From Fischerella sp. JS2 (GTDB lineage: Bacteria > Cyanobacteriota > Cyanobacteriia > Cyanobacteriales > Nostocaceae), in the NCBI RefSeq assembly GCF_032393985.1, contig NZ_CP135918.1, positions 3,472,001 to 3,536,000 on the forward strand: a stretch of DNA of 64,000 nt, read 5' to 3'. Each line of letters begins with the position of its first letter. Position 1 is the stretch's first letter. The notes beneath the pieces were generated by a model, which saw only the letters and a program-made list of their open reading frames with translations, searched no databases and was not told the DNA's origin. Positions 1 to 64,000 of this stretch are shown here, in pieces. Position numbers and translations under genes: made by a program.

Positions 1-426
<426 letters not shown>

Positions 427-490
427 ATTTTTAGGAATTCAGATTTCGGTTGTTGTTCTATGAGTGCATGATGAATTACAACCACGACTA

Positions 491-515
491 GCGCTTCCTT
501 GAGGAGCTTTTTCTT
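491..515 (+). terminator. Possible psbA terminator
   Basis: A short imperfect stem (GCTTCC with AGGAGC, one bulge) is followed by TTTTTCTT, 65 bases after the psbA stop. It is weak but sits where a psbA terminator is expected. Confidence 0.4.
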
Positions 516-694
516 AATTAATCAATTTGCATAATTGACTCTTAAAAACTTGTAATAATTACTGGAACGGATGTAGATGCACAAACACAAGCTTCATTAT
601 TTTTCTTTATGGCTTTGTTGCCCCAGTTTCCGTAATCTAAAGATCGGTTTTTGATATTAAACTTAAGTTTATTGTTCTATGATTGCTTAACAAA

Positions 695-724
695 AGCGCT
701 TCGTTGTGGAGCGCTCTTTTTTTA
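695..724 (+). terminator. Rho-independent terminator hairpin
   Basis: A perfect 6-bp stem AGCGCT (695-700) and AGCGCT (710-715) flanks a 9-base loop and is followed by C and a run of eight T. It resembles the weaker hairpin at 491-515 and may be a duplicate of it. It lies just upstream of the hydrolase gene and argues against the GTG start at 706. Confidence 0.7.
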
Positions 725-786
725 TTAGTCAAAGGTTCTGTACTATAAAAACCGCAAGTAATCTCTTTACAAGTAATTCTGCAATC

Positions 787-1635
787 ATGCCTGTACGTCA
801 AACTTTAGCAAAGCCTGATATTCAACTTTCGTATTTGGAGTGGAACCAAAATCAAGGTCAAGAAAATTTATTACTACTGCATGGTTTAGCTGACCATGCC
901 CTAGTTTGGTCTAGTTTGGGAGATTACCTAGCGCCACACTACCACATAGTTGCTCCTGATCTACGCGGTCATGGTGAGAGTAGTAAACCAGAGAAAGATT
1001 ATAGCTTTGAAAGTGCGATCGCAGACCTAGAAGCATTGATGAATAAATTAGGATGGGCAAGTACCCACATTGTCGCCCACTCTTGGAGTGGTAAATTAGC
1101 TTGCATCTGGGCTAGACAAAATCCACAACGATTGCAGAGTATGATTCTAGTCGACCCGATTTTTATCTGGCAAATGCCCAGTTTCTTGAAGGCGACATTT
1201 CCCATGTTGTATCGCTTCTTGTCATTTCTCAAAGCAATGGGCCCCTTTCCTAGTTACGAAGCAGCCGAAAAACAAGCCCGTCAGTTGAACCAATATCAAG
1301 GCTGGAGTCCCTTACAACAAAAAGTTTTTCAAGCAGGTATAGAACCAAAACCTGATGGTAACTGGGGTAGCAAATTTACAATAGCTGCACGCGATCACAT
1401 TTTTGAGGAAGTCATGCAGGTTCCTGGTTTAACAGTTCCAATTCATACTCCCGCCTTATTTGTCCAGCCAGAAAAAGGTCTTAACCGTCAACAATGGCAA
1501 CTCAAGCCTTACAAAACATACCTCAAGAACTTACAACTATGCCAAGTTCCTGGTAATCATTGGCCGTTTTTGACCCAACCTGAAGCCTTTAACCAAGCTG
1601 TAGAAGCTTTTTTGCAAGAACATCAAACTCCGTAA
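787..1635 (+). CDS. Alpha/beta hydrolase
   Basis: The 282-residue product has the alpha/beta-hydrolase layout: an LLLHGLADHALVW oxyanion-hole segment near residue 30, DLRGHGES, then a nucleophile elbow where AHSWSGK gives the serine, and a late GNHWPFL that supplies the histidine. It is probably a cytosolic esterase or related hydrolase; the substrate cannot be read from sequence. I chose the ATG at 787 because the longer frame to a GTG at 706 runs through a terminator hairpin and adds 27 residues unlike the family. It is a single gene; the next gene is convergent. Confidence 0.85.
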   Translation: MPVRQTLAKPDIQLSYLEWNQNQGQENLLLLHGLADHALVWSSLGDYLAPHYHIVAPDLRGHGESSKPEKDYSFESAIADLEALMNKLGWASTHIVAHSWSGKLACIWARQNPQRLQSMILVDPIFIWQMPSFLKATFPMLYRFLSFLKAMGPFPSYEAAEKQARQLNQYQGWSPLQQKVFQAGIEPKPDGNWGSKFTIAARDHIFEEVMQVPGLTVPIHTPALFVQPEKGLNRQQWQLKPYKTYLKNLQLCQVPGNHWPFLTQPEAFNQAVEAFLQEHQTP

Positions 1636-1920
1636 CCCAAAAGCATACAAATAATCTATCTGTGTGCATCATCTTGCACGGTGATCGATTTCTAAAACAT
1701 CATTTACGTAAGACTGTGAATTGAAGAAGCAATAAAGGTTTTGTGGCAATTGCCTAGTTGCTTTTGATTAACGAACACAGATACACACAGATGAACACCG
1801 ATAATCTATCTGTATACCCTATGGGAAGCCGCCCTTGGGGGCGTCTACGATTTTAAAAACATGATTGTTGCCATAGTTTTAATTCACATTAGGCGTGATT
1901 TTGATCACAACTTTAAAACT
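1636..1920. repeat. Intergenic repeats (CACAGAT family and palindrome)
   Basis: Positions 1771-1822 carry a copy of a dispersed CACAGATACACACAGATG-type repeat that recurs near 5465, 42450 and 62105. It is followed by a GC-rich palindromic segment (ATGGGAAGCCGCCC ... GGGCGTCTACG, 1820-1852) related to elements near 13000, 38980 and 57670. No gene is seen. Confidence 0.7.
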
Positions 1921-2124
1921 TCATTCTGGTTTTTTGTGCCAGTTGCCATCCTCACCTTTTTCATAATCTCGCTTCACAGCTGCCCAAGCCACACGAAAAG
2001 CTGTCTCCTCATCATCATATTCTTTTGCAGCATTATTGAAGGCTGCAAGAAATATCTCGGCTGCGTGTTTGGGCAGATGCTTCTTCACAGAGTCCGGTAA
2101 ATCTGCTATTTCTTGATAAGGCAT
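1921..2124 (-). CDS. ChaB family protein
   Basis: The 67-residue protein MPYQEIADLPDSVKKHLPKH... AFRVAWAAVKRDYEK matches the short ChaB domain, named after the E. coli cation transport regulator. The paired motifs LPDSVKKHLP and AWAAVKR are diagnostic. In many bacteria ChaB-like proteins are small cytosolic proteins with no established biochemical role. The gene starts 14 bases after the stop of the SDR gene upstream on the same strand, so the two are probably co-transcribed. Confidence 0.85.
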   Translation of the reverse strand: MPYQEIADLPDSVKKHLPKHAAEIFLAAFNNAAKEYDDEETAFRVAWAAVKRDYEKGEDGNWHKKPE

Positions 2125-2138
2125 ACAATCACACTCCC

Positions 2139-3200
2139 CTATGTCATTTTTGAATTTTCTTGAAAAAATTGGTTATTTTGCTGTGCTGCTTGGTCGCTTA
2201 AGCTTGTTAAGACAGATGGTGAGATAGAAGATTGACTGTCTTTACCTTGAACGCGATCGCTACCAATACCATCTGGTTCTGGTAAAAATCTGTTTACCCA
2301 ACCGAGAAGTACACAGGTGAAACCAGGAAATAGGGCGTGAAATTTATCGCCTATCTGCGCTGGTAACGATAGTGTGACTTCCGCATCTCCCCGTCTAAAA
2401 GCAGCAATAATTTGCTTAGCTGCACTTTCAGCACTCATAGAGATTAGGGGTAGAGAATCACTAATGCTAAACCAAGCGTATTCTTGACGATGCTTACCTT
2501 TGAAGAAAGCATTATAGGGACTGCCAGTACGCATCAAACCGGGACAAACAGTAGTCACAACAATCCCGTCCTTTGCCAATTCTGAGTGCATTCCTTCCGA
2601 AAGCCCAACTAAAGCAAACTTACTGGCACTGTAAGGTAACAGATGTGGTACGCTCAGCTTACCACCTATCGAAGAAATATTAACGATGCGTCCCTCACGT
2701 CGCTGGCGCATCATAGGCAGAACAGCCAGAGTAGTATATAATGGCGCCCAAAAATGAATTTTGATGGCTTCTTCGTAGTCATCAAGGGTCATCTCTTGCA
2801 TCGGCCCTACCTGGATAGTGCCTGCATTATTAATCAGCACATCAATCTGACCAAAGCGATCGCTCACAAATCGCATCATCTGCTTAACTTCAAGTTCATC
2901 TGTGACATCACAAGGTACAGCCAGTACTTCTCCACCCCGTTGCTGTAAATCGATCCGCGCTTTTTCTAATTCTGAGGTATCACGCGCACAAATCACCAGA
3001 CGCGCGTTTTTTTGGACTAGCTGGCGTGCCATTACCAAGCCGAGTCCTCGTGAACCACCTGTAATTAGCACTGTTTTACCCTTCAGGTTATATTGCTGTT
3101 CTCGCCACCAGCGCCCAATAGCTTGTATGGCAAGTAATGCAGCTACAATCAGTACAGCTATAATTAATGGGTTTTGATAGTTTTGATAATTAATATTCAT
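2139..3200 (-). CDS. Membrane-anchored SDR-family oxidoreductase
   Basis: The 353-residue short-chain dehydrogenase/reductase has one N-terminal membrane segment (about residues 11-29), the Rossmann motif TGGSRGLG (47-54), NNAG, a catalytic serine in NISSIGG and the YSASK pair. It should use NAD(P)H to reduce or oxidise a carbonyl or hydroxyl group, possibly on a membrane lipid given the anchor. About 50 extra C-terminal residues are rich in Ser and Gln and lie outside the domain. It is the first gene of a probable operon with the downstream ChaB gene. Substrate unknown. Confidence 0.85.
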   Translation of the reverse strand: MNINYQNYQNPLIIAVLIVAALLAIQAIGRWWREQQYNLKGKTVLITGGSRGLGLVMARQLVQKNARLVICARDTSELEKARIDLQQRGGEVLAVPCDVTDELEVKQMMRFVSDRFGQIDVLINNAGTIQVGPMQEMTLDDYEEAIKIHFWAPLYTTLAVLPMMRQRREGRIVNISSIGGKLSVPHLLPYSASKFALVGLSEGMHSELAKDGIVVTTVCPGLMRTGSPYNAFFKGKHRQEYAWFSISDSLPLISMSAESAAKQIIAAFRRGDAEVTLSLPAQIGDKFHALFPGFTCVLLGWVNRFLPEPDGIGSDRVQGKDSQSSISPSVLTSLSDQAAQQNNQFFQENSKMT

Positions 3201-3715
3201 CTTTACTTAGCTTTGTGATTGTGAAATTTGATATTTTTGTGTGACCGTAATATCTAAAAATTCCTAATACTGAACTCTATTTGCAGTAGGTTTTAAACCT
3301 TTTTATCTATCCTGAATGAAAGGCTGCAAACATTTTTTCATATTCAAATTCAACCCTTTTTTTATCGGGGTGTAGAGCTTTTAGCGCTATTAATAAAAAA
3401 TATAAATATTTATCTTTAAAAATTGTTGATGTTATAAAACTATCCTAAAAAGTTGAACAAATTTTCTCCTCTTTCTATGGTCGTGTTGCTTTGATTGTGA
3501 CTGTGCCAAAAGGCAGAAGGCACAGGGCAGTCCCGATGAAAAAAATCACCACTAAGCATGAAAAAACCTCACCCCGTCCTGTCGGACACCCCTCTCCTTG
3601 TTAAGGCTTACCCTTAACCGAATTTTCTTGGTACAAATGCAACTTCATTTTATTTGCAACTGTCTGAAGATAGAGTATTAGCGGCTTGCTAACTTCTACC
3701 ACGGATAAATCAGTC
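3201..3715. other. Intergenic region between divergent genes
   Basis: This AT-rich stretch between the divergent SDR and kinase genes should contain both promoters, but I cannot place them. Positions 3563-3606 carry a dispersed repeat of the CTCACCCC ... CCCTCTCCTTG type, also seen near 15090, 31480 and 51870. No gene is seen. Confidence 0.5.
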
Positions 3716-5425
3716 ATGAGCCTTTGCATCAACCCCCACTGTTTGCAACCCAACCATCCAGATAACGATGAGAACCGTTTTTGTCAAAGTTGTGGTTCTG
3801 TGCTGGAGTTGTTAGGACGCTACCGAGTAATGCGTTTGTTGAGTGACAAAACTGGTTTTGGTAAGATTTATGAGGCTTATGAACAAGACAGACCGAAAAT
3901 CCTCAAGGTACTCAAGGAAAATCTTAACAGTGATGCCAAAGCCGTAGAACTATTTCAGCAAGAGGCGGTTGTGTTGGGACAATTAGATCATCCAGGAATT
4001 CCCAACGAAGATAGTTATTTCCCCTATCAAACTAGAGATGGCTTGCTGCTGCACTGCATTGCTATGGAAAAAATCGAAGGTCCCAACTTAGAGGGATGGC
4101 TAAAGCAGCAGCAAAATCGACCAATTTCTCAAGCCCAAGCGATCGCCTGGTTAAACCAGTTAGCAGAGATCTTAGTTTTAGTACATGGGAAGCAGTACTT
4201 ACATAGAGATATCAAGCCCTCTAACATTATGATTCGCCCTGATGGGCAGTTGGTATTGATTGATTTTGGTACTGCTAGGGAACTAACCAGAACCTATCTT
4301 GCCAAAGTCAGCAGTGGTGGAGGCGGAATCACAGCAATTACCTCATCTGGCTACAGCGCCCCAGAACAAATGAACGGTCAAGCTGTACCCCAGTCAGATT
4401 TTTTTGCCTTGGGACGCACCTTTGTATTTTTGCTGACGGGGCGTCATCCCCTAGATATGTATGATTCATACCACAATGTTTTGTACTGGCGCGATCGCGC
4501 TACTCATGTCTCACCCTTACTGTTGGATTTAATTGATTGGCTAATGGCGAGGGATGTAGCGCAGCGTCCTACTAACGCCCAAGAAATTTTACAACGTCTA
4601 GCAGAACAGGAAAGTCAACTCACGCCAAGCACTGCTGCAACTATTAATGTAGTTGGGCATTTGACAACAGAACAGTTAGAACCAGCAACTACAACTTTAC
4701 CACCAAAAACACAGCAACGAAGAATACCTCTACTAGCATGGTTTGCCGCATTGCTTGTGTCATTGGGTTTACTCGGTATAGTAGCATTGGCAATGCGATC
4801 GCCCAAATTTGCTTCATTACCTATTAATTATGGGCAAATACCACAGAAAAAAGGTAAGGTAGACTACTTCCCCTATCAGCAAGGAAAAGATAGCCAAGGT
4901 AGAACAGCAGAATTTAATATCGCTGTTTTGTCAGTAGAATACAAATGGCTTTTAGGCAGCAATTATCAAATTAAACATAACAATCAAATTATCAATCTGG
5001 AAAATTTAAGGGTCAACTTAGAACAAGAAGGAATCCAAACAATTATGCAAAACCCAACTGAGATCATCTCAGTGGGGACAGCTTCTTGCGAGGGCACACC
5101 ACAAATAGAAGAACGTAGAGCTTTTGAACGTGCTAAACAAATCCAACTTTTAGTCAAAAAATTATTCTTTCATGTATCTAGCGTTAAAGGTTACCGGTTA
5201 TTAAATCTTGGTCAATTTCAACGCAATAATTGTCAATCAAACCAAGATTTAACAGCATACCAAAGGAGCATTATTATTATTGGTGTGCGGAAACAATCAG
5301 AAGGTGTAGTTTTAGATGAAGCCCTCCGCAATAGATTAGAAAAGAAACCATTTGCTGATTTTAAGTTAGAAGATTATTCGTTAGGAGCAGCAGATAAGTT
5401 TAAAACAATACCTAGTAATTTATAA
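3716..5425 (+). CDS. Zinc-ribbon Ser/Thr protein kinase
   Basis: The 569-residue protein starts with a zinc ribbon (Cys4, Cys9, Cys23, Cys26), followed by a Hanks-type kinase domain (about 36-300). The glycine loop is degenerate (DKTGFGK), the ATP lysine is Lys64, HRDIKPSN has the catalytic Asp165 and DFG has Asp183; GYSAPEQ follows the activation loop. One membrane segment lies at about 337-358. A roughly 200-residue C-terminal domain should be outside the cytosol; its SVGTASCEG ... ERRAFERAKQIQ segment loosely recalls OmpA-type peptidoglycan binding (inference). I chose the ATG at 3716 over a TTG at 3686 because it starts just before the zinc ribbon. Confidence 0.88.
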   Translation: MSLCINPHCLQPNHPDNDENRFCQSCGSVLELLGRYRVMRLLSDKTGFGKIYEAYEQDRPKILKVLKENLNSDAKAVELFQQEAVVLGQLDHPGIPNEDSYFPYQTRDGLLLHCIAMEKIEGPNLEGWLKQQQNRPISQAQAIAWLNQLAEILVLVHGKQYLHRDIKPSNIMIRPDGQLVLIDFGTARELTRTYLAKVSSGGGGITAITSSGYSAPEQMNGQAVPQSDFFALGRTFVFLLTGRHPLDMYDSYHNVLYWRDRATHVSPLLLDLIDWLMARDVAQRPTNAQEILQRLAEQESQLTPSTAATINVVGHLTTEQLEPATTTLPPKTQQRRIPLLAWFAALLVSLGLLGIVALAMRSPKFASLPINYGQIPQKKGKVDYFPYQQGKDSQGRTAEFNIAVLSVEYKWLLGSNYQIKHNNQIINLENLRVNLEQEGIQTIMQNPTEIISVGTASCEGTPQIEERRAFERAKQIQLLVKKLFFHVSSVKGYRLLNLGQFQRNNCQSNQDLTAYQRSIIIIGVRKQSEGVVLDEALRNRLEKKPFADFKLEDYSLGAADKFKTIPSNL

Positions 5426-5627
5426 GTATGAGTATAAGCGGTGACAAAATTATTTTTTATATATCGACCACTGATGAACACAGATGCACACAGATAGACA
5501 CTGATAGATATTCAATTACTGATTAAGTAGCTATTTGCAAAACCTCTGCGAACCTTTGCGCTACCTCTGCGCTCCTTTGCGTTAAAGATCGCTAGGATAA
5601 TAGTACTTCTATAACTAGGAGAAATAA
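5426..5627. repeat. Dispersed repeats
   Basis: Positions 5464-5510 hold a copy of the GACCACTGATGAACACAGATG-like repeat. Positions 5536-5586 hold a CCTCTGCGAACCTTTGCG-type repeat, also found near 11775 and 48400. An AGGAG Shine-Dalgarno lies at 5617-5621, just before the methyltransferase. Confidence 0.7.
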
Positions 5628-6245
5628 ATGGGCTTTTACTCACAAAAAATTCTTCCCTATCTTATTGATTGGTCACTATCAGATCCTAGTCTGGCTAAAT
5701 ATCGTCAAGAGGTTTTAGCAAGTGTAGAAGGAGAAGTTCTCGAAATTGGATTTGGTAGCGGAGTAAATCTTTCCTACTATCCAGAACACATTCGCAAAAT
5801 TATCACAGTTGATGTCAACCCAGGCATTCATGCACTAGCCCAAAAACGTATTCAGGCATCTTCTATTACAGTAGACCATCATATTTTAAGTGGTGAAAAC
5901 CTACCAATGGCAGATCACACATTTAACAGCGTAGTCAGTACTTGGACTTTATGTAGTATTGAGAATGTTGAACAAGCTCTTAAAGAAATCTATCGGGTGC
6001 TAAAACCAGGAGGAAAATTTTTTTTCATTGAACATGGACTCAGCAATGAACCTAATGTTCAAGTCTGGCAAAATAGATTGACCCCATTACAAAAAATAAT
6101 TGCAGGCGGTTGTCATTTGAATCGCAATATCCGACAAATTGTAGAGAATCAGTTCGATGCAGTGAGCTTGGAAGAGTTTTATGCTGAAAAAACGCCTAAG
6201 ATTCTGGGATATCTTTACAAAGGCATCGCAACTAAGGCTAGTTAA
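5628..6245 (+). CDS. Class I SAM-dependent methyltransferase
   Basis: The 205-residue protein has the Rossmann methyltransferase motifs: VLEIGFGSGVNLSYY (motif I, SAM binding), an acidic residue in TVDVNP, STWTLCSIENVEQAL and the UbiE/Methyltransf_11 signature YRVLKPGGKFFFIEHG. It transfers a methyl group from SAM to an unidentified small molecule, likely a lipid or quinone-like substrate given the family. An AGGAG ribosome site precedes the ATG. The gene stands alone between repeats. Confidence 0.85.
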   Translation: MGFYSQKILPYLIDWSLSDPSLAKYRQEVLASVEGEVLEIGFGSGVNLSYYPEHIRKIITVDVNPGIHALAQKRIQASSITVDHHILSGENLPMADHTFNSVVSTWTLCSIENVEQALKEIYRVLKPGGKFFFIEHGLSNEPNVQVWQNRLTPLQKIIAGGCHLNRNIRQIVENQFDAVSLEEFYAEKTPKILGYLYKGIATKAS

Positions 6246-6545
6246 CTTAATCTAGTGGTAAAATTTTCCTCCCCACGACAGTGATTAACGGGGAGCGGGT
6301 AAATTATATAGGTGAGATTGGTAGTTTTGCTTAGCTGAGGGATTGATGCGATCGCTAATTCGACATATAAAAATCAGTTTAAGAACACCTCAGCCAAAAT
6401 TTTCATAAAATTTAGGTCTTTTTGTGCCATTTCCTGCATAATCCTGTGTTTGCAATTCCCATACATAAGTAGCAACATCCCTCAGATTTAGAGGGTCAGG
6501 TTGACTTGTTAATAGTTGACCGAAGCAAAAACCAGAGGACACTTC
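6246..6545. other. Intergenic region upstream of the signalling cassette
   Basis: Positions 6269-6295 hold an inverted repeat (CTCCCC/GGGGAG with a 15-base loop) without a T run on the plus strand. The rest is AT-rich and probably contains the promoter of the following four-gene set. An AGAGGA ribosome site lies near 6532. Confidence 0.45.
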
Positions 6546-8078
6546 ATGAAAAAACGTGAAGATATCATTGAAAAGTTCTCAACGTTTCTCAGTTTTGGCA
6601 ACTCCAGTAGTGACGTAAATCCTATTTGGCAAACAGATCCAGACTTAGAACGTTGTATAAAAAGTTTAGTGGAGTCAGAACCAGATGCAAATGAAGAGTT
6701 TTGGGCGCAGTACTTTCTGAAAGTTCTCAGAGAGGAATCTCAGTCTCAGAGTCAAGAAGATGGGGAGAAATATTTCACCCCACCACATAGTTCTTTTATC
6801 GCTGGGAGACATATGTCTGCATATTTGCAAGAAGCTTGCTTGTGGGCTTCTCAAAAAGCTTATCAAAGATTTAAATATCTCCGGCATAAATATCCATTAG
6901 AAGAATATTTTCAAATCGCTAATGCAGCTGCTAATCCCCCAGCTAAACTCCTGAAAAATTTTAATGTTGAATATCCACTGACTAATATCGAAGGATATGC
7001 TAAAACAGCAATCATAAGGTTGATTAGCAATACAATTTATCGGCATGATATAGAAGCAAAGAGAGGAAAATTTTCTGACTATGGTTTACTTAAAGATTTA
7101 AACGCTAAAGAATTACGCGAAGCATTGTTCTTTAAAGGGATAAATCACAAAAAACTTAATTCTTACTACTTAATTTGGCAATGTCTAGATAAAATCTATC
7201 AACCAACACGCTGTCAAGGAGGTCGTAGTTTGGAACCTCCCAATCAACAGCATCTCCAAGAAATTGCCCATTGTTATAACCAGCAAATAAACAAACTAGA
7301 TTTTCCTACAGCGCCAGTTTCCAGCGAGAAAGTTCAATCTATGTTATCAACCTGTGTGCGGGCAGCTCGTGATTATCGTACCAAACGTTTTTTATCCTTA
7401 GAAGAATATGACAATATTTTTGACCCTACACTAACACCTTGGGATAATCTCATACAAGAAGAAGCATGGGAACAAGTTCACTCAATTATCTCAAATTTAT
7501 TTGCCTCTATACCAGAGACTGGTCAAATAATGTTAAAACTTTGGCAAGGGCTGGGCTTAACTCAAACTGAAATAGCAACAATTTTAAAAGCTAGTTATCC
7601 AGGCTTACAAAAACAATATCAAGTAGCTCGTCAATTATCCAGATATCTAAAAAATATATTAAAAGATTTAGCTATAGAATTGAATAAAATTCATCCAGAT
7701 GTTTGTCTTCACAATGAAAAAGATATTGAAAATATTAAAGATGCTATGAATGAATGTATTCAATCTCATTGCCAAAAGCTATTATATTCAACATTAGATA
7801 GAATTGAAAAACAATCTTTAGAACAAGAGAAATTATTAACTATTTCTCGGGAAATTCATCTTTTAGGACAACAAAACTATCAGCAGATTGCTATTCTTTT
7901 ATCGGAAGCATCAAGTGTATTGTCACAGGTAAAACAAAACCTAATTATATCTTTCAAAGATGAATTGGCAAAGAGCATGAATTTAGAACACAATTCTCTA
8001 GAAGTAGTGAATCATAAAATAGCTGACTTCATTGAAGAATGGTTGAAAAGCAAATTATATTTTGCCAAACAGGGATGA
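6546..8078 (+). CDS. Sigma-70 region 4-like regulator
   Basis: The 510-residue protein is mostly helical. Residues about 308-375 (SIISNLFASIPETG ... GLGLTQTEIATIL) resemble sigma-70 region 4, a helix-turn-helix that contacts the -35 element. I see no clear region 2, so either it is an atypical sigma factor or it uses the HTH for another purpose. The N-terminal half and the last 130 residues match nothing I recognise. The ATG at 6546 has a good AGAGGA site, better than the TTG at 6516. It heads a tight set: DUF1822 begins 6 bases later, then the CHAT-CHASE2 gene. It may control that set. Confidence 0.65.
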   Translation: MKKREDIIEKFSTFLSFGNSSSDVNPIWQTDPDLERCIKSLVESEPDANEEFWAQYFLKVLREESQSQSQEDGEKYFTPPHSSFIAGRHMSAYLQEACLWASQKAYQRFKYLRHKYPLEEYFQIANAAANPPAKLLKNFNVEYPLTNIEGYAKTAIIRLISNTIYRHDIEAKRGKFSDYGLLKDLNAKELREALFFKGINHKKLNSYYLIWQCLDKIYQPTRCQGGRSLEPPNQQHLQEIAHCYNQQINKLDFPTAPVSSEKVQSMLSTCVRAARDYRTKRFLSLEEYDNIFDPTLTPWDNLIQEEAWEQVHSIISNLFASIPETGQIMLKLWQGLGLTQTEIATILKASYPGLQKQYQVARQLSRYLKNILKDLAIELNKIHPDVCLHNEKDIENIKDAMNECIQSHCQKLLYSTLDRIEKQSLEQEKLLTISREIHLLGQQNYQQIAILLSEASSVLSQVKQNLIISFKDELAKSMNLEHNSLEVVNHKIADFIEEWLKSKLYFAKQG

Positions 8079-8084
8079 AATTAT

Positions 8085-9323
8085 ATGAAATTAGAAATGA
8101 ATGATTTAATGGTGCTTTACCCAGATAAATTATGGTTGGAGTTATCAGCCCAAGAACAACAAACTGCATGGCAAATATCTGCTCAAAATTATTACTCTAA
8201 CCCTGCTGCCCGTTGGAATGCCTATCTTAATTGTTTATGTTTGAATGCTTTTTTAGATTGGTTGAAAGAAGATCCTGATTTAGGTGAAACTCCAAGTGTT
8301 TGGCCCAATTATCATCAGTTACCTAGTTTTTGGGAATTTGTCAATGGTACTTGTTTAACTTTAGGTGATCTGCGACTAGTGCTAATTCCTAGCGATAAAA
8401 GTAATCTGACAGAGTTTCGCATACCCCAAGAATGGGTTGATATTCCTAACTGGGTGGCTAATTATTATCTAGCTGTGCAGATCAACTTAGAAGAAAACTG
8501 GATAGGAGTGTGGGGATACACAACCCACCAACAAATTCGAGCAAAAGCTAAATATGACCTGATGGATCGAACTTACTTGTTGGATGAAGAAGATTTAATT
8601 GCAGATATAAATGTGATGTGGGTGGCACAGGAAGTATGTTCTGTGCAAAAACCAGAGCTAAAAATTTTGCCAAAGTTGTCAAGTATACAAATAGAGAAAC
8701 TACTCAAGCAACTGGATGACTGGACTCCTGATTTACCCAAGAATGTGAGTGAGCAAGAATGGATGGCATTACTAGCACTAGATGAAGGAAGACAGGATTT
8801 ATACCAAAAAAGGCTTGCAAAACATAAAGGTAATTTAGTTGCATACAATCAACCCTTGGTAAATAACTTGAGTAAATGGTTTCAAAATGTCTTTGAAGCA
8901 GGTTGGCACTCTTTTGACAGCCTCGTTAGTTCACAACAAAATACTTTAGCTGTGCAGTTCCGCAATGATGCAACCTTGAATGAGGTTCGTGTTAAGGGAG
9001 CTAAGTTGATTGATTTAGGGATGCAACTCAGGAATACTGCTGTGGTGCTGCTGATTGGTTTGACATCAGAAATAGATGAGAAAGTCAGTATCCGTGTCCA
9101 ATTACATCCAGCTAATGAAGAAGTATATCTACCACCTGATCTGAAATTACTTTTACTTTCGGGGTCGGGAAACATTCTTCAGGAAGTACAATCTAGAAGT
9201 CACGACAATTTCATTCAACTTAAAAAATTTAAATCTCCCCCAGGCAAAAGTTTTAGTTTACAAGTGACCTTAGGTGATATCAGTATTAAAGAAGATTTTA
9301 TGCTTGAGAAGCTTGTTGGCTAA
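8085..9323 (+). CDS. DUF1822 family protein
   Basis: The 412-residue protein begins MNDLMVLYPDKLWLELS and contains the DUF1822 hallmark AARWNAYLNCLCLNAFLDWL followed by a W-rich mid-region (WVAQEVC). This family appears largely restricted to cyanobacteria and has no assigned function. There is no signal peptide or membrane segment, so it is probably cytosolic. The C-terminal third (from about 290) looks beta-rich. It sits 6 bases after the sigma-like gene and 5 bases before the CHAT-CHASE2 gene, so it is almost certainly translated from one message with them and probably works as a partner or adaptor. Confidence 0.8.
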   Translation: MKLEMNDLMVLYPDKLWLELSAQEQQTAWQISAQNYYSNPAARWNAYLNCLCLNAFLDWLKEDPDLGETPSVWPNYHQLPSFWEFVNGTCLTLGDLRLVLIPSDKSNLTEFRIPQEWVDIPNWVANYYLAVQINLEENWIGVWGYTTHQQIRAKAKYDLMDRTYLLDEEDLIADINVMWVAQEVCSVQKPELKILPKLSSIQIEKLLKQLDDWTPDLPKNVSEQEWMALLALDEGRQDLYQKRLAKHKGNLVAYNQPLVNNLSKWFQNVFEAGWHSFDSLVSSQQNTLAVQFRNDATLNEVRVKGAKLIDLGMQLRNTAVVLLIGLTSEIDEKVSIRVQLHPANEEVYLPPDLKLLLLSGSGNILQEVQSRSHDNFIQLKKFKSPPGKSFSLQVTLGDISIKEDFMLEKLVG

Positions 9324-9328
9324 CAGCC

Positions 9329-11671
9329 ATGAGTAAACTAGTTGTATTAAACCTGGGAAAGGGTAATTTAAAGCAAGGCTTTCCCTCTGTTACTGCTGCA
9401 CTCTGGGAAGAAGGCAATCCCATCGTTATGCAATTTACGGGTAGCCTACCAGCTGCACCAGAACTTTGGTCACTCTACAAACGTTGGCAGCTGCTTTATC
9501 AGTTACTCTATGAAGCTCTTTACCCTAGCTTGGATTGGCGTAGTTACACAGATGATTTAGAGGATACAGAGATTGAGATAGACGAAGATGATGTCACGAA
9601 TGTTTCCTCTGTTGATTTTAGTAATTTATGTGAGGATCTACACAAACAAATTAATTCCTGGCTGAAATCTGAACAATTTCGTCACATTGACCAAAAATTA
9701 CGCACAAAATTAAATCCCGATGATGAAATCCGGGTAATTCTGGCAACAGAAGATCACCAAGTTAGGCGTTTGCCTTGGCATCTGTGGGATTTTTTTGAAG
9801 ACTACCAAAAAGCAGTGGCATGTTCAAGTGTTTTAGAAGTTGAGCAAGTTAAGCCGTTACGTAAAAAACCTGGGCGAAAAATCAGGATTCTCGCTGTTCT
9901 GGGTAATAGTCAAGGAATTAATGTCCAGCAAGATCGGGCGATTCTAGAACAGTTACCAGGCGCGGAAATTATTTTTTTGGTGGAACCACAACGGCAAGAG
10001 TTGGATCGCTGGCTTTGGGATCGACGAGGCTGGGATATGCTATTTTTTGCAGGTCATGGTTCCACTGGTGCTGAAGGAGAAAGTGGTCGGCTTCATATCA
10101 ATCAAACAGATACCTTGACGATCGCTCAATTAAAAAATGCTCTCCAAGCAGCGATCGCACGGGGTCTAAATTTAGTAATTTTTAACTCCTGCGAAGGTTT
10201 GGAATTAGCGCGAGAATTAGGTTCTCTGCATATTCCCCAAATGATTGTTATGCGCGAACCAGTCCCCGATTTTGTCGCCCAAGAATTTTTAAAGCACTTT
10301 CTCGAAGCTTTTGCTCATGGGGAATCTTTTTATTTGGCGCTACGAGAAGCACAGAATAAATTACAAGGTTTGGAAAATGAATTTCCCTGTGCCAGCTGGT
10401 TGCCGGTGATTTGCCAGAATCCAACAGCAGAACCGTTAGTTTGGCCACAACAACACGAGAGTGATCGCCACCCGATTTTGCCTCCCCGACGCATTCTCCC
10501 CATCATCTTGAAAACTAGCGTGGTAATCACTGCCCTTACTGTGGGCATTAGATCACTAGGTATGTTGCAGTCGTGGGAACTGGCAGCTTTTGATTTATTG
10601 ATGCGATCGCGCCCTCCTGAAAACCTTGATCCTCGTATACTGGTAGTAAAAGTCACAGAAGCTGATGTGAGCGCCCAACCCGCCACAGAAAGAGCAGGAG
10701 CATCACTATCAGACAAAGCCTTGGCTGAAGTTGTGAAAAAACTGGAACAGTTCAACCCCAGGGTTATTGGTTTGGATATCTATCGTGAGAACCCAACCAA
10801 ACCAGAATATGCAGATTTAGCTAAGACAATGCAAACCAGCGATCGCTTTATTGCTATATGTAGAGCCGGTGAAGACAAAACTAATCCTGGTGTTCCACCA
10901 CCCCCAGAAGTTTCTACCCAAATCCAACGCCAAGGTTTTAGTGATGTCGTTACTGATCCTGATAACGTCATCCGTCGCCAAATCTTGGCTATGGCTCCTG
11001 CATCTCCCTGTGCGACTGATAAATCTTTGAGTTTTCGCCTGGCGAGTCGTTACTTAAAAAATCGCGGTATTCAACCTCAACTGACTCCTGAAAATAATTG
11101 GCAGTTCGGCAAGGTGGTATTTAAAAATATAGAGCCAAACAGTGGTGGTTACAGTGGTATAGATAATCTCGGTTATCAAGTGTTGTTAAATTGGCGTGCT
11201 GCCGATCCAGTTGCTCAACAAGTTACTCTCAAACAAGTTCTCAAAAATCAACTTACTGCCGAATTAGTACGCGATCGCATAGTTCTAATTGGTACAACTG
11301 CCGAAAGTTTTCACGATTACTGGTCTACTCCCTACAGTCATCAAATGCCAGGAGTAGTTGTACAAGCACATATGGTAAGTCAAATCCTTAGTGCTGTCCT
11401 GGATGAGCGACCGTTATTATGGGTTTTACCAAAGTGGTGTGAAATCTTGTGGATCTGGATTTGGTGTGTAGTTGGTGGTGTACTAGCTTGGCAGGTGCGA
11501 TCGCGCTTACGCCTGCTGATTGCTTTAACGGGTGCGATCAGCATTTTATATATATCTTGCTTGTACTTATTAATACAAGGTGGTTGGATACCGTTGCTTC
11601 CCTCAACATTAGTCTTACTAGCTAGTGGAGCAAGCGTAGCAACCATAAATTCATCTCAAACCGAAGAGTAA
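9329..11671 (+). CDS. CHAT-CHASE2 fusion protein
   Basis: The 780-residue protein joins two modules. Residues about 180-370 form a CHAT domain (caspase-like fold) with the expected dyad: His243 in FAGHGS and Cys288 in FNSCEG. From about 390 a membrane segment leads into a CHASE2 sensor domain (FDLLMRSRPPENLDPRILVVKV) that should lie outside the membrane, closed by two or three membrane helices at about 690-775. No kinase or cyclase follows CHASE2, so the presumed output is the N-terminal CHAT protease. This suggests a receptor that activates a cytosolic caspase-like peptidase on an external cue (inference). It is third in the set with the sigma-like and DUF1822 genes. Confidence 0.82.
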   Translation: MSKLVVLNLGKGNLKQGFPSVTAALWEEGNPIVMQFTGSLPAAPELWSLYKRWQLLYQLLYEALYPSLDWRSYTDDLEDTEIEIDEDDVTNVSSVDFSNLCEDLHKQINSWLKSEQFRHIDQKLRTKLNPDDEIRVILATEDHQVRRLPWHLWDFFEDYQKAVACSSVLEVEQVKPLRKKPGRKIRILAVLGNSQGINVQQDRAILEQLPGAEIIFLVEPQRQELDRWLWDRRGWDMLFFAGHGSTGAEGESGRLHINQTDTLTIAQLKNALQAAIARGLNLVIFNSCEGLELARELGSLHIPQMIVMREPVPDFVAQEFLKHFLEAFAHGESFYLALREAQNKLQGLENEFPCASWLPVICQNPTAEPLVWPQQHESDRHPILPPRRILPIILKTSVVITALTVGIRSLGMLQSWELAAFDLLMRSRPPENLDPRILVVKVTEADVSAQPATERAGASLSDKALAEVVKKLEQFNPRVIGLDIYRENPTKPEYADLAKTMQTSDRFIAICRAGEDKTNPGVPPPPEVSTQIQRQGFSDVVTDPDNVIRRQILAMAPASPCATDKSLSFRLASRYLKNRGIQPQLTPENNWQFGKVVFKNIEPNSGGYSGIDNLGYQVLLNWRAADPVAQQVTLKQVLKNQLTAELVRDRIVLIGTTAESFHDYWSTPYSHQMPGVVVQAHMVSQILSAVLDERPLLWVLPKWCEILWIWIWCVVGGVLAWQVRSRLRLLIALTGAISILYISCLYLLIQGGWIPLLPSTLVLLASGASVATINSSQTEE

Positions 11672-12086
11672 AAATATATTTATTTGTTAAGTAAAATCAA
11701 AAGACTATTGTAACCTAGTACACCATTTCATTAATTCGTAGTGGATCAAATTTAGCGAGACTCTTCTACCTGGTACGCTAACTCCGCGTGTCTTTGCGTT
11801 AAAAAAGTACAAAAATATGCAACTTTATACCGTGCATAAAAAATTTTTATGTTTATACATTACTCCAAGTGCATAATCTGACTTTAATTCCACCAATAAA
11901 GAATAATAGAAAGATTAACTTAACAGACTTGACTGATGTCTCTTAAATAATCAAACCGAAAAAATTGCATTCTCTAGGAGAAAATCCAAAAATATGTAAC
12001 TAATCAAGAAAACAATAGTTTTTTGATTTGATTACTCTATGCTCAACCTTATTGACTATTGATTAAACATACAAAAACAATGACAA
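11672..12086. other. Intergenic region with repeat
   Basis: No gene is seen. Positions 11757-11805 contain a TACGCTAACTCCGCGTGTCTTTGCG-type repeat related to those near 5540 and 48400. The rest is AT-rich. The gap is long enough for the DUF928 gene to have its own promoter. Confidence 0.5.
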
Positions 12087-12851
12087 ATGAGCAAATCAAA
12101 ATGTGCATTGACTATAGCTTGTATGTTACTTGGCTGGATGAGCTATTTCGTACCAGTAACAGCACAACCTAATCAACCAGCTAATAACAATTCTCAACCT
12201 ATACAAATTCACTTTCAGGACAAAGAACCAGATGGATCAAGCCGAGGCAGACCTATTAAAAGGGGAGGAACTGGAAGCCGTGGTGACTGTCCATCTGTAG
12301 ATGTTTTAACGACTGCATTGATACCAGAAAAAAATGTAGGTTTGACTGTTGATGAGTCTCCTAGCTTTTGGGTTTTTGTTCCTTATAAATCAACAGAGAC
12401 ACCGATTGGCGAATTTGTATTACAAGATGAAACAAATAATGACGTTTATCGAACTAATTTTACTCTACCTAATACACCAGGTGTTGTGAGCTTGAAGCTA
12501 CCATCTACAGTAGCCTTAACAGTTAACCAAGACTATCAATGGTACTTCAAACTTTATTGTTCTAAGCAACAACTATCTAACCCGATATTTGTGCGTGGAT
12601 GGGTGCAAAGAATACCAATCAAACCTGAATTAGCAAGTCTTTTGAAATCAGCTACCACACCACGGCAGCGCATCGCTATTTATGTTGAAAATGGCATTTG
12701 GTATTCAGCTTTGTCTGAGTTAGCTAAACTCCGCCTCGCTGAAACAAAAAATCCTATTTTTGCTAATGATTGGGCTAATTTATTGCAGGATATTGGTTTA
12801 GCTGATTTTGCATCAAAGCCTATTGTGGGAGAAGTAACACAGGTGAAATAA
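12087..12851 (+). CDS. DUF928 secreted protein (copy 1)
   Basis: The 254-residue protein has an N-terminal signal peptide (hydrophobic core about residues 7-24, TAQ cut region) and a DUF928 domain: GTGSRGDCPS, then SPSFWVFVPY, GVVSLKLP and YQWYFKLYC. The final helical part (RQRIAIYVENGIWYSALSELAKLR) is typical of the family. It should act in the periplasm or outside the cell; function unknown. It follows the CHAT-CHASE2 gene on the same strand, and a second DUF928 gene at 30616 sits beside a second CHASE2 protein, so the association is probably functional. Confidence 0.82.
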   Translation: MSKSKCALTIACMLLGWMSYFVPVTAQPNQPANNNSQPIQIHFQDKEPDGSSRGRPIKRGGTGSRGDCPSVDVLTTALIPEKNVGLTVDESPSFWVFVPYKSTETPIGEFVLQDETNNDVYRTNFTLPNTPGVVSLKLPSTVALTVNQDYQWYFKLYCSKQQLSNPIFVRGWVQRIPIKPELASLLKSATTPRQRIAIYVENGIWYSALSELAKLRLAETKNPIFANDWANLLQDIGLADFASKPIVGEVTQVK

Positions 12852-13122
12852 TAACATGTTCGCTTGAATACTTATACTGTCGCGTAGACTGGTAATGGGT
12901 TGTTGGTCAATGATCAATGGTAAATTGTCATTTGTCATTGGTCATTTGTTGGTGGTTGTTATTTACCCCTCACACTCCACCCTTACCTTAAGCCGCGCAA
13001 AGCGCGTCTACACACTCCTTATACTCCTTATACTCCCATCTCCCCATCTCCTTTGTCCCCCTTATCCTCCATGTCCTCCTTGTCTGATTACCAAAGCGTA
13101 TCAGAATGATAGTGAAACGGTA
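12852..13122. repeat. Pyrimidine-rich dispersed repeats
   Basis: The stretch contains TTGTCATTTGGTCATTG-like direct repeats (about 12900-12960), a GCCGCGCAAAGCGCGTCTAC palindrome (about 12993-13012) and a CTCCTTATACTCC / CCCCATCTCC run. The same modules recur near 15790, 19910 and 38950. An open frame across it is low-complexity and not a gene. Confidence 0.7.
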
Positions 13123-13746
13123 TCATTTCCTCGCCTGTATTACCTGCAAACTTCCACCCGCATACAAACTTTGCTTGTCGATACTGAACCCCATCTCCAT
13201 CAATAACCCAGGTAAATCAGTTTTTAACAACTGCCAAGCGGTTTCGGTTTCAAATAACCACAAAAACAGCCATACAGATGGCAAAAATAAGGGATTATGA
13301 GGATTGTGGAAATCAACAAGAGTAAATACTCCACCAGGCTTAAGCACACGATGTACTTCTGTAATAATTTTTCGCAATTGTTCGGGCTGCATTTCGTGTA
13401 GGGCAACACTTGTATGCACCAAATCAAATTCATTGTCTGCAAAGGGCATCTCTTCTGCAAAAGCTTCTACATATTCTGCTTGGGGAACATTCTGTTTTGC
13501 CCTCAGCAGAGATAACGGTGATGCATCTAATCCTGTTACATTTTGTGACAATTTCACTAAAAATTGTGTTGCTTGTCCACTGCCACAACATAAATCAAGA
13601 AGTTTAGTATCTGAGTGAATTGTTAAGTTTTGCAAAGCCAATTGTCGAAAACGTTGTTCACCACCAACACTAATAGCTGCCAAACGGGATATACCATCGT
13701 ACAGCCACTGGTAACGATAACTCCAATCTCGTAAAATTGTAGCCAC
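13123..13746 (-). CDS. Class I SAM-dependent methyltransferase
   Basis: The 207-residue protein shows LLDLCCGSGQATQFL (SAM-binding motif I), VTGLDASPLSL, EEMPFADNEFDLV and HRVLKPGGVFTLVDF, all standard for Methyltransf_11 enzymes. The substrate is unknown. It lies back to back with ferrochelatase; the 94-base gap should hold both promoters. A role in tetrapyrrole or quinone metabolism would be a guess from that neighbour only. Confidence 0.82.
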   Translation of the reverse strand: MATILRDWSYRYQWLYDGISRLAAISVGGEQRFRQLALQNLTIHSDTKLLDLCCGSGQATQFLVKLSQNVTGLDASPLSLLRAKQNVPQAEYVEAFAEEMPFADNEFDLVHTSVALHEMQPEQLRKIITEVHRVLKPGGVFTLVDFHNPHNPLFLPSVWLFLWLFETETAWQLLKTDLPGLLMEMGFSIDKQSLYAGGSLQVIQARK

Positions 13747-13840
13747 TGTCTCTATCCTTAGTCGTTAACTTATATATTTAATAAAGATATATTGTTAACA
13801 TTAGTAAAAAACCTGAAAAGATTGGGGGATTGTTACTGCT

Positions 13841-15004
13841 ATGGGTCGTGTAGGCGTATTACTGCTCAATCTCGGTGGCCCGGAGAAATTAGAAGATGTA
13901 GGGCCGTTTCTTTTTAATCTGTTTTCTGATCCGGAAATTATTCGCCTACCTTTTCCCTGGTTGCAAAAACCCCTAGCCTGGTTTATTGCTTCACGGCGTA
14001 CAAAAAAATCTCAAGAGAACTACCGCAAAATTGGTGGTGGTTCTCCACTGCGGCGTATAACCGAAGCTCAAGCAGATGCCCTGAAAGGACAATTGCAAGC
14101 CTTAGGGCAAGATACGAAAATCTACATCGGTATGCGTTACTGGCATCCTTACACCGAAGAAGCGATCGCTCGCATCATCCAAGATGGCATTGAAAAACTG
14201 GTTATATTACCTCTTTATCCGCAATTTTCTATCAGTACCAGTGGTTCTAGCTTCCGGCTTTTAGAAAAACTTTGGCAAGAAGACCCCAGACTCCAGCAGA
14301 TAGAATACACAGTAATTCCCTCTTGGTACAAACAACCAGGCTATCTCCAGGCAATGGCAGAACTGATAGCCCAGGAAATTGACCTACTACCTAATCCGAA
14401 TGAAGCTCACGTCTTCTTTAGTGCTCACGGCGTTCCTAAAAGCTATGTAGAAGAAGCAGGCGATCCCTATCAGCAAGAGATTGAGGAATGCACCTATTTA
14501 ATTATGCGGACACTTGATCGACCTAATGCCCATACATTAGCTTACCAAAGTCGTGTTGGGCCAGTAGAATGGCTACAACCTTATACGGAAGATGCTATCC
14601 CAGAACTAGCAACAAAAGGTATTAAAGACTTAGTAGTTGTGCCGCTCAGTTTTGTTTCCGAACACATCGAAACTCTGGAAGAAATTGATCTTGAGTATCG
14701 AGAAATAGCAGAAGAAGCAGGAATTCACAACTTCCGTCGTGTACCTGCTCTCAACACCCATCCAGTATTTATTAAAGCTTTAGCAGACTTAGTTGTTGAT
14801 GCTCTTAAAGAGCCTAGTGTAAAGCTCTCGCAAGTTTACCAAATGAAGAAAAAGGTAAAAATCTATCCGCCAGAGGGTTGGGAATGGGGTATTACTACGA
14901 GTGCGGAAGTCTGGAATGGGCGCATTGCTATGCTTGGCTTTATTGCTTTGATGATTGAATTGATTACCGGACGTGGTTTACTGCATATGATCGGGATTTT
15001 GTAA
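13841..15004 (+). CDS. hemH: Ferrochelatase with CAB-type C-terminal domain
   Basis: The 387-residue protein starts [21 protein letters not shown] and contains the ferrochelatase core with [17 protein letters not shown] (catalytic His) and a late [11 protein letters not shown] motif. It inserts ferrous iron into protoporphyrin IX to give haem, a peripheral membrane step. After the catalytic domain a linker leads to a C-terminal chlorophyll a/b-binding-like helix (about residues 350-385, [20 protein letters not shown]). That extension is known from cyanobacterial and plastid ferrochelatases and links haem synthesis to chlorophyll status. Confidence 0.97.
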
Positions 15005-15083
15005 CTGCCATATGGACTTAAAATTCAAAAGTTAATGAGTTTAGTTATTTACAAACAAAGGCAGTCCCAATCAAAAAATTTCA

Positions 15084-15135
15084 CCGCCAGCCCCTCTCCT
15101 TACCAAGGAGAGGGCGAGGTTACTTTCAGGTTAGA
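15084..15135. repeat. Dispersed repeat with perfect inverted repeat
   Basis: CCCTCTCCTT (15092-15101) and AAGGAGAGGG (15105-15114) form a perfect 10-bp stem within a repeat also found near 3570, 31480 and 51870. It lies between convergent genes (hemH and the acetyltransferase) and could end either transcript. Confidence 0.65.
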
Positions 15136-15150
15136 CACCATGAACAGAGT

Positions 15151-15765
15151 TCACAACAAAGGATGAAAACAGTTTCTTCCTTCTGCCTCCTGCCCTCTGC
15201 CCTCTGTCTTCAATCTAGGATAGCGAGGGCGACATGGTGTACCCCATGATACTTGAGCAGCAGGAATATCAGTAAAAACACTGCTACGCGCACCAATGAC
15301 TGCATTTGTACCAATTGTAACTCCTGCACCAATGAAGCAATCTGCTGCTACCCATACCCCATTACCTATGCAGATATTCGCTGTTTTCAAGCCAAAGGCT
15401 GGATCATACATATCATGACTACCAGTACACAGGTAGCTTTTCTGGGAAATTACGCAATTATCACCGATATGTATGTAATCCAAACTGTATAGAACTACGT
15501 CATCACCAATCCAACTATAGTCACCTATTGTGATTTTCCAAGGGTAAGTGAAGCGAGCAGTAGGTCTAATTAATACTCCTTTACCGACATGAGCGCCAAA
15601 CAGACGTAACAAAGCACAACGCAGACCATTAAACGGATGAGGAGTCAAAGGAAAAGCGATCGCTTGCACAAACCACCATAACAAAACATACCAACTTGGA
15701 CGTCCCCGATCAAACCAAGATTGGTCATATTTGCGTAAATCTATAAATGCTTGGTCATTAGTCAT
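15151..15765 (-). CDS. WcaF-like hexapeptide acetyltransferase
   Basis: The 204-residue protein begins with a YDQSWFDRGRPSWYVLLWW segment typical of putative colanic acid acetyltransferases of the WcaF type. It then forms a left-handed beta helix from hexapeptide repeats (IGDYSWIGDDVVLYSL, IGNGVWVAADCFIGAGVTIG). It probably acetylates a sugar during exopolysaccharide synthesis. Two glycosyltransferases follow on the same strand, supporting that role. The last 20 or so residues (KTEGRGQEAEGR) are encoded by a dispersed repeat and are unlikely to be part of the fold. Confidence 0.85.
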   Translation of the reverse strand: MTNDQAFIDLRKYDQSWFDRGRPSWYVLLWWFVQAIAFPLTPHPFNGLRCALLRLFGAHVGKGVLIRPTARFTYPWKITIGDYSWIGDDVVLYSLDYIHIGDNCVISQKSYLCTGSHDMYDPAFGLKTANICIGNGVWVAADCFIGAGVTIGTNAVIGARSSVFTDIPAAQVSWGTPCRPRYPRLKTEGRGQEAEGRNCFHPLL

Positions 15766-15899
15766 TTGTGATTATTTAGTAGTTTTATACTCCTCACACT
15801 CCACGCCAGTCCTCTTTGTTGGAAACCAACAAGACCGCGCTGGTTCCTCCACTCCCCCCACTCCCCCCACTCCTCACACCTCCCCATCTCATCTCCCCA
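15766..15899. repeat. CTCCCC-rich dispersed repeat
   Basis: A run of CTCCCCCCACTCC / CCCCATCTC modules with an imperfect palindrome (GTTGGAAACCAAC region) lies between the acetyltransferase and glycosyltransferase genes. It is the same family as at about 12960 and 38950. Confidence 0.65.
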
Positions 15900-16841
15900 T
15901 CAAACAACTGTCTGTCCCACTTTCTGAGGGAAAGCAGTTGTTGTCACTGAAGTAGACTTAGTGTTAAGTTTGCCGTCACAGTGGCGTAATTCGTAGAGTT
16001 TAACCCCAATTTGATACTCATATTGGCTCAGCAGCCTTCCATAAATATATCCAGCTCTACCATCCAAAAAACCACGCTGAATAAAATAGAACAACACAAA
16101 CCGTAAAAACGGTTTAAATGGGAGTCGCACCCAAATTGTTTTCAAAAAGCGTTTGCGCTGCACAGCATCACCGAATAATTTAGCGCCAATAGTACCGTTA
16201 TCGTGATTACCTGTAAGCAAATTATAGTAAACACGGGCTTCCCAATTAGAATAGCGGTTATGTCGTTCTAACCAATGAAAAAGGTCACGGAAATCCTCGT
16301 GAATTATATCATTTTTCAGATATCCTACTTTTCCTTCTAAGATGACGTGTTCGTGAACTTCATTATCACCTGTATTCGGAATATCTTCTGTATTCAGGTT
16401 TTCGTAACGCCCTTTTTGATGCTTAAATAAACGCAAGTTCCAATCTGGATATTTACCACCGTGGCGAATCCATTTACCTAAGAAAAATACGCGGCGATTA
16501 AGGTAGTAGCCATTATATTCGGGATTTTGAATTGCTTGGGTAATTTCTTCCCATAACTCAGGGGTGATACGCTCATCGCAATCGACAATTAAAACCCATT
16601 CATTCCGAAAATGGAGGTTTTCTAAAGACCAATTTTTCTTTTTAGGCCAGCGTCCGTTGAAATGAAACTGCACGACATTTGCACCATAACTTTTAGCAAC
16701 TTCGACGCTTTGATCACTACTTTGTGAATCTACTATAAAAACTTCGTCTGCTCTTTGTACACTAGCAAGGCAAGCTGGTAAATTTGCTTCTTCGTTTTTA
16801 GCTGGAATTAGTACAGAAACTGGTATTTTAGAAGATGACAT
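15900..16841 (-). CDS. Family 2 glycosyltransferase
   Basis: The 313-residue protein has the GT-A fold start VSVLIPAKNEEANLPACL, FIVDSQSSDQSVEVA, and VDCDER as the metal-binding DXD-type motif. The middle LNRRVFFLGKWIRHGGKYPDWNLRLF is typical of the WaaE/KdtX-like GT2 subgroup, which adds sugars to lipopolysaccharide cores. It is a predicted cytosolic or membrane-associated transferase. With the neighbouring acetyltransferase and second GT2 it suggests an exopolysaccharide or glycolipid locus, though each gene is separated by repeats. Confidence 0.85.
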   Translation of the reverse strand: MSSSKIPVSVLIPAKNEEANLPACLASVQRADEVFIVDSQSSDQSVEVAKSYGANVVQFHFNGRWPKKKNWSLENLHFRNEWVLIVDCDERITPELWEEITQAIQNPEYNGYYLNRRVFFLGKWIRHGGKYPDWNLRLFKHQKGRYENLNTEDIPNTGDNEVHEHVILEGKVGYLKNDIIHEDFRDLFHWLERHNRYSNWEARVYYNLLTGNHDNGTIGAKLFGDAVQRKRFLKTIWVRLPFKPFLRFVLFYFIQRGFLDGRAGYIYGRLLSQYEYQIGVKLYELRHCDGKLNTKSTSVTTTAFPQKVGQTVV

Positions 16842-17011
16842 AATATTTGTTAGTGGTTAGTGGTTAGTGGGTAGAGACGCGATGTTCCTCGCGTCTGTAC
16901 ATTAGTGGTTAGTTGTTGTTAGTTGATTGGTAGGATTACAAAAATGTGTAACTGTGCATTAGTTAACAGCTAATAACAAATGACAAATGACAAATAACAA
17001 ATAACTATTGA
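16842..17011. repeat. TTAGTGG / AACAAATGAC tandem repeats
   Basis: Short direct repeats (TTAGTGGTTAGTGG, then AACAAATGACAAATGAC) surround a GACGCGATGTTCCTCGCGTC palindrome at about 16876-16895. They belong to dispersed intergenic repeat families. Confidence 0.7.
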
Positions 17012-17947
17012 CTATTGACTCTTGACTCTTTTTGCTAGTAATCCTGCAATGGCAGCATTTAAATAACCGATCTGACCATAGGCATAGACAAGTTTGTCAA
17101 ATCGTTCTGCGGGATCAGCAAAATATTTAACTGCTTTATACAAGCCACGCAAAAAACGCTCGCTACCGCGTTGTAGCTGGCTAAATCCTGCTGTTCCTGC
17201 TAGTTGTTCTCGATAACACTCACTAATACCCTGCCACCAACCCCGATTTAAAAACCAAGAACGTTTAATACGTTCGGGGGAAACATTGTGAAACACGTGG
17301 GCTTCGGGTAGATACATGACTTGCCAACCTGCTTGGAGGGCAAGTTCAGTCATTTGTAGTTCTTCATTAGATAATAATTTTTTACCTATACGGCCAAGCT
17401 GAGGATCAAAGCCTCCAATTTCTTCGAGAAAAGCGCGACTTATGGAGTAATTTAAACCTCTAGGAGTTAAACTAGGCTTGTCTATGCAGACTGTGTTTTC
17501 ACCGAGATCATATGCCCCTAAATTAGCAGCTAGTCCTGGAGAAAGCCATTGTGGTGATTGCATTCCCTCAGGCCATAACAAGCTGACTTTGCCACCAGCG
17601 ATCGCTAATTTTGGGTTATTTTTATAAGCGTTATATAAAACTTGCAGCCAGCTAAGGCTAGCGACAGCATCATCATCAAGGTATGCCAGAATTTTACCAC
17701 TTGCAACTTGAGCGCCTGTATTCCGGGCTACAGATAGACCAATAATAGGTTCAAAGACATACTTGAGGTGGGGATAATTTGCCCTTTGTTCTACAACATC
17801 ACGAGTGCGATCGCTAGAACCATTATCCACCACTATCACTTCAAAGCCAGAAGCAAAATCCTGCGCGAGGAGGCTATCTATAGCAGCGCCTAAATAATTG
17901 TCTCGGTTGTGAGTACAGATAATGGCAGAGATTGGCGTATCTGGCAT
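17012..17947 (-). CDS. Family 2 glycosyltransferase
   Basis: The 311-residue GT2 enzyme begins ISAIICTHNRDNYLGAAI and has VVDNGSSDRTRDVV, then LSVARNTG and YLDDDA as the DXD motif, followed by GGFDPQLGR. The pattern fits a processive-type or rhamnosyl-like GT2 working on cell-surface glycans; the donor sugar is unknown. It belongs to the same-strand cluster with the other GT2 and the WcaF-like gene, but intergenic repeats make a single transcript uncertain. Confidence 0.85.
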   Translation of the reverse strand: MPDTPISAIICTHNRDNYLGAAIDSLLAQDFASGFEVIVVDNGSSDRTRDVVEQRANYPHLKYVFEPIIGLSVARNTGAQVASGKILAYLDDDAVASLSWLQVLYNAYKNNPKLAIAGGKVSLLWPEGMQSPQWLSPGLAANLGAYDLGENTVCIDKPSLTPRGLNYSISRAFLEEIGGFDPQLGRIGKKLLSNEELQMTELALQAGWQVMYLPEAHVFHNVSPERIKRSWFLNRGWWQGISECYREQLAGTAGFSQLQRGSERFLRGLYKAVKYFADPAERFDKLVYAYGQIGYLNAAIAGLLAKRVKSQ

Positions 17948-18213
17948 AGGGAGTTTTTGGTTATTGGTTGTTGGTTGTTAGTTGTTGGTTGTTGGTTGTT
18001 GTTTTAATCACAACTAACTACTAACTACTAACCATAAAAAAATTCAATACTTGCCTGTTCTGGAGCTAATCTATACCAAAGAAACCTGACTCACCAACCG
18101 AGTTTTTTCGGAAATCACCCTGATATCTTCACATAAGATGCTCATAGCTAAATTTGCTATCATCGCAAATTAAAAGTTTTGAGGCTTGATTGTTAAATTG
18201 CCTGTTAGTTGCT
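17948..18213. repeat. GTTGGTTGTTGGTT tandem repeat
   Basis: Positions about 17955-18003 are a run of TTGGTTG / TTAGTTG heptamer-like units, followed by ACTAACTACTAACTACTAACC on the opposite sense, which together could fold as a long imperfect hairpin. No gene is seen. Confidence 0.65.
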
Positions 18214-18981
18214 TTACTGACATTGAATGTGACCATGTAATACCACAAGCGTTTCAGCTAGTTGTGAAAGACGAGTTTCTAAGTATTGCTTGCGTCCTAA
18301 CAACTGACGTAACTTTTGGTAACGAGCGATCGCCATACTCACACTCGCAACCTGATCCGGGGGACACGGACGTGTCCACACTGTACCGGAAGCATCCAAA
18401 CCACACAAACGGTAGCCACTAGCAGATGATTGATAGGAAATCTTGGCTTGTTGGGCACAAATTTCTTCTACATAATCCATTAAGCGGTTAACTTCTGCAT
18501 GACGTAGTGTAGCGCTTCCTGTTGGTTCGTTGTCTGTGTGCGATTCTAACCAACCATTGACTATTGGTCCTTCTAGATAAACATCTTGTATTTGCCGCAC
18601 GATTTTTTGTAGTTCTGTCTGCCAACTGGCAACAATTTCCTGTATTTCTTGCAACAGATTCATTGCCAATGCTGGGTTGGCTGCATTGCGATGGTTACTA
18701 AAGCTAGGAGTTTTAAATTTGGGTAGGCTTGGTGTTTTGCAACCGTTTTCTTCTACTGGGAATGTCTGTACAGAGGTGTGATGAAACTGAGAGTATTCTT
18801 CTGGTTGCTGATCATACTCATCTTCAGTTTGGATATCATCATTTTCTGAGTTTTCTGCTCCACCAACACTGATCCGAAATGATAAAGACTGCTTGTTGAC
18901 TTCTGATGTCTCAGTGGTGGTGATGTCGCGATTTCCTAAATCGTGTAGAGTAGCCTCAATACGCTTTAAGCCTGCTTTCAT
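18214..18981 (-). CDS. Conserved hypothetical protein
   Basis: The 255-residue protein has a low-complexity acidic and Ser/Thr-rich N-terminal half (about 20-105) and a more ordered C-terminal half. The latter contains two helical segments (MNLLQEIQEIVASWQTELQ and RYQKLRQLLGRKQYLETRL) around a short YRLCGLDASGTVWTRPCPP section. I do not recognise a family. No signal peptide or membrane segment is seen. It stands alone between repeats and an empty stretch; coding is supported by consistent frame and length. Confidence 0.6.
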   Translation of the reverse strand: MKAGLKRIEATLHDLGNRDITTTETSEVNKQSLSFRISVGGAENSENDDIQTEDEYDQQPEEYSQFHHTSVQTFPVEENGCKTPSLPKFKTPSFSNHRNAANPALAMNLLQEIQEIVASWQTELQKIVRQIQDVYLEGPIVNGWLESHTDNEPTGSATLRHAEVNRLMDYVEEICAQQAKISYQSSASGYRLCGLDASGTVWTRPCPPDQVASVSMAIARYQKLRQLLGRKQYLETRLSQLAETLVVLHGHIQCQ

Positions 18982-19371
18982 AATAGGAATCTCTAACTAT
19001 TCTGTGACTTGTGATTGTGGATGATGCTGAATTGATAGTTGGGATTTTTGACTTTTCCCAATAGTTACATCAATGAGATGCTGAGTGTTAATTTTATCTC
19101 TTAAAAGTTATTTGGGGTCAACAATCTCATCCCCAAAGTGAAAATTTATGGTAAATCGTTACAACCCTAGTTAATCCAAGATACTAAGGAAATAGCTTGG
19201 AGTAAAGCCACCAACTAGGAACATAGGGCATTTCGCCTCGGGGATCAGGCATGGGGTAAGGGTAATAATAATTTCTAAGTTTTAATTCATAATTCCCATT
19301 TCCCATTTCTTAATTTCATTTTTACCCTTGTGTTATGAAATTTTTATAATTTTCGGTTGATTAAGCAAAAG
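18982..19371. other. Intergenic region
   Basis: Nothing definite is seen. It contains a TTCATAATTCCCATTTCCCATTTC direct-repeat stretch (about 19285-19310). I looked for a cobalamin riboswitch ahead of cobU and found no convincing B12 box. Confidence 0.4.
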
Positions 19372-19944
19372 ATGAATCAAATTATTCTGGTGACTGGGCC
19401 TGCACGTTCTGGTAAAAGTGAGTGGGCAGAAGCTTTGGCGATACAATCACACAAATCAGTAGTTTATATAGCAACTGCAACGCGCGATCCTGATGATCAA
19501 GAGTGGCAGCAACGTATTCAACAACATCAACAACGCCGTCCTCATGGTTGGACGACATTGGAAGTACCAATGCAATTGTCTGCTACTCTTGCCCAAATGC
19601 AACCAAATACCTGCGTTTTAGTTGATTCTCTGGGAACTTGGGTAGCGAATCTACTCTCTCAGGAAGAGGCTATGTGGGAAAAGACTATGCAAGAGTTATT
19701 AGAGACGCTGCAACTAGTTGCAGCCGATATGATTTTTGTTGCTGAGGAAACAGGATGGGGTATTGTTCCAGCTTATCCGATGGGTCGAAGTTTTCGCGAT
19801 CGCTTAGGTAGCTTAGTACGACACTTAGGTTCAATATGTGAACCTGTGTATTTAGTCACTGGTGGTCATGTTCTCAATCTCAGTTTACTTGGTTCGCCGT
19901 TGTCTGTTGGGGAGGTAGGGAGATGGGGTGATGGGGAGGTGTGA
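19372..19944 (+). CDS. cobU: Adenosylcobinamide kinase / guanylyltransferase
   Basis: The 190-residue protein opens IILVTGPARSGKSEWAEALA, the P-loop of CobU/CobP, followed by YIATATRDPDD and RRPHGWTTLEVP, then VDSLGTWVANLL and VAEETGWGIVP. It phosphorylates adenosylcobinamide and transfers GMP to it during nucleotide-loop assembly of cobalamin. I chose the ATG at 19372 rather than a TTG at 19357. The last dozen residues (GEVGRWGDGEV) come from a dispersed GGGGAGGTG repeat, so the original stop seems to have been replaced by repeat sequence. Confidence 0.92.
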   Translation: MNQIILVTGPARSGKSEWAEALAIQSHKSVVYIATATRDPDDQEWQQRIQQHQQRRPHGWTTLEVPMQLSATLAQMQPNTCVLVDSLGTWVANLLSQEEAMWEKTMQELLETLQLVAADMIFVAEETGWGIVPAYPMGRSFRDRLGSLVRHLGSICEPVYLVTGGHVLNLSLLGSPLSVGEVGRWGDGEV

Positions 19945-20132
19945 GGGGTATGAGGAGTGTATAGACGCGCTTTGCGCGGCTTAAGGCAGGGTGGAGTATG
20001 AGGAGTATAAACTACTAATAATGACAAATGACAAATAACACCAATGATAAATAACAAATGACAATTGACCATTGACCATTCTTAATTATTTATTCCAAAT
20101 TGATTATCCAAAATCTAAATAAAATTTAGAGT
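19945..20132. repeat. Dispersed repeats after cobU
   Basis: This is a reverse-orientation copy of the module near 12960: GGGGATGGGGAGG, TATAGACGCGCTTTGCGCGGC palindrome (about 19961-19981) and AATGACAAATGACAAATAAC units up to 20075. Confidence 0.7.
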
Positions 20133-20573
20133 ATGGCATCTCAAAATGAAGTTAAAAAATATCTAGCTTACTGGTTTCAGCTAGGCAAAAAAGTAATCAT
20201 CAGTAATGGTGCAGAAGCTTTGTTGCCTAAGTCTGTGATTGCAGGCGATCGCTATAGTGATGAATTTGAAGAATGCTGGCGGAAAATCATCTCTGAAAAA
20301 GCAGGTGATTGCTATCTTGAAGGTACAAGCGAAACTATTGCTGAATTGCTAACATCGAATTGGGAAATGTTTGCTTGTTCGCGCTGTACAATGCCTATAC
20401 CTGTGCGAAGTATAGGTATGCCTGCTGAGTCATGTCCATGCAATGATTTATCTGACTGGCCAAATACAGAAGTTCCTCTTCCCAGAGGGCCTATCAACAG
20501 TCAAATACAGCTAAAATTAATTAGCGATCAACTTGAAAAAATAAATGAGTTTTCTCATCGTTCTAATAGTTGA
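20133..20573 (+). CDS. Hypothetical cysteine-containing protein
   Basis: The 146-residue protein is not recognised. It starts SQNEVKKYLAYWFQLGKKV, and a CSRC pair followed by CPC (about residues 85-106) could bind a metal. No signal peptide is present. It is followed by a terminator hairpin and then by the peptide-export cluster on the same strand, but the terminator argues it is a separate transcript. Confidence 0.6.
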   Translation: MASQNEVKKYLAYWFQLGKKVIISNGAEALLPKSVIAGDRYSDEFEECWRKIISEKAGDCYLEGTSETIAELLTSNWEMFACSRCTMPIPVRSIGMPAESCPCNDLSDWPNTEVPLPRGPINSQIQLKLISDQLEKINEFSHRSNS

Positions 20574-20651
20574 TTATTGAATAAAGTGATTTGGCCTCAA
20601 TATTTTTCTGATTATTTTTCCGATTATTTTTATATTGTGGATAATCTGCAA

Positions 20652-20686
20652 CTCGGTTTTTCTATAAAAACCGGGTTTTCAATTTT
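20652..20686 (+). terminator. Rho-independent terminator
   Basis: CGGTTTTT (20654-20661) pairs with AAAAACCG (20666-20673) across a CTAT loop, extended by CT/GG pairs, then TTTTCAATTTT. Confidence 0.7.
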
Positions 20687-20816
20687 ATAGGCATGTATTT
20701 TTCAGAAATAGCACTCGTATAATCCTGCAATTAAAGCTTCTCAAGCTGGTAAATAAGTTTACAGAAATTGCAAATGACTTATGTATTAGCAAGGGTATAT
20801 CGTAATAGGCAAGGAA

Positions 20817-20857
20817 GAAGTTGAGCTACTCAAAAAGCAAAAAAGCTACTCAACTTC
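20817..20857 (+). promoter_or_regulatory. Stem-loop before first precursor gene
   Basis: GAAGTTGAG (20817-20825) and CTCAACTTC (20849-20857) form a perfect 9-bp stem 48 bases before the first precursor start. Nearly the same arms recur at 21455-21489. Confidence 0.55.
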
Positions 20858-20904
20858 AATTATCACACATAACAACAACAATACAAGCAAGGAGTCTTGC
20901 AACT

Positions 20905-21153
20905 ATGTCTCACGAAACATCTACATCTAATTTGTTTAGTGAAGTAACCGAAGAACAACAGCAAATGGTTGCTGGTGGTAAGACTATCTACGACAATCTC
21001 AGCACCTACTTTAATGCAGATACAACCGCCTTTGCTTTTGCAGCAGTATCTGGTCCTGGTGGCAGCCAAGTAGTTCAGGAATTTGCTGAGCAGGAAATTA
21101 ACACCAGTGCTTACAAAACTTTTGAACTCAATCCCTACTTCTACTCATATTAA
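20905..21153 (+). CDS. Double-glycine leader peptide precursor 1
   Basis: The 82-residue peptide has a leader ending LFSEVTEEQQQMVAGG (cleavage expected after GG at about residue 25) and a core rich in small and aromatic residues (YFNADTTAFAFAAVSGPGGS, C-terminal NPYFYSY). It resembles the cyanobacterial CTB/ocin-like precursor group. The core has no cysteine, so lanthionine or disulfide products are excluded. It would be cleaved and exported by the C39-type ABC transporter downstream. The ATG at 20905 follows an AAGGAG site; an upstream TTG frame at 20821 lies in the stem-loop and was rejected. Confidence 0.8.
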   Translation: MSHETSTSNLFSEVTEEQQQMVAGGKTIYDNLSTYFNADTTAFAFAAVSGPGGSQVVQEFAEQEINTSAYKTFELNPYFYSY

Positions 21154-21195
21154 ATAATTCCAAAGTTCCACATCAAAAATAAAGGATTTTCAACC

Positions 21196-21447
21196 ATGTC
21201 TAACGAAGCTTTTGCATCTCATCTGTTCAGTGAAATCAGCGAAGAACAACAGCAAATGACTGCTGGTGGCAAGAGTATTAATGACTATCTCAGCACCTAC
21301 TTTAATGCAGATACAACAGCGTTTGCTTTTGCAGCAGCATCTGGTCCTGGTGGTAGTGTTGTAACTCAGGAATTTGCTGAACAAGAAATCAATACCAGTG
21401 CTTACAAGAGTTTCCAACTCAATCCCCAATTTTACTATCCATACTAA
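21196..21447 (+). CDS. Double-glycine leader peptide precursor 2
   Basis: The 83-residue peptide is a close paralogue of the preceding one: leader LFSEISEEQQQMTAGG, then a core sharing YFNADTTAFAFAAASGPGGS and the FAEQEINTSAYK segment, ending NPQFYYPY. Nucleotide similarity with precursor 1 is high, pointing to recent tandem duplication. Differences cluster in the leader start and the last ten residues. No cysteine is in the core. An AAAGGA site precedes the ATG. Confidence 0.8.
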   Translation: MSNEAFASHLFSEISEEQQQMTAGGKSINDYLSTYFNADTTAFAFAAASGPGGSVVTQEFAEQEINTSAYKSFQLNPQFYYPY

Positions 21448-21454
21448 GTCAGTC

Positions 21455-21489
21455 GAAAGTTGAGTGCTTCATTTGGCTACTCAACTTTC
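21455..21489 (+). promoter_or_regulatory. Intercistronic stem-loop
   Basis: GAAAGTTGAGT (21455-21465) and ACTCAACTTTC (21479-21489) form a perfect 11-bp stem with a 13-base loop between precursors 2 and 3. No T run follows, so a role in mRNA processing or stability is more likely than full termination. Confidence 0.6.
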
Positions 21490-21527
21490 AACATGACAAT
21501 ATAAACCTGAGCAAGGAGTTTTTTATC

Positions 21528-21776
21528 ATGTCTAACGAATTGTTTACTGAAGTGTGTGAAGAACAACAGCAAATGGTTGTTGGGGGTACAAGTATCGCCG
21601 ACTATATCAACACTAATTACTATCAAGACTTAACTGCTTTTAATTTTGCAGTTGCATCTGGTCCTAATGGTAGTTATGTAACCCAACAATTTGCTACCCA
21701 AACGATTGATACCAGCGCTTATAAGAATTTCTTGGTCGATCCTTATGGCGGATATTACGACGGTCTAGATGACTAG
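21528..21776 (+). CDS. Double-glycine leader peptide precursor 3
   Basis: The 82-residue peptide is a more divergent member. Its leader is LFTEVCEEQQQMVVGG and its core keeps TAFNFAVASGPNGS, Q-FATQTIDTSAYK and a DPYGGYYDGLDD tail. The conserved pattern across the three is SGP-G/N-GS, V-Q-FA-Q-I-TSAYK and an aromatic C-terminus. The only cysteine is in the leader. An AAGGAG site precedes the ATG by about 9 bases. Confidence 0.8.
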   Translation: MSNELFTEVCEEQQQMVVGGTSIADYINTNYYQDLTAFNFAVASGPNGSYVTQQFATQTIDTSAYKNFLVDPYGGYYDGLDD

Positions 21777-21844
21777 ATGTGGATAATTAATGTAGTTGAA
21801 TCAATTATTGAATTCAACTGAATATCTACAAGCATGTTGATGAA

Positions 21845-21884
21845 AGTCAGCTATCGAACTCATATATACAACGGATAGCTGACT
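21845..21884 (+). promoter_or_regulatory. Intercistronic stem-loop
   Basis: AGTCAGCTATC (21845-21855) and GATAGCTGACT (21874-21884) form a perfect 11-bp stem with an 18-base loop between precursors 3 and 4. No T run follows. Confidence 0.6.
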
Positions 21885-21963
21885 GTTGATAACAGCAAAT
21901 ATTTTGTCTGAGTACTTATACTTTTTTAAGCTGTATATACAGGCATAGCAAAGAGGTAAAACT

Positions 21964-22275
21964 GTGTCTACAGATAGAGAATTAACAAACTCTGAGCTTT
22001 TTGTAGAGTTATCTGAAAAAGAACAGGAAATTACGACTGGAGGGCGCTCATCTTCACTATATGATTTTGTCATTAAAAAGACAAACATTGTAACTTTTGC
22101 AAATCATGAAAATAATTTTTCAGATGATGTACACAACATTTCATCTAAGCAACAAACTGGATATTCACTTTCAGAAGTTACCTTTGGTTTTAATTTTAGT
22201 GGACTACGGGGACGTAAATACGGTTTGAGTGGCTTGGAAATCTTACGTCGACTCATTTTTTATCTCTTTAGTTAA
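21964..22275 (+). CDS. Divergent double-glycine leader peptide
   Basis: The 103-residue peptide shares only the leader pattern (SELFVELSEKEQEITTGG). After the GG it is basic and longer, with LRGRKYGLSGLEILRRLIFYL near the end, which could form an amphipathic helix. It may be a different bacteriocin-like product or an accessory or immunity peptide sharing the exporter. It starts with GTG at 21964 and lies about 90 bases before the exporter gene. Function is inferred only from the leader. Confidence 0.6.
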   Translation: MSTDRELTNSELFVELSEKEQEITTGGRSSSLYDFVIKKTNIVTFANHENNFSDDVHNISSKQQTGYSLSEVTFGFNFSGLRGRKYGLSGLEILRRLIFYLFS

Positions 22276-22366
22276 TAGTAGATTATCGTCAGTGTTAAGT
22301 CACTTCAGCAACAAGCAAACAGATTGACTAAACCTTCAGGTTCTCAATCTTTTGGGTGGACTACAG

Positions 22367-24517
22367 ATGAAATACAAGTTTGTTAAACAGCATAGTGAAG
22401 AAGACTGTGGAGCTGCTTGTTTAGCTACCATTTCTAGGCATTATGGACGTAATTTTACTCTTAATCACATCCGTGAAATGGTAGGTACTGGACAGTTTGG
22501 AACGACTTTATTAGGGTTAAAACGGGGTGCAGAATCACTTGGATTTAATGCTCGTCCAGTTAAAACTTCACCAGAACTTTTAAACCGAATGAAAGAAGCA
22601 CCTCTGCCAGCAATTATTCACTGGCAGGGAAATCATTGGGTTGTTTTATATGGCAAGCAAGGTAACAAATGTGTCATTGCTGATCCGGCTGTAGGTATTC
22701 GTTATCTGTCTAAAAAGGATGTAGCAGATAATTGGACAGATTGGTTAATGCTGTTGTTACAGCCAGATCAAACTCGCTTTTTCTCCCAAGAGGATGATAA
22801 AGTGAGCGGCTTTTGGCGTTTCTTCCGGCGTGTTTGGGCTTTTCGTGGCATACTGGTCCAAGCGTTACCTTTAAACTTAATTTTAGGACTGCTATCTTTA
22901 GCCTCGCCATTTTTGCTCCAAATTCTTACTGATGATGTTTTGGTAAGAGGAGATACAAGGCTGCTCACAACTGTGGCTATCGCTGTGGTTGTGATGCATT
23001 TTGTTTCTACTAGTCTTTCGTTTGTACAGTCTAATTTAATTGCTCATTTTGCTCAGCGTCTGCAATTAGGTTTGGTGTTGGAATTTGGGCGACAAATTCT
23101 GCGCTTACCTCTTTCTTACTACGAAGCTCGTCGCAGTGGAGAAATTGTCAGCCGTTTACGGGATATAAATCAGGTTAATCAGTTAGTTGCTCAAGTTATT
23201 GTTGGTTTACCTAGCCAATTTTTTATTGCCCTTATTTCTTTTGGCTTCATGCTGTTTTATAGCTGGAAGTTAACGACGGTAGCTATATTTATTGCTATAG
23301 CAATGAGCATTTCTACAGTTATATTTCAGCCTACTTTACGAAATAAAACCCGTGAACTATTAGTTCAAGAGGCAGAAAATCAAGGTGTTTTAGTAGAAAC
23401 TTTTAAAGGCGCACTTACCCTAAAAACTACTACTGCATCACCACAATTTTGGGATGAATTTCAAAGTCGATTTAGTCGCTTGACAACCATAACTTTAAAT
23501 ACAATTCAAATTGCGATCGTCAATAGTACATTCTCAGGATTTGTTGCTGCTGTTGGCGGTGTTATTTTGTTGTGGTTTGGTGGAAATTTAGTAATTCAAC
23601 CCGAGGAAAATCTGAGTATTGGGCAATTATTAGCTTTTAACGCAATGAATGCTAATTTCCTGGGTTTAATTGGTAGTGTAATTGGTTTTGTAGATGAATA
23701 TACTCGTGCAAAAACTGCTGTTCAACGGCTGACGGAAGTTATAGATGCCACCCCAGAAGATGATAAAGATGGTAAAAAGCAGTTTGCCAAGATACCTGGA
23801 GATGCTGACATTATTTGTACTAATGTCAACTTTCACTATGCAGGTAGGATGGATTTGTTAGAAGATTTTTCATTAACAATTCCAGGTGGTAAAGTAATTG
23901 CTTTTATTGGTAAGTCTGGTTGTGGTAAAAGTACTCTTGCTAAATTAATTGCAGGCTTATACCCATTACAATCTGGTAATATCCGCATAGGATTATATAA
24001 CTTAGATGATCTGGCTCTTGATTGTCTACGTCATCAAATAGTTTTAGTTCCCCAAGATGCTCACTTTTGGAGTCGTTCAATTATTGAAAATTTCCGTTTA
24101 GGAACACCTCATGTTACTTTTGAGCAAATTGTTAGATGTTGTGAAATAGCAGAAGCCGATGAATTTATCAGTAAATTACCTGATAAATATCAAACTGTTT
24201 TAGGCGAATTTGGAGCAAATATTTCTGGTGGTCAACGTCAAAGATTAGCTATAGCACGTGCTATTGTTAACGATCCACCAATCTTAATTTTGGACGAGTC
24301 TACAGCTGGATTAGATCCAGTTAGTGAGGCACAAGTATTAGATAAATTACTTCAACATCGTCGAGGAAAAACAACAATTTTGATTAGCCATCGTCCGCGA
24401 GTTATTAGTCGTGCTGATTGGATTGTGTTTTTAGAACAAGGTAGGTTAAAACTAAAAGGATCTGTGGAAGAATTAAGCTCGATTCCTGGTGATCATTTAG
24501 ATTTTTTAACTCCTTGA
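22367..24517 (+). CDS. C39 peptidase ABC exporter (PCAT)
   Basis: The 716-residue protein is a peptidase-containing ABC transporter. The N-terminal C39 domain has the triad Cys14 (EEDCGAACL), His90 (NHWVVLYG) and Asp106 (ADPAVG) and cuts leaders after GG. A six-helix membrane domain covers about 150-440. The ATPase has Walker A GKSGCGKST (515-523), signature SGGQ (620-623) and Walker B ILILDES. It should process and export the four upstream peptides with the HlyD protein downstream. The ATG at 22367 places the cysteine at the usual distance from the start; a TTG at 22352 is the alternative. Confidence 0.93.
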   Translation: MKYKFVKQHSEEDCGAACLATISRHYGRNFTLNHIREMVGTGQFGTTLLGLKRGAESLGFNARPVKTSPELLNRMKEAPLPAIIHWQGNHWVVLYGKQGNKCVIADPAVGIRYLSKKDVADNWTDWLMLLLQPDQTRFFSQEDDKVSGFWRFFRRVWAFRGILVQALPLNLILGLLSLASPFLLQILTDDVLVRGDTRLLTTVAIAVVVMHFVSTSLSFVQSNLIAHFAQRLQLGLVLEFGRQILRLPLSYYEARRSGEIVSRLRDINQVNQLVAQVIVGLPSQFFIALISFGFMLFYSWKLTTVAIFIAIAMSISTVIFQPTLRNKTRELLVQEAENQGVLVETFKGALTLKTTTASPQFWDEFQSRFSRLTTITLNTIQIAIVNSTFSGFVAAVGGVILLWFGGNLVIQPEENLSIGQLLAFNAMNANFLGLIGSVIGFVDEYTRAKTAVQRLTEVIDATPEDDKDGKKQFAKIPGDADIICTNVNFHYAGRMDLLEDFSLTIPGGKVIAFIGKSGCGKSTLAKLIAGLYPLQSGNIRIGLYNLDDLALDCLRHQIVLVPQDAHFWSRSIIENFRLGTPHVTFEQIVRCCEIAEADEFISKLPDKYQTVLGEFGANISGGQRQRLAIARAIVNDPPILILDESTAGLDPVSEAQVLDKLLQHRRGKTTILISHRPRVISRADWIVFLEQGRLKLKGSVEELSSIPGDHLDFLTP

Positions 24518-24645
24518 ATTAGTTGTTGGTTAGTAGTTAGTAGATAGTAGATAGTGGTTAATCAATAAAAAATGCGTACTAACTACTGTACAGGTGTCTA
24601 CGTCCCTACTAACCACTAACCACTAACCACTAACTATTAACAATC
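24518..24645. repeat. TTAGTAG / CTAACCA tandem repeats
   Basis: Tandem TTAGTTAGTAG-like units (24520-24560) and ACTAACCACTAACC units (about 24604-24640) with opposite sense flank a GTGTCTACGTCC motif. They separate the exporter from its HlyD partner but leave them on the same strand. Confidence 0.7.
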
Positions 24646-26055
24646 ATGCTTTATACTCATAATCAAAAATTTCTCCCTTCAGTTAATATCGATGAGTTTT
24701 TACCACCAATTAGTCGTTGGACAACCTTAGCTGGTATATTTTTGGTTACAAATGTCGCCACAGCGATCGCTCTCGCTTCGTACATTAAATACAATGTTAC
24801 TGTCAAGACTTCTGCAACTGTACGTCCTACAGGAGATGTTCGGATCGTGCAACCAGAAATAGAAGGAACTGTTAAAGGCATTTTTGTTAAAGAAAATCAG
24901 ATAGTTAAACAAGGAGATGTAATTGCTAAGCTTGATGATATGGAACTACATATCAAAAATAGTCAATTACAAAATAGTATTGAAGAAGGTAATTTACAAT
25001 TAGCTCAAATTAAAGCCCAAATCCAAGCTTTAGATCTTCAAATAGATGCTGAAAAACAAGTCATTGAAACAACAGTTATTTCTGCTCAAGCAGACTTGAC
25101 ACGTAATCAAAGAGATTATCAACAAGAGCAAGTCAAAACTCAAAGCGAATTACTATCAGCAGAAGCAAATTTGCAAAAAGCTGAAGCAAGTTTAAAAAAA
25201 GCTAAAGCAGATTTAAATTTTGCTAAACAGGATCGCGATCGCTACAAAGAATTAGCACAATATGGAGCAATTGGTAAACGGGATTATGAGCAGAGAAAAT
25301 TAGCTGTTGAACAAGCACAATTAGAAGTAGAGGCAGAAAAAAGAGCTATAGATATAGCTAAAGCTAGCCTGCAAACAGCAAAAGCTGCTCTTAATCCTAG
25401 TGCAGCAACGGTGGAAATTGCTCAGGAACGCATAGCCCAAGAAAAGGCAAAAGGTCAATCTAGTATCGCTGCTTTAATTAGAGAGAAAAATACTTTAATT
25501 CAGCGACAAATTGAACTTAGAAATCAAATCAAACAATACCAACAGGAATTACAAAAAAATATCATTCAAATGCAAAGTAGTGTCATTCGTGCTACTAGCG
25601 ATGGTGTGATTCTCAAGCTCAATTTACGTAATCCAGGTCAGGTGGTACGCCCCTCAGAACCTGTTGTAGAGATTGTCCCTCAGCACGCGCCTTTAGTCGT
25701 GAAAGCCATCATTCCTGCGGCTGAGATTAAAAAGGTGGAAATTGGTCAAAAAGTACAGTTGCGAGTTGATGCTTGTCCATATCCTGATTATGGTACTCTC
25801 CAAGGTGTTGTTACTAGTGTTTCTCCAGACACAATCGCACCTGTCAATAATTCAGATGTGAGTGCAGTAAGTAGTCCAAGTCCTGCTGCTAGATCTTTTG
25901 AAGCAATGATCAAACCCGAAAGTTATAGTTTTGGAAATCATGAACATACCTGTAATTTACAACCAGGTATGAATGCTTCTGCTGATATTATTTCAAAACA
26001 AGAAACAGCTCTGAAATTTTTACTTAGGAAAGCCAGATTAATCACTGATTTATAA
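24646..26055 (+). CDS. HlyD family secretion adaptor
   Basis: The 469-residue protein has one N-terminal membrane helix (about 26-48). A lipoyl/biotinyl-like half motif follows (VRPTGDVRIVQPEIEG, then FVKENQIVKQGDVIAKLDD), then a long coiled coil (about 100-310) and a second lipoyl half with SDGVILKLNLRNPGQVV. The C-terminal beta-barrel contains VEIGQKVQLRVDACPYPDYG. It is the periplasmic adaptor that joins a type I ABC exporter to an outer-membrane channel. No TolC-like gene is in the window, so a shared TolC elsewhere is likely. Confidence 0.92.
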   Translation: MLYTHNQKFLPSVNIDEFLPPISRWTTLAGIFLVTNVATAIALASYIKYNVTVKTSATVRPTGDVRIVQPEIEGTVKGIFVKENQIVKQGDVIAKLDDMELHIKNSQLQNSIEEGNLQLAQIKAQIQALDLQIDAEKQVIETTVISAQADLTRNQRDYQQEQVKTQSELLSAEANLQKAEASLKKAKADLNFAKQDRDRYKELAQYGAIGKRDYEQRKLAVEQAQLEVEAEKRAIDIAKASLQTAKAALNPSAATVEIAQERIAQEKAKGQSSIAALIREKNTLIQRQIELRNQIKQYQQELQKNIIQMQSSVIRATSDGVILKLNLRNPGQVVRPSEPVVEIVPQHAPLVVKAIIPAAEIKKVEIGQKVQLRVDACPYPDYGTLQGVVTSVSPDTIAPVNNSDVSAVSSPSPAARSFEAMIKPESYSFGNHEHTCNLQPGMNASADIISKQETALKFLLRKARLITDL

Positions 26056-26451
26056 CATTTCATGATGAAATCGCTTCTTGCACTTATTGTAATAGGCAGG
26101 AGCGGAGTATCTAAACATTTGTTACTAGATGTGGTAATAAGAGCCTCTAGCTATTGCCCTTGAAAGAAGCAATATCTCAGATACTAGAGTCTTCTAGTTT
26201 TAATTAGAAACTTAAAAATAAAATTATTTTAGTCAATGGTTGTTAATTACTATTGGCTATTAAACATTAAATATTAATGAATCAAAAAAGTCCTATATAT
26301 AGGTAAGAAACTATGCAGTTTTCGGTAATAAAAACAGCTTTTTTGAACAAAAATATTGTCTATTTAAAGCAATTTCTTCAGGAGAAACATATCGTATGCT
26401 ATTTAATACTACTCCATTGGTCTCAGAAAATAATTAAGAAAGCAATGTACT
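26056..26451. other. Intergenic region after hlyD-like gene
   Basis: No gene is seen. It contains one weak terminator (listed separately) and AT-rich sequence. A short open frame at 26313-26534 overlaps the next gene and is not supported. Confidence 0.45.
26183..26205 (+). terminator. Possible terminator after export operon
   Basis: ACTAGA (26183-26188) and TCTAGT (26193-26198) pair across a GTCT loop, followed by TTTTAATT. Confidence 0.45.
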
Positions 26452-27159
26452 GTGAATTACCAATTGGCTGTACAAATTATAGTTTTGATTTTCTACTTTA
26501 TGACACTAACTTTGCTAGTGAGAAATTCCTGTAAAACTCAACAAGCATTACAATGGTGGTCTTGTAGACAATCACTAAAAATGTTCTTGGAAGCAGAGAA
26601 AATTCGAGACAGTATATTACAGGAATCTTTTACTATTCGTCGTAGTCTAGAATTATTACCAGAAGGTAATTTAGAGTTATCAACAAATCAAACTCAAGAA
26701 CTTTTAAAAAAATTTGATAATTTTCACCAATCTTTGGTGCAATTGAGCGATCGCTTATTTCCAGTCTATATCCAAGACAATTTGCCTTTGGCAATTCAGC
26801 ATCTATTAGAACCCTGGCTTGCATCTCACTCTCAGATATATTTTCATCTTGATATGCCTAAGTCTTGGCGACATGAATCAGTAGATCGCAGTCTAATTGT
26901 TTTAAGGACTCTAGAAGAGTTACTGAAAATTAGTTTACCTGAAGTTTTAACACAAATTTCTATTTACATCTGTCTACAACAACAAACTAATCTCGGTAAG
27001 CTTGTATTAAAAATTACTTATCCTGATATTTCTACTCTCGTATTTTACAAAAATTTACCTGAACGAGAATATATTTGTAAAACTTTTAGATTTTTAACAT
27101 CAGGCAAATGTTTTTGCTGTATTAATAATCTCAGTTTAGTTTGCTACCTATATTGGTAG
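26452..27159 (+). CDS. Degenerate histidine kinase-like protein
   Basis: The 235-residue protein has an N-terminal membrane helix (about 5-24), then a helical segment (RDSILQESFTIRRSLELLPEG) and an alpha/beta part (VLRTLEELLKISLPEVLTQISIYICL) laid out like the dimerisation and ATPase parts of NarL-type kinases. I see no conserved phospho-His and no N or G boxes. I infer a degenerate kinase or accessory sensor. It starts with GTG at 26452 and precedes a LuxR-type regulator and a CHASE2 kinase, so it may modulate that pair. Confidence 0.5.
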   Translation: MNYQLAVQIIVLIFYFMTLTLLVRNSCKTQQALQWWSCRQSLKMFLEAEKIRDSILQESFTIRRSLELLPEGNLELSTNQTQELLKKFDNFHQSLVQLSDRLFPVYIQDNLPLAIQHLLEPWLASHSQIYFHLDMPKSWRHESVDRSLIVLRTLEELLKISLPEVLTQISIYICLQQQTNLGKLVLKITYPDISTLVFYKNLPEREYICKTFRFLTSGKCFCCINNLSLVCYLYW

Positions 27160-27463
27160 AGAAATATTACTTGATTACGTTTATACTATACTTAAAGTAT
27201 ATTTAAATAAATTTTAATTTATCATTTTTAATACAGAGTATTTATTTGAACTTTTACTGTTGGCTAATAATTCTGAACAGAATACAAGCTCCCAGATTTA
27301 TCTGTGGAATCAATACCAAATCTAAAATCTAAAATCTAAAATCCAAAATCTAAAATTGAAGAACCTGTGGAAAACTCCACAGAATGCGTCTACACTCTAT
27401 GACAAGCTTTGAATTTTCTAGATAGCAGTAATAGTTATCTACTTAATTGTTGGGGTGTGAATT
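27160..27463. repeat. AAAATCT heptamer tandem repeat
   Basis: Positions about 27317-27356 are five to six copies of AAAATCT/AAAATCC, a short tandemly repeated repeat of the type known in Nostocales. It is followed by a GCGTCTACACTC motif. The rest is AT-rich and should hold the regulator promoter. Confidence 0.75.
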
Positions 27464-28141
27464 ATGAAACAAGCGTTAACAAGACAAGCATTGCTAAAAA
27501 TTTTAGTCATAGATGATCATGAATCAGTATTGGGTGGAACCATAGAAGTACTACGAAAAAAATACATGGATGCTGAATTTTTAACAGCAGTTACAGCTCA
27601 AGAAGCGCTTGATCAAGTAGCAAAGATGCAACCTGATTTAGTAGTTATGGATCTTTCTCTACCAGAAAGTCCTGGCAAAATGGCACGACCAGATACAGGT
27701 GTCAAACTACTTAGAAACTTAATGAAAAACCATATAAATTTGAATATCGTAGTTCAAAGCGCTCATGTAAGAACATTAGTACGAATCAGACCTGATATTG
27801 ATATTCATAAAGGAGGTTTTACAGTCGCCGATAAAAGTCTTTCTAGCCAGGAAATGTTGACTAGAGTAGATTGGGCATTACAGGGATTAACTCATACAAA
27901 AGATATTAAAGGTGTTCATGCTGGCTTAGAAGTCAAACCAGAATGGTTAAGGGTGCTAACTCTCGCATTTGAAGAAGGATTAACAGATAAGGCGATCGCA
28001 GAGCGCATGTGTGTTGGCGAACGTATGGTACGTCATTATTGGAGCAAGTTACAAGATGCTTTAGATGTTTATCCTGAAGAGGGAAAAAATATGCGAATTC
28101 AAACGGAAATGCGAGCCAGAGAAGAAGGATTAATTGATTAG
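27464..28141 (+). CDS. NarL/LuxR-type response regulator
   Basis: The 225-residue protein has a receiver domain (ILVIDDHES acidic pocket; phospho-acceptor Asp in LVVMDLSLPES) and a C-terminal helix-turn-helix (LTLAFEEGLTDKAIAERMCVGERMVRHYWSKLQ) of the LuxR kind. The receiver carries an insertion after the phospho site (PGKMARPDTGVKL). It should bind DNA when phosphorylated by the CHASE2 histidine kinase encoded directly after it. It could regulate the peptide-export operon upstream (inference). Confidence 0.88.
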   Translation: MKQALTRQALLKILVIDDHESVLGGTIEVLRKKYMDAEFLTAVTAQEALDQVAKMQPDLVVMDLSLPESPGKMARPDTGVKLLRNLMKNHINLNIVVQSAHVRTLVRIRPDIDIHKGGFTVADKSLSSQEMLTRVDWALQGLTHTKDIKGVHAGLEVKPEWLRVLTLAFEEGLTDKAIAERMCVGERMVRHYWSKLQDALDVYPEEGKNMRIQTEMRAREEGLID

Positions 28142-28231
28142 TATTTGGCTGTTGGTAGTTCGTTGTTGGTTAGAAAAAATACAAAACAACTAACATCAAA
28201 CAATAAACAACAAACAACAAATAATAAACCA

Positions 28232-30115
28232 ATGCAGGCTGAACTGTGGAGAATTATTAAAGAGGAAATAGCCATTTGGCGTGTAGGTGCATTACCAGGG
28301 ATGGCAGTTATAGTGCTGGTAATAATTACTCGTTTAAGTGGTTATATGCAGTCTCTTGAATGGTTAGCCTTTGATAATTTTTTGCGTATACGTCCTGCTG
28401 AACCAATTGACGAACGTGTTGTCATTATCGGAATAAATGAAGAAGATATCCGTAGTGTTGGAACCTACCCCATACCAGATAGAGAAATTGCAGCACTATT
28501 GAGAAAGCTCAATTCTTTAGCACCCAGAGTTATTGGTCTTGATATTATTAGAGATTTACCTGTTGAACCTGGACATACAGAACTGGTTAGTGCATTTAAG
28601 GATATCAAAAAATTAGTTGCGATTGAAAAAGTATTACCTGAAAAAGTTGCTCCTCCACCAAAATTACCTCCAGAACAAGTTTGTTTTTCAGATCAAATCA
28701 TCGATACTGATGGTAAATTACGACGCAGTTTGTTGGCAACACCTACAGAACAAGAATATAAATTTTCTTTATCTGTTTGCTTGGCAAAAACTTATTTAGC
28801 TAAGCAAGGTTATAGCCTAGAAAACGGTATTCGTGACCCCCAAGCGCTTAGGTTTGGGAATCTTGAACTACCCCGATTTTTTCCCAATTCTGGAGGATAT
28901 GTCAGAACTGATGCTGGTGGAGTGCAGATGCTGCTCAATTTTCGCAGTGGTCAAAAAAGATTTAGAATTTTATCTCTTAATGATATTAAAAATGGAAAAT
29001 ATCAGCCGCAGTGGATACGCGATCGCATTGTAATTATTGGTATTACTGCGCCTAGTGTGAAAGACTTCATCACTACTTCTGCTGTAGTATCTATACAACC
29101 TGCACAGGGACGTATTTATGGAGTGGAAGTTCAAGCACATGCTAGTTCTGCAATAGTTAGTGCAGTGCTAGACTCCAGATCACTGTTGTATAGTTGGGCA
29201 GACTGCTGGGAATATGCATGGATAATCGGCTGGGGTGTTTTAGGAATTGCTTTCGCTAGACTCACCAAATCTCCGTGGCGAAATCTGGTTGCTGTTGTGA
29301 TAGCCAGTACTATTTTAATAGCTGTCAGTTATCTACTTTTGTTGTGTTGGGGTTTATGGGTTCCACTAGTACCAGCAATCCTTGTTCTAAATTTAAATGG
29401 GATTGCCATGACAGCTTTATACCAGTATGACCAAGCATTGCGTTCTAGAATAGAAGCTCGTCAAGCCCTAATTGAACGTACTTTTGAAACAATTCATAAT
29501 GGGCCATTGCAAACCCTGGCTAAAGCATTGAAGACAATTCGCGAACAAAAATTATCATCAGAAGAATTAATACCCGGACTTGAAAAAGAATTAGAAAAAT
29601 TAAATTATGAGCTAAGAGGCATATATGAATTTTTACAAAGAGAACCTCTAACTCAAGATAGAAGTTTATATCTCGGAAATGGTCTACTGCTAAATTTACA
29701 AGACCCTATTCATACAGTTCTCTATCAAGTTTATGACCATACATTACAGCGAGAATTTTCTTGCTTTAGTACACTCAGGGTTAAGATAGTAACATTTGAT
29801 CCAATTGATGATCACTTAAGTATTGAACAAAAACGTGGACTTTGTCGCTTTTTAGAAGAAGCTTTGTGTAACGTAGGCAAGCACGCCACAGGTGTAACTC
29901 GCTTAGTGGTTAGTTGTACCCAAAATGAAGGATGGTACACTCTAAAAATTATTGATGATGGCTTGGGTAGCATCTCTGCTAAAGAAGGTCGAGGAACACA
30001 ACAGTTCCGAAATCTAGCTCGACAATTAAGAGGAAAATTTACGCGATCGCCTCTTTCCCCTCGAGGTACTCTTTGTGAAGTATCTTGGCCTGTGGCAAAG
30101 TTTGGCTTTTGGTAA
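28232..30115 (+). CDS. CHASE2 sensor histidine kinase
   Basis: The 627-residue protein has an N-terminal membrane helix, then a CHASE2 domain (about 40-300: FDNFLRIRPAEPIDERVVIIGI, VIGLDIIRDLPV), three membrane helices (about 320-400) and a NarL-type kinase. The phospho-acceptor is His in FETIHNGPLQTL (HisKA_3-like), and the ATPase shows EEALCNVGKHATG (N box) and IDDGLG (G box). It should sense an external cue and phosphorylate the adjacent LuxR-type regulator. I chose the ATG at 28232. The frame extends to a TTG at 28145, but those 29 residues come from an AACAAACAAC repeat. Confidence 0.88.
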   Translation: MQAELWRIIKEEIAIWRVGALPGMAVIVLVIITRLSGYMQSLEWLAFDNFLRIRPAEPIDERVVIIGINEEDIRSVGTYPIPDREIAALLRKLNSLAPRVIGLDIIRDLPVEPGHTELVSAFKDIKKLVAIEKVLPEKVAPPPKLPPEQVCFSDQIIDTDGKLRRSLLATPTEQEYKFSLSVCLAKTYLAKQGYSLENGIRDPQALRFGNLELPRFFPNSGGYVRTDAGGVQMLLNFRSGQKRFRILSLNDIKNGKYQPQWIRDRIVIIGITAPSVKDFITTSAVVSIQPAQGRIYGVEVQAHASSAIVSAVLDSRSLLYSWADCWEYAWIIGWGVLGIAFARLTKSPWRNLVAVVIASTILIAVSYLLLLCWGLWVPLVPAILVLNLNGIAMTALYQYDQALRSRIEARQALIERTFETIHNGPLQTLAKALKTIREQKLSSEELIPGLEKELEKLNYELRGIYEFLQREPLTQDRSLYLGNGLLLNLQDPIHTVLYQVYDHTLQREFSCFSTLRVKIVTFDPIDDHLSIEQKRGLCRFLEEALCNVGKHATGVTRLVVSCTQNEGWYTLKIIDDGLGSISAKEGRGTQQFRNLARQLRGKFTRSPLSPRGTLCEVSWPVAKFGFW

Positions 30116-30615
30116 ATGTTTTTTTTAATAAAAATATTTTGAGTGATAATTCCAAACAAGCGCTATGAAAGCTACTTCTGACCAATCTAAAACCTCAAAT
30201 CCAAAGTTAGACGATTCGTGTGAAAACCTGAAAAAGTGGCTTTCTGTATGTGAGTTTCAGAATATATAATATACAAGTATTTTTGTCTATTACTAATATT
30301 CTGATACTTGCCAAGTAATATAATAAATATTTTAAAAAAATGTGAGATATAGTAAATATAAGCCAGCATTATGTAGTTTTCAGTAATGCGAATGACTAAA
30401 ATATGAAATGAATTTAGTCATTTACTAGTAATACAATTAAGATAGATATGTAGCTTGGCACACAAAACGTATTTCTCCTGAGCAATGGTAATCCTCAATG
30501 AGCTATGGCAAGATGGTTAATTGCAATTAACTATTAATAATTGCTAATCTCCAAGCAACTACATATCTACCAATTACTATGAATTTTTTGAGTGCAATGC
30601 CAAGAGGGAAAGATA
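30116..30615. other. AT-rich intergenic region
   Basis: No gene is seen in 500 bases of strongly AT-rich sequence. A GAGGGAAAG ribosome site lies at about 30604-30612. This gap probably carries the promoter of the DUF928 gene. Confidence 0.5.
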
Positions 30616-31353
30616 ATGACTCACAAACAGTGGCTCTTGCACAAAATTTTTAATCATAAGATTTTAATAATTTGTGCTTTGACCATCCCTTTCTTGTTTA
30701 CTCAAATAACTTTAGCTGCGTATAAACCTCCCCGCAATCAAAAACCACCAAGTGGTTATACAGAATCATCGGGAGTTAGGGGAAAATGCAAAGCTATAGA
30801 TGCTGATTCTGTAACCCTGCTTGCTCCTTCTACACATATTGGACAAACCACTTCCAGCCATCCCACCTTTGCTTGGTTTGTACCTCATCACCAAAGAGTA
30901 CCGCTAGAGTTCTCTATTTATGAGTTAGGCAGTAATGAGCAACTAAAACTAACTTATAAATCTCGATTGCAGAGTTCGCCAGGGGTTATGAAACTATCTT
31001 TACCAGAGAATTTACCTGGTTTAGCCTTGGGTAAAAAATATCTATGGCAAGTAGAAATTTTGTGTGACTTTAACTATCCTTCACGCAATTTACTAGCCAC
31101 AGCAGATATTGCAATTGTACCCATGCCAGCCAATTTACAAGAAGCACTGCATCATAAGGGCGATCGCACCCAAAGAGCTAGTCTCTATGCTGAAGCAGGT
31201 ATGTGGTACGATGCCTTGGGTGAAGCCTTAGCTGACAGTGGCGATGGCGAATTGGGGAAACTGGCAGCAAATTTATTAAAAGACCTAGCAAGCTTAGAAA
31301 AGTCACCAGAAATTAGAGATTTATCTCAAGTTGCTTTAGGACAAAATCAATAG
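30616..31353 (+). CDS. DUF928 secreted protein (copy 2)
   Basis: The 245-residue protein has a signal peptide (about 10-32: ILIICALTIPFLFTQITLAA) and a DUF928 domain: GVRGKCKAIDADSVTLLAP, SHPTFAWFVPH, GVMKLSLPENLPGL, YLWQVEILCDF and RASLYAEAGMWYDALGEAL. It matches the layout of the copy at 12087. It should be periplasmic or extracellular. The ATG at 30616 has a GAGGGAAAG site; a GTG at 30592 lies upstream. It follows the CHASE2 kinase and is convergent with a CHAT-TPR gene. Confidence 0.82.
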   Translation: MTHKQWLLHKIFNHKILIICALTIPFLFTQITLAAYKPPRNQKPPSGYTESSGVRGKCKAIDADSVTLLAPSTHIGQTTSSHPTFAWFVPHHQRVPLEFSIYELGSNEQLKLTYKSRLQSSPGVMKLSLPENLPGLALGKKYLWQVEILCDFNYPSRNLLATADIAIVPMPANLQEALHHKGDRTQRASLYAEAGMWYDALGEALADSGDGELGKLAANLLKDLASLEKSPEIRDLSQVALGQNQ

Positions 31354-31696
31354 GCGTCTAAAGCTGGAGTGTTCTTTCCTTTAAGGATTTAATTTTGTTG
31401 GTCATAGGTAATTAGTTTTTTCCGTTACCTACTATATCAAGTTCGGTTAATCACTTAGAATCAAAAATCTCACCCCCATTCCCTCTCCTTGCTAAAGAGA
31501 GGGGTGCCGAAGGCGGGGTGAGGTAAAAGGGAATTGTAAGTAATCATGCGAACTTGATATTACCCATTAAACCTCTTGCATGAATCCCAAAAACCCCCTT
31601 AATCCCCCCGTTCATGGGGGGAAGATTTAGTTCCCTAAGCGAGATCGCTTAGGGCTAGGGTGAGATTTATATAGTAGGAAAAGGGTAAAAGTTAAT
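31354..31696. repeat. Dispersed repeats between convergent genes
   Basis: It contains a copy of the CCCTCTCCTTGCTAAAGAGAG repeat (31484-31525), a CTTAATCCCCCCGTTCATGGGGGGAAG palindrome (about 31599-31624) and ATTAAACCTCTTGCAT (about 31565-31580). The last recurs as an exact reverse complement near 42823. It separates the convergent DUF928 and CHAT-TPR genes and could terminate both. Confidence 0.7.
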
Positions 31697-34330
31697 CTAC
31701 AACCAATTTCCTAAGAGGATGAATGGCGCCCAATAGTAAGGATGGGCATATTTTTTTCCTAGAGTAATCAGATCTTGCTGTGCTTTCTGTAAAGCTTCTG
31801 CTTTACTTAAACCGTAATCATACCAATATTGATAAAATTTTGTTACTAAAGTCACTGTAGCTGCATCGTTGATTGACCATAGAGACGCAAGAGTACTTTT
31901 CACACCTGCTGAGACTGCCACACTAGCTAGACCCAAATTAGTATGGTCATTTCCACGGGCGGTTTCACAAGCAGTTAATAACAATAAGTCAACTGAATTT
32001 ATACCCTGTGATACGTCTTGAATCATCCTATACAAGTCTGTCATGGTAAGCTTTTCGTTTTTACCGATGATCAGAAATGTATCTTCAGGAGCAATACCAA
32101 ATTCAGCATGAGTAGCAATATGAATTATTGGATAAATACTGCGCTGGAGTTCTGCTTGCAAGTGAGCACGTGTAAAATTTTGATTTAATAACTGCTTGCT
32201 ACCCGGTATAATCATCAAAACTTGATCAATTTCTTTTTTGACATTGGTCAAAGCTTTATATATGCGACCATCTACCTTTGCATCTTGAGTCAGTCCCACA
32301 GCTAAAGCCCGTAAATTTTCCGATTTGATTTTGGATGGATCTGTCAGAGTCAAACTCGGGGTAGATGCGATCGCGTATTTCTCAATTAAAAAATTCTGAC
32401 CGTCATGTAGTGCTGCCATTGGTACACTACGGAGAAAACTGTCTGGTACAAAAACTAGTGTTTTAACCTGTAGTGACTCTAACTCATGAGCAAAAGGACG
32501 AACGATCAAATCATATAGCTTTTGTGCCTGCCTGCGATTATAAATGATGTCACTGCGCCTTTCTAACCCAAGGCGAAATTTGGTAATTTCATCTTTAAAC
32601 CTTTGACTATCAAAGTTGATCCACTTTAATTTAGTTTCACCATTAGGAAGATAAACTACAATTGCGGTACGGTCTTCTAAGACTATTGACCAAAAGACAG
32701 CTGTAATTGTGTTAGCGCTTAATAAATCAGTAGCTTGATGAAACTTTACTGCCACATCATCTTTGTGGAAGTAATTTTGCAGTTGTGCTAGTTTAAGAGC
32801 ATCAAGGCTAGTGATTGCAGAGTAAAGAGAACTCGATTCGCCGTCAACATCCTCAAGACTTAACTTTAGTGCGATCAACTCGTGATAAATATATTCTAAA
32901 GTATTGTAGGGATCTGACTGTAAGTCTGGATTAGTGACAACTATCTGGGTGTAGATTTTTTCTAGGGTTGTCACAGCTTGTTCATAAGCTGCGATCGCTT
33001 CGAGTGGTCTATTTTGTGATTTTAAAATTCTTCCTGCTTGCCAATACCACAAATACAAGCTATCTTGAGCGTTTGGTTTTGTTTGTGCAGCTTGTTGTGC
33101 TTGTTTCGTTAATTTTAGTGCTTGCTCGTAATCATGGTGACACTCATAAATATGACCGAGATTACCAAAAGCAAAAGATAAAGCACGATGATCTGACAAC
33201 TTTTGAGCGATCAATACAGCTTGATTGAGTAAATTAATAGCTTGTGATTCTCGATAATTAGTTGGACATTTGGCAAAAAATAAATTTCTTTCAGATGAAA
33301 AATCCTTCAATAATTCAGCTAATTCAATAGCTGCATAAGCTTTTGCTTCTGAAATTGGTAAGTGTTCTAACAGCAAGAAAACTAGTTGTAATTTTGCTAT
33401 TGCTAGTTGTGATTTTCCAATTCGATTCGCAGGTGGAATAGAGTAGATTAATAATTTTATTTCGTTAATTTTATCTTTGGATTTACGGAAGATATTTAAA
33501 CTATTTTGGAAAGATTCTAAAGCTTGAAAATCATATCTTGATGCTTGTTTGATAAAAGCTTCAGCTTCGTCATTCTCACCTGTATCCCAGGCGATTTTGG
33601 CATAGTTATAATTTTGTTTAGACAAATTTATATAAGTAATTCCCAGTTGAGTGAAAGCAGCAGCTTGATATGCTAAATTATGAGTATCCTGAGCAGCTTT
33701 AATGCTAAATTTTAAATCAATGATCGCTTTATTATAATTGCCTTCGATGCGATGAGCTTCACCTCTAATTCGTAAAGCCGCAGACTCTAAAGTATCATCA
33801 TGGTGAGTCCGAGCAATTTGTAAAGCAACTTCAGAAAGTCTCCTCGCATCATTAAATTCACCTAGGCTATTATATGCTTGCGCTTGCTGGATTAGAATTT
33901 GCCCCACATTTGGCCAATTGTTAATTTGGCGGTAATAGGCAACTAATTCTCCCCAATAGGCGATCGCTGCTTTTGGCTTACCTATTTTCTGATATGCCCT
34001 TGCCAGTTTCTCAACAATGGCTATCTTGCTGCTGGTCTTTTGATTTTCATTGGATAGATTTAAAGCTGTTTGCCAATCTGCGATCGCGCCTTGGAAATCT
34101 TCTGCTTCATATCTTTTCTCACCTCGCTTTAGTAGCTGATTGACATCAGTTGGTGGAGTTAGAAAGTTTTGAGTGTATTCATTTTGAACTACTGCTTTTA
34201 CTGAAATTACTTCGCTAACTATTCTTGACCATGATGGAAAATATTTTATGCACAAGCCACAGGCAAAAATGCATATAAATAAAAACTGCAATAAGCGTCG
34301 GATATTCGATATCCGATGTCTGCTTAACAT
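31697..34330 (-). CDS. TPR-CHAT caspase-like protein
   Basis: The 877-residue protein has one N-terminal membrane helix (about 12-30), a long series of TPR repeats (about 60-480; GDFNDARRLSEVALQIAR and DYEQALKLTKQAQQAA style) and a C-terminal CHAT domain with the dyad His741 (IATHAEFG) and Cys788 (LTACETARG). The family includes HetF-like proteins of heterocyst cyanobacteria, and CHAT domains in general resemble caspases. The N-terminal helix suggests a membrane-tethered protease. Its partners are probably recruited by the TPR part. It is convergent with DUF928 copy 2; transcription starts from its own upstream gap. Confidence 0.85.
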   Translation of the reverse strand: MLSRHRISNIRRLLQFLFICIFACGLCIKYFPSWSRIVSEVISVKAVVQNEYTQNFLTPPTDVNQLLKRGEKRYEAEDFQGAIADWQTALNLSNENQKTSSKIAIVEKLARAYQKIGKPKAAIAYWGELVAYYRQINNWPNVGQILIQQAQAYNSLGEFNDARRLSEVALQIARTHHDDTLESAALRIRGEAHRIEGNYNKAIIDLKFSIKAAQDTHNLAYQAAAFTQLGITYINLSKQNYNYAKIAWDTGENDEAEAFIKQASRYDFQALESFQNSLNIFRKSKDKINEIKLLIYSIPPANRIGKSQLAIAKLQLVFLLLEHLPISEAKAYAAIELAELLKDFSSERNLFFAKCPTNYRESQAINLLNQAVLIAQKLSDHRALSFAFGNLGHIYECHHDYEQALKLTKQAQQAAQTKPNAQDSLYLWYWQAGRILKSQNRPLEAIAAYEQAVTTLEKIYTQIVVTNPDLQSDPYNTLEYIYHELIALKLSLEDVDGESSSLYSAITSLDALKLAQLQNYFHKDDVAVKFHQATDLLSANTITAVFWSIVLEDRTAIVVYLPNGETKLKWINFDSQRFKDEITKFRLGLERRSDIIYNRRQAQKLYDLIVRPFAHELESLQVKTLVFVPDSFLRSVPMAALHDGQNFLIEKYAIASTPSLTLTDPSKIKSENLRALAVGLTQDAKVDGRIYKALTNVKKEIDQVLMIIPGSKQLLNQNFTRAHLQAELQRSIYPIIHIATHAEFGIAPEDTFLIIGKNEKLTMTDLYRMIQDVSQGINSVDLLLLTACETARGNDHTNLGLASVAVSAGVKSTLASLWSINDAATVTLVTKFYQYWYDYGLSKAEALQKAQQDLITLGKKYAHPYYWAPFILLGNWL

Positions 34331-34782
34331 AGGACAACTTTAGTAGTAAATCTTAATAATTTACTTGAGCTAATATGTCGATTAATTTACTTACTGCTAT
34401 ATAATGATTACTTTTTCAAATCTAACGTTTTGATTGCAAAAAAAACTGATATTTTATAAATATTCTGTAAATAAATCATATAAATTTGCAAAGTTTTTGT
34501 ATGTGTTAAAATATTTATACATATTAATAAATATTAATTTAAATATTTTTGAGATATACATCCATAGGTAGATACTAATAACGACAGAATGAAGAATTGC
34601 TTTTCCTCTACTATTTAATAGGCTTTGTAGCAGTTATTGAGGAAAGGCTTAAAGGGATTAAAAAATCCTTTCCCCTATAAAGATGCACTCCAATTCTCGG
34701 CAAACTGTCAAAATTCCATGCCACTATATAAAATGAAGCACCAAATTGCAGCTAGTAGTTAAAGGAGGGCGGGTATAACGCT
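34331..34782. other. Intergenic region between divergent genes
   Basis: This very AT-rich gap lies between the divergent CHAT-TPR and RNase Z genes and should hold two promoters. A weak AAAGGG/CCTTT hairpin lies at about 34652-34672. A strong AAGGAGG sits at 34762-34768, 14 bases before the RNase Z start. Confidence 0.5.
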
Positions 34783-35751
34783 GTGCAAATCACATTTTTA
34801 GGGACGAGTTCAGGTGTACCAACGCGATCACGTAATGTTTCCAGTGTCGCTTTGAGATTACCCCAAAGAGCAGAGTTGTGGCTATTTGACTGTGGTGAAG
34901 GCACTCAGCACCAACTTTTACGGAGTGAACTCAAAAGCAGCCAACTCTCCCGAATTTTTATTACTCACATGCACGGCGACCATATCTTTGGTTTAATGGG
35001 TCTACTGGCCAGTTGTGGTTTAGCAGGCAATGTCGCACGTATTGATATATACGGTCCACCCGGATTGAATGAATATTTGCAATCAGCCTTGCGCTACTCT
35101 CACACACATTTTTCTTACCCTGTCAAAGTTCATGCCATTCGTCCAGGAATAATTCACGAAGATGACGAGTTTAGCGTCACCTGTAATTCTCTGCATCACC
35201 GTATTACCACCTTCGGCTACCGTGTGGCAGAAAAAGACCGACCGGGACGTTTTGACATTGAAAAAGCCAAAGCTATGGGAATTCCCCCTGGCCGCGTTTA
35301 TGGTCAACTCAAACGTGGTGAAACCGTCACTCTACCCGATGGCAGAGAATTTAATGGTGCAGATTTTAGTGGCCCGACAGAAATTGGACGCAAGATAGCC
35401 TACTGCACAGATACAATTTATTCTGAGAACGCTGTGGAATTAGCACAGGATGCAGATGTGTTAATTCACGAAGCAACTTTTTCTCATCAAGATGCTGAGA
35501 TGGCTTTTCAGCGTCTACATTCTACATCTACAATGGCGGCGCAAACAGCCTTAGCAGCTGGGGCACATCGCTTGATCATGACTCATTTTAGCCCTCGTTA
35601 CGCTCCTGGTAATGGCATAGAGTTAAAAGACCTACTTCAGGAAGCCCGTGCTATTTTCCCCAAAACAGAAATGGCTTATGACTTCATGAGTTATGAAGTA
35701 CCCAGACGGCGAGAAATAGAATTAACCCACACAAGTGTATCTACTCAATAA
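34783..35751 (+). CDS. rnz: Ribonuclease Z
   Basis: The 322-residue protein is a metallo-beta-lactamase fold nuclease. It starts [20 protein letters not shown], has the zinc motif HMHGDH (62-67), and carries later metal ligands in CTDTIYS and MTHFSPRY. It removes the 3' trailer of tRNA precursors. A GTG start at 34783 is used because the first residues match the family start exactly and no upstream ATG is in frame. It stands alone. Confidence 0.96.
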
Positions 35752-36617
35752 AAATGAGGCTTAACCAACATTTGAGAAAGGTGTATATGAGCCAGTGAAG
35801 GAATAGGAACATCTTTGAATAATGGTGATATGACTACCTTATCAATTACCTTGGATGTTAATTAATTTATGATCGCACTATTCTAGTAATAGCTACCTCT
35901 GGTTAAGAGCAAATGACTTTACAGAATCTTTAATTGGATTTAGCAGAGAGAAGAATAAATATTTAGGTAGTTTAATTATTTTTTGCCACAAAAAATACAA
36001 TCTTTAGGAAGATATTATACTTGATTGAATATTTGTAGACTCTTATTAATTTTATGATTATACCAGATCACTTCATTGTTGCTATTGCTTATTGGAATAG
36101 ATTGTAAAGTTTATATATGTTTCTATTTATCCAATAATTAAACTTGAAAAGAATCCGTAATTAGACATACTTTGTTTAATTCAGCTTTAATTTATAAGCA
36201 TTTTATCTTGATCACTTAAGTTGTATTTACAAGTTAGGGTAGATATTGATAGGTTAGTTGATATACCAGTACCGTCGTATACAACTTAACTTTGAAATCA
36301 TTCATGATTTAATATGAATGAAATGCTAGCAAAATTTACTACTAAAATCGAATACTCAAAATCCTTGTATAAATCACTTAAAGTTGTTTATTGCTATTAA
36401 CAATATAATCTCATAAGGAAATCATAAAGATTCATCAGGAGACTTGACGATTTAGAGATGATTACTTTAGGTTGATATGAACTAAAAATAGCGTTAATTA
36501 TCAACGAACTATCAAGTTTCTTCTCTTTGCTTATTTATGCCGATTTACATGACTCTTCAAACAGTTAATAGTTAACAGTTTCAAGGTATACAGCACATTT
36601 AATCGAGGATTATAATT
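35752..36617. other. Long gene-free AT-rich stretch
   Basis: There are 866 bases with no open frame worth calling on either strand. The sequence is strongly AT-rich with no repeat, hairpin or RNA gene I can identify. It probably contains the promoter and a long leader for the Wzc-like gene; an unannotated small RNA cannot be excluded. Confidence 0.45.
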
Positions 36618-38912
36618 GTGAATGACACTAGTTTGCATAGAGGGAAACTGGTTTTAATTTCCCAAAAAGACACGGCTAATATTCAACAAATATCTAAGAT
36701 TTTGTTTCGTAGACGCTTCTTGATTTTGGGAATTTCCTGTGTTGTGATATCAATTGCAGGTTTATTGGCTTGGAAAGCAAAACCTACATACCAAAGCTCT
36801 ATGCAGTTACTTGTTAGTTCTGATATAGCTGAAGATGAAACAGCAAGTAATATCTCAAAAAATCCAAATCAAAACTTAATTGAATCTACATTCAAAGGTG
36901 TAGAATATAATCATCACTTTGGTTTGATACTTAGCTCAAAACTGATCCAAAAAGCTGTAGATTCATTGCGTTCTGAGTATCCTGAACTAACAGTTGAAGA
37001 TATCAAAGGTAATCATAAAACTCCCCAAAAAGGACTTTTAGCCATCACTATTATCGATACTGGAGGAGCTAATCAAGTCTTTGGACAAGTATTTGAGCTT
37101 TCTTTTGAGAGTAATGATCCAATAAAAGCACAGAAAGTTCTACAAGCTCTCCAAAAGGTATACAAAGATTATGAGCTTAAACAACGAAAACAGCGCCTTG
37201 ATCAAGCACTAAATTTTGTAAATGCTCGCCTTACTAAAATTAAACAGGAAGTCAAGCAAGCTGAGGGCAATCTGGAAAAGTTTCGCAAAAAGTACAACTT
37301 AATCGACCCAGAAGTACAAGGTAAAATTCTGCTAGAAACGCTTGCAGATATAAAAAAACAATTACAAACCACTCGCGCTCAATTGCAAGATGTCCAAGCG
37401 CGCCACAAAAATCTGCAAAAGGAAATAGCTTATTCTCCCCAAAATCTAGCTCTTACCTCAAGTCTGAATCAGCCGAACCGTTACCAAACACTACTTGATG
37501 AAATTCAAAAAACAGAACTGTCTTTAGCTGAGGAACGTCAACGCTATACAGATGACTCTCCCAAAATCAAAGACTTGATTCAGCAGCACCAAAGCCAACT
37601 AGAGTTATTACAAAAAGAAATTGAGCGATCGCTCACTACCAAAGACTCGCCCAAGCAAGCAACGGACACAAACTCGACCGAACTGAGTAAGTGGGAAGCA
37701 CTCCAGCAAGCATTGGCAGAAAAACTATCTCCCGCAGCCAACCCAGAACAACAGCAATTAATCCCACAATTGCTAACACAAGTAGATCAAAAGCTGATGC
37801 AACAATTAATCGAGGTACAGACAACGGCTGAGGGACTACGTGCCAGTGAACAGAGTTTGGTGGAATCAGAAAAGCAAATTCGCTCAGAACTCAGCAAGTA
37901 TCCCAGCCTGATCTCCGAGTACAATCGTTTGTTACCTGAAGTGCAAGCAACTCGCAAAAAACTTGAGCAAATGACAGCAGCGCAACAGGCTTTAGGATTA
38001 AGAATTGCTCAAACAGGCTCTGACTTGCAAGTATTGGAAGAACCCCAACGCGGAACTTATTTAGGCAGCAACAGCTTATTCTTCCTCTTGGGAGGATTAA
38101 TCATTGCACCTTTATTGAGTGTCGGAACAGCCGTAATCCGGGAACTATTTGACGATGTGATTTCTTCTCCCTCAGAATTACAAAAGCTAACAAATCTGCG
38201 ATTACTGGCAACAGTTCCAAAACTGAGCAAACCTCGTCGTTACAAACAGCTTTTACACTTGCCTAAGATGTGGCACTCTCACAAAGATAAAAACACATCT
38301 GAAGGCAAAACTCTACCTGTCTATGCTACTTGGCCATCTCACGAAAAGTTGGATATAGCTTATCAAAACCTACAAATCATCACACCTTCTTCTAAATGTG
38401 TGATGTTGACATCCGCACAACCAAAAGAAGGCAAGACGAGCATCGCTTTGGGACTAGCGGTAAGTGCTGCTCGTATGCATAAACGGGTGTTATTGATTGA
38501 TGCCAATCTGCGAGAACCGAGTCTGCACAAAACCTTGGAACTTGGCAACGATTGGGGACTATCTCTGTTGTTGGTTGATGAAAGCAATACCTCTGATCAA
38601 GATTACATTCAACCAGTTCATCCCTCGATTGATGTTTTAACAGCAGGTTCCCCAACCGAAGATGCAGTCAAATTGCTCAGTTCTGCACGTATGAAGGAAC
38701 TACTGGAATCATTTGAGCAGACTTACGACTTAGTGTTAATCGATGCTCCTGCGATTCTCAAGACAGTTGATGCCAGAATTTTAGCAACCTTGTGCGATCG
38801 CATCATTATAGTGTCTCGTCTTAGTAAAATTACTCAAGCTGATGTAATTCAAGTAACAGACATTTTGAAAAACTTGAATGTAGTTGGCATTATTGCAAAT
38901 ACTGCTCAGTGA
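36618..38912 (+). CDS. Wzc-like polysaccharide co-polymerase / BY-kinase
   Basis: The 764-residue protein has an N-terminal Wzz domain between two membrane helices (about 34-52 and 490-510), a long periplasmic coiled coil (about 190-470) and a C-terminal BY-kinase-type ATPase. That has Walker A AQPKEGKTS with Lys606 and Walker A' VLLIDANLREPS. It should control chain length and export of a capsular or exopolysaccharide. The usual C-terminal tyrosine cluster is absent: the protein ends at NVVGIIANTAQ. It may therefore lack autophosphorylation control. It starts with GTG at 36618. No other polysaccharide gene adjoins it. Confidence 0.9.
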   Translation: MNDTSLHRGKLVLISQKDTANIQQISKILFRRRFLILGISCVVISIAGLLAWKAKPTYQSSMQLLVSSDIAEDETASNISKNPNQNLIESTFKGVEYNHHFGLILSSKLIQKAVDSLRSEYPELTVEDIKGNHKTPQKGLLAITIIDTGGANQVFGQVFELSFESNDPIKAQKVLQALQKVYKDYELKQRKQRLDQALNFVNARLTKIKQEVKQAEGNLEKFRKKYNLIDPEVQGKILLETLADIKKQLQTTRAQLQDVQARHKNLQKEIAYSPQNLALTSSLNQPNRYQTLLDEIQKTELSLAEERQRYTDDSPKIKDLIQQHQSQLELLQKEIERSLTTKDSPKQATDTNSTELSKWEALQQALAEKLSPAANPEQQQLIPQLLTQVDQKLMQQLIEVQTTAEGLRASEQSLVESEKQIRSELSKYPSLISEYNRLLPEVQATRKKLEQMTAAQQALGLRIAQTGSDLQVLEEPQRGTYLGSNSLFFLLGGLIIAPLLSVGTAVIRELFDDVISSPSELQKLTNLRLLATVPKLSKPRRYKQLLHLPKMWHSHKDKNTSEGKTLPVYATWPSHEKLDIAYQNLQIITPSSKCVMLTSAQPKEGKTSIALGLAVSAARMHKRVLLIDANLREPSLHKTLELGNDWGLSLLLVDESNTSDQDYIQPVHPSIDVLTAGSPTEDAVKLLSSARMKELLESFEQTYDLVLIDAPAILKTVDARILATLCDRIIIVSRLSKITQADVIQVTDILKNLNVVGIIANTAQ

Positions 38913-39070
38913 AACAACTGGGAACACGGGGGACAAGGGAGAAAATCTCACTCCTCACACTCCCCACCTCCCCACACTCCACCCTGCGGGAAGTCGCTTG
39001 CGCGTCTACACACTCCACCCTACGGGAAGCCACTTGCGTGTCTACACACTCCCCACCTCCCCGATCTCTT
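38913..39070. repeat. CTCCCC and GCGTCTACAC dispersed repeats
   Basis: Two direct copies of CACTCCACCCTGCGGGAAG / CACTCCACCCTACGGGAAG followed by CGCGTCTACACACTC lie at about 38976-39048, within a CTCCCC-rich tract. It separates convergent genes. Confidence 0.75.
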
Positions 39071-40330
39071 TCACATTTTCAGGGGAAATTCTATTTGAAA
39101 GGTTGAACCTTGAGCAAGCACGCTCTTGACAGAGATTTGTCCGTGGTGTGCTTGCACAATTTGTTGAGCGATCGCCAACCCAAGTCCGAAGCCACCGGTT
39201 TGGCGAGAGCGAACGGTGTCTACGCGATAAAAACGATCAAAGATATAAGGCAAATCGCTAGCGGGAATGCCAATACCGTTATCTTCCACCTGAATCACAG
39301 CGCGGTGGGACTGGGTGAAAAGACGTAACTGTACCTTACCTTGTGTTGGAGTGTATTTCAAAGTATTACTCAGGAGATTGATTATGGCTTGTTTAAGCAA
39401 GTTAGGATCAGCGTGTAAAATCACAGGTTGCTCTGGAATTTGCGTGCTGAAATTTAAACTTTGAGCAGCAGCTTGGGCGGCAAACTCCACAGCAAGCGAT
39501 CGCAAAAGTTCGCTCAAATCAATCGGTTTTAATATAGTTTCTGCTAATGGCCCATCATGGCGTGAAAGGAAGAGCAGATTATTGATCAGCGTACTCATAG
39601 ACTTGGCAGTTTCTACAATCTTTTGCAACCGCAGTCGTTGTTCCACAGGATCTTCGGGTGGTATTAAGGCAACTTGAGCATTACTTAATACCGTTGCTAC
39701 AGGTGTGCGTAGTTCATGGGAAGCATCGGCTGTAAATCGCTGTAATTGCTGATAGGCCCGGCGAGTTGGGCGCATTGCCAATCCTCCTAAAAACCAACCT
39801 GTAATCCCAATCACGCCAAAAGTGAAGGGAACACCCAAAGCTAAAAACAAGCGGGCTTGATTCAATCTGCTGCGTAGAGATTCCAAGCTAGCTGCTGCTT
39901 GGAAGTAGCCAATCAGCTCTTTATTTTGCAAAACGGGGATAGTAATTTGGCGAACCCAAAAGGTCTCAGTGTATTCTATGCCAGATCGCTCTTGCAAAGT
40001 TTGAAATCCTGGTTCTGCGGTCAACTGTTTCGTACCCAATGAACCAATGTACTGTACAAGTTGCTTGTCAGCGTTGTACCATCGGGCGTACAGCAGTCCT
40101 CCATTTAATGACACGTCTTTCTCTACAGGAGTGCGATCGCGTTGATTTTGATCAAGGGTGTATTGGATTTTACTAGCAAAAGTTTTACTTTGAGCAAACA
40201 GTTCCTCATCAAAAAAGCGCAACTGATCTTCTACATTTAGACAGTAGCCTACTCCTGCAAAGACAAACAGAATTCCACCCATCGATAAAGCAAACCAGTG
40301 AGCAAGATTACGGCGACTACGATCAAACAT
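39071..40330 (-). CDS. Sensor histidine kinase (OmpR-type)
   Basis: The 419-residue protein has two membrane helices (about 12-32 and 160-180) around a short periplasmic region, then HisKA ([13 protein letters not shown], phospho-His) and HATPase_c (N box [12 protein letters not shown]1 [10 protein letters not shown]2 [10 protein letters not shown]). I use the ATG at 40330; the frame extends upstream to a GTG at 40429 that adds unlikely sequence. Its cognate regulator is probably the OmpR-type gene at 41226, but a toxin-antitoxin pair sits between them. The stimulus is unknown. Confidence 0.9.
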
Positions 40331-40448
40331 TTTGTCAGAAAAGTCCACTCTTATACTTACAACATTAGACAAATTCGTAAGGATTTTAAATTCCCAAATA
40401 CTCTGCGTCCCTGGTGCGCTTACAACCAAGATTCAACGGACAATGTTC

Positions 40449-40859
40449 TTACTTGTTGAATCCTCCTAAAGTGTCAGTTGATACAACAGTAAGGCTGTAT
40501 TGTAGGGCTACAGCAGCAATCCAAAGATCATTTTCATCAAAGCCTAAATTAGTTATTTTAGTTTTCCGTCGCTTGCTTTTCTCTTTGGGTGCAAATTGAT
40601 TAAATAAAGCGGCTTTGAGTTTTCCGTAAATAATAGCAGTAAATCTATCAATGTTGTGAATGTATATACCCGTTAGAAAAAGGTGAATAAGAGCTAAGTT
40701 ATCTTCTCTGCGTTGAGAACGTTCTGCCATATCTATCAGTTCTCCTTGAACAATGACGCAGGTTGTAACCACAGAATTTTCCACTTCAGCGAGGCGACGA
40801 AGCAGATTGACATCACTAAGAATTGTAAGGCTACAGTGATTTGTATCTAATAGGTACAT
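40449..40859 (-). CDS. PIN-domain toxin (VapC-like)
   Basis: The 136-residue PIN protein has the acidic nuclease residues Asp5 (YLLDTN), Glu40 (VQGELID), Asp111 (ENDLWIAA) and Asp129 (VSTDT). It should be an endoribonuclease that blocks translation when freed. Its start overlaps the stop of the upstream antitoxin gene by one base (TAATG at 40861-40857), typical of toxin-antitoxin coupling. The pair sits between a response regulator gene and its likely kinase gene on the same strand. Confidence 0.85.
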   Translation of the reverse strand: MYLLDTNHCSLTILSDVNLLRRLAEVENSVVTTCVIVQGELIDMAERSQRREDNLALIHLFLTGIYIHNIDRFTAIIYGKLKAALFNQFAPKEKSKRRKTKITNLGFDENDLWIAAVALQYSLTVVSTDTLGGFNK

Positions 40860-41143
40860 TATTCAAAGGGGTTATCATCAAATTTGGCTTTCCCACGAGT
40901 AGCGTAAACTAGCTGGAGATACTCTTGTAAATCATCACCTGACCATTTACCAATGGTTTTTAAGTGTTCTAGCAATGAGCGACCTGTGGAATTTACTAGA
41001 GTGTCAGTAATAGATTCTGCTTCCAAAAAAGTACGTGTTTGGGTTTCCTTTGTTTTCAGAAAGCGTAAAAAATCTAGCGTTTCTGCCAGAATGGTATCTG
41101 GGGTGGATTCAATTTCTTGGAGAAGCTGTTGTTTGATAGTCAT
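40859..41143 (-). CDS. Antitoxin of PIN-toxin pair
   Basis: The 94-residue protein begins TIKQQLLQEIESTPDTILAE and continues TLDFLRFLKTKE, the N-terminal pattern of DUF2281-like antitoxins found beside cyanobacterial PIN toxins. The remainder is helical and may wrap the toxin. It precedes the toxin gene with a one-base overlap and would be expected to neutralise the toxin and repress the pair. Assignment rests on the arrangement and the N-terminal pattern. Confidence 0.75.
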   Translation of the reverse strand: MTIKQQLLQEIESTPDTILAETLDFLRFLKTKETQTRTFLEAESITDTLVNSTGRSLLEHLKTIGKWSGDDLQEYLQLVYATRGKAKFDDNPFE

Positions 41144-41225
41144 AGTAGGTATCTCCTCTACTGGATGAAAAATTCAAGAATAACTGCATCAATACTAGCG
41201 GTTCTTAAATTTGGCGAAAGTATTG

Positions 41226-41903
41226 TTATGAGTTCGGCGGATTCAACCGATAGCCTACCCGATGCACAGTTTCGATCCAATCTCTGGCCCCAATGATTTG
41301 CAGACGTTGACGCAAGCGCCGCACCAAAGTTGTAACTGCATTACTTTCGGGTTCTTCTCCACAACTCCATAAGGCTTGCTCAATCTGATCATGAGATAAA
41401 ACTTGACGGGGATGACGCATCAAATATTCCATCAATTGGAACTCCCGGCTAGAAAGTTGAGTTGTGACTGAATCAAGCTCGATAGTTAAATTAGCTAAAT
41501 GCAACTGCAAATCACCTAAGCTGAGTACATCTCCTTGCCACATTGGCGATCGCCTTCCCAATGCCCGCACCCGCGCCAACAACTCTAACACATCCACTGG
41601 CTTGACTAAGTAATCATCTGCTCCCGCATCCAAACCCATCACCTTATCTGAAACCGTATCTTTTGCAGTCAGTATTAGCACTGGAGCCACTTTACCCGCC
41701 CGTCGATATGACTGACACAATTCCACTCCACTCACCTTAGGTAACATCCAATCTAGAATCAGTAAGTCATAATCTTTGTGAAAAGCAAACCATTGTGCTG
41801 TTTCTCCATCTTCGATCGCATCTACTGTATGCCCCACTTTTAATAATGCTGCCCGCAGAGGTTCCAACTGGGCTGGGTCGTCTTCAACTAGTAAGATCAA
41901 CAT
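41226..41903 (-). CDS. OmpR-family response regulator
   Basis: The 225-residue protein has a receiver domain (LILLVEDDPAQ; phospho-Asp in LLILDWMLPKVSG; Lys in LVKPVD) and a winged-helix DNA-binding domain (LSSREFQLMEYLMRHPRQVLS ... VHRVGYRL). It is an OmpR/PhoB-type transcription factor. The kinase partner is probably the gene at 39071. It is divergent from a small membrane protein gene at 42004 with a 100-base shared promoter region, which is a plausible target. Confidence 0.92.
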   Translation of the reverse strand: MLILLVEDDPAQLEPLRAALLKVGHTVDAIEDGETAQWFAFHKDYDLLILDWMLPKVSGVELCQSYRRAGKVAPVLILTAKDTVSDKVMGLDAGADDYLVKPVDVLELLARVRALGRRSPMWQGDVLSLGDLQLHLANLTIELDSVTTQLSSREFQLMEYLMRHPRQVLSHDQIEQALWSCGEEPESNAVTTLVRRLRQRLQIIGARDWIETVHRVGYRLNPPNS

Positions 41904-42003
41904 CCCATTTGTTCAGCTTGGTGTAATTTTCACTTCTTAGTTCTAAGGTTAAGCTAAAACAGTGACATAAAAGTGACGTTCAGCAATTAACCCTATCCCT
42001 TCC

Positions 42004-42381
42004 ATGCGTCAATTGCAAATTTTTCCAGTTTTACGAACATTAGGGTTTGTGTTTTGGTTATCCTTGCCTTTGATTGGGCTGGTTTTTTGGCTGGGAAGTG
42101 GTTTAGTGGGAGATCAAATCCTGAGTCGTGGCTACAGCCACAAAAAATATCTGCTAGCGGATACACAATTGACACGGCAGCTCATGAAAAAGATAGTAGC
42201 TATAGAGGTGAAAGTTCTTGCACAAGAAGGGATTTCGTTAGTGAATGTGAAAACAAATCACTCACCTCTCAAAAAGATGACGTTTGAGTTCCCAATCACC
42301 GAACCCGATCAACTTGAAGCCAACCTCAGTCGCGAGTTGGGCTTATCGCGGGAGCGAGTCAGAGAACTAATTCGCTATTAA
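42004..42381 (+). CDS. Small membrane protein, hypothetical
   Basis: The 125-residue protein has one or two N-terminal hydrophobic segments (about 14-40, VFWLSLPLIGLVFWLGSGLV) and a soluble C-terminal part ending EANLSRELGLSRERVRELIRY. I do not recognise the family. It is divergent from the OmpR-type regulator and separated by 100 bases, so it may be its target or an accessory membrane protein of that signalling system. Confidence 0.6.
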   Translation: MRQLQIFPVLRTLGFVFWLSLPLIGLVFWLGSGLVGDQILSRGYSHKKYLLADTQLTRQLMKKIVAIEVKVLAQEGISLVNVKTNHSPLKKMTFEFPITEPDQLEANLSRELGLSRERVRELIRY

Positions 42382-42961
42382 CTTGGTAACGCACCCCAAT
42401 CGGTGATCGCGGCTCTAAAATCTACTACCGCAAAAAATCTTAATACATACGGATAATCTATCTGTGTCTATCGGTGTCCATCGGTGTGTATCTGTGGTCG
42501 ATTTATAAAACATGATCTTGGTCACAGCTTGAATTCACATCGGGCATTATTTTTGCCCAAAAGACACATTTGCCGGGGAGACAAGGAAGACAAAGGGGCG
42601 ATCGCATTCTTGCTCAGGTGTGCATATAACTTATTTTTTACTGATGAAATTAGCATCAGGATTCCAGAAAATGGGATAAAAATTCTATTAGAAACTCCAC
42701 TGAAAAATTTTGTTGCCTTCTTCAGAAACTAACCTGTAGATGGAGGTATAAATAGAGCTTTTGCACAAATATTTTCCGCCGTAACAGAGGAATGGAGGGG
42801 GTTTTGAAGATTTATGCAAGAGGTTTAATATGGATGTTATTTAACTCTCAAAAGTTGAGAAAAAAGACTACAACTTCATAATAGGAGCAAATTTGAACTT
42901 TTCACAAAGAGCAACGATACACTTGTAGAATATTGTCTAAATTTTATATGCTCTGTTTAAC
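42382..42961. other. Intergenic region with repeats
   Basis: Positions about 42446-42506 hold an inverted copy of the CACAGATG family (ATCTGTGTCTATCGGTGTCCATCGG). ATGCAAGAGGTTTAAT at 42815-42830 is the exact reverse complement of a 16-base motif near 31565. A short open frame at 42484-42732 overlaps the repeat and is not supported. Confidence 0.65.
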
Positions 42962-43882
42962 ATGCCTTATCTGACATCAGCTAGTGCCATTTGTTCTCAG
43001 ATTGCTGAATTTACTCAAAGCTCTACTTTATGGATAGATACAGAAGTGGCTGATTATAAAAGTAAGAATCCCAGATTGTCGCTGATTCAGGTACTAGATG
43101 ATCCCACAGATATGAGTGGCGATCGCATTTATATTTTAGATGTATTAGATTTGCCGGATCTTGTAGCTGATTTCATTGCTCAAATCATGATGAATCCTAC
43201 AATTGAAAAGGTCTTTCACAATGCCAGCTACGATTTGAAGTTTTTAGGTAACAAAAAAGCCAAAAATGTCACTTGTACTCTAGACATGGCAAAAAAAATT
43301 CCTTACTATATCCTGCCATTACCTAACTATCGGCTTCAAACTCTAGCTGACAAACTATGTAAATTCTTACATGTTGACAAACAAGAACAAACAAGCGATT
43401 GGGGACAAAGACCTCTAACTGAAGAACAAATAGAATATGCTTACCTAGATTGTATTTATCTCGCTCAGGTACATGCACGGCTAATAGAATTGAACCAAAA
43501 AAATAATCCTGACCCTGAAACAGAAGACTTAATGGCACTAGCAAAAAAATACCAAGAAGTTGAACAAACTTGGAAAATAGTTAAATCAGAGTACGAACAT
43601 TTACAAGAGCGAATCAAAAAAGCTATGCAAGCTCAAAATTTAGCTGAAACTTCTGATTTTAAGTTAAATAGTTATGAACGCACAACAGTAAAAGTTGCCT
43701 TAACAGAGTTAGCTAGATTAATACAAATTAAAGATATTGAACTAGATTTACCAATTATATTGACTCAGAAAATGCAAAAAGATTTGGGAGAAAATCTGGA
43801 ACAATTATCGGTAGAGGTAGAGAAAAATCAATATTGGCGCTTGACAGCTAAAAATGAAGAAGATACCGATAAAGATGAGTAA
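42962..43882 (+). CDS. Ribonuclease D-like 3'-5' exonuclease
   Basis: The 306-residue protein has the DEDDy exonuclease pattern: Asp26 and Glu28 in LWIDTEVADY, an Asp in FHNASYDLKFL, and YAYLDCIYL as the YxxxD motif. Such enzymes trim the 3' ends of tRNA and other structured RNAs. The C-terminal 100 residues are helical and do not clearly form the HRDC domain of classical RNase D. It stands alone. Confidence 0.9.
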   Translation: MPYLTSASAICSQIAEFTQSSTLWIDTEVADYKSKNPRLSLIQVLDDPTDMSGDRIYILDVLDLPDLVADFIAQIMMNPTIEKVFHNASYDLKFLGNKKAKNVTCTLDMAKKIPYYILPLPNYRLQTLADKLCKFLHVDKQEQTSDWGQRPLTEEQIEYAYLDCIYLAQVHARLIELNQKNNPDPETEDLMALAKKYQEVEQTWKIVKSEYEHLQERIKKAMQAQNLAETSDFKLNSYERTTVKVALTELARLIQIKDIELDLPIILTQKMQKDLGENLEQLSVEVEKNQYWRLTAKNEEDTDKDE

Positions 43883-44110
43883 ATTGTGTATTATTGTAAT
43901 TTTTTTTAATTTACAGAGTTTTTAGTAACTAATCACAAAGCACACCAAGTCTATATACAAACGATATTGGGTGATTTTTGAAACATAATCTTAGTATTGC
44001 TTGATGAATGATATGTTTTTTAGTTTTTATAGTTAAATATAAACAACAATGGAAAATTATAGAGCTAATCAGCACAATATTTAGGAACATCTACCTATTT
44101 ATAAATACTT

Positions 44111-44947
44111 ATGAAAGTGTGGTTAGAGGAGCAAAAATTGACAAGAGTAACAGTTAGCATAGCTATGCTGATCGCGTTTGTAGCCGTTGCAATTGTTTCT
44201 TGTGCGAGGAGTAATGAGGTATTAGTAACAGAAATTGGTGTCAGTCCTCCCAAAAGTCCAACATCTAAACCATCAAAAGCAGAAGATTTTTACACTCAAG
44301 GTCAGTATAGGCATATCAAAGGCGATCCTCAAGGTGCGATCGCAGCTTACACAGAAGCGATCAAGCTTAATCCCCAGTATGCCCAAGCTTACAATGGTCG
44401 GGGACTTGTTCATTTTGATCTGGGAGATAAAGAAAAGGCGATCGCCGATTACAGCCAAGCGATTCGGCTGTTTCTCAACTATGCCGAAGCCTACAACAAC
44501 CGAGGTAATGCGCGGGCCTCTACAGGAGATCTCAACGGGGCAATCTTAGACTATAACGAAGCCATTCGTATTGCTCCCAACTATGCTGAAGCCTACAATA
44601 ACAGAGGTAATGCTTACGCTGCCTTGGGCAAAAGAAAAGAAGCGATCGCAGATTATGATCAAGCTATTCGCCTCAATCCTAAGTATGCTGTTGCTTACAA
44701 TAACCGAGGCAATGCCTATTCTGCTCAAGGCGATAAACAGAGGGCAATTAATGATTTTGATCAAGCTATTCGCCTCAATCCCAATTTTGCCGCAGCCTAC
44801 AATAATCGCGGTAATACCCGCGCCGCTATAGGAGATAAACAAGGAGCAATTTCTGACCTACAACAAGCCGCCAAGATTTTTCAAAAACAAAAGAATACAG
44901 AACTGTATCAGCAAGTAATGCAAAATATCAACGATCTTCAGCGTTAG
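44111..44947 (+). CDS. TPR lipoprotein
   Basis: The 278-residue protein has an N-terminal signal segment ending in a likely lipobox (AIVSCA, Cys at about 36) and then five to six TPR repeats (about 62-265) with highly similar units such as NYAEAYNNRGNA and GDKQGAISD. The near-identity of neighbouring repeats at DNA level suggests recent repeat expansion. It is probably a membrane-anchored scaffold facing the periplasm. Partners are unknown. Confidence 0.82.
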   Translation: MKVWLEEQKLTRVTVSIAMLIAFVAVAIVSCARSNEVLVTEIGVSPPKSPTSKPSKAEDFYTQGQYRHIKGDPQGAIAAYTEAIKLNPQYAQAYNGRGLVHFDLGDKEKAIADYSQAIRLFLNYAEAYNNRGNARASTGDLNGAILDYNEAIRIAPNYAEAYNNRGNAYAALGKRKEAIADYDQAIRLNPKYAVAYNNRGNAYSAQGDKQRAINDFDQAIRLNPNFAAAYNNRGNTRAAIGDKQGAISDLQQAAKIFQKQKNTELYQQVMQNINDLQR

Positions 44948-44996
44948 ACCATTTCTGTAGAATAATTATTTCCTAAGCGTTTAACAAGTCATTATT

Positions 44997-45260
44997 ATGA
45001 ACCAAAATAAACGTCAGGCTTACTGGCGTGCCAACACGGCTTTAATTAGAAATCTTCTCCTGGTTTGGGCTTTGGTATCTATTGGTTGCAGTATTCTGCT
45101 GGTGCAGCCATTGAACAATTTACGTTTAGGTGGTCTACCTGTCGGCTTTTGGATGGCACAGCAAGGTGCAATTTTTATCTTTGTGGTGCTAATCTTTGTC
45201 TACGCCGTGCAGATGGATAAGCTTGATCGCCAATACGGTATCAAAAGGGGAGGTAAATAA
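44997..45260 (+). CDS. DUF4212 small symporter subunit
   Basis: The 87-residue protein has two membrane helices (about 20-40 and 53-75) and a YWRANTALIRNLLLVWALVS start, which is diagnostic of DUF4212. Such proteins are encoded next to sodium:solute symporters and are thought to be small subunits. Its stop overlaps the start of the symporter gene by one base (TAATG at 45258-45262). Confidence 0.9.
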   Translation: MNQNKRQAYWRANTALIRNLLLVWALVSIGCSILLVQPLNNLRLGGLPVGFWMAQQGAIFIFVVLIFVYAVQMDKLDRQYGIKRGGK

Positions 45261-46951
45261 TGTCAGTTGAAGCTTGGACTACTTCACTTGTCATCCTTTC
45301 TTTTATTGTATATCTGTATATCGGTTGGCGCTCTCGCGTTCAAGATAGTAAAGGCTTTTTCATCGCCGAACAGGGGGTTCCCTCCCTGGCTAATGGTGCA
45401 GCGACGGCGGCTGATTGGATGTCAGCCGCTTCGTTTATTTCGATGGCGGGGTTAATCTCTTTTTTAGGTTACGACGGTTCAATTTACCTCATGGGTTGGA
45501 CTGGCGGTTATGTTTTGTTGGCTTTGCTGCTAGCCCCATATCTGCGGAAGTTTGGTAAATATACAGTTCCTGATTTTGTGGGCGATCGCTATTACTCTAG
45601 CGTCGCCCGCGTCGTGGCTGTCATCGCTGCTATCTTTGTCTCGATGACTTACGTCGCCGGACAAATGCGCGGTGTCGGGATTGTGTTTAGCCGCTTTCTG
45701 CAAGTAGACATCAGCACCGGCGTTGTGATTGGGATGGTGATCGTCGGCTTTTTCTCAGTGTTGGGAGGTATGAAAGGCATCACCTGGACGCAGGTAGCCC
45801 AATACTGTGTATTAATTACTGCTTACTTAATTCCAGCTATTGCCATCTCCCTCCTGCTGACTAAAAATCCTATCCCACAACTAGCCTTTGTTTTTAGTGA
45901 TATTGTCCCGAAACTGAACCAAATCCAAGTTGACCTTGGTTTCCAGGAATACACAAAACCGTTTGTTAACAAATCGATGGTAGATGTTTTATTTACTACG
46001 ATCGCTTTGATGGTGGGGACTGCGGGGCTTCCTCACGTTATAGTACGTTTTTATACTGTACCAGATGTTCGTTCAGCACGTTATTCTGCGGGTTGGGCAT
46101 TGTTATTAATAGCTTTGCTGTATACAACAGCACCTGCTTTATCAACATTTGCCCGTTACAATCTGATTGATTCTTTACACAATAAAACGATCGAGCAAAT
46201 CCATCAGTTTGATTGGGCGAAAAAGTGGGAAAACACCAAGTTATTAACCTTTGAAGACAAAAATGGTGATGGGCGAATTGAGTTAACACCAGATAAAAAA
46301 ACCAGTGAGATTAGCATCGATCCAGATATCATTGTCTTGTCCACCCCAGAAGTAGCAAAATTAGCACCTTGGGTGATTGCTTTAGTTGCAGTCGGTGGTT
46401 TGGCTGCGGCTTTGTCTACAGCATCAGGTTTACTGTTAGTAATTTCCAGTGCAGTAGCCCATGATATCTACTACCGCATGATCAATCCGGGAGCCTCCGA
46501 ATCCCGACGGGTGATGGTAGGTAGAGTCATGGTTGGTTTTGCGATCGCGATCGCGGGTTATTTTGGTGTGAATCCGCCTGGTTTTGTTGCTCAGGTAGTG
46601 GCATTTGCCTTCGGTTTAGCTGCGGCTAGCTTTTTCCCGATCATTATTTTGGGAGTATTCGACAAGCGGACAAACCGAGAAGGAGCGATCACCGGTATGG
46701 TAGTCGGCTTGTGCTTCACTATATTTTATATAGTCGGAGTGAAATTCTACGGAATGCAACCTTGGTTCTTCGGAGTCTCTGCCGAAGGAATAGGAACTCT
46801 TGGTATGTTAATCAACTTTGTTGTCACTTGGAGCGTTTCTCGACTCACACCACCTCCACCATTGGAAGTTCAAGAGATGGTTGAGGTACTAAGAACCCCT
46901 GGTGATGAACCACCGGCAATTGAGGAACTGGACGAAGATCATCTAGATTAG
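45260..46951 (+). CDS. Sodium:solute symporter family protein
   Basis: The 563-residue protein has about 13 membrane helices in the SSS fold (GWRSRVQDSKGFFIAEQGVPS, AADWMSAASFISMAG, TVPDFVGDRYYSS, GTAGLPHVIVRFYTV). It resembles the acetate/ActP-like group that pairs with DUF4212. It probably brings in a small carboxylate with sodium. A soluble loop at about 305-350 contains DKNGDGRIEL, a possible EF-hand-like calcium site (inference). It is translationally coupled to the DUF4212 gene. Confidence 0.92.
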   Translation: MSVEAWTTSLVILSFIVYLYIGWRSRVQDSKGFFIAEQGVPSLANGAATAADWMSAASFISMAGLISFLGYDGSIYLMGWTGGYVLLALLLAPYLRKFGKYTVPDFVGDRYYSSVARVVAVIAAIFVSMTYVAGQMRGVGIVFSRFLQVDISTGVVIGMVIVGFFSVLGGMKGITWTQVAQYCVLITAYLIPAIAISLLLTKNPIPQLAFVFSDIVPKLNQIQVDLGFQEYTKPFVNKSMVDVLFTTIALMVGTAGLPHVIVRFYTVPDVRSARYSAGWALLLIALLYTTAPALSTFARYNLIDSLHNKTIEQIHQFDWAKKWENTKLLTFEDKNGDGRIELTPDKKTSEISIDPDIIVLSTPEVAKLAPWVIALVAVGGLAAALSTASGLLLVISSAVAHDIYYRMINPGASESRRVMVGRVMVGFAIAIAGYFGVNPPGFVAQVVAFAFGLAAASFFPIIILGVFDKRTNREGAITGMVVGLCFTIFYIVGVKFYGMQPWFFGVSAEGIGTLGMLINFVVTWSVSRLTPPPPLEVQEMVEVLRTPGDEPPAIEELDEDHLD

Positions 46952-47303
46952 TAGGCAGGTCTGTTTCATTTTCTCAAACAGGTAAAATTGCAAGTATTGA
47001 GGGATTGAATAACTGCGGTCAATCTCTCCAAATAGAGAGCGATCGCTCTCTATTTACTCTACCGAAATGGTTATACTTTCATCTTGCACCTACCCAATAT
47101 ATCGCCAGAGAATAAATTCTCTTGCACTCAGGTTTATCTGACTTAAGCTATGGGCCTGGGAAATTTATTTCTTAGCGGGATGAAACCCACATTCCGCAGG
47201 TAAACGAGAAGATCAAAAGATAGACGCGCTACTACATGATGAATGCGATCGCACTTAGCCTTATGGGTGGAAAAATATTAGGTTTCCTAAGAGCAAGATC
47301 ATA
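46952..47303. other. Intergenic region between convergent genes
   Basis: No gene is seen. It contains the perfect palindrome listed separately and an AGACGCGCTACTAC motif near 47222. Confidence 0.5.
47030..47055. terminator. 26-bp perfect palindrome centred on HIP1
   Basis: AAATAGAGAGCGATCGCTCTCTATTT is a perfect palindrome with GCGATCGC at its centre. It lies 79 bases after the symporter stop and could form a bidirectional terminator hairpin (no long T run). Confidence 0.5.
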
Positions 47304-48302
47304 CTAGACCACCAGAACAATCTTACCCGTCGTCGAGCCAGATTCAATTAACTGGTGGGCTTTTGCGGCTTCTGCTAATGGTAACTCCTGACTGACATGA
47401 ATCTTTAACTTACCTGCATCAATATATTTAGCGCACTCTGCCAAGATCTCTGCTTGGTGCTGTTGTGCTTCTACTATTCCTTGTAGCATCGGTGTAAGCA
47501 TTAATTCTAAACCAATGCGGAGATTGCGATTTCTAGCAGTTTTCCAAACCGTATTGGCATCTGGTTCTAAAATCGTCACAATATCGCCATATATCCGCAC
47601 TGCTGAGAAGGTTTTGTGAAAAGTTTCTCCACCGACTGTATCAAAAGCCAAGTCTACACCTTCACCACCAGTCCAATCTAAAGCTGCTTGCACAAAATCT
47701 GTTTGTTTATACAAAATTGGATAATCAGCACCGAGTTGTTTGACAAAATCTGCCTTCTGTTGAGAACTGACTGTTGTGCAGACATTTGCACCTTTAAGTT
47801 TAGCCAGTTGAATAGCTACATGACCAACACCACCAGCACCAGCATGAATCAAAACTTTTTCCCCTGGTTCTAGTTTGCCACGTTCGTATAAAGCTTCCCA
47901 AGCAGTAATTAATACCAAAGGTGCTGCGGCTGCTTCTGCAAAAGATACAGATGTGGGTTTGTGAGCAGCAAAACGCTCATCTACTGTAGTGTACTCAGCA
48001 TAGTTGCCTTGGTGTGCGCCCAAGCCACCATTGCAAAAATACACTTCATCCCCAACACGGAATTTTTGTACACTAGCACCAACAGCCTCAACTACACCTG
48101 CACCGTCACATCCTAAAATCGCAGGCATTTGATCAGGGTAAAAAGTGCCACGTTTGCGAAGTTTGGTATCAATAGGGTTAACACCAGCCGCTCTTAATCG
48201 TACTAAAAGTTCAGTTTCACCAACAGGTACACCAGGATTTGTGACATCCTGTAGTTGCAAAACTTCAGGATTGCCAGGTGCTGTCATTAGAACTGCTTTC
48301 AT
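47304..48302 (-). CDS. Quinone oxidoreductase / zinc-type alcohol dehydrogenase family
   Basis: The 332-residue MDR-superfamily protein begins MKAVLMTAPGNPEVLQLQDV and contains GCDGAGVVEAVG and the NADPH-binding HAGAGGVGHVAIQLAK. The catalytic-zinc Cys/His pattern of true alcohol dehydrogenases is absent, so a zinc-free quinone reductase (NADPH-dependent) is most likely. It probably handles reactive carbonyls or quinones. It stands alone on the minus strand. Confidence 0.9.
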   Translation of the reverse strand: MKAVLMTAPGNPEVLQLQDVTNPGVPVGETELLVRLRAAGVNPIDTKLRKRGTFYPDQMPAILGCDGAGVVEAVGASVQKFRVGDEVYFCNGGLGAHQGNYAEYTTVDERFAAHKPTSVSFAEAAAAPLVLITAWEALYERGKLEPGEKVLIHAGAGGVGHVAIQLAKLKGANVCTTVSSQQKADFVKQLGADYPILYKQTDFVQAALDWTGGEGVDLAFDTVGGETFHKTFSAVRIYGDIVTILEPDANTVWKTARNRNLRIGLELMLTPMLQGIVEAQQHQAEILAECAKYIDAGKLKIHVSQELPLAEAAKAHQLIESGSTTGKIVLVV

Positions 48303-48389
48303 GACTTATTCCTCCGCGTGCTTGCATTTGTCAATTTACCGCAAATAGGCAGAGCGATCGCTAAATTTATGCTATCGAATTAACACCTG

Positions 48390-48440
48390 CTTAACACTCT
48401 GCGCTCCTTTGCGTAAACCTCTGCGAACCTCTGCGTTTAA
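48390..48440. repeat. CTCTGCG repeat
   Basis: ACTCTGCGCTCCTTTGCG then CCTCTGCGAACCTCTGCG is a copy of the repeat near 5540 and 11775. Confidence 0.7.
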
Positions 48441-48478
48441 AAATAAACTCAAATATTTACGAGATCATCAGTAATTCT

Positions 48479-49891
48479 TTATACAGGCAAATAAATAGTA
48501 AACGTAGTTCCTTCCCCTACTTTACTGCTAACAGTAATACTACCTTCGTGGGCTTCAATGATGCGTTTGGCGATCGCTAAACCTAACCCGACTCCCCGAC
48601 CTTTGCGAGAGCGATCGCCAGTGTAAAATTGTTCAAAAATCCGGGAGAGATCACTATCTTTGATCCCTTGACCTTGATCGCGAATCGTTAAAACTGCTTG
48701 TTTACCTTGTTTGGAACCACTGATAAATATTTGGGAATTGGGTGGTGAGTGCTTGATGGCGTTATCTAACAGATTGAGCAATGCTTGCAACAGCCTTTCG
48801 GAGTCACCCTGGATTTGCAAGTCAGCCACGTTGACTTGCACAGAGATTTGGGAATTTCGCATTCGCGTTTCCACTGCTCTAACTGCACGCTTAATCAAGC
48901 TTAGCAGTTGAATATGCTGCTTTTCTAAAAGTGTCACCCCAGCTTCCAAACGTCCCAAATCCAACAAATCACCAATGAGGCGTGATAGGCGTTTGGTTTC
49001 ATCTTCTACGTTTTGAAAAAAGCGATCGCTCACTGCTGGATCAGAAGCAGCGCCGTTGCGGAGGGCTTCAACTGTCACCAATACATTACTAATGGGAGTA
49101 CGGAGTTCGTGAGATACGTTTGCTAAAAATGCTCGACGTTCTTGATCCAGTGAAGCCAAGCGTTCACTCATACGGTTTAGTTCTAGCGCTAACTGATCCA
49201 ACTCATTGCTTTGGCGAATCTGCAATTTATCACCAAAATGTCCGCTACCTAGACGAATAGCGAAATTTTTCATAGTTTGAATTGGATGGGAAAGGCTACG
49301 TGCTAGCCACTCGCTAATGAAAGTGCAGAGTAAAAGTGTAAAGACTAGTGTTCCTAGTACTGTCCAAATAACTATAGCGAACTGGCGTTGAAATTGTTGT
49401 AGGGTAATAGACATCCTTAGTACACCCAACAACTGTCCGTTACGAACTATTGGTTGGGCAATGAAGAGTCTATCATCATTACTCAAAACACCTTTGGCGA
49501 AGCCTTGCACTTCTTGTTGTTCTAAGGCTGCATGTATCCCGGGTATTTCCAGCCAGTTTTTCACTTGTTGGTCTTGTTGAGGGCTAGATGAAGCGATAAG
49601 TTTACCTTTAGTGTCAAAAACTCGGATGGTGATAGTTTCAGCTGCACCATAGCGCTGCATTATGAGCCTTACTCGTTCGCGGTCATTTTCTTCCAACGCA
49701 TCAGCAACACTTTCAGTGATGGCAGTACTCCAGTTTCGCATTTCTGTCTGCCTCATGTTCATGAAGTAGGCATGAAATGACCAAAGCACATATCCTGCCA
49801 TTAGCGAGGTTCCCAAACTTGTCAGTAGCAAGTACGTGGCTAAGAGCTTAGTGTGAATGGAATTCCACTTTATTTTCGATATCCAACCCAT
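48479..49891 (-). CDS. Sensor histidine kinase with HAMP domain
   Basis: The 470-residue protein has membrane helices at about 16-36 and 182-205 around a periplasmic sensor, a HAMP linker (SLSHPIQTMKNFAIRLGSG), HisKA (ANVSHELRTPISNVL, phospho-His) and HATPase_c (NLLDNAIKHSP, IRDQGQGIK, GVGLGLAIA). It follows a receiver-only regulator gene by 12 bases on the same strand, so they should form one signalling unit. The layout resembles phosphate-type (PhoR-like) kinases, but the stimulus is not evident. Confidence 0.9.
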   Translation of the reverse strand: MGWISKIKWNSIHTKLLATYLLLTSLGTSLMAGYVLWSFHAYFMNMRQTEMRNWSTAITESVADALEENDRERVRLIMQRYGAAETITIRVFDTKGKLIASSSPQQDQQVKNWLEIPGIHAALEQQEVQGFAKGVLSNDDRLFIAQPIVRNGQLLGVLRMSITLQQFQRQFAIVIWTVLGTLVFTLLLCTFISEWLARSLSHPIQTMKNFAIRLGSGHFGDKLQIRQSNELDQLALELNRMSERLASLDQERRAFLANVSHELRTPISNVLVTVEALRNGAASDPAVSDRFFQNVEDETKRLSRLIGDLLDLGRLEAGVTLLEKQHIQLLSLIKRAVRAVETRMRNSQISVQVNVADLQIQGDSERLLQALLNLLDNAIKHSPPNSQIFISGSKQGKQAVLTIRDQGQGIKDSDLSRIFEQFYTGDRSRKGRGVGLGLAIAKRIIEAHEGSITVSSKVGEGTTFTIYLPV

Positions 49892-49903
49892 TATTTATAT
49901 CTA

Positions 49904-50278
49904 TTAAGATTGCTTTTCTGCGCGACGACGCAGCACAGCTTTTATACGTGCCAAAAGTTCACGAGTATTGAAAGGTTTTGTGACATAATCATCTGCTCCT
50001 GCCTCTAATCCCCAAATTTTATCTATGTCTTGATCTTTAGCAGTCAGCATCACAATTGGTACATCAGAGAAGGCTCGAATCCGCCAACAAATTTCCATCC
50101 CGTCAACCTCTGGCAGCATCAAATCTAACAAAATTACATCTGGTACTTGCTTGTGAAACTGTTTGATTGCAGTGTGACCATCTGCTGCTGTTGTGACGCT
50201 ATAGCCTTCTTTTTGCAACGTATAAGAAAGGCTTTCTCGCAAAGCTTCTTCATCATCTACTAGTAATATGTGGGGCAT
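49904..50278 (-). CDS. Receiver-only response regulator
   Basis: The 124-residue protein is a complete receiver domain (HILLVDDEEALRES; phospho-Asp in VILLDLMLPEVDG; Lys in VTKPFN) that stops at KAVLRRRAEKQS, where OmpR-type proteins would continue into a winged helix. The stop looks genuine because the kinase gene starts 12 bases later. It therefore acts through protein contacts, or as a phosphorelay step, rather than DNA binding. Confidence 0.88.
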   Translation of the reverse strand: MPHILLVDDEEALRESLSYTLQKEGYSVTTAADGHTAIKQFHKQVPDVILLDLMLPEVDGMEICWRIRAFSDVPIVMLTAKDQDIDKIWGLEAGADDYVTKPFNTRELLARIKAVLRRRAEKQS

Positions 50279-50440
50279 ACTTGTTTAAGAAATAGTGGCG
50301 TATTGTGAATATTTAATGGTTAATGTAATATCTAAAACATCTCTCTAGAGAAACAAATTTATGAAATTTTGTAATCAAAAGTAAGAAACTTCTGAGAGAT
50401 TTTCTCGGTCAGATTCTTCACGTTCTCCGAAATTTCTCTT

Positions 50441-51844
50441 ATGCCTGAATCAGCTAAAGGTATTCCAGGAATACCTGATCTTACTCATCCTACGGAACTT
50501 GTCCAATTTGGCACTGATGTTCTGAAAGTTTCGCTGTTACTAGTATTTGTGATTGTGGCTTTGGGAGTTGCGATCGCTGTGGTTAACTTTTCCCTGCGTC
50601 GCCATCAAGTAGAACAAGCTAATTTTATTGATGAATGGGCAATTCGTTACTCGCAAATTTTAGCGGGATTACCACACTTAACTTTAGTTTTAATTCTATT
50701 AATAGGAGGATTTTTTCTTTGCTCAACTTTGAGCAATAGATATCACCACTGGGAACAGGCAAAAGTGGCGCAAGTAGCAGCAAGTGTTGCTGGTGACAGA
50801 CTAGAACAAATTGCCCCACAAATACGTTATGTAGTGCAAATTCCATACAGTTACACTACACAAGTTAATGGCAAGATTGTCAAAGTCAATGAAACCCGAG
50901 AAGAAAGTCGCTATCTGACACTAGCTGGTTCACAAATTCAAGTCAAAATTGACCAAACTCCCGATGTCCAAAATCGCCGTGCAACATATCGTGTAGATTA
51001 TACGGCTGACTATAAAGTAGTTAATCAGCTTCCAGAAGACATTGATCGGTTCTTTTGGGAAGCACCACCCCCCAATGGCTACTCACTACTTTCTGGCTAC
51101 AAAATAGAGCAAGCTGGTAATAGACTACAACAAACTAGCCCGGGTAATTACAGCTTTCCCTTTCGTTTAAGACAAGGAGAAGAAACCACCTTTCGAGTCT
51201 CCTACAAAGCTCAAGGCGGTCCCCGTTGGATTTATAGTGCTGATGGACAGTTACTCCAGAATTTTCGCTTGGTAGCTATTGCTAACTTTCCAGGGGCTGA
51301 TTTTGCTAGCGGCATTGTACCAACTGAAATTGCAGGCGAGGGACAAAGCACCCGATTTACTTGGGTATTTGACGATAATGTTTCTGTGAGAAACCCATTT
51401 GGAGTATTTACAAATACTAATCCTGTTCTTAATACAGGGGTACTTCCCCGCCTGTTGTTGCTAGCGCCAGCATTATTTTTATGGTGGATATTGTTGCTAT
51501 ATTTATCTATTCCTATGAATTTAAAAAATATCGCTGTTGCTGGTGGGATATTTTTTGCTTGTTTGTTGGCTTTGACTTATACCAGTCGTGTGATGAGTCC
51601 CCAGTTTGCTTGGACTTTGATTTCCCTGGCTTTACTGGTGCTGAGTTGGGGACTGGGTACAAATGTTCGTGCTTCCCTGGCTGCGGTTATTTGTACTATA
51701 GCTGGAGCTGTGCTACCCGTGTTGGGATTGTTAGTACCGTACAGTGGACTGACGCTTAGCTTAGCTGGTTTTCTTTCGGCAGTTTGGTTAGCGGTTCGTC
51801 ACTGGTTTGGCTGGTACAGGCTACAACCACAAGACCAGCGATGA
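50441..51844 (+). CDS. Polytopic membrane protein, hypothetical
   Basis: The 467-residue protein has two N-terminal membrane helices (about 27-50 and 75-97), a large soluble domain (about 105-330) rich in beta structure (IPYSYTTQVNGKIVKVNETR, SFPFRLRQGEETTFRVSYKAQG) and five or six C-terminal helices (about 335-455). The layout recalls CreD-like inner-membrane proteins, but I cannot confirm that. It is divergent from the receiver/kinase pair and so a possible target of it. Confidence 0.6.
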   Translation: MPESAKGIPGIPDLTHPTELVQFGTDVLKVSLLLVFVIVALGVAIAVVNFSLRRHQVEQANFIDEWAIRYSQILAGLPHLTLVLILLIGGFFLCSTLSNRYHHWEQAKVAQVAASVAGDRLEQIAPQIRYVVQIPYSYTTQVNGKIVKVNETREESRYLTLAGSQIQVKIDQTPDVQNRRATYRVDYTADYKVVNQLPEDIDRFFWEAPPPNGYSLLSGYKIEQAGNRLQQTSPGNYSFPFRLRQGEETTFRVSYKAQGGPRWIYSADGQLLQNFRLVAIANFPGADFASGIVPTEIAGEGQSTRFTWVFDDNVSVRNPFGVFTNTNPVLNTGVLPRLLLLAPALFLWWILLLYLSIPMNLKNIAVAGGIFFACLLALTYTSRVMSPQFAWTLISLALLVLSWGLGTNVRASLAAVICTIAGAVLPVLGLLVPYSGLTLSLAGFLSAVWLAVRHWFGWYRLQPQDQR

Positions 51845-51957
51845 AGAAAGGCAGTGCCAATCCTCACAAGAACAGCCCCTCTGGTGAACCCGCAAAGAGG
51901 GGTGTCCTCTCTTGACGGGGTGAGGTTACTTTCAAGACAGAAGGCAGAAAATTTTAA
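51845..51957. repeat. CCCTCTGG / GAGGGGTG dispersed repeat
   Basis: It contains AGCCCCTCTGGTGAACCCGC and AAAGAGGGGTGTCCTCTCTTG with GGGGTGAGGTTACTTTC, a member of the family near 3570, 15090 and 31480. Confidence 0.65.
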
Positions 51958-52122
51958 GAAACAATTTCGTAAAAAGCGATCGCTTTCCACCACTACTGTC
52001 TCAATTTTCGGATCTTGGATGAGCAAGCTACGATCAAGATAGTGGTTGAGGGTAGTTTGAACATGTTTTGTTAGGCGTTCACGTGTAGGCCAAACGCCAC
52101 CGTTAATATTCAAAGCCTCGAT
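51958..52122 (-). pseudogene. Truncated gene fragment, unknown
   Basis: The minus strand encodes a coherent segment (GIEALNINGGVWPTRERL, TLNHYLDRSLLIQDPKIETV, VVESDRF) of about 50 residues with no repeat-like composition. An in-frame TAA just upstream leaves no good start, and downstream the frame runs into a dispersed repeat. It looks like the leftover of a real protein gene. I do not recognise the family. Confidence 0.35.
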
Positions 52123-52209
52123 ACCATTTTACCTGGCTAAAATTTCACAATTTTTCGTTGGTAAATTGGTATCAAATTTTATTTCTTTGCAAAAGACATC
52201 TAAAAATTT

Positions 52210-53589
52210 ATGACCTACGATTACGACCTGTTTGTCATTGGTGCTGGTTCTGGGGGGCTAGCAGCTTCTAAACGTGCTGCTAGCTACGGAGCAAAAGTAG
52301 CGATCGCTGAAGAAAGTTTAGTCGGTGGTACTTGTGTCATTCGTGGCTGCATTCCTAAAAAATTGATGGTCTATAGCTCCCATTTTCCGGCATTATTCCA
52401 CGATGCAGCAGGCTATGGCTGGAAGGTAGGCGAAGCAGAATTAGACTGGGAATATTTTATTACAGCTATAGATAAGGAAGTACGACGGCTTTCCCAACTA
52501 CATATTGGTTTCTTGGAAAAAGCCGGGGTAGAACTTATTCCCAGTCGTGCTACTCTTTTAGACCCACACACTATCGAAGTTGATGGACGCAAAGTCACTG
52601 CCGATAAAATTTTAATTGCTGTTGGTGGTCGTCCTGTCAAACCTGATTTACCAGGGATGGAATATGGCATCACCTCTAATGATATGTTTCATCTCCAAGC
52701 AAAACCTAAGCATATAGCAATTATTGGTGCTGGTTACATCGGCACGGAATTTGCTTGTATTATGCGGGGTTTGGGATGCGAAGTTACCCAAATTGTCCGT
52801 AAGGATCTCATCCTCAATGGATTTGATGAAGAAATCCGCACAAATATTCAAGAGGGGATGACCAATCACGGCATTAAAATTATCCAGAATCATGTAGTGG
52901 AAGCAGTGGAGAAAGTGCCGGAAGGTATCAAAATTAAGTTATCTGGAGAAAACAAAGAACCAATTATTGCTGATGTGTTTTTAGTGGCAACTGGCCGCGT
53001 CCCCAATATCGAAGGGTTAGGTCTAGAAAAAGCTGGAGTTGAAACCTGTTGCGGTTCCATCGAAGGCCCTGGATATAGCACAATGGATGCGATCACTGTT
53101 AACGAATACAGCCAAACTTCCCAAGCAAACATTTTTGCAGTAGGTGATGTTACTGACCGCATGAATTTAACCCCCGTCGCTATTGGTGAAGGGCGGGCGT
53201 TTGCAGATAGTGAATTTGGTAACAACCGCCGTATATTTAGTCACGAAAATGTCCCGACTGCTATCTTTTCTACACCGGAAGCAGGCACAGTTGGTCTCAC
53301 AGAAGCCCAAGCCCGGGAAAAGCTGGGAGACGATGGGGTGAAAATATACCGTACTCGTTTCCGTCCTTTGTTCCACAGTTTGACGGGAGCCCAAGAAAGA
53401 ACCATGATGAAATTGGTAGTTGATGCCAGCACTGATAAAGTATTAGGCGCTCACATGGTAGGAGAAAATGCAGGTGAAATTATTCAAGGTGTAGCGATCG
53501 CTGTTAACATGGGCGCAACAAAAAAAGATTTTGATGCCACTGTTGGTATCCATCCTACATCAGCAGAAGAATTTGTCACAATGCGGTAG
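52210..53589 (+). CDS. gor: Glutathione-disulfide reductase
   Basis: The 459-residue flavoprotein has the FAD motif GAGSGG (11-16), the redox disulfide Cys42-Cys47 in GGTCVIRGCIPKK, an NAD(P)-binding GAGYIGTEFA with basic residues after it, ATGRVPN, and the C-terminal HPTSAEEFVTMR with the catalytic His and Glu. It reduces oxidised glutathione and supports redox balance against photosynthetic stress. The cyanobacterial enzymes are known to vary in NADPH preference; I cannot judge that here. It is a single gene. Confidence 0.96.
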   Translation: MTYDYDLFVIGAGSGGLAASKRAASYGAKVAIAEESLVGGTCVIRGCIPKKLMVYSSHFPALFHDAAGYGWKVGEAELDWEYFITAIDKEVRRLSQLHIGFLEKAGVELIPSRATLLDPHTIEVDGRKVTADKILIAVGGRPVKPDLPGMEYGITSNDMFHLQAKPKHIAIIGAGYIGTEFACIMRGLGCEVTQIVRKDLILNGFDEEIRTNIQEGMTNHGIKIIQNHVVEAVEKVPEGIKIKLSGENKEPIIADVFLVATGRVPNIEGLGLEKAGVETCCGSIEGPGYSTMDAITVNEYSQTSQANIFAVGDVTDRMNLTPVAIGEGRAFADSEFGNNRRIFSHENVPTAIFSTPEAGTVGLTEAQAREKLGDDGVKIYRTRFRPLFHSLTGAQERTMMKLVVDASTDKVLGAHMVGENAGEIIQGVAIAVNMGATKKDFDATVGIHPTSAEEFVTMR

Positions 53590-53640
53590 TTGTTGGTTAT
53601 TGACTGCAACTACTAATACTGTTAGAGTGCTGATAATAGC

Positions 53641-53688
53641 TAATAGGTAATAAGTAATTGGTTTTTCCTATTACCTATTACCAATTAC
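53641..53688. repeat. Interlocked inverted repeats
   Basis: TAATAGGTAATA (53641-53652) pairs with TATTACCTATTA (53669-53680), and GTAATTGG (53654-53661) with CCAATTAC (53681-53688). The order A-B-A'-B' allows either hairpin or a pseudoknot. It lies between convergent genes; a related AGGTAAT ... TTACCT element lies near 31407. Confidence 0.55.
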
Positions 53689-53732
53689 CGATCTTCACAG
53701 ATATGAGTAGTCCTCAAATGGACATAATATTA

Positions 53733-54029
53733 TTAGCAATACAACGTTATATCTTCACCACACTCATCTGCTAAATAAGTTAAAGCTTTAAAACGCAGTT
53801 CTATTAATTGTTCGTAGAAAGGATTGAGTTTACACAGGGGTGGAATATAAAGAATAGTACGGCTGCGGAGTTTAATTTCTCGTTCAAAAGGACAGCTAGC
53901 AGGGATAATAATACAGAGCAATCGCGCCAAATGGGAATCTTCGATTTTGATAGAATCAAGCCATTGACGGATTGGTTGCAAGAGGGTACTTACAAGAATT
54001 AACGACGTTAATGTAGTGATTGAGATCAT
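53733..54029 (-). CDS. Mo-dependent nitrogenase C-terminal family protein
   Basis: The 98-residue protein has an N-terminal membrane-like segment and the conserved core HLARLLCIIIPASCPFERE, IKLRSRTILYIPPLCKLNP, then LRFKALTYLADECGED. This matches the Mo-nitro_C family found in cyanobacteria, in fusions or as stand-alone proteins. The name is historical and does not prove a role in nitrogenase. It overlaps the preceding gene by four bases (ATGA at 54026-54029). Confidence 0.8.
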   Translation of the reverse strand: MISITTLTSLILVSTLLQPIRQWLDSIKIEDSHLARLLCIIIPASCPFEREIKLRSRTILYIPPLCKLNPFYEQLIELRFKALTYLADECGEDITLYC

Positions 54030-54472
54030 AGTGTTAATGAATGAATTGGTTTATGAATTAGCAATACTTTTTCCAGCAAGAGTTTATCTGATTTAGAAGT
54101 ATCTGCCATTAACACAGTTTTTGCATTTTCATTGAGCAAAAGTTGTCTTTGGGAATTAGTACTAAAATCTTGACCTGGTATAAATCCCTTTTTGATCAGT
54201 TTTTTAATTGCAAATCTAGTCACTGACTCTAGCAATTGAGTGTAAGGATGCAAATCGAAAAAATTGTCTAAAGTCCAGTGGAATGTTTGAATATCTACAA
54301 CAGATAATTCAAATATTGCTGCTATTAAAAGATAATCTGTATACTCAATATCTATATTCATACTGAGTTCTTCTAACCAATATTCTACTAGTGTTTTATC
54401 TTTAATCTTTAAGATGTAGATCACTCTTTCAAGATAAATGTAAAATAGTTCTAAATAATTTTGTTCAGACAT
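54026..54472 (-). CDS. Hypothetical protein coupled to Mo-nitro_C gene
   Basis: The 148-residue protein is largely helical and acidic in its first half (LYLERVIYILKIKDKTLVEYW), with a basic segment FAIKKLIKKGFIPGQDF. I recognise no family. No signal peptide is seen. A four-base ATGA overlap with the Mo-nitro_C gene points to translational coupling and a shared role. Confidence 0.6.
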   Translation of the reverse strand: MSEQNYLELFYIYLERVIYILKIKDKTLVEYWLEELSMNIDIEYTDYLLIAAIFELSVVDIQTFHWTLDNFFDLHPYTQLLESVTRFAIKKLIKKGFIPGQDFSTNSQRQLLLNENAKTVLMADTSKSDKLLLEKVLLIHKPIHSLTL

Positions 54473-54796
54473 AATTAATATCCCTCTGAAAGAATATTTT
54501 TTCTACTATTCATGTCAGTTCAGATATTAGCTGAGAAAATTTTATCTAATCAATTCATTTGTAGTTTTAATATGTAGTATTCCAGCCTCTAATTGGTATA
54601 GCTGCAACAGTAGAGAGTCCAGTAAGGTGTATTATGCGCGTATTTTGACCTAGATTTTTCGCGAAAAAATTATATGAGCGCCTAATGCACCATGTAATCT
54701 AGTAATACGTAAAGTGTGATCAAGTTGGTGGTGTTTCAGTTATTTTTTACTTTAAAACTGAAAAATGCAGATATTGTGGAGATGGAAAAATTTTAT
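54473..54796. other. Intergenic region
   Basis: No gene is seen. TTTTTCGCGAAAAA (about 54655-54668) is a perfect palindrome that could be an operator or hairpin. The remainder is AT-rich. Confidence 0.45.
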
Positions 54797-55177
54797 TCAA
54801 GTCTCCCAATCTAGAACTGCTGCAATTTGAGCAGGCAATTTCATGGCTTTGAAAGGCTTGGTAATAATTGCTCGCACTCCTAGTTCGGCAAATCGCCGTT
54901 GTTCGGCAGCTTGTGTCTTTGCCGTCAGCAAAATTACGGGGATTGTTTTAGTGGCTAAATTCGCTTGTAACGCTTGAAAGGTAGCAATTCCGTCCATATC
55001 CGGCATCATTACATCCAGTAGGATAACATCCGGCTGTTCACTGGCTGCCTTAGCCACTCCCTCACTACCAGAAGCTGCCGTTGAGACTTGCCAACAGCCT
55101 ACTGCTTTCAAACAGAGTTCAGCTACTGCCCGGATATCATATTCATCATCAATGATCAGAATGCGTCTTGTGGTCAT
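54797..55177 (-). CDS. Receiver-only response regulator
   Basis: The 126-residue protein is a receiver domain (ILIIDDEYDIRAVAEL; phospho-Asp in VILLDVMMPDMDG; Lys in ITKPFKAM) with no output domain. I use the ATG at 55177; a GTG at 55201 would overlap the end of the hybrid kinase gene. It lies at the 3' end of the ethylene-receptor-like kinase gene and probably receives its phosphate. Confidence 0.88.
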   Translation of the reverse strand: MTTRRILIIDDEYDIRAVAELCLKAVGCWQVSTAASGSEGVAKAASEQPDVILLDVMMPDMDGIATFQALQANLATKTIPVILLTAKTQAAEQRRFAELGVRAIITKPFKAMKLPAQIAAVLDWET

Positions 55178-55190
55178 ATCAAGTCCATTT

Positions 55191-57593
55191 TTATAGATCA
55201 CTCTCTTCGCCCTGATTGCGAATCATCCTATTGAGTAAGTTAATAATTCGCTGTTCAAATTCTTGTGGCGTAATGCGTCCTTTGGTAAAGAATAACGTTT
55301 GTCCCAACCTTAATCGCTGGCGATCATTCTCATCCAAATCACGCGCCGTGTACACAACTAACGGCACTTGGCACAGGCGATTATGCTGCCGTAGCCAATC
55401 TACAACCGTAAAACCATCGCATTCTGGCAGTCCTAAATCCAGTACCAGTAAGTCAGGGATAACGCGCTGGCTGACCTGTATAGCTTCGCGTCCGGTTTGG
55501 GCATAGAAGGTAGCAATACCGTGGCGATCAAACATAGCAATGAATACCTGCGCCAAATCAAAGTCATCTTCTACAATCAGTACTTTAATACTTTGATTTT
55601 GTTGGGCAGTAGCTTTTTCCAAAGCTTGGCACAACAACCTTAAATCTGGAGGTTTGATAATCCAGTCACTCACACCGTCCGGAAAAGGTTTGCTAGCATC
55701 AGGTAACAAACCACTAAGGATAATAACTGGGATATTTTGGGTATTTGGCTGCTGTTTGAGAATTGCCAGAGTTTCCCATCCATCCATATCAGGCATCATC
55801 AAGTTGAGAATAATTGCATCAGGATGGTTTACTGTTGCCTGTTCCACTGCCTCTAGTCCTGAAGCCACTGTCATGACGCGATAGCCCTGCCGTTCCAGCA
55901 TGGTTTGCAATACAGCCCGAACAGAGGGATCATCATCACACTGTAGTACTAAAGGAGGATGGCAAGATGAGGTAATGGGGTGGTGGAATGATGAGGAGAA
56001 TTTTTCCGTATCTGTCCCTACTCCCTCTTCTGAGAGGATTGGCAAAGTAAACAAGAAAGTACTGCCTTCTCCCAAGATACTTTCAGCCCAGATTTGCCCG
56101 CCATGATGCTGCAAAATGCTGCGACAAATGGCTAGACCCAAACCGGTTCCCCCTTTTTGACGAGAGTCAGAGGCATCGACTTGGCCAAAACGCTCAAAAA
56201 TAGATTCCAACTTCTGGGCTGGAATACCGCGCCCTTGGTCTTTTACGGTGAAGAGAATATGGGGAGTAGGGGGAGTAGGAGGAGTGTGGGAAGTAGAAGG
56301 AGTAGGAGTTTTTTCTCCCTTTAATTCTGCGCTCAACCAAACCGTAGAACCAGCTGGCGAAAATTTAATCGCATTGCTGAGTAGGTTGGTAAAAACCTGG
56401 ATAATCCAGTCGGGGTCAGCCCAGATGCGAACTGATAGGGGAGAAACTGATAATGTTACCCCCGCTTGCATTGCCATTTCCTCCATCACCTCTGCTGACT
56501 GACTCATTAAATCGGCAACATCACATGTTTGCTTAATTATTTGTACTTTTCCTGACTCAATACGTTCGATATCCAGAATATCGTTAATTAGACGCAGCAG
56601 CCGATCTGTGTTAGTTGCAGCAATATTTAGCATACGTTGAGCATCTTCAGGAGCAGCTTGCAAGACCCCATTCGCCAACAAATCCAATGCACCAGCAATG
56701 GAAGTTAGAGGTGTTCGTAATTCGTGATTAACTACTGAGATAAATTCATCCTTGAGGCGTTCTACTTCCCGGCGATCGCTAATATCTTTGATAAAACAAT
56801 AATTTCCAATGAATTGCTGCTGTTGGTCATAGGCTTTGACCATCACTACTTGTTTATCAAAAACTGAACCGTCTTTCCGTACACCTCTAGCTTCTATTTC
56901 TGCCTTACCGTTAGTGAGCATTTGTTGGAAGGCAGCGTTCAATTTTTCCCAATCCTCAGGATAGACTGTTAAGTGCCATTCCATCCCGATCATTTCCTCA
57001 CTTTGATAACCAACCATGCTGGCATAAGCCGAGTTGACTTTGACATATCGTCCCTGTTTATCCAACTCGGAGATACCCTCGACTGCACTTTCCAACGCCT
57101 GACTCAGATGACGCAGTTCTTCTTCTGCTCGTTTGCGTTCGGCAATTTCAGCCTGAAGTGCTTCATTAGCTTTTAAAATCTCAGTAGCCCGTTGTTGTAC
57201 TCGGATTTCTAACTGGGCTGTACTAGGTAATTCCAGGGCTTTAGGCACTAATTCCACCAGCATAAATGCCGTGTACAGTGAAACAATAGCCGTAATGCCT
57301 TTAATCAGTCCAGATAGCCAGTATGTTGGATGCCACAGTGTCCAAACTTCCATCAGATGAGTTGTGCCACAAGCAATAATAAAGGCTCCAAATAAAAGAA
57401 AGACACTTTTAAAGGGAACATCTTGCCGCTTCTGGATAAAATAAAGCAATATCAAGGGAATTAAATAATATGCTAGAGCGATTAGGGAGTCCGACAACAA
57501 ATGCAACCATACTAGCCCTGGATTCCAGAGATAACAATGCCCGTGGGGAATAAAGGGGCTTGAATGTAATAAGGTATGTAATAATTCCGACAT
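55191..57593 (-). CDS. Hybrid histidine kinase with ethylene-receptor-like sensor
   Basis: The 800-residue protein begins with three membrane helices (about 30-125) of the ethylene receptor type: Asp35, Tyr42, Ile45, Pro46, Ile72, Cys75 and His79 match the seven ETR1 residues reported as needed for ethylene binding, all at the same offset of ten. A PAS domain (about 165-285), HisKA (ISVVNHELRTPLTS) and HATPase_c follow. Then come two receivers. The first has Asn in place of the phospho-Asp (AIILNLMMPD), and the second has VLDLGLPECDG. It should sense ethylene or a similar small molecule through copper at Cys75/His79 (inference). Confidence 0.9.
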   Translation of the reverse strand: MSELLHTLLHSSPFIPHGHCYLWNPGLVWLHLLSDSLIALAYYLIPLILLYFIQKRQDVPFKSVFLLFGAFIIACGTTHLMEVWTLWHPTYWLSGLIKGITAIVSLYTAFMLVELVPKALELPSTAQLEIRVQQRATEILKANEALQAEIAERKRAEEELRHLSQALESAVEGISELDKQGRYVKVNSAYASMVGYQSEEMIGMEWHLTVYPEDWEKLNAAFQQMLTNGKAEIEARGVRKDGSVFDKQVVMVKAYDQQQQFIGNYCFIKDISDRREVERLKDEFISVVNHELRTPLTSIAGALDLLANGVLQAAPEDAQRMLNIAATNTDRLLRLINDILDIERIESGKVQIIKQTCDVADLMSQSAEVMEEMAMQAGVTLSVSPLSVRIWADPDWIIQVFTNLLSNAIKFSPAGSTVWLSAELKGEKTPTPSTSHTPPTPPTPHILFTVKDQGRGIPAQKLESIFERFGQVDASDSRQKGGTGLGLAICRSILQHHGGQIWAESILGEGSTFLFTLPILSEEGVGTDTEKFSSSFHHPITSSCHPPLVLQCDDDPSVRAVLQTMLERQGYRVMTVASGLEAVEQATVNHPDAIILNLMMPDMDGWETLAILKQQPNTQNIPVIILSGLLPDASKPFPDGVSDWIIKPPDLRLLCQALEKATAQQNQSIKVLIVEDDFDLAQVFIAMFDRHGIATFYAQTGREAIQVSQRVIPDLLVLDLGLPECDGFTVVDWLRQHNRLCQVPLVVYTARDLDENDRQRLRLGQTLFFTKGRITPQEFEQRIINLLNRMIRNQGEESDL

Positions 57594-57744
57594 ATAGTCT
57601 CCTATTTACGGGCATCAGCTACGAGCCAGCAATACCAATTTTGGATTTTGGATTTTGCGAAAAGTTTGTAGACGCGCAGCGTCCCAGAGGGAACTTCAAA
57701 GCTTTTCAAGACGGATTTTGGATTAGGAGTTTTTGCTATTTACC
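57594..57744. repeat. TTTTGGATTTTGG and GTAGACGCG repeats
   Basis: TTTTGGATTTTGGATTTTGCG, then GTAGACGCGCAGCGTCCCAG and a second ACGGATTTTGGATTAGG segment, belong to dispersed families. Confidence 0.6.
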
Positions 57745-58584
57745 CTACTTCTGTCCCCTGCCTTCTGTATTGTGCGTTTCATAACTTAGCACCCGGTTTC
57801 TTCCCATTGCCTTTGCTTGGTCAAGGATTGTATCAGCAGTCTGGTAGAGTGCCTGGAGATTGTCACCATCTTGAGGATACTCGACAACTGTTGCACTGAA
57901 AGTAGCGTAAAATTTCTCACCATTGGCAGATGTAAACTCAATTTGACGCAAACTCTTGAGAACCTCCCAAAGTCTTTGCACCCCGTCAGTTTTGGTGATT
58001 CCCGCCATCCCCACTACAAATTCTGTTCCTCCCCAACGACCGACTACATCTTGGTTATGGAATGTTTGCCGCAACAGTTCCCCGAGTCGAGACAAAACGC
58101 GATCGCCAAGAGCATGACCGTATCGGTGGTTAATTTGTTTGAGGTAGTCCAAATCTACAATAGCGAAGCAGAACGGTTGATGGTAGCGATCGCTCCACTG
58201 AAGATACTGATGCAAATCTTGAGTAGATTTGCGGCGATTGGCAATGAAGGTCAGGGCATCTATTTCTGAGAGATTTCGCAGCCAGCGCACTCGCTCTAGT
58301 CGATTGAAAATACGAGTAATGAGTTCGGGTTCTACAATTGGTTTGCTGATGTAGTCATCAGCACCTGCTGCAAATACCTGCTGTCTAGTTGTAGTATCAC
58401 TGTGAGCAGAGAGAAACAAGATAGGTAGCCCACTCCATTGAGGATCGTTACGAGCGACTTGGCATAATTCTATACCACTAACTCCAGGCATTTCCACATC
58501 TAAAATCAGTAAACCTGGCTTCACAACTGCCATTGCTTCCAAGAATCGTAAGGGATTCTCTAGGGTATAAACCTTTAGCCCCAA
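57745..58584 (-). CDS. Receiver-GGDEF half of a frameshifted response regulator
   Basis: The reading frame starts at a TTG (58584) inside a receiver domain: LKVYTLENPLRFLEAM ... GLLILDVEMPGVSG carries the phospho-Asp, but the N-terminal strand of that receiver lies in the previous frame. A diguanylate cyclase domain follows (about 110-270) whose signature is GGTEF (RWGGTEFVV), where GGDEF or GGEEF is needed; the missing acidic residue suggests no cyclase activity. The piece belongs with the gene at 58575-60152. One extra G in the run at 58579-58582 would rejoin them. Confidence 0.8.
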   Translation of the reverse strand: MGLKVYTLENPLRFLEAMAVVKPGLLILDVEMPGVSGIELCQVARNDPQWSGLPILFLSAHSDTTTRQQVFAAGADDYISKPIVEPELITRIFNRLERVRWLRNLSEIDALTFIANRRKSTQDLHQYLQWSDRYHQPFCFAIVDLDYLKQINHRYGHALGDRVLSRLGELLRQTFHNQDVVGRWGGTEFVVGMAGITKTDGVQRLWEVLKSLRQIEFTSANGEKFYATFSATVVEYPQDGDNLQALYQTADTILDQAKAMGRNRVLSYETHNTEGRGQK

Positions 58585-60152
58585 GGCGTGAGTAAAGTAT
58601 GCAGAGCAGTTAATGTTTGGGGATCGTCGTCTACAATCATCACTCTTGCTTCAGCAGAGCGAGATTGCTGTAGTATTTGATTCACCGTTTCCAGTACTTG
58701 GCTTGGAGATACAGGCTTCTGTAAGATAATACCCCTAGCCAAGCGAGCAACTTTTACCCGATCAAGCAAACTTTCCTGGGCTGTAAAAACTATCACTGGT
58801 ACTGGAGGAGTCCGACCACTGAGGTCTGCCAGTAAACTGAGAGTATTTTCTCTGGTAACACTAGCGCAAAGGTCAAGCAGTACAACGTCAGGGCTATTTT
58901 CTGTCATCAACTCCCTTGCTGCGATCGCATCTGAGACAATTTGTGATCGCATTTCCCAGCTATTTGCCTCTCTCAGCAAGGCCTCAGCGAATTCTCTATC
59001 GTGTGTGACAATTAACAGTAAGGGAAGTTCATTTGCCAGTTGGTTAACTGAGAGTAATTTCGGCTGATACTTAGAGTTCAACAGTTGCAGTTCCTGACGC
59101 AATGCCACAACTAATTGTGAGAGATTCTGTTTTACTTTTGGCTCTAGCTTAGTTCCCATTTCCAACAAAGATTCTATCTCTTGAGCCAGACAGGAACCCT
59201 GATCAGATCCAAACATCCCTAATGAACCAACTAACTTATGAGCCTCTAGCTTCGCTTTTGACTGTATTTCCGCAGTTAATTTACCTAACAATAATAAGGC
59301 AGAGGCTTGCTCAATCGTAGTCACTCGCTCTTCGAGTTTCTGTACTACTTCCTCCCAAACTTTATTGACTCCAGTCACAACCTGATTTTGGCGTGGGGAA
59401 GATGTAGGGAGTGGAAGATGTGGGGACACAACATTTTTTTGTGTGCGTCCCTGTGTCTCCCCCTTTCCCCTTCCTTTTTGGGCTGGCTTGAGTCGATATC
59501 CCATACCATAAACTGTCTCAATTGGATCATCTGCAACTCCTGCTGCTTTTAGTTTTTGTCGTAACCCTTTCATGTGGGATCTAACAGTATCGTCCGTCGG
59601 TGGTTCTTCAAAAGACCACAGATGATCTATCAAGGCACTACAGCTAAATATCCGATGATGATTACGGAGAAAAAGTTCGAGCAGACCGTATTCTTTGGGA
59701 GTTAAATGTAGAAGTTTACCATCACAGGTGACTTCGCAAGTGCTTGGGTCAAGCCACAAATTTTTCCACTCTAGGTGAGGCGGTAAAGCAGAACCACCCC
59801 GACGTAATAAAGCACGAATGCGAGCCAGTAATTCCTGGAAATCAAAAGGCTTGGCAACATAATCATCTGCACCAGCATCCAAGCCCATGACCTTATTTGT
59901 GCTGGTATCTTGGGCTGTTAATAAGAGAATAGGTGTGTGATTGCCGCTTGCTCGCAATCGGCGACAGAGGCTGATACCGTCAAGCTTCGGCAGCAAGACA
60001 TCTAACAGAATTACGTCATAGGTAAATAACTCTGCCAAATTCCAACCTTCTTGCCCATCCTTGGCAAAATCAACAGCATAGTGCTGGTTTGTCAAAGATT
60101 TGGTAAGTGATTCCGCAATAATTTCATCATCTTCAACTAATAGAATTCTCAT
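58575..60152 (-). CDS. OmpR-type regulator with HPt and extra receivers (N-terminal part)
   Basis: The 525-residue frame encodes a receiver (ILLVEDDEII; phospho-Asp in VILLDVLLPKLDG), a winged helix (TPKEYGLLELFLRNHHRIFS, VYGMGYRL), an HPt domain (LEAHKLVGSLGMFG, phospho-His), a second receiver (VVLLDLCASV) and the start of a third (RVMIVDDDPQTLTALHTLLT). It then stops at PWG. The third receiver continues in the next frame. If joined, the protein is about 802 residues: REC-wHTH-HPt-REC-REC-GGDEF. The ATG at 60152 (MRILLVEDD) is preferred over a GTG five codons upstream. Confidence 0.85.
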   Translation of the reverse strand: MRILLVEDDEIIAESLTKSLTNQHYAVDFAKDGQEGWNLAELFTYDVILLDVLLPKLDGISLCRRLRASGNHTPILLLTAQDTSTNKVMGLDAGADDYVAKPFDFQELLARIRALLRRGGSALPPHLEWKNLWLDPSTCEVTCDGKLLHLTPKEYGLLELFLRNHHRIFSCSALIDHLWSFEEPPTDDTVRSHMKGLRQKLKAAGVADDPIETVYGMGYRLKPAQKGRGKGETQGRTQKNVVSPHLPLPTSSPRQNQVVTGVNKVWEEVVQKLEERVTTIEQASALLLLGKLTAEIQSKAKLEAHKLVGSLGMFGSDQGSCLAQEIESLLEMGTKLEPKVKQNLSQLVVALRQELQLLNSKYQPKLLSVNQLANELPLLLIVTHDREFAEALLREANSWEMRSQIVSDAIAARELMTENSPDVVLLDLCASVTRENTLSLLADLSGRTPPVPVIVFTAQESLLDRVKVARLARGIILQKPVSPSQVLETVNQILQQSRSAEARVMIVDDDPQTLTALHTLLTPWG

Positions 60153-60204
60153 AGCGGTTTTTATCACCGCAATTTATTAATTGTTAAGTTACTAATTAAA
60201 ATTA

Positions 60205-60232
60205 TGGCGTTGCATAATAGCGGTATGAATTG
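60205..60232 (+). repeat. IS1 left terminal inverted repeat
   Basis: TGGCGTTGCATAATAGCGGT and beyond; it matches the right end over the first nine bases and again at AATA and GGTATG. Confidence 0.85.
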
Positions 60233-60245
60233 AGGTCAATTAATC

Positions 60246-60605
60246 ATGGAATGTCCACGCTGTGGATCTTGTCATAACCGTAAGAATGGAAAGAAAAGAG
60301 GTAAACAGAATCACATTTGCTGTGATTGTGGTCGTCAATTCATTGATGTCTATAAACCACCCAGGGGCTACTCGGATGAAATCAAACAAGAATGCCTAAA
60401 AATGTACGTCAATGGTATGGGATTTCGTGGAATTGAAAGGGTGAAAAACGTTCATCATACTACCATTATTCATTGGGTTAAACGAGTGGGTACACAATTG
60501 GCGGATACACCAAATTCAAAGGAAATTCCGCAGGTGGGAGAACTAGATGAATTAGAAACATTTATTGGTTCAAAAAAAATAAAATCTGGTTGTGGACGGC
60601 GGTAA
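60246..60605 (+). CDS. IS1 InsA-like protein
   Basis: The 119-residue frame starts with a zinc-finger (CPRCGSCHNRKNGK ... CCDCGRQF) and a helix-turn-helix (GMGFRGIERVKNVHHTTI) typical of IS1 InsA, which binds the ends and represses transposition. Near its end it reaches a run of eight A (60572-60579), where a -1 shift leads into the InsB frame and yields the transposase; without the shift it stops at 60605. Confidence 0.88.
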   Translation: MECPRCGSCHNRKNGKKRGKQNHICCDCGRQFIDVYKPPRGYSDEIKQECLKMYVNGMGFRGIERVKNVHHTTIIHWVKRVGTQLADTPNSKEIPQVGELDELETFIGSKKIKSGCGRR

Positions 60606-60937
60606 ATCACTTTACTCAAGGTATTCTTGCTTGGGTTTTAGGTGATCGTAGTTCGACTACTTTCCAACAGTTATGGAACATTGTCCAGTGTTGGCAGAGT
60701 TATTTTTACGTCACAGATGGATACCCTGTTTACCCTTGTTTTGTTCCTGATGGTGACCAAATTGTGAGTAAGACCTACATGACACGAGTCGAAAATGAAA
60801 ACACAAGGCTTAGACATTATTTGGCTCGTCTTCATCGTAAAACTTTATGTTATTCCAAAACTGAGGAAATGCTGAGATACTCTGTTCGATTGTTATTGCA
60901 CTACCTCAAATATCGTTCTGTTCCCTTACCTGCCTAA
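60590..60937 (+). CDS. IS1 InsB-like transposase part
   Basis: The frame continues the DDE transposase after the A8 slip site: the first Asp lies in VGELDELETF of the upstream frame, the second in YVTDGYPVY, and the Glu region is VENENTRLRHYLARLHRK. The fused InsAB' protein should catalyse transposition. It is probably made only through frameshifting, since no ribosome site precedes it. Confidence 0.85.
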   Translation: MWTAVNHFTQGILAWVLGDRSSTTFQQLWNIVQCWQSYFYVTDGYPVYPCFVPDGDQIVSKTYMTRVENENTRLRHYLARLHRKTLCYSKTEEMLRYSVRLLLHYLKYRSVPLPA

Positions 60938-60962
60938 AACATACCTTTATTCAGCAACGCCA
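60933..60962 (-). repeat. IS1 right terminal inverted repeat
   Basis: Read on the minus strand it starts TGGCGTTGCTGAATAAAGGT, pairing with the left end. Confidence 0.85.
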
Positions 60963-61268
60963 AAATTATGATATGCAAAAATTTTTGAAAGTTATATTTC
61001 AAGCCTAGCCTGAATTAGATCAGTTGTTTGGCTTGCCTTTGTAAATGTCAACATCTGATTTAGCGTTGGTTTGTCAAAGGAGAAAAGGTTATCATATCCA
61101 TTAATCCGCGCTAATATCGGCTTTATGCGAAGCTTACAGCGCGATGCATCTATTTGCTCAAGAAAGTGGTTCGTGGTAAACACCAACACCAACAATCAAC
61201 ACCCAACATCTAACAATCAACTAATACTAAAGCTGCGCTAGGCTAGAGGGTGGATCAAAAAAAACACT
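60963..61268. other. Intergenic region right of the IS
   Basis: No gene is supported; a 67-codon minus-strand frame (60992-61195) is unremarkable. AACACCAACACCAACAATC and related repeats lie at 61180-61222. Confidence 0.45.
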
Positions 61269-61844
61269 ATGACACCTTCAGAAATTGCAAGTACGCTAGC
61301 AGAATTATTTGGTGAAGCAGACGTCAAGGCGATCGCATCCGGTTCTTGGCAAGTAGAAACTTCTACCTTTCGTCTACTGGTACTACTTTCAGACGATGAA
61401 AGTTGGTTGCGAATTTTGATACCAATCGTACCAGCACAACAAGCCCAACCTTTTTTAGAACAGTTTTTAGAAGCAAATTTTGATGATACTCAGCAAGTAC
61501 GTTATGCCTTACAGCAAGGTGTAGTTTGGGGAGTATTTCAACATAGCTGTAAAAGCTTGGTTGTAGAAGATTTTCGAGATGCGATCGCCAGACTGATTGC
61601 TTTACATGCGGCTGGTTTAGATGATGCCTTTAATCGGCTAGTAGAAAATCGTATTCGCCAGGTAATTATAGCAGCAAAACTCCAAGGTCAGTCCCTAGAA
61701 TCCACAATGCAAAATCTTGAACGCTTCTACGCCGAAGGATTAATGGGAGACGAAAACCAAACTCCACAAGCAAGAGAAGAAACTTTAGCAGCTTGGCGAC
61801 GCCAATTAGAAAGACTTTGGCCAGAAATAGATGTGAATGGTTAA
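61269..61844 (+). CDS. Conserved hypothetical, possible CesT/YbjN-like fold
   Basis: The 191-residue protein has a beta-rich first part (SGSWQVETSTFRLLVLLSDD, then LRILIPIV) with a helix in front, then a helical half (FRDAIARLIALHAAGLDDAF, REETLAAWRRQLERLWPE). The first part recalls the type III chaperone/YbjN fold, as an inference only. It is cytosolic. Its stop overlaps the next start (TAATG at 61842-61846). Confidence 0.65.
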   Translation: MTPSEIASTLAELFGEADVKAIASGSWQVETSTFRLLVLLSDDESWLRILIPIVPAQQAQPFLEQFLEANFDDTQQVRYALQQGVVWGVFQHSCKSLVVEDFRDAIARLIALHAAGLDDAFNRLVENRIRQVIIAAKLQGQSLESTMQNLERFYAEGLMGDENQTPQAREETLAAWRRQLERLWPEIDVNG

Positions 61845-62029
61845 TGCTAAACGAATACAAGCACAAAACTGCTGATTTATATAGCCTTAGAAGTCATCAT
61901 TACGATGAAGCACAAGCTAACACTGAGTATGATGCACAACTAGAGGCACTAGTTACAGAAAAAGGAATCTGGAACGATATAACTATATTTTTTACGTTAG
62001 GTCGTAAACCAATGGACGACTTTTCATAA
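61844..62029 (+). CDS. Small hypothetical protein
   Basis: The 61-residue protein (MLNEYKHKTADLYSLRSHHY ... RKPMDDFS) is translationally coupled to the preceding gene through a one-base overlap. I recognise no domain. The coherent composition and coupling are the main support. It could also be a remnant of a longer protein. Confidence 0.45.
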   Translation: MLNEYKHKTADLYSLRSHHYDEAQANTEYDAQLEALVTEKGIWNDITIFFTLGRKPMDDFS

Positions 62030-62103
62030 TTCACAGCCGAACTAATCCTACTTCTATTAATGCTTGAGTCGTAATTTCATGTCACGGCAAAATTTATGTA
62101 TAA

Positions 62104-62150
62104 GAAATCGACCACAGATGCACACAGATGTACACGGATAGATTATTTCG
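62104..62150. repeat. CACAGATG dispersed repeat
   Basis: CGACCACAGATGCACACAGA followed by TGTACACGGATAGATTA is a further copy of the family at 1771, 5464 and 42446 (inverted). Confidence 0.75.
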
Positions 62151-62201
62151 TTTGGTTTTAGTCTGAAGTTGGTGTACTCTTTTTAGTTGGAGCTATCTCT
62201 A

Positions 62202-63440
62202 ATGCTTTCAGTTAGTGAAGCAGAAGCAACTATTTTCAATTTAGTATCACCTCTGGATAACCAGCAGGATATAGAAATTGTCGATTTGTTAGCAGCAGAT
62301 AGTCGCATTCTTGCTTCTGCGGTTGCGAGTCAGTTGGACTTTCCCTATTGGGATAATTCCGCGATGGATGGTTACGCAGTACGTTACGCTGATGTACAGC
62401 AGGCGACTCAACAACAGCCTGCAATTTTAGAAATTGTTGAAGAAATTCCAGCCGGGTATCAACCCCAATCTACAATTCGGCCAGGGCAGGCAGCGCGGAT
62501 TTTTACTGGTGCAGTCATGCCAGCAGGTGCGGATACTGTGGTGATGCAGGAAAATACGCAGCGACAGGAAAAGCGTGTATTGATCCTGACAGCGCCTCAA
62601 AAACCACAAGAATTTGTTAGACAACGTGCAGCTTACTATAAAGCCGGGACACAATTATTACCACCGGGAATTATGTTACATGGGTCAGAAATTGCTGTTT
62701 TAGCGACTGCCCAGTGTACACAAGTCAGTGTTTATCGCCGTCCACGAGTAGCAATTTTTTCTACAGGGAATGAACTCGTCCCCCCAGAAAACCCCCTGCA
62801 ACCAGGGCAAATCGTCGATTCTAACCAGTATGCTTTAGCAGCTTTAGTTAGGCAGAGTGGGGCAGAACCATTAATGTTAGGCATAGTCCCAGATGAACCA
62901 GCTGCCTTAGAAAAAGCGATCGCCTATGCAGTATCCAACGCCGACATAGTGATTTCTTCTGGTGGTGTTTCTGTGGGAGATTATGACTATGTTGAGCAAA
63001 TTATCAAGTCTTTAGAGGGGAAAATTCACATTCAAGCAGTGGCAATGAAACCCGGTAAACCCTTCACAGTTGCAACATTTAGAGATCAAGTAATTTACTT
63101 TGGTTTACCAGGAAATCCAGCATCAGCATTGGTGACATTTTGGCGATTCGTACAACCAACTATCAAAAAAGTTTCTGGGTTGGTAGATGGTTGGCAACCA
63201 AAGTTTATTAAAGCATTAAATCATCAGGAATTGCGATCTAATGGTAAGTGGGAAACTTATTTTTGGGGCAAATTACATTTACAAAATGGAATTTACGAAT
63301 TTCATCTAGCTGGTGGCACTCAAAGTTCTGGCAATCTAATTAATCTCGCCCAAATTAACGCTTTAGCTGTCATATCTGTGGGGCAAACATTAATTTCTTC
63401 AGGAGAAGAAGTACAAGTTTTACTTAATGAGTTTGGGTGA
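62202..63440 (+). CDS. moeA: Molybdopterin molybdotransferase
   Basis: The 412-residue protein contains WDNSAMDGYAVRYADV, GQAARIFTGAVMPAGADTVV, the MPT-binding IFSTGNEL and SSGGVSVGDYDYV, and MKPGKPFTVA with GLPGNPASA. It inserts molybdate into adenylylated molybdopterin to complete the molybdenum cofactor, needed for nitrate reductase among others. I use the ATG at 62202; a TTG at 62187 adds five residues. No other cofactor gene adjoins it. Confidence 0.95.
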   Translation: MLSVSEAEATIFNLVSPLDNQQDIEIVDLLAADSRILASAVASQLDFPYWDNSAMDGYAVRYADVQQATQQQPAILEIVEEIPAGYQPQSTIRPGQAARIFTGAVMPAGADTVVMQENTQRQEKRVLILTAPQKPQEFVRQRAAYYKAGTQLLPPGIMLHGSEIAVLATAQCTQVSVYRRPRVAIFSTGNELVPPENPLQPGQIVDSNQYALAALVRQSGAEPLMLGIVPDEPAALEKAIAYAVSNADIVISSGGVSVGDYDYVEQIIKSLEGKIHIQAVAMKPGKPFTVATFRDQVIYFGLPGNPASALVTFWRFVQPTIKKVSGLVDGWQPKFIKALNHQELRSNGKWETYFWGKLHLQNGIYEFHLAGGTQSSGNLINLAQINALAVISVGQTLISSGEEVQVLLNEFG

Positions 63441-63542
63441 GATGTAGCATTCCTATTTGATTTGTGAACAGATTTTCCTAGAATTTATAAAAATTTCCTT
63501 GTAGTAACTTCTGTCCGTTCTCCTAGAATAGGAAATATCAAA

Positions 63543-63863
63543 ATGTTAAAGTCTCGCTTTTTGGCTGTAACAACCTTAATAGCAACTGTTGGAGTTAGCC
63601 TTTCTCTTTTATATGCAGGTATGGCGCAAGCTGACGACCTTGATGATGTTTATGATCAGTGCGTCGAAGCATATCAGTCGGGACAATTGGACAATCAAGA
63701 CCTTGAATATTGTTATAGAGTCGCTCAAATTAAGCAACAGAGAGATACAAGGAATGCCCAATATTATATTTGGCAAAGGGGATTACAAACGCAACAGGAT
63801 ATTCTAGATATGGGGGCAAATCCCATAATTATTCAACCAACAGACTTCGGAATTGGAAATTAG
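63543..63863 (+). CDS. Small secreted protein, hypothetical
   Basis: The 106-residue protein has a signal peptide (hydrophobic core about 8-24, likely cut after MAQA) and a mature part with two cysteines (YDQCVEAYQ and LEYCYRVAQ) that could form a disulfide. It is rich in Gln and Asp. I recognise no family. A terminator hairpin follows. Confidence 0.6.
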   Translation: MLKSRFLAVTTLIATVGVSLSLLYAGMAQADDLDDVYDQCVEAYQSGQLDNQDLEYCYRVAQIKQQRDTRNAQYYIWQRGLQTQQDILDMGANPIIIQPTDFGIGN

Positions 63864-63910
63864 AACAATTAGTAAAAGTGTTTAATTTTATTGCGATTTT
63901 ACTCATGACT

Positions 63911-63945
63911 AAATCACTAGTGTAAAAGCTGGTGATTTTTTGTTA
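63911..63945 (+). terminator. Rho-independent terminator
   Basis: AAATCAC (63911-63917) pairs with GTGATTT (63932-63938) across 14 bases and is followed by TTTG. It lies between convergent genes. Confidence 0.6.
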
Positions 63946-63949
63946 ATCT

Positions 63950-64000
63950 TTATTTACCTAGCTCAACTAATACGCCGTGTAATTGGGTTTCAAATTCCTC
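63950..64000 (-). CDS. C-terminal end of a gene leaving the window
   Basis: The minus strand reads EEFETQLHGVLVELGK then TAA (63950-63952), with no stop back to the window edge. This reads like a normal protein C-terminus, and the terminator between it and the convergent gene fits. Too short to identify. Confidence 0.45.
   Translation of the reverse strand, partial: EEFETQLHGVLVELGK

Follow-up and report, generated by a model that had tools for sequence, protein, structure and literature searches.

The cassette in the window (the whole 64,000-nucleotide stretch of Fischerella sp. JS2 DNA that was analysed) is, taken as a whole and on balance, best explained as a membrane-gated switch that leads from a protease to a sigma factor. 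CHASE2 and the exported DUF928 protein, a module seen in gene linkage, would sense an envelope signal, and the signal would cross the membrane to the cytoplasmic CHAT domain in the N-terminal part of the sensor protein itself. CHAT would then cut DUF1822, whose two domains are joined by a flexible linker that is the most likely cleavage site; before cleavage the DUF1822 N-terminal domain may keep the sigma factor inactive. Once freed, the sigma factor would read TGCATAAT-N15-CC(C/A)AT before its own operon and before DUF928, which would give positive feedback and more of the sensor partner.

Features of the cassette in the window
Feature	Coordinates	Strand	Basis
Promoter-like motif TGCATAAT-N15-CCCAT, upstream of the sigma operon	6435..6462	+	Exact genome search, orthologue conservation, weight matrix
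Sigma-70-family (ECF-like) protein, 510 aa	6546..8078 (longer ORF from 6516)	+	ORF, NCBIfam, profile
DUF1822 protein, 412 aa	8085..9323	+	Pfam (1e-91); model
EACC2-like + CHAT + CHASE2 protein	9329..11671	+	Pfam (CHASE2 6.7e-69, CHAT 1e-15)
Promoter-like motif, second copy, TGCATAAT-N15-CCAAT, upstream of DUF928	11870..11897	+	As for the first copy; presence also where DUF928 is inverted
DUF928 protein, 254 aa	12087..12851	+	Pfam (5.4e-61); gene linkage

Layout of the cassette and the CHAT-CHASE2 protein

The order sigma-like, DUF1822, CHAT-CHASE2 and DUF928 given in the initial annotation was confirmed by ORF calls and Pfam, as were the coordinates and the gaps of 6 and 5 bases; the gap before DUF928 is 415 bases. 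Conservation of the neighbourhood in other genomes, on which that annotation had staked its reading beforehand, was also found: the cassette recurred among the 56 CHAT-CHASE2 genes that had sufficient flanking sequence, those of the own genome among them, and of these 43 were accompanied by the sigma gene, 46 by DUF1822, 44 by DUF928 and 34 by all three. These counts imply that the arrangement is not due to chance, although the loci are the best 80 of 533 relatives and the 80-locus set therefore leans to close relatives. A second sample comprised 59 genomes, one of which overlaps the 80-locus set; since L096 and L048 encode identical CHAT and DUF928 proteins, the two samples are almost, though not entirely, independent of each other. 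The profiles built here were iterated on the same loci in which they were counted.

The CHAT-CHASE2 protein consists of an EACC2-like domain (residues ~1-167), CHAT (~185-365) and CHASE2 (~410-700), and the model predicts transmembrane helices at 386-409, 702-722, 726-749 and 757-779. In the model, strands and helices at residues 3-167 precede CHAT, and this N-terminal domain is conserved across 16 aligned members with differing C-termini; no EACC2 profile was returned by the libraries used, so that this domain is identified as EACC2-like from the description in the literature. The C-terminus is variable, as a paralogue of 1241 aa (L012) is without CHASE2 and two further proteins (L040, L078) carry nSTAND1-WD40. 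By inspection rather than family search, the L012 C-terminus appears to hold two periplasmic-binding-like repeats.

The His243/Cys288 dyad proposed for CHAT held up, both residues being invariant in 86 of 86 aligned rows (one row is the window domain used again as seed). When the CHAT-CHASE2 model was searched against the PDB with Foldseek, Csx29 scored best (9.4e-9), with Craspase, separase and SAVED-CHAT also found, and the transmembrane anti-sigma factor DdvA (8rw5, 8rot) matched at 1.7e-5, the aligned part being unspecified. The CHASE2 profile gave nothing useful against solved structures and no sequence-level match to DdvA, and the profile of the whole CHAT-CHASE2 family returned no CHAT match. 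Thus, of the transmembrane receptor with proteolytic output that had been suggested from the sequence, the receptor architecture stands on the fold match, the invariant dyad and the helices, and cleavage is its probable output. The fusion is not the first of its kind, because a caspase-CHASE2 protein was already listed in 2010 (PMC2853523); a literature search for CHASE2 joined to a CHAT domain in cyanobacteria found nothing under those names.

DUF928 accompanies CHASE2

DUF928 belongs with the CHASE2 sensor and not with CHAT, an association that is new here. The first count covered 37 of the 42 EACC2-CHAT ORFs from other genomes, five having been dropped for less than 2 kb downstream or fewer than 300 aa. 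DUF928 adjoined 12 of 14 CHAT-CHASE2 genes but none of the 23 CHAT genes that lacked a clear CHASE2 domain (p 4.9e-8) when three weak CHASE2 matches (L130, L131 and L135) were scored as being without CHASE2, and reassigning these three gave 12/17 versus 0/20 (p 3.3e-6). In the 80-locus set (best 80 of 533) the corresponding figures were 46/58 with CHASE2 and 0/5 without (p 8.8e-4), where L042 and L066, whose CHASE2 part is a separate ORF, were taken as CHASE2. A partnership of DUF928 with CHAT itself was rejected on these counts, in which DUF928 tracks CHASE2. Furthermore, 45 of 70 DUF928 ORFs had a CHASE2 gene no more than 1 kb away, and in 31 of those 45 the gene was not CHAT; among the non-CHAT CHASE2 neighbours that were scanned, ten had cyclase, kinase or GGDEF-EAL outputs. 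The hydrophobic stretch of the DUF928 protein starts at residue 6, which is consistent with a signal peptide, and the protein is predicted to be the periplasmic partner of CHASE2.

Sigma genes accompany DUF1822

The sigma-region-4-like identity first given to the leading gene proved correct: a profile of 45 sigma relatives matched solved sigma factors in region 4 (SigF 2.3e-6, FliA 3.6e-5), and its region 2 match was weak (0.032). Regions 2 and 4 occupy profile positions 96-158 and 312-368, with about 150 residues between them, and are followed by a C-terminal extension. Judged from these profile matches, the protein can be assigned to the sigma-70 family, clearly by region 4 and weakly by region 2. 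It had no Pfam match above cut-off and matched NCBIfam sigma70-ECF TIGR02937 at 2.2e-7, under the cut-off (30.7 vs 42.9 bits), unlike the related proteins of L136 and L142, which exceed it. Its start ATG at 6546 is kept in 8 of 8 aligned rows (the window and seven orthologues). A special tie to CASP-sigma was discarded, as L136 gave only a weak sub-cut-off match (2.8e-4) and the window sigma none in NCBIfam.

The steadiest partner of DUF1822 is a sigma gene and not the protease, which is likewise new here. A sigma-family neighbour was present for 45 of 56 DUF1822 ORFs, of the long type in 12 cases, the short type in 24 and a third type in 9 (homologous: 97.8%, E 6.8e-13); two of the remaining ORFs had an XRE regulator instead and nine had neither. 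The regions were fetched from the 59-genome sample, three of the ORFs being from the own genome; of the 20 distant-family loci just one (L154) is represented among the 56, two weak ORFs (L155) were retained, and several weak Pfam matches were omitted, e.g., G045:C13, G058:C1:3018616 and G033:C19 (L222), the last of which had no match to the distant-family sigma. Five of the nine regulator-less genes show the L011 arrangement (CHAT-CHASE2, no adjacent sigma gene), and in three of these five loci a short sigma gene lies 3-6 kb away. Where CHAT was absent within 1.2 kb, DUF1822 still had a sigma neighbour in 24 of 27 cases, and 15 of 45 EACC2-CHAT ORFs were without DUF1822 within 1.2 kb.

A distant family of the phylum, with small genomes, has the DUF1822 N-terminal domain at the head of a protein that contains a single transmembrane helix (called by a plain hydropathy window rather than a topology program), and a sigma gene follows after 10-66 bp, in 18 of 18 testable genomes. 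The domain is homologous to residues 18-175 of the window DUF1822 (94.7%, E 6e-8), and 16 of the 18 proteins end in a TonB C-terminal domain. The unmodified Pfam DUF1822 model detected these relatives in 20 of 20 genomes, 18 above its cut-off, and recovered the 4 of 18 proteins that the profile built here had missed. The sole distant-family sigma run against NCBIfam, that of L154, scored above the ECF cut-off. Membrane anti-sigma factors are classically one-helix proteins encoded next to a sigma gene, and the DUF1822 N-terminal domain with one helix, followed by an ECF-type sigma gene, therefore has an anti-sigma layout. The location beside a sigma gene applies to 45/56 sampled DUF1822 ORFs and to 18/18 testable genomes of the distant family.

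The DUF1822 model shows an N-terminal alpha/beta domain (~16-170), a helical linker with low-confidence stretches at 250-256, 285-287 and 291-298, and a C-terminal beta-sandwich (~303-406). On this model the reading as a TPR protein, given in the available text of Kaur et al. (PMC8195603), was rejected. Sequence comparison found no resemblance to known anti-sigma factors, Foldseek gave no PDB match at E<=0.001, and no known anti-sigma fold was among the 50 matches listed of 896. Judged from their titles, the listed matches look like hits to the C-terminal beta-sandwich.

Across 74 sigma/DUF1822/CHAT triplets (2 of 76 were removed as duplicates), the partial distance correlations were 0.82 for sigma-DUF1822, 0.48 for DUF1822-CHAT and -0.12 for sigma-CHAT; this chain has the sequence of the gene order, so linkage alone could produce it. 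The initial annotation had named the sigma-like or the DUF1822 protein as the possible substrate. Of the two, DUF1822 is the better supported, with the sigma factor as the protein on which it acts, because DUF1822 adjoins sigma genes even without CHAT and because the correlations, confounded as they are by gene order, run from sigma through DUF1822 to CHAT. We thus regard DUF1822 as a candidate anti-sigma factor and a candidate CHAT substrate.

The constant pairing would suit either sign, and DUF1822 could be a helper or adaptor of the sigma factor (activator or scaffold), with CHAT switching the complex by cutting the sigma C-terminal extension, which the long sigma proteins do have, or itself, as in the auto-proteolysis of the caspase protein proposed by Kaur et al. 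(PMC8195603, available text). We consider this rather unlikely, since short sigma proteins (median 222 aa vs 506.5 aa for the long type) have no room for an extension in the same kind of cassette, the sigma-CHAT correlation vanishes once DUF1822 is accounted for, and the distant-family form, with its one helix, TonB end and neighbouring sigma gene, has the layout of an inhibitor.

The promoter-like motif and known systems

The exact motif TGCATAAT-N15-CCMAT is found just twice in the 7.02-Mb genome, with one copy ahead of the sigma operon and the other ahead of DUF928 (backward-read control, 0), and both are conserved in close orthologues. With one mismatch allowed, the own genome held 22 sites versus 6 controls. 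A weight matrix built from 21 sites in 13 loci reached at least 12 bits before 15/63 long-sigma and 12/131 DUF928 genes (10 and 9 of these matches, respectively, were used to build it), and before 0/36 short-sigma, 1/121 DUF1822 and 1/125 CHAT genes. The held-out matches were the sigma genes of L023, L025, L030, L047 and L053 and the DUF928 genes of L023, L024 and L083. The two control genes at this level, DUF1822 of L024 and CHAT of L083, each head the cassette genes found in their locus; L024 retains the motif, and no sigma gene was found beside its cassette. The motif is limited to part of the long-sigma clade and accompanies DUF928 even when that gene is inverted (L021, L022, L029). Having its own promoter-like site, DUF928 is probably transcribed separately from the sigma operon but controlled in the same way. 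Of the 39 exact copies in relatives, 24 are located away from the cassette, some of them before unrelated genes, and another regulator could therefore read the motif.

A conflict or immunity role as for EACC2, in which an invader is sensed, CHAT acts on several host proteins and the sigma factor merely tunes expression, would agree with the grouping of the EACC2-caspase with counter-invader systems (PMC8195603, available text) and with the nSTAND1-WD40 C-termini noted above. It appears distinctly improbable, as PADLOC gave a single match (E 0.036), the companion DUF928 is common to CHASE2 kinases and cyclases, and within the own genome exact copies of the motif occur only at the cassette. That the genes are merely kept as a neighbourhood, with a CHAT that is not an active protease and a motif read by an unrelated regulator, is very unlikely: the protease activity of CHAT is a prediction and the motif does precede non-cassette genes in relatives, but the dyad is invariant in all 86 rows, and the motif follows DUF928 through inversion and stays below 12 bits before all 36 short-sigma genes.

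The switch proposed here resembles DdvA, a CHASE2 protein of Myxococcus that acts on an ECF sigma factor, in the fold match given above. DdvA is itself the anti-sigma factor according to the available entries, whereas here the sensor carries the protease and a different protein would serve as inhibitor; no literature on the DdvA structure was found. In Craspase/CASP (Cas7-11, the TPR-CHAT protein Csx29, Csx30 and CASP-sigma), as far as the accessible text describes it, Csx29 cuts Csx30, a protein that inhibits the ECF-like CASP-sigma (PMC10028731). Both systems co-encode a CHAT protease, with a His-Cys dyad here judged from sequence and fold, an inhibitor (candidate here) and an ECF-like sigma factor; the trigger is RNA via Cas7-11 there and a membrane sensor is proposed here. 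DUF1822 has no detectable relation to Csx30, with no sequence match and Csx30 absent among the 50 fold matches listed of 896. The available part of PMC2853523 lists the same domain pairings, caspase-CHASE2 in Trichodesmium and caspase-ANF-receptor in Nostoc, with no operon, sigma factor or mechanism ("sigma" occurs 0 times). The core of the cassette matches the EACC2-caspase systems predicted by Kaur et al. in 2021 (PMC8195603), with a constant N-terminal alpha+beta domain and caspase, a variable C-terminus that includes CHASE2, and ECF sigma and DUF1822 genes alongside, which our locus survey also found in the neighbourhood. The available text of that paper does not mention DUF928, a promoter or DUF1822 without a caspase, and DUF1822 cleavage is proposed here in place of auto-proteolysis. 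Neither this EACC2 work nor the shared motif figures in the initial annotation.

New here are the sigma-DUF1822 pairing without CHAT, the distant-family anti-sigma layout, the DUF928-CHASE2 link and the twice-only motif. More tentatively, and with slightly less confidence than doubt, we suggest that DUF1822 is a new and ancient anti-sigma family shared by photosynthetic cyanobacteria and the distant small-genome family, which in the latter would be membrane-bound and mostly TonB-tailed and in filamentous cyanobacteria the substrate of a CHASE2/DUF928-gated CHAT with its own promoter code.

To our knowledge, little is known of the targets cut by cyanobacterial caspase-fold proteins, and CHAT-controlled sigma switching is known from one CRISPR system. 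In the literature available to us, cyanobacterial caspase-fold proteins are often treated as cell-death enzymes. One of them now gains a specific candidate substrate (DUF1822), a candidate output (two promoters) and a predicted sensor partner (DUF928), and functions are proposed for two DUF families. If the proposed switch is true, it would show sigma-factor control by a caspase-fold protease in a form built on a membrane receptor, and CHAT-controlled sigma switching would be a more general design than one CRISPR system.

Cassette architecture and neighbourhood

The positions given for the four cassette genes in the initial annotation are correct, and 6, 5 and 415 bases separate one gene from the next. 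Pfam recognised DUF1822, CHAT with CHASE2, and DUF928, and gave no match above the cut-off for the first gene. The sigma-like nature claimed for this gene is supported by a sub-threshold NCBIfam sigma-70 match and by a profile of 45 relatives, which matched region 4 and, weakly, region 2 of solved sigma factors. The putative catalytic residues His243 and Cys288 of CHAT were likewise found to be invariant in 86 of 86 aligned rows, one row being the window domain repeated as seed. In the predicted CHAT-CHASE2 model (pLDDT 87) one helix precedes CHASE2 and three follow it, and on this model the CHAT domain should therefore be cytoplasmic. Its best PDB matches were Csx29 (9.4e-9), Craspase, separase and SAVED-CHAT; it also matched DdvA (1.7e-5), in a structure titled transmembrane anti-sigma factor.

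The conserved adjacency for which the initial annotation suggested a search was observed in a set made up of the own genome (7.02 Mb, single contig) and the loci ranked highest in one scan (the best 80 of 533 relatives); 63 of the 85 CHAT ORFs in this set had sufficient flank. The 56 ORFs with CHAT and CHASE2 in one protein adjoined sigma (43), DUF1822 (46), DUF928 (44) or all three (34). In Fischerella thermalis PCC 7521 the CHAT region of the cassette shows 95% identity. The own genome holds two paralogues. The first, L011, has no adjacent sigma gene; its next upstream gene seems to encode a TPR protein that begins like a signal peptide and ends like CHAT, and a similar-looking TPR gene adjoins DUF1822 at three fetched loci (L099, L100, L101). 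The second, L012, combines a gene of the short sigma type, DUF1822 and a 1241-aa EACC2-CHAT protein (an EACC2-like domain followed by the caspase-fold protease). There is no CHASE2 in the long C-terminal part of this protein, which from its sequence resembles two periplasmic-binding-type receptor domains.

According to passages of Kaur et al. 2021 (PMC8195603), the C-termini attached to the EACC2-caspase module vary and include CHASE2, and ECF sigma and DUF1822 genes also occur in the majority of TRADD-N-less neighbourhoods; the authors label DUF1822 a TPR protein, and propose auto-proteolysis and a transcriptional step. As such neighbourhoods are published, the cassette is a member of an already predicted kind. 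Excerpts of other papers list the caspase-CHASE2 fusion in 2010 (PMC2853523) and note DUF928 adjoining CHASE2 once, in Nostoc (PMC5587647).

Coordinates of cassette genes, motif copies and related features (functions named with -like are readings of the sequence)
Feature	Location	Remark
Sigma gene	window 6546-8078, +	cassette
DUF1822 gene	window 8085-9323, +	cassette
CHAT-CHASE2 gene	window 9329-11671, +	cassette
DUF928 gene	window 12087-12851, +	cassette
Exact motif copy	window 6435-6462	before sigma operon
Exact motif copy	window 11870-11897	before DUF928
C39-peptidase ABC exporter, then HlyD-like secretion protein	window 22352-26055	
Second CHASE2-DUF928 pair	window 27464-31353	different output
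Response-regulator-like gene	window, first in 27464-31353	
CHASE2 protein, sensor-kinase-like C-terminal half	window 28145-30115	CHASE2 by search
Another DUF928 gene	window 30592-31353	
DUF1822 / CHAT-CHASE2 / DUF928 operon	L011 2787-10208	own genome, ~2.0 Mb
Third copy	L012 3400-9222	own genome, ~5.44 Mb
XRE-type HTH regulator (PF01381) replacing sigma gene	L106 6597-8002; L113 9182-11037	upstream of DUF1822
Motif retained before DUF1822	L024 1335-1689	sigma gene not found alongside in locus
Extra motif copies	L248 8236 and 3859; L249 5930 and 12551	Nostoc and Desmonostoc, cassette contig

DUF1822 and its sigma-factor neighbours

Across the phylum, EACC2-CHAT (E<=1e-20) occurred in 16 of 59 genomes, all 16 of which also carried DUF1822; DUF1822 itself was present in 38 of the 59, in 36 above the Pfam cut-off. 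The 56 DUF1822 ORFs in regions fetched from this sample neighboured a sigma-family gene (45), an XRE regulator (2) or neither (9), and of those with no CHAT within 1.2 kb, 24 of 27 had a sigma-family neighbour. Of the three sigma types, one came to light through profile comparison alone (97.8%, E 6.8e-13). The median length of DUF1822 is 409.5 aa next to the long sigma type vs 328.5 aa next to the short.

The pairing extends to family f15, probably gut Vampirovibrionia (genomes of 1.8-2.2 Mb; same phylum, different class), with one DUF1822 match in each of 20 genomes (L154, L203-L221). In the 18 with the gene uncut by a contig end, DUF1822 forms the N-terminus of a 943-1294-aa protein with one hydrophobic helix, ending in a TonB C-terminal domain in 16, and a sigma gene (182-198 aa) follows 10-66 bp downstream in all 18; the one checked by NCBIfam, in L154, exceeded the ECF cut-off. 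This N-terminus maps to residues 18-175 of the window DUF1822 (94.7%, E 6e-8, by profile comparison); 4 of the 18 proteins were missed by our own DUF1822 profile, yet matched by the Pfam model. Such a layout, with one part in the cytoplasm, a helix through the membrane and a tail outside, encoded beside an ECF sigma gene, is typical of anti-sigma factors. The f15 pair is a possible outer-membrane-linked sigma pathway. DUF1822 and sigma are very probably partners.

In the predicted DUF1822 model (pLDDT 86) a helical linker, some stretches of which have low confidence, joins the N-terminal domain to a beta-sandwich at the C-terminus; the model matched no solved structure at E<=0.001. Partial protein-distance correlations over 74 sigma-DUF1822-CHAT triplets were 0.82 for sigma-DUF1822, 0.48 for DUF1822-CHAT and -0.12 for sigma-CHAT (0.58, 0.82 and -0.14 in the 52 long-sigma triplets), which fits DUF1822 as the middleman between sigma and CHAT, although the gene order is identical, so linkage could explain these values.

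A one-directional promoter-like motif

Aligned upstream regions share a one-directional motif, TGCATAAT-15 bases-CC(C/A)AT. The entire own genome contains two exact copies, both in the cassette, and none of the backward-read pattern; allowing one mismatch gave 22 sites vs 6 for controls. Thirteen relatives' genomes held 39 copies vs 7 for controls: 15, placed by locus coordinates, fell within the cassette, upstream of sigma or DUF928 or, at L024, of DUF1822, and the other 24 fell outside it. Motif sites in a same-genus genome had contig coordinates identical to those in F. thermalis PCC 7521. The motif stays with DUF928 where this gene is inverted (L021, L022, L029). It was not found before DUF928 in three close relatives (L026, L027, L045) with DUF928 within 70 bp of CHAT, where DUF928 could share the operon promoter. 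A weight matrix at >=12 bits matched upstream of 15 of 63 long-sigma genes (five outside the building set) and 12 of 131 DUF928 genes (three outside it), vs 0 of 36 short-sigma, 1 of 121 DUF1822 and 1 of 125 CHAT genes; at both loci with a matched control gene, no cassette gene was found ahead of it.

Most simply, the motif would be recognised by the sigma factor of the cassette itself. The extra copies in the Nostoc and Desmonostoc genomes, before TPR-repeat-like and nitroreductase-like genes, speak against the circuit being closed in every relative.

DUF928, CHASE2 and a putative proteolytic relay

In the phylum sample, DUF928 lay downstream of 12 of 14 EACC2-CHAT genes with CHASE2 and of none of the 23 that lack a clear CHASE2 (p 4.9e-8), or 12 of 17 vs 0 of 20 when three weak CHASE2 matches were reassigned to the CHASE2 group (p 3.3e-6). 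A CHASE2 gene lay no more than 1 kb from 45 of 70 DUF928 ORFs, and in 31 of these 45 cases it was not a CHAT gene; the other 25 ORFs had no CHASE2 gene at that distance. Ten scanned CHASE2 partners had cyclase (5), histidine kinase (3), Ser/Thr kinase (1) or GGDEF-EAL (1) outputs. Three of the four DUF928 genes in the own genome adjoin one of its six CHASE2 genes.

The gene pairing, protein architecture, dyad conservation and motif are the observed parts of a proposed relay. DUF928 would assist sensing, and CHAT would cut DUF1822, a step towards which the balance tips slightly. DUF1822 would in turn inhibit sigma, which we consider likely; the literature found mentioning DUF1822, in the excerpts available, proposes no anti-sigma role for it. 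An experimental parallel, as described in part of its source, is Craspase, a protease cutting an inhibitor of sigma: Csx29 cleaves the CASP-sigma inhibitor Csx30 (PMC10028731). Since DUF928 tracks CHASE2 and DUF1822 tracks sigma, the cassette unites two modules also found separately, CHASE2-DUF928 for sensing and sigma-DUF1822 for output.
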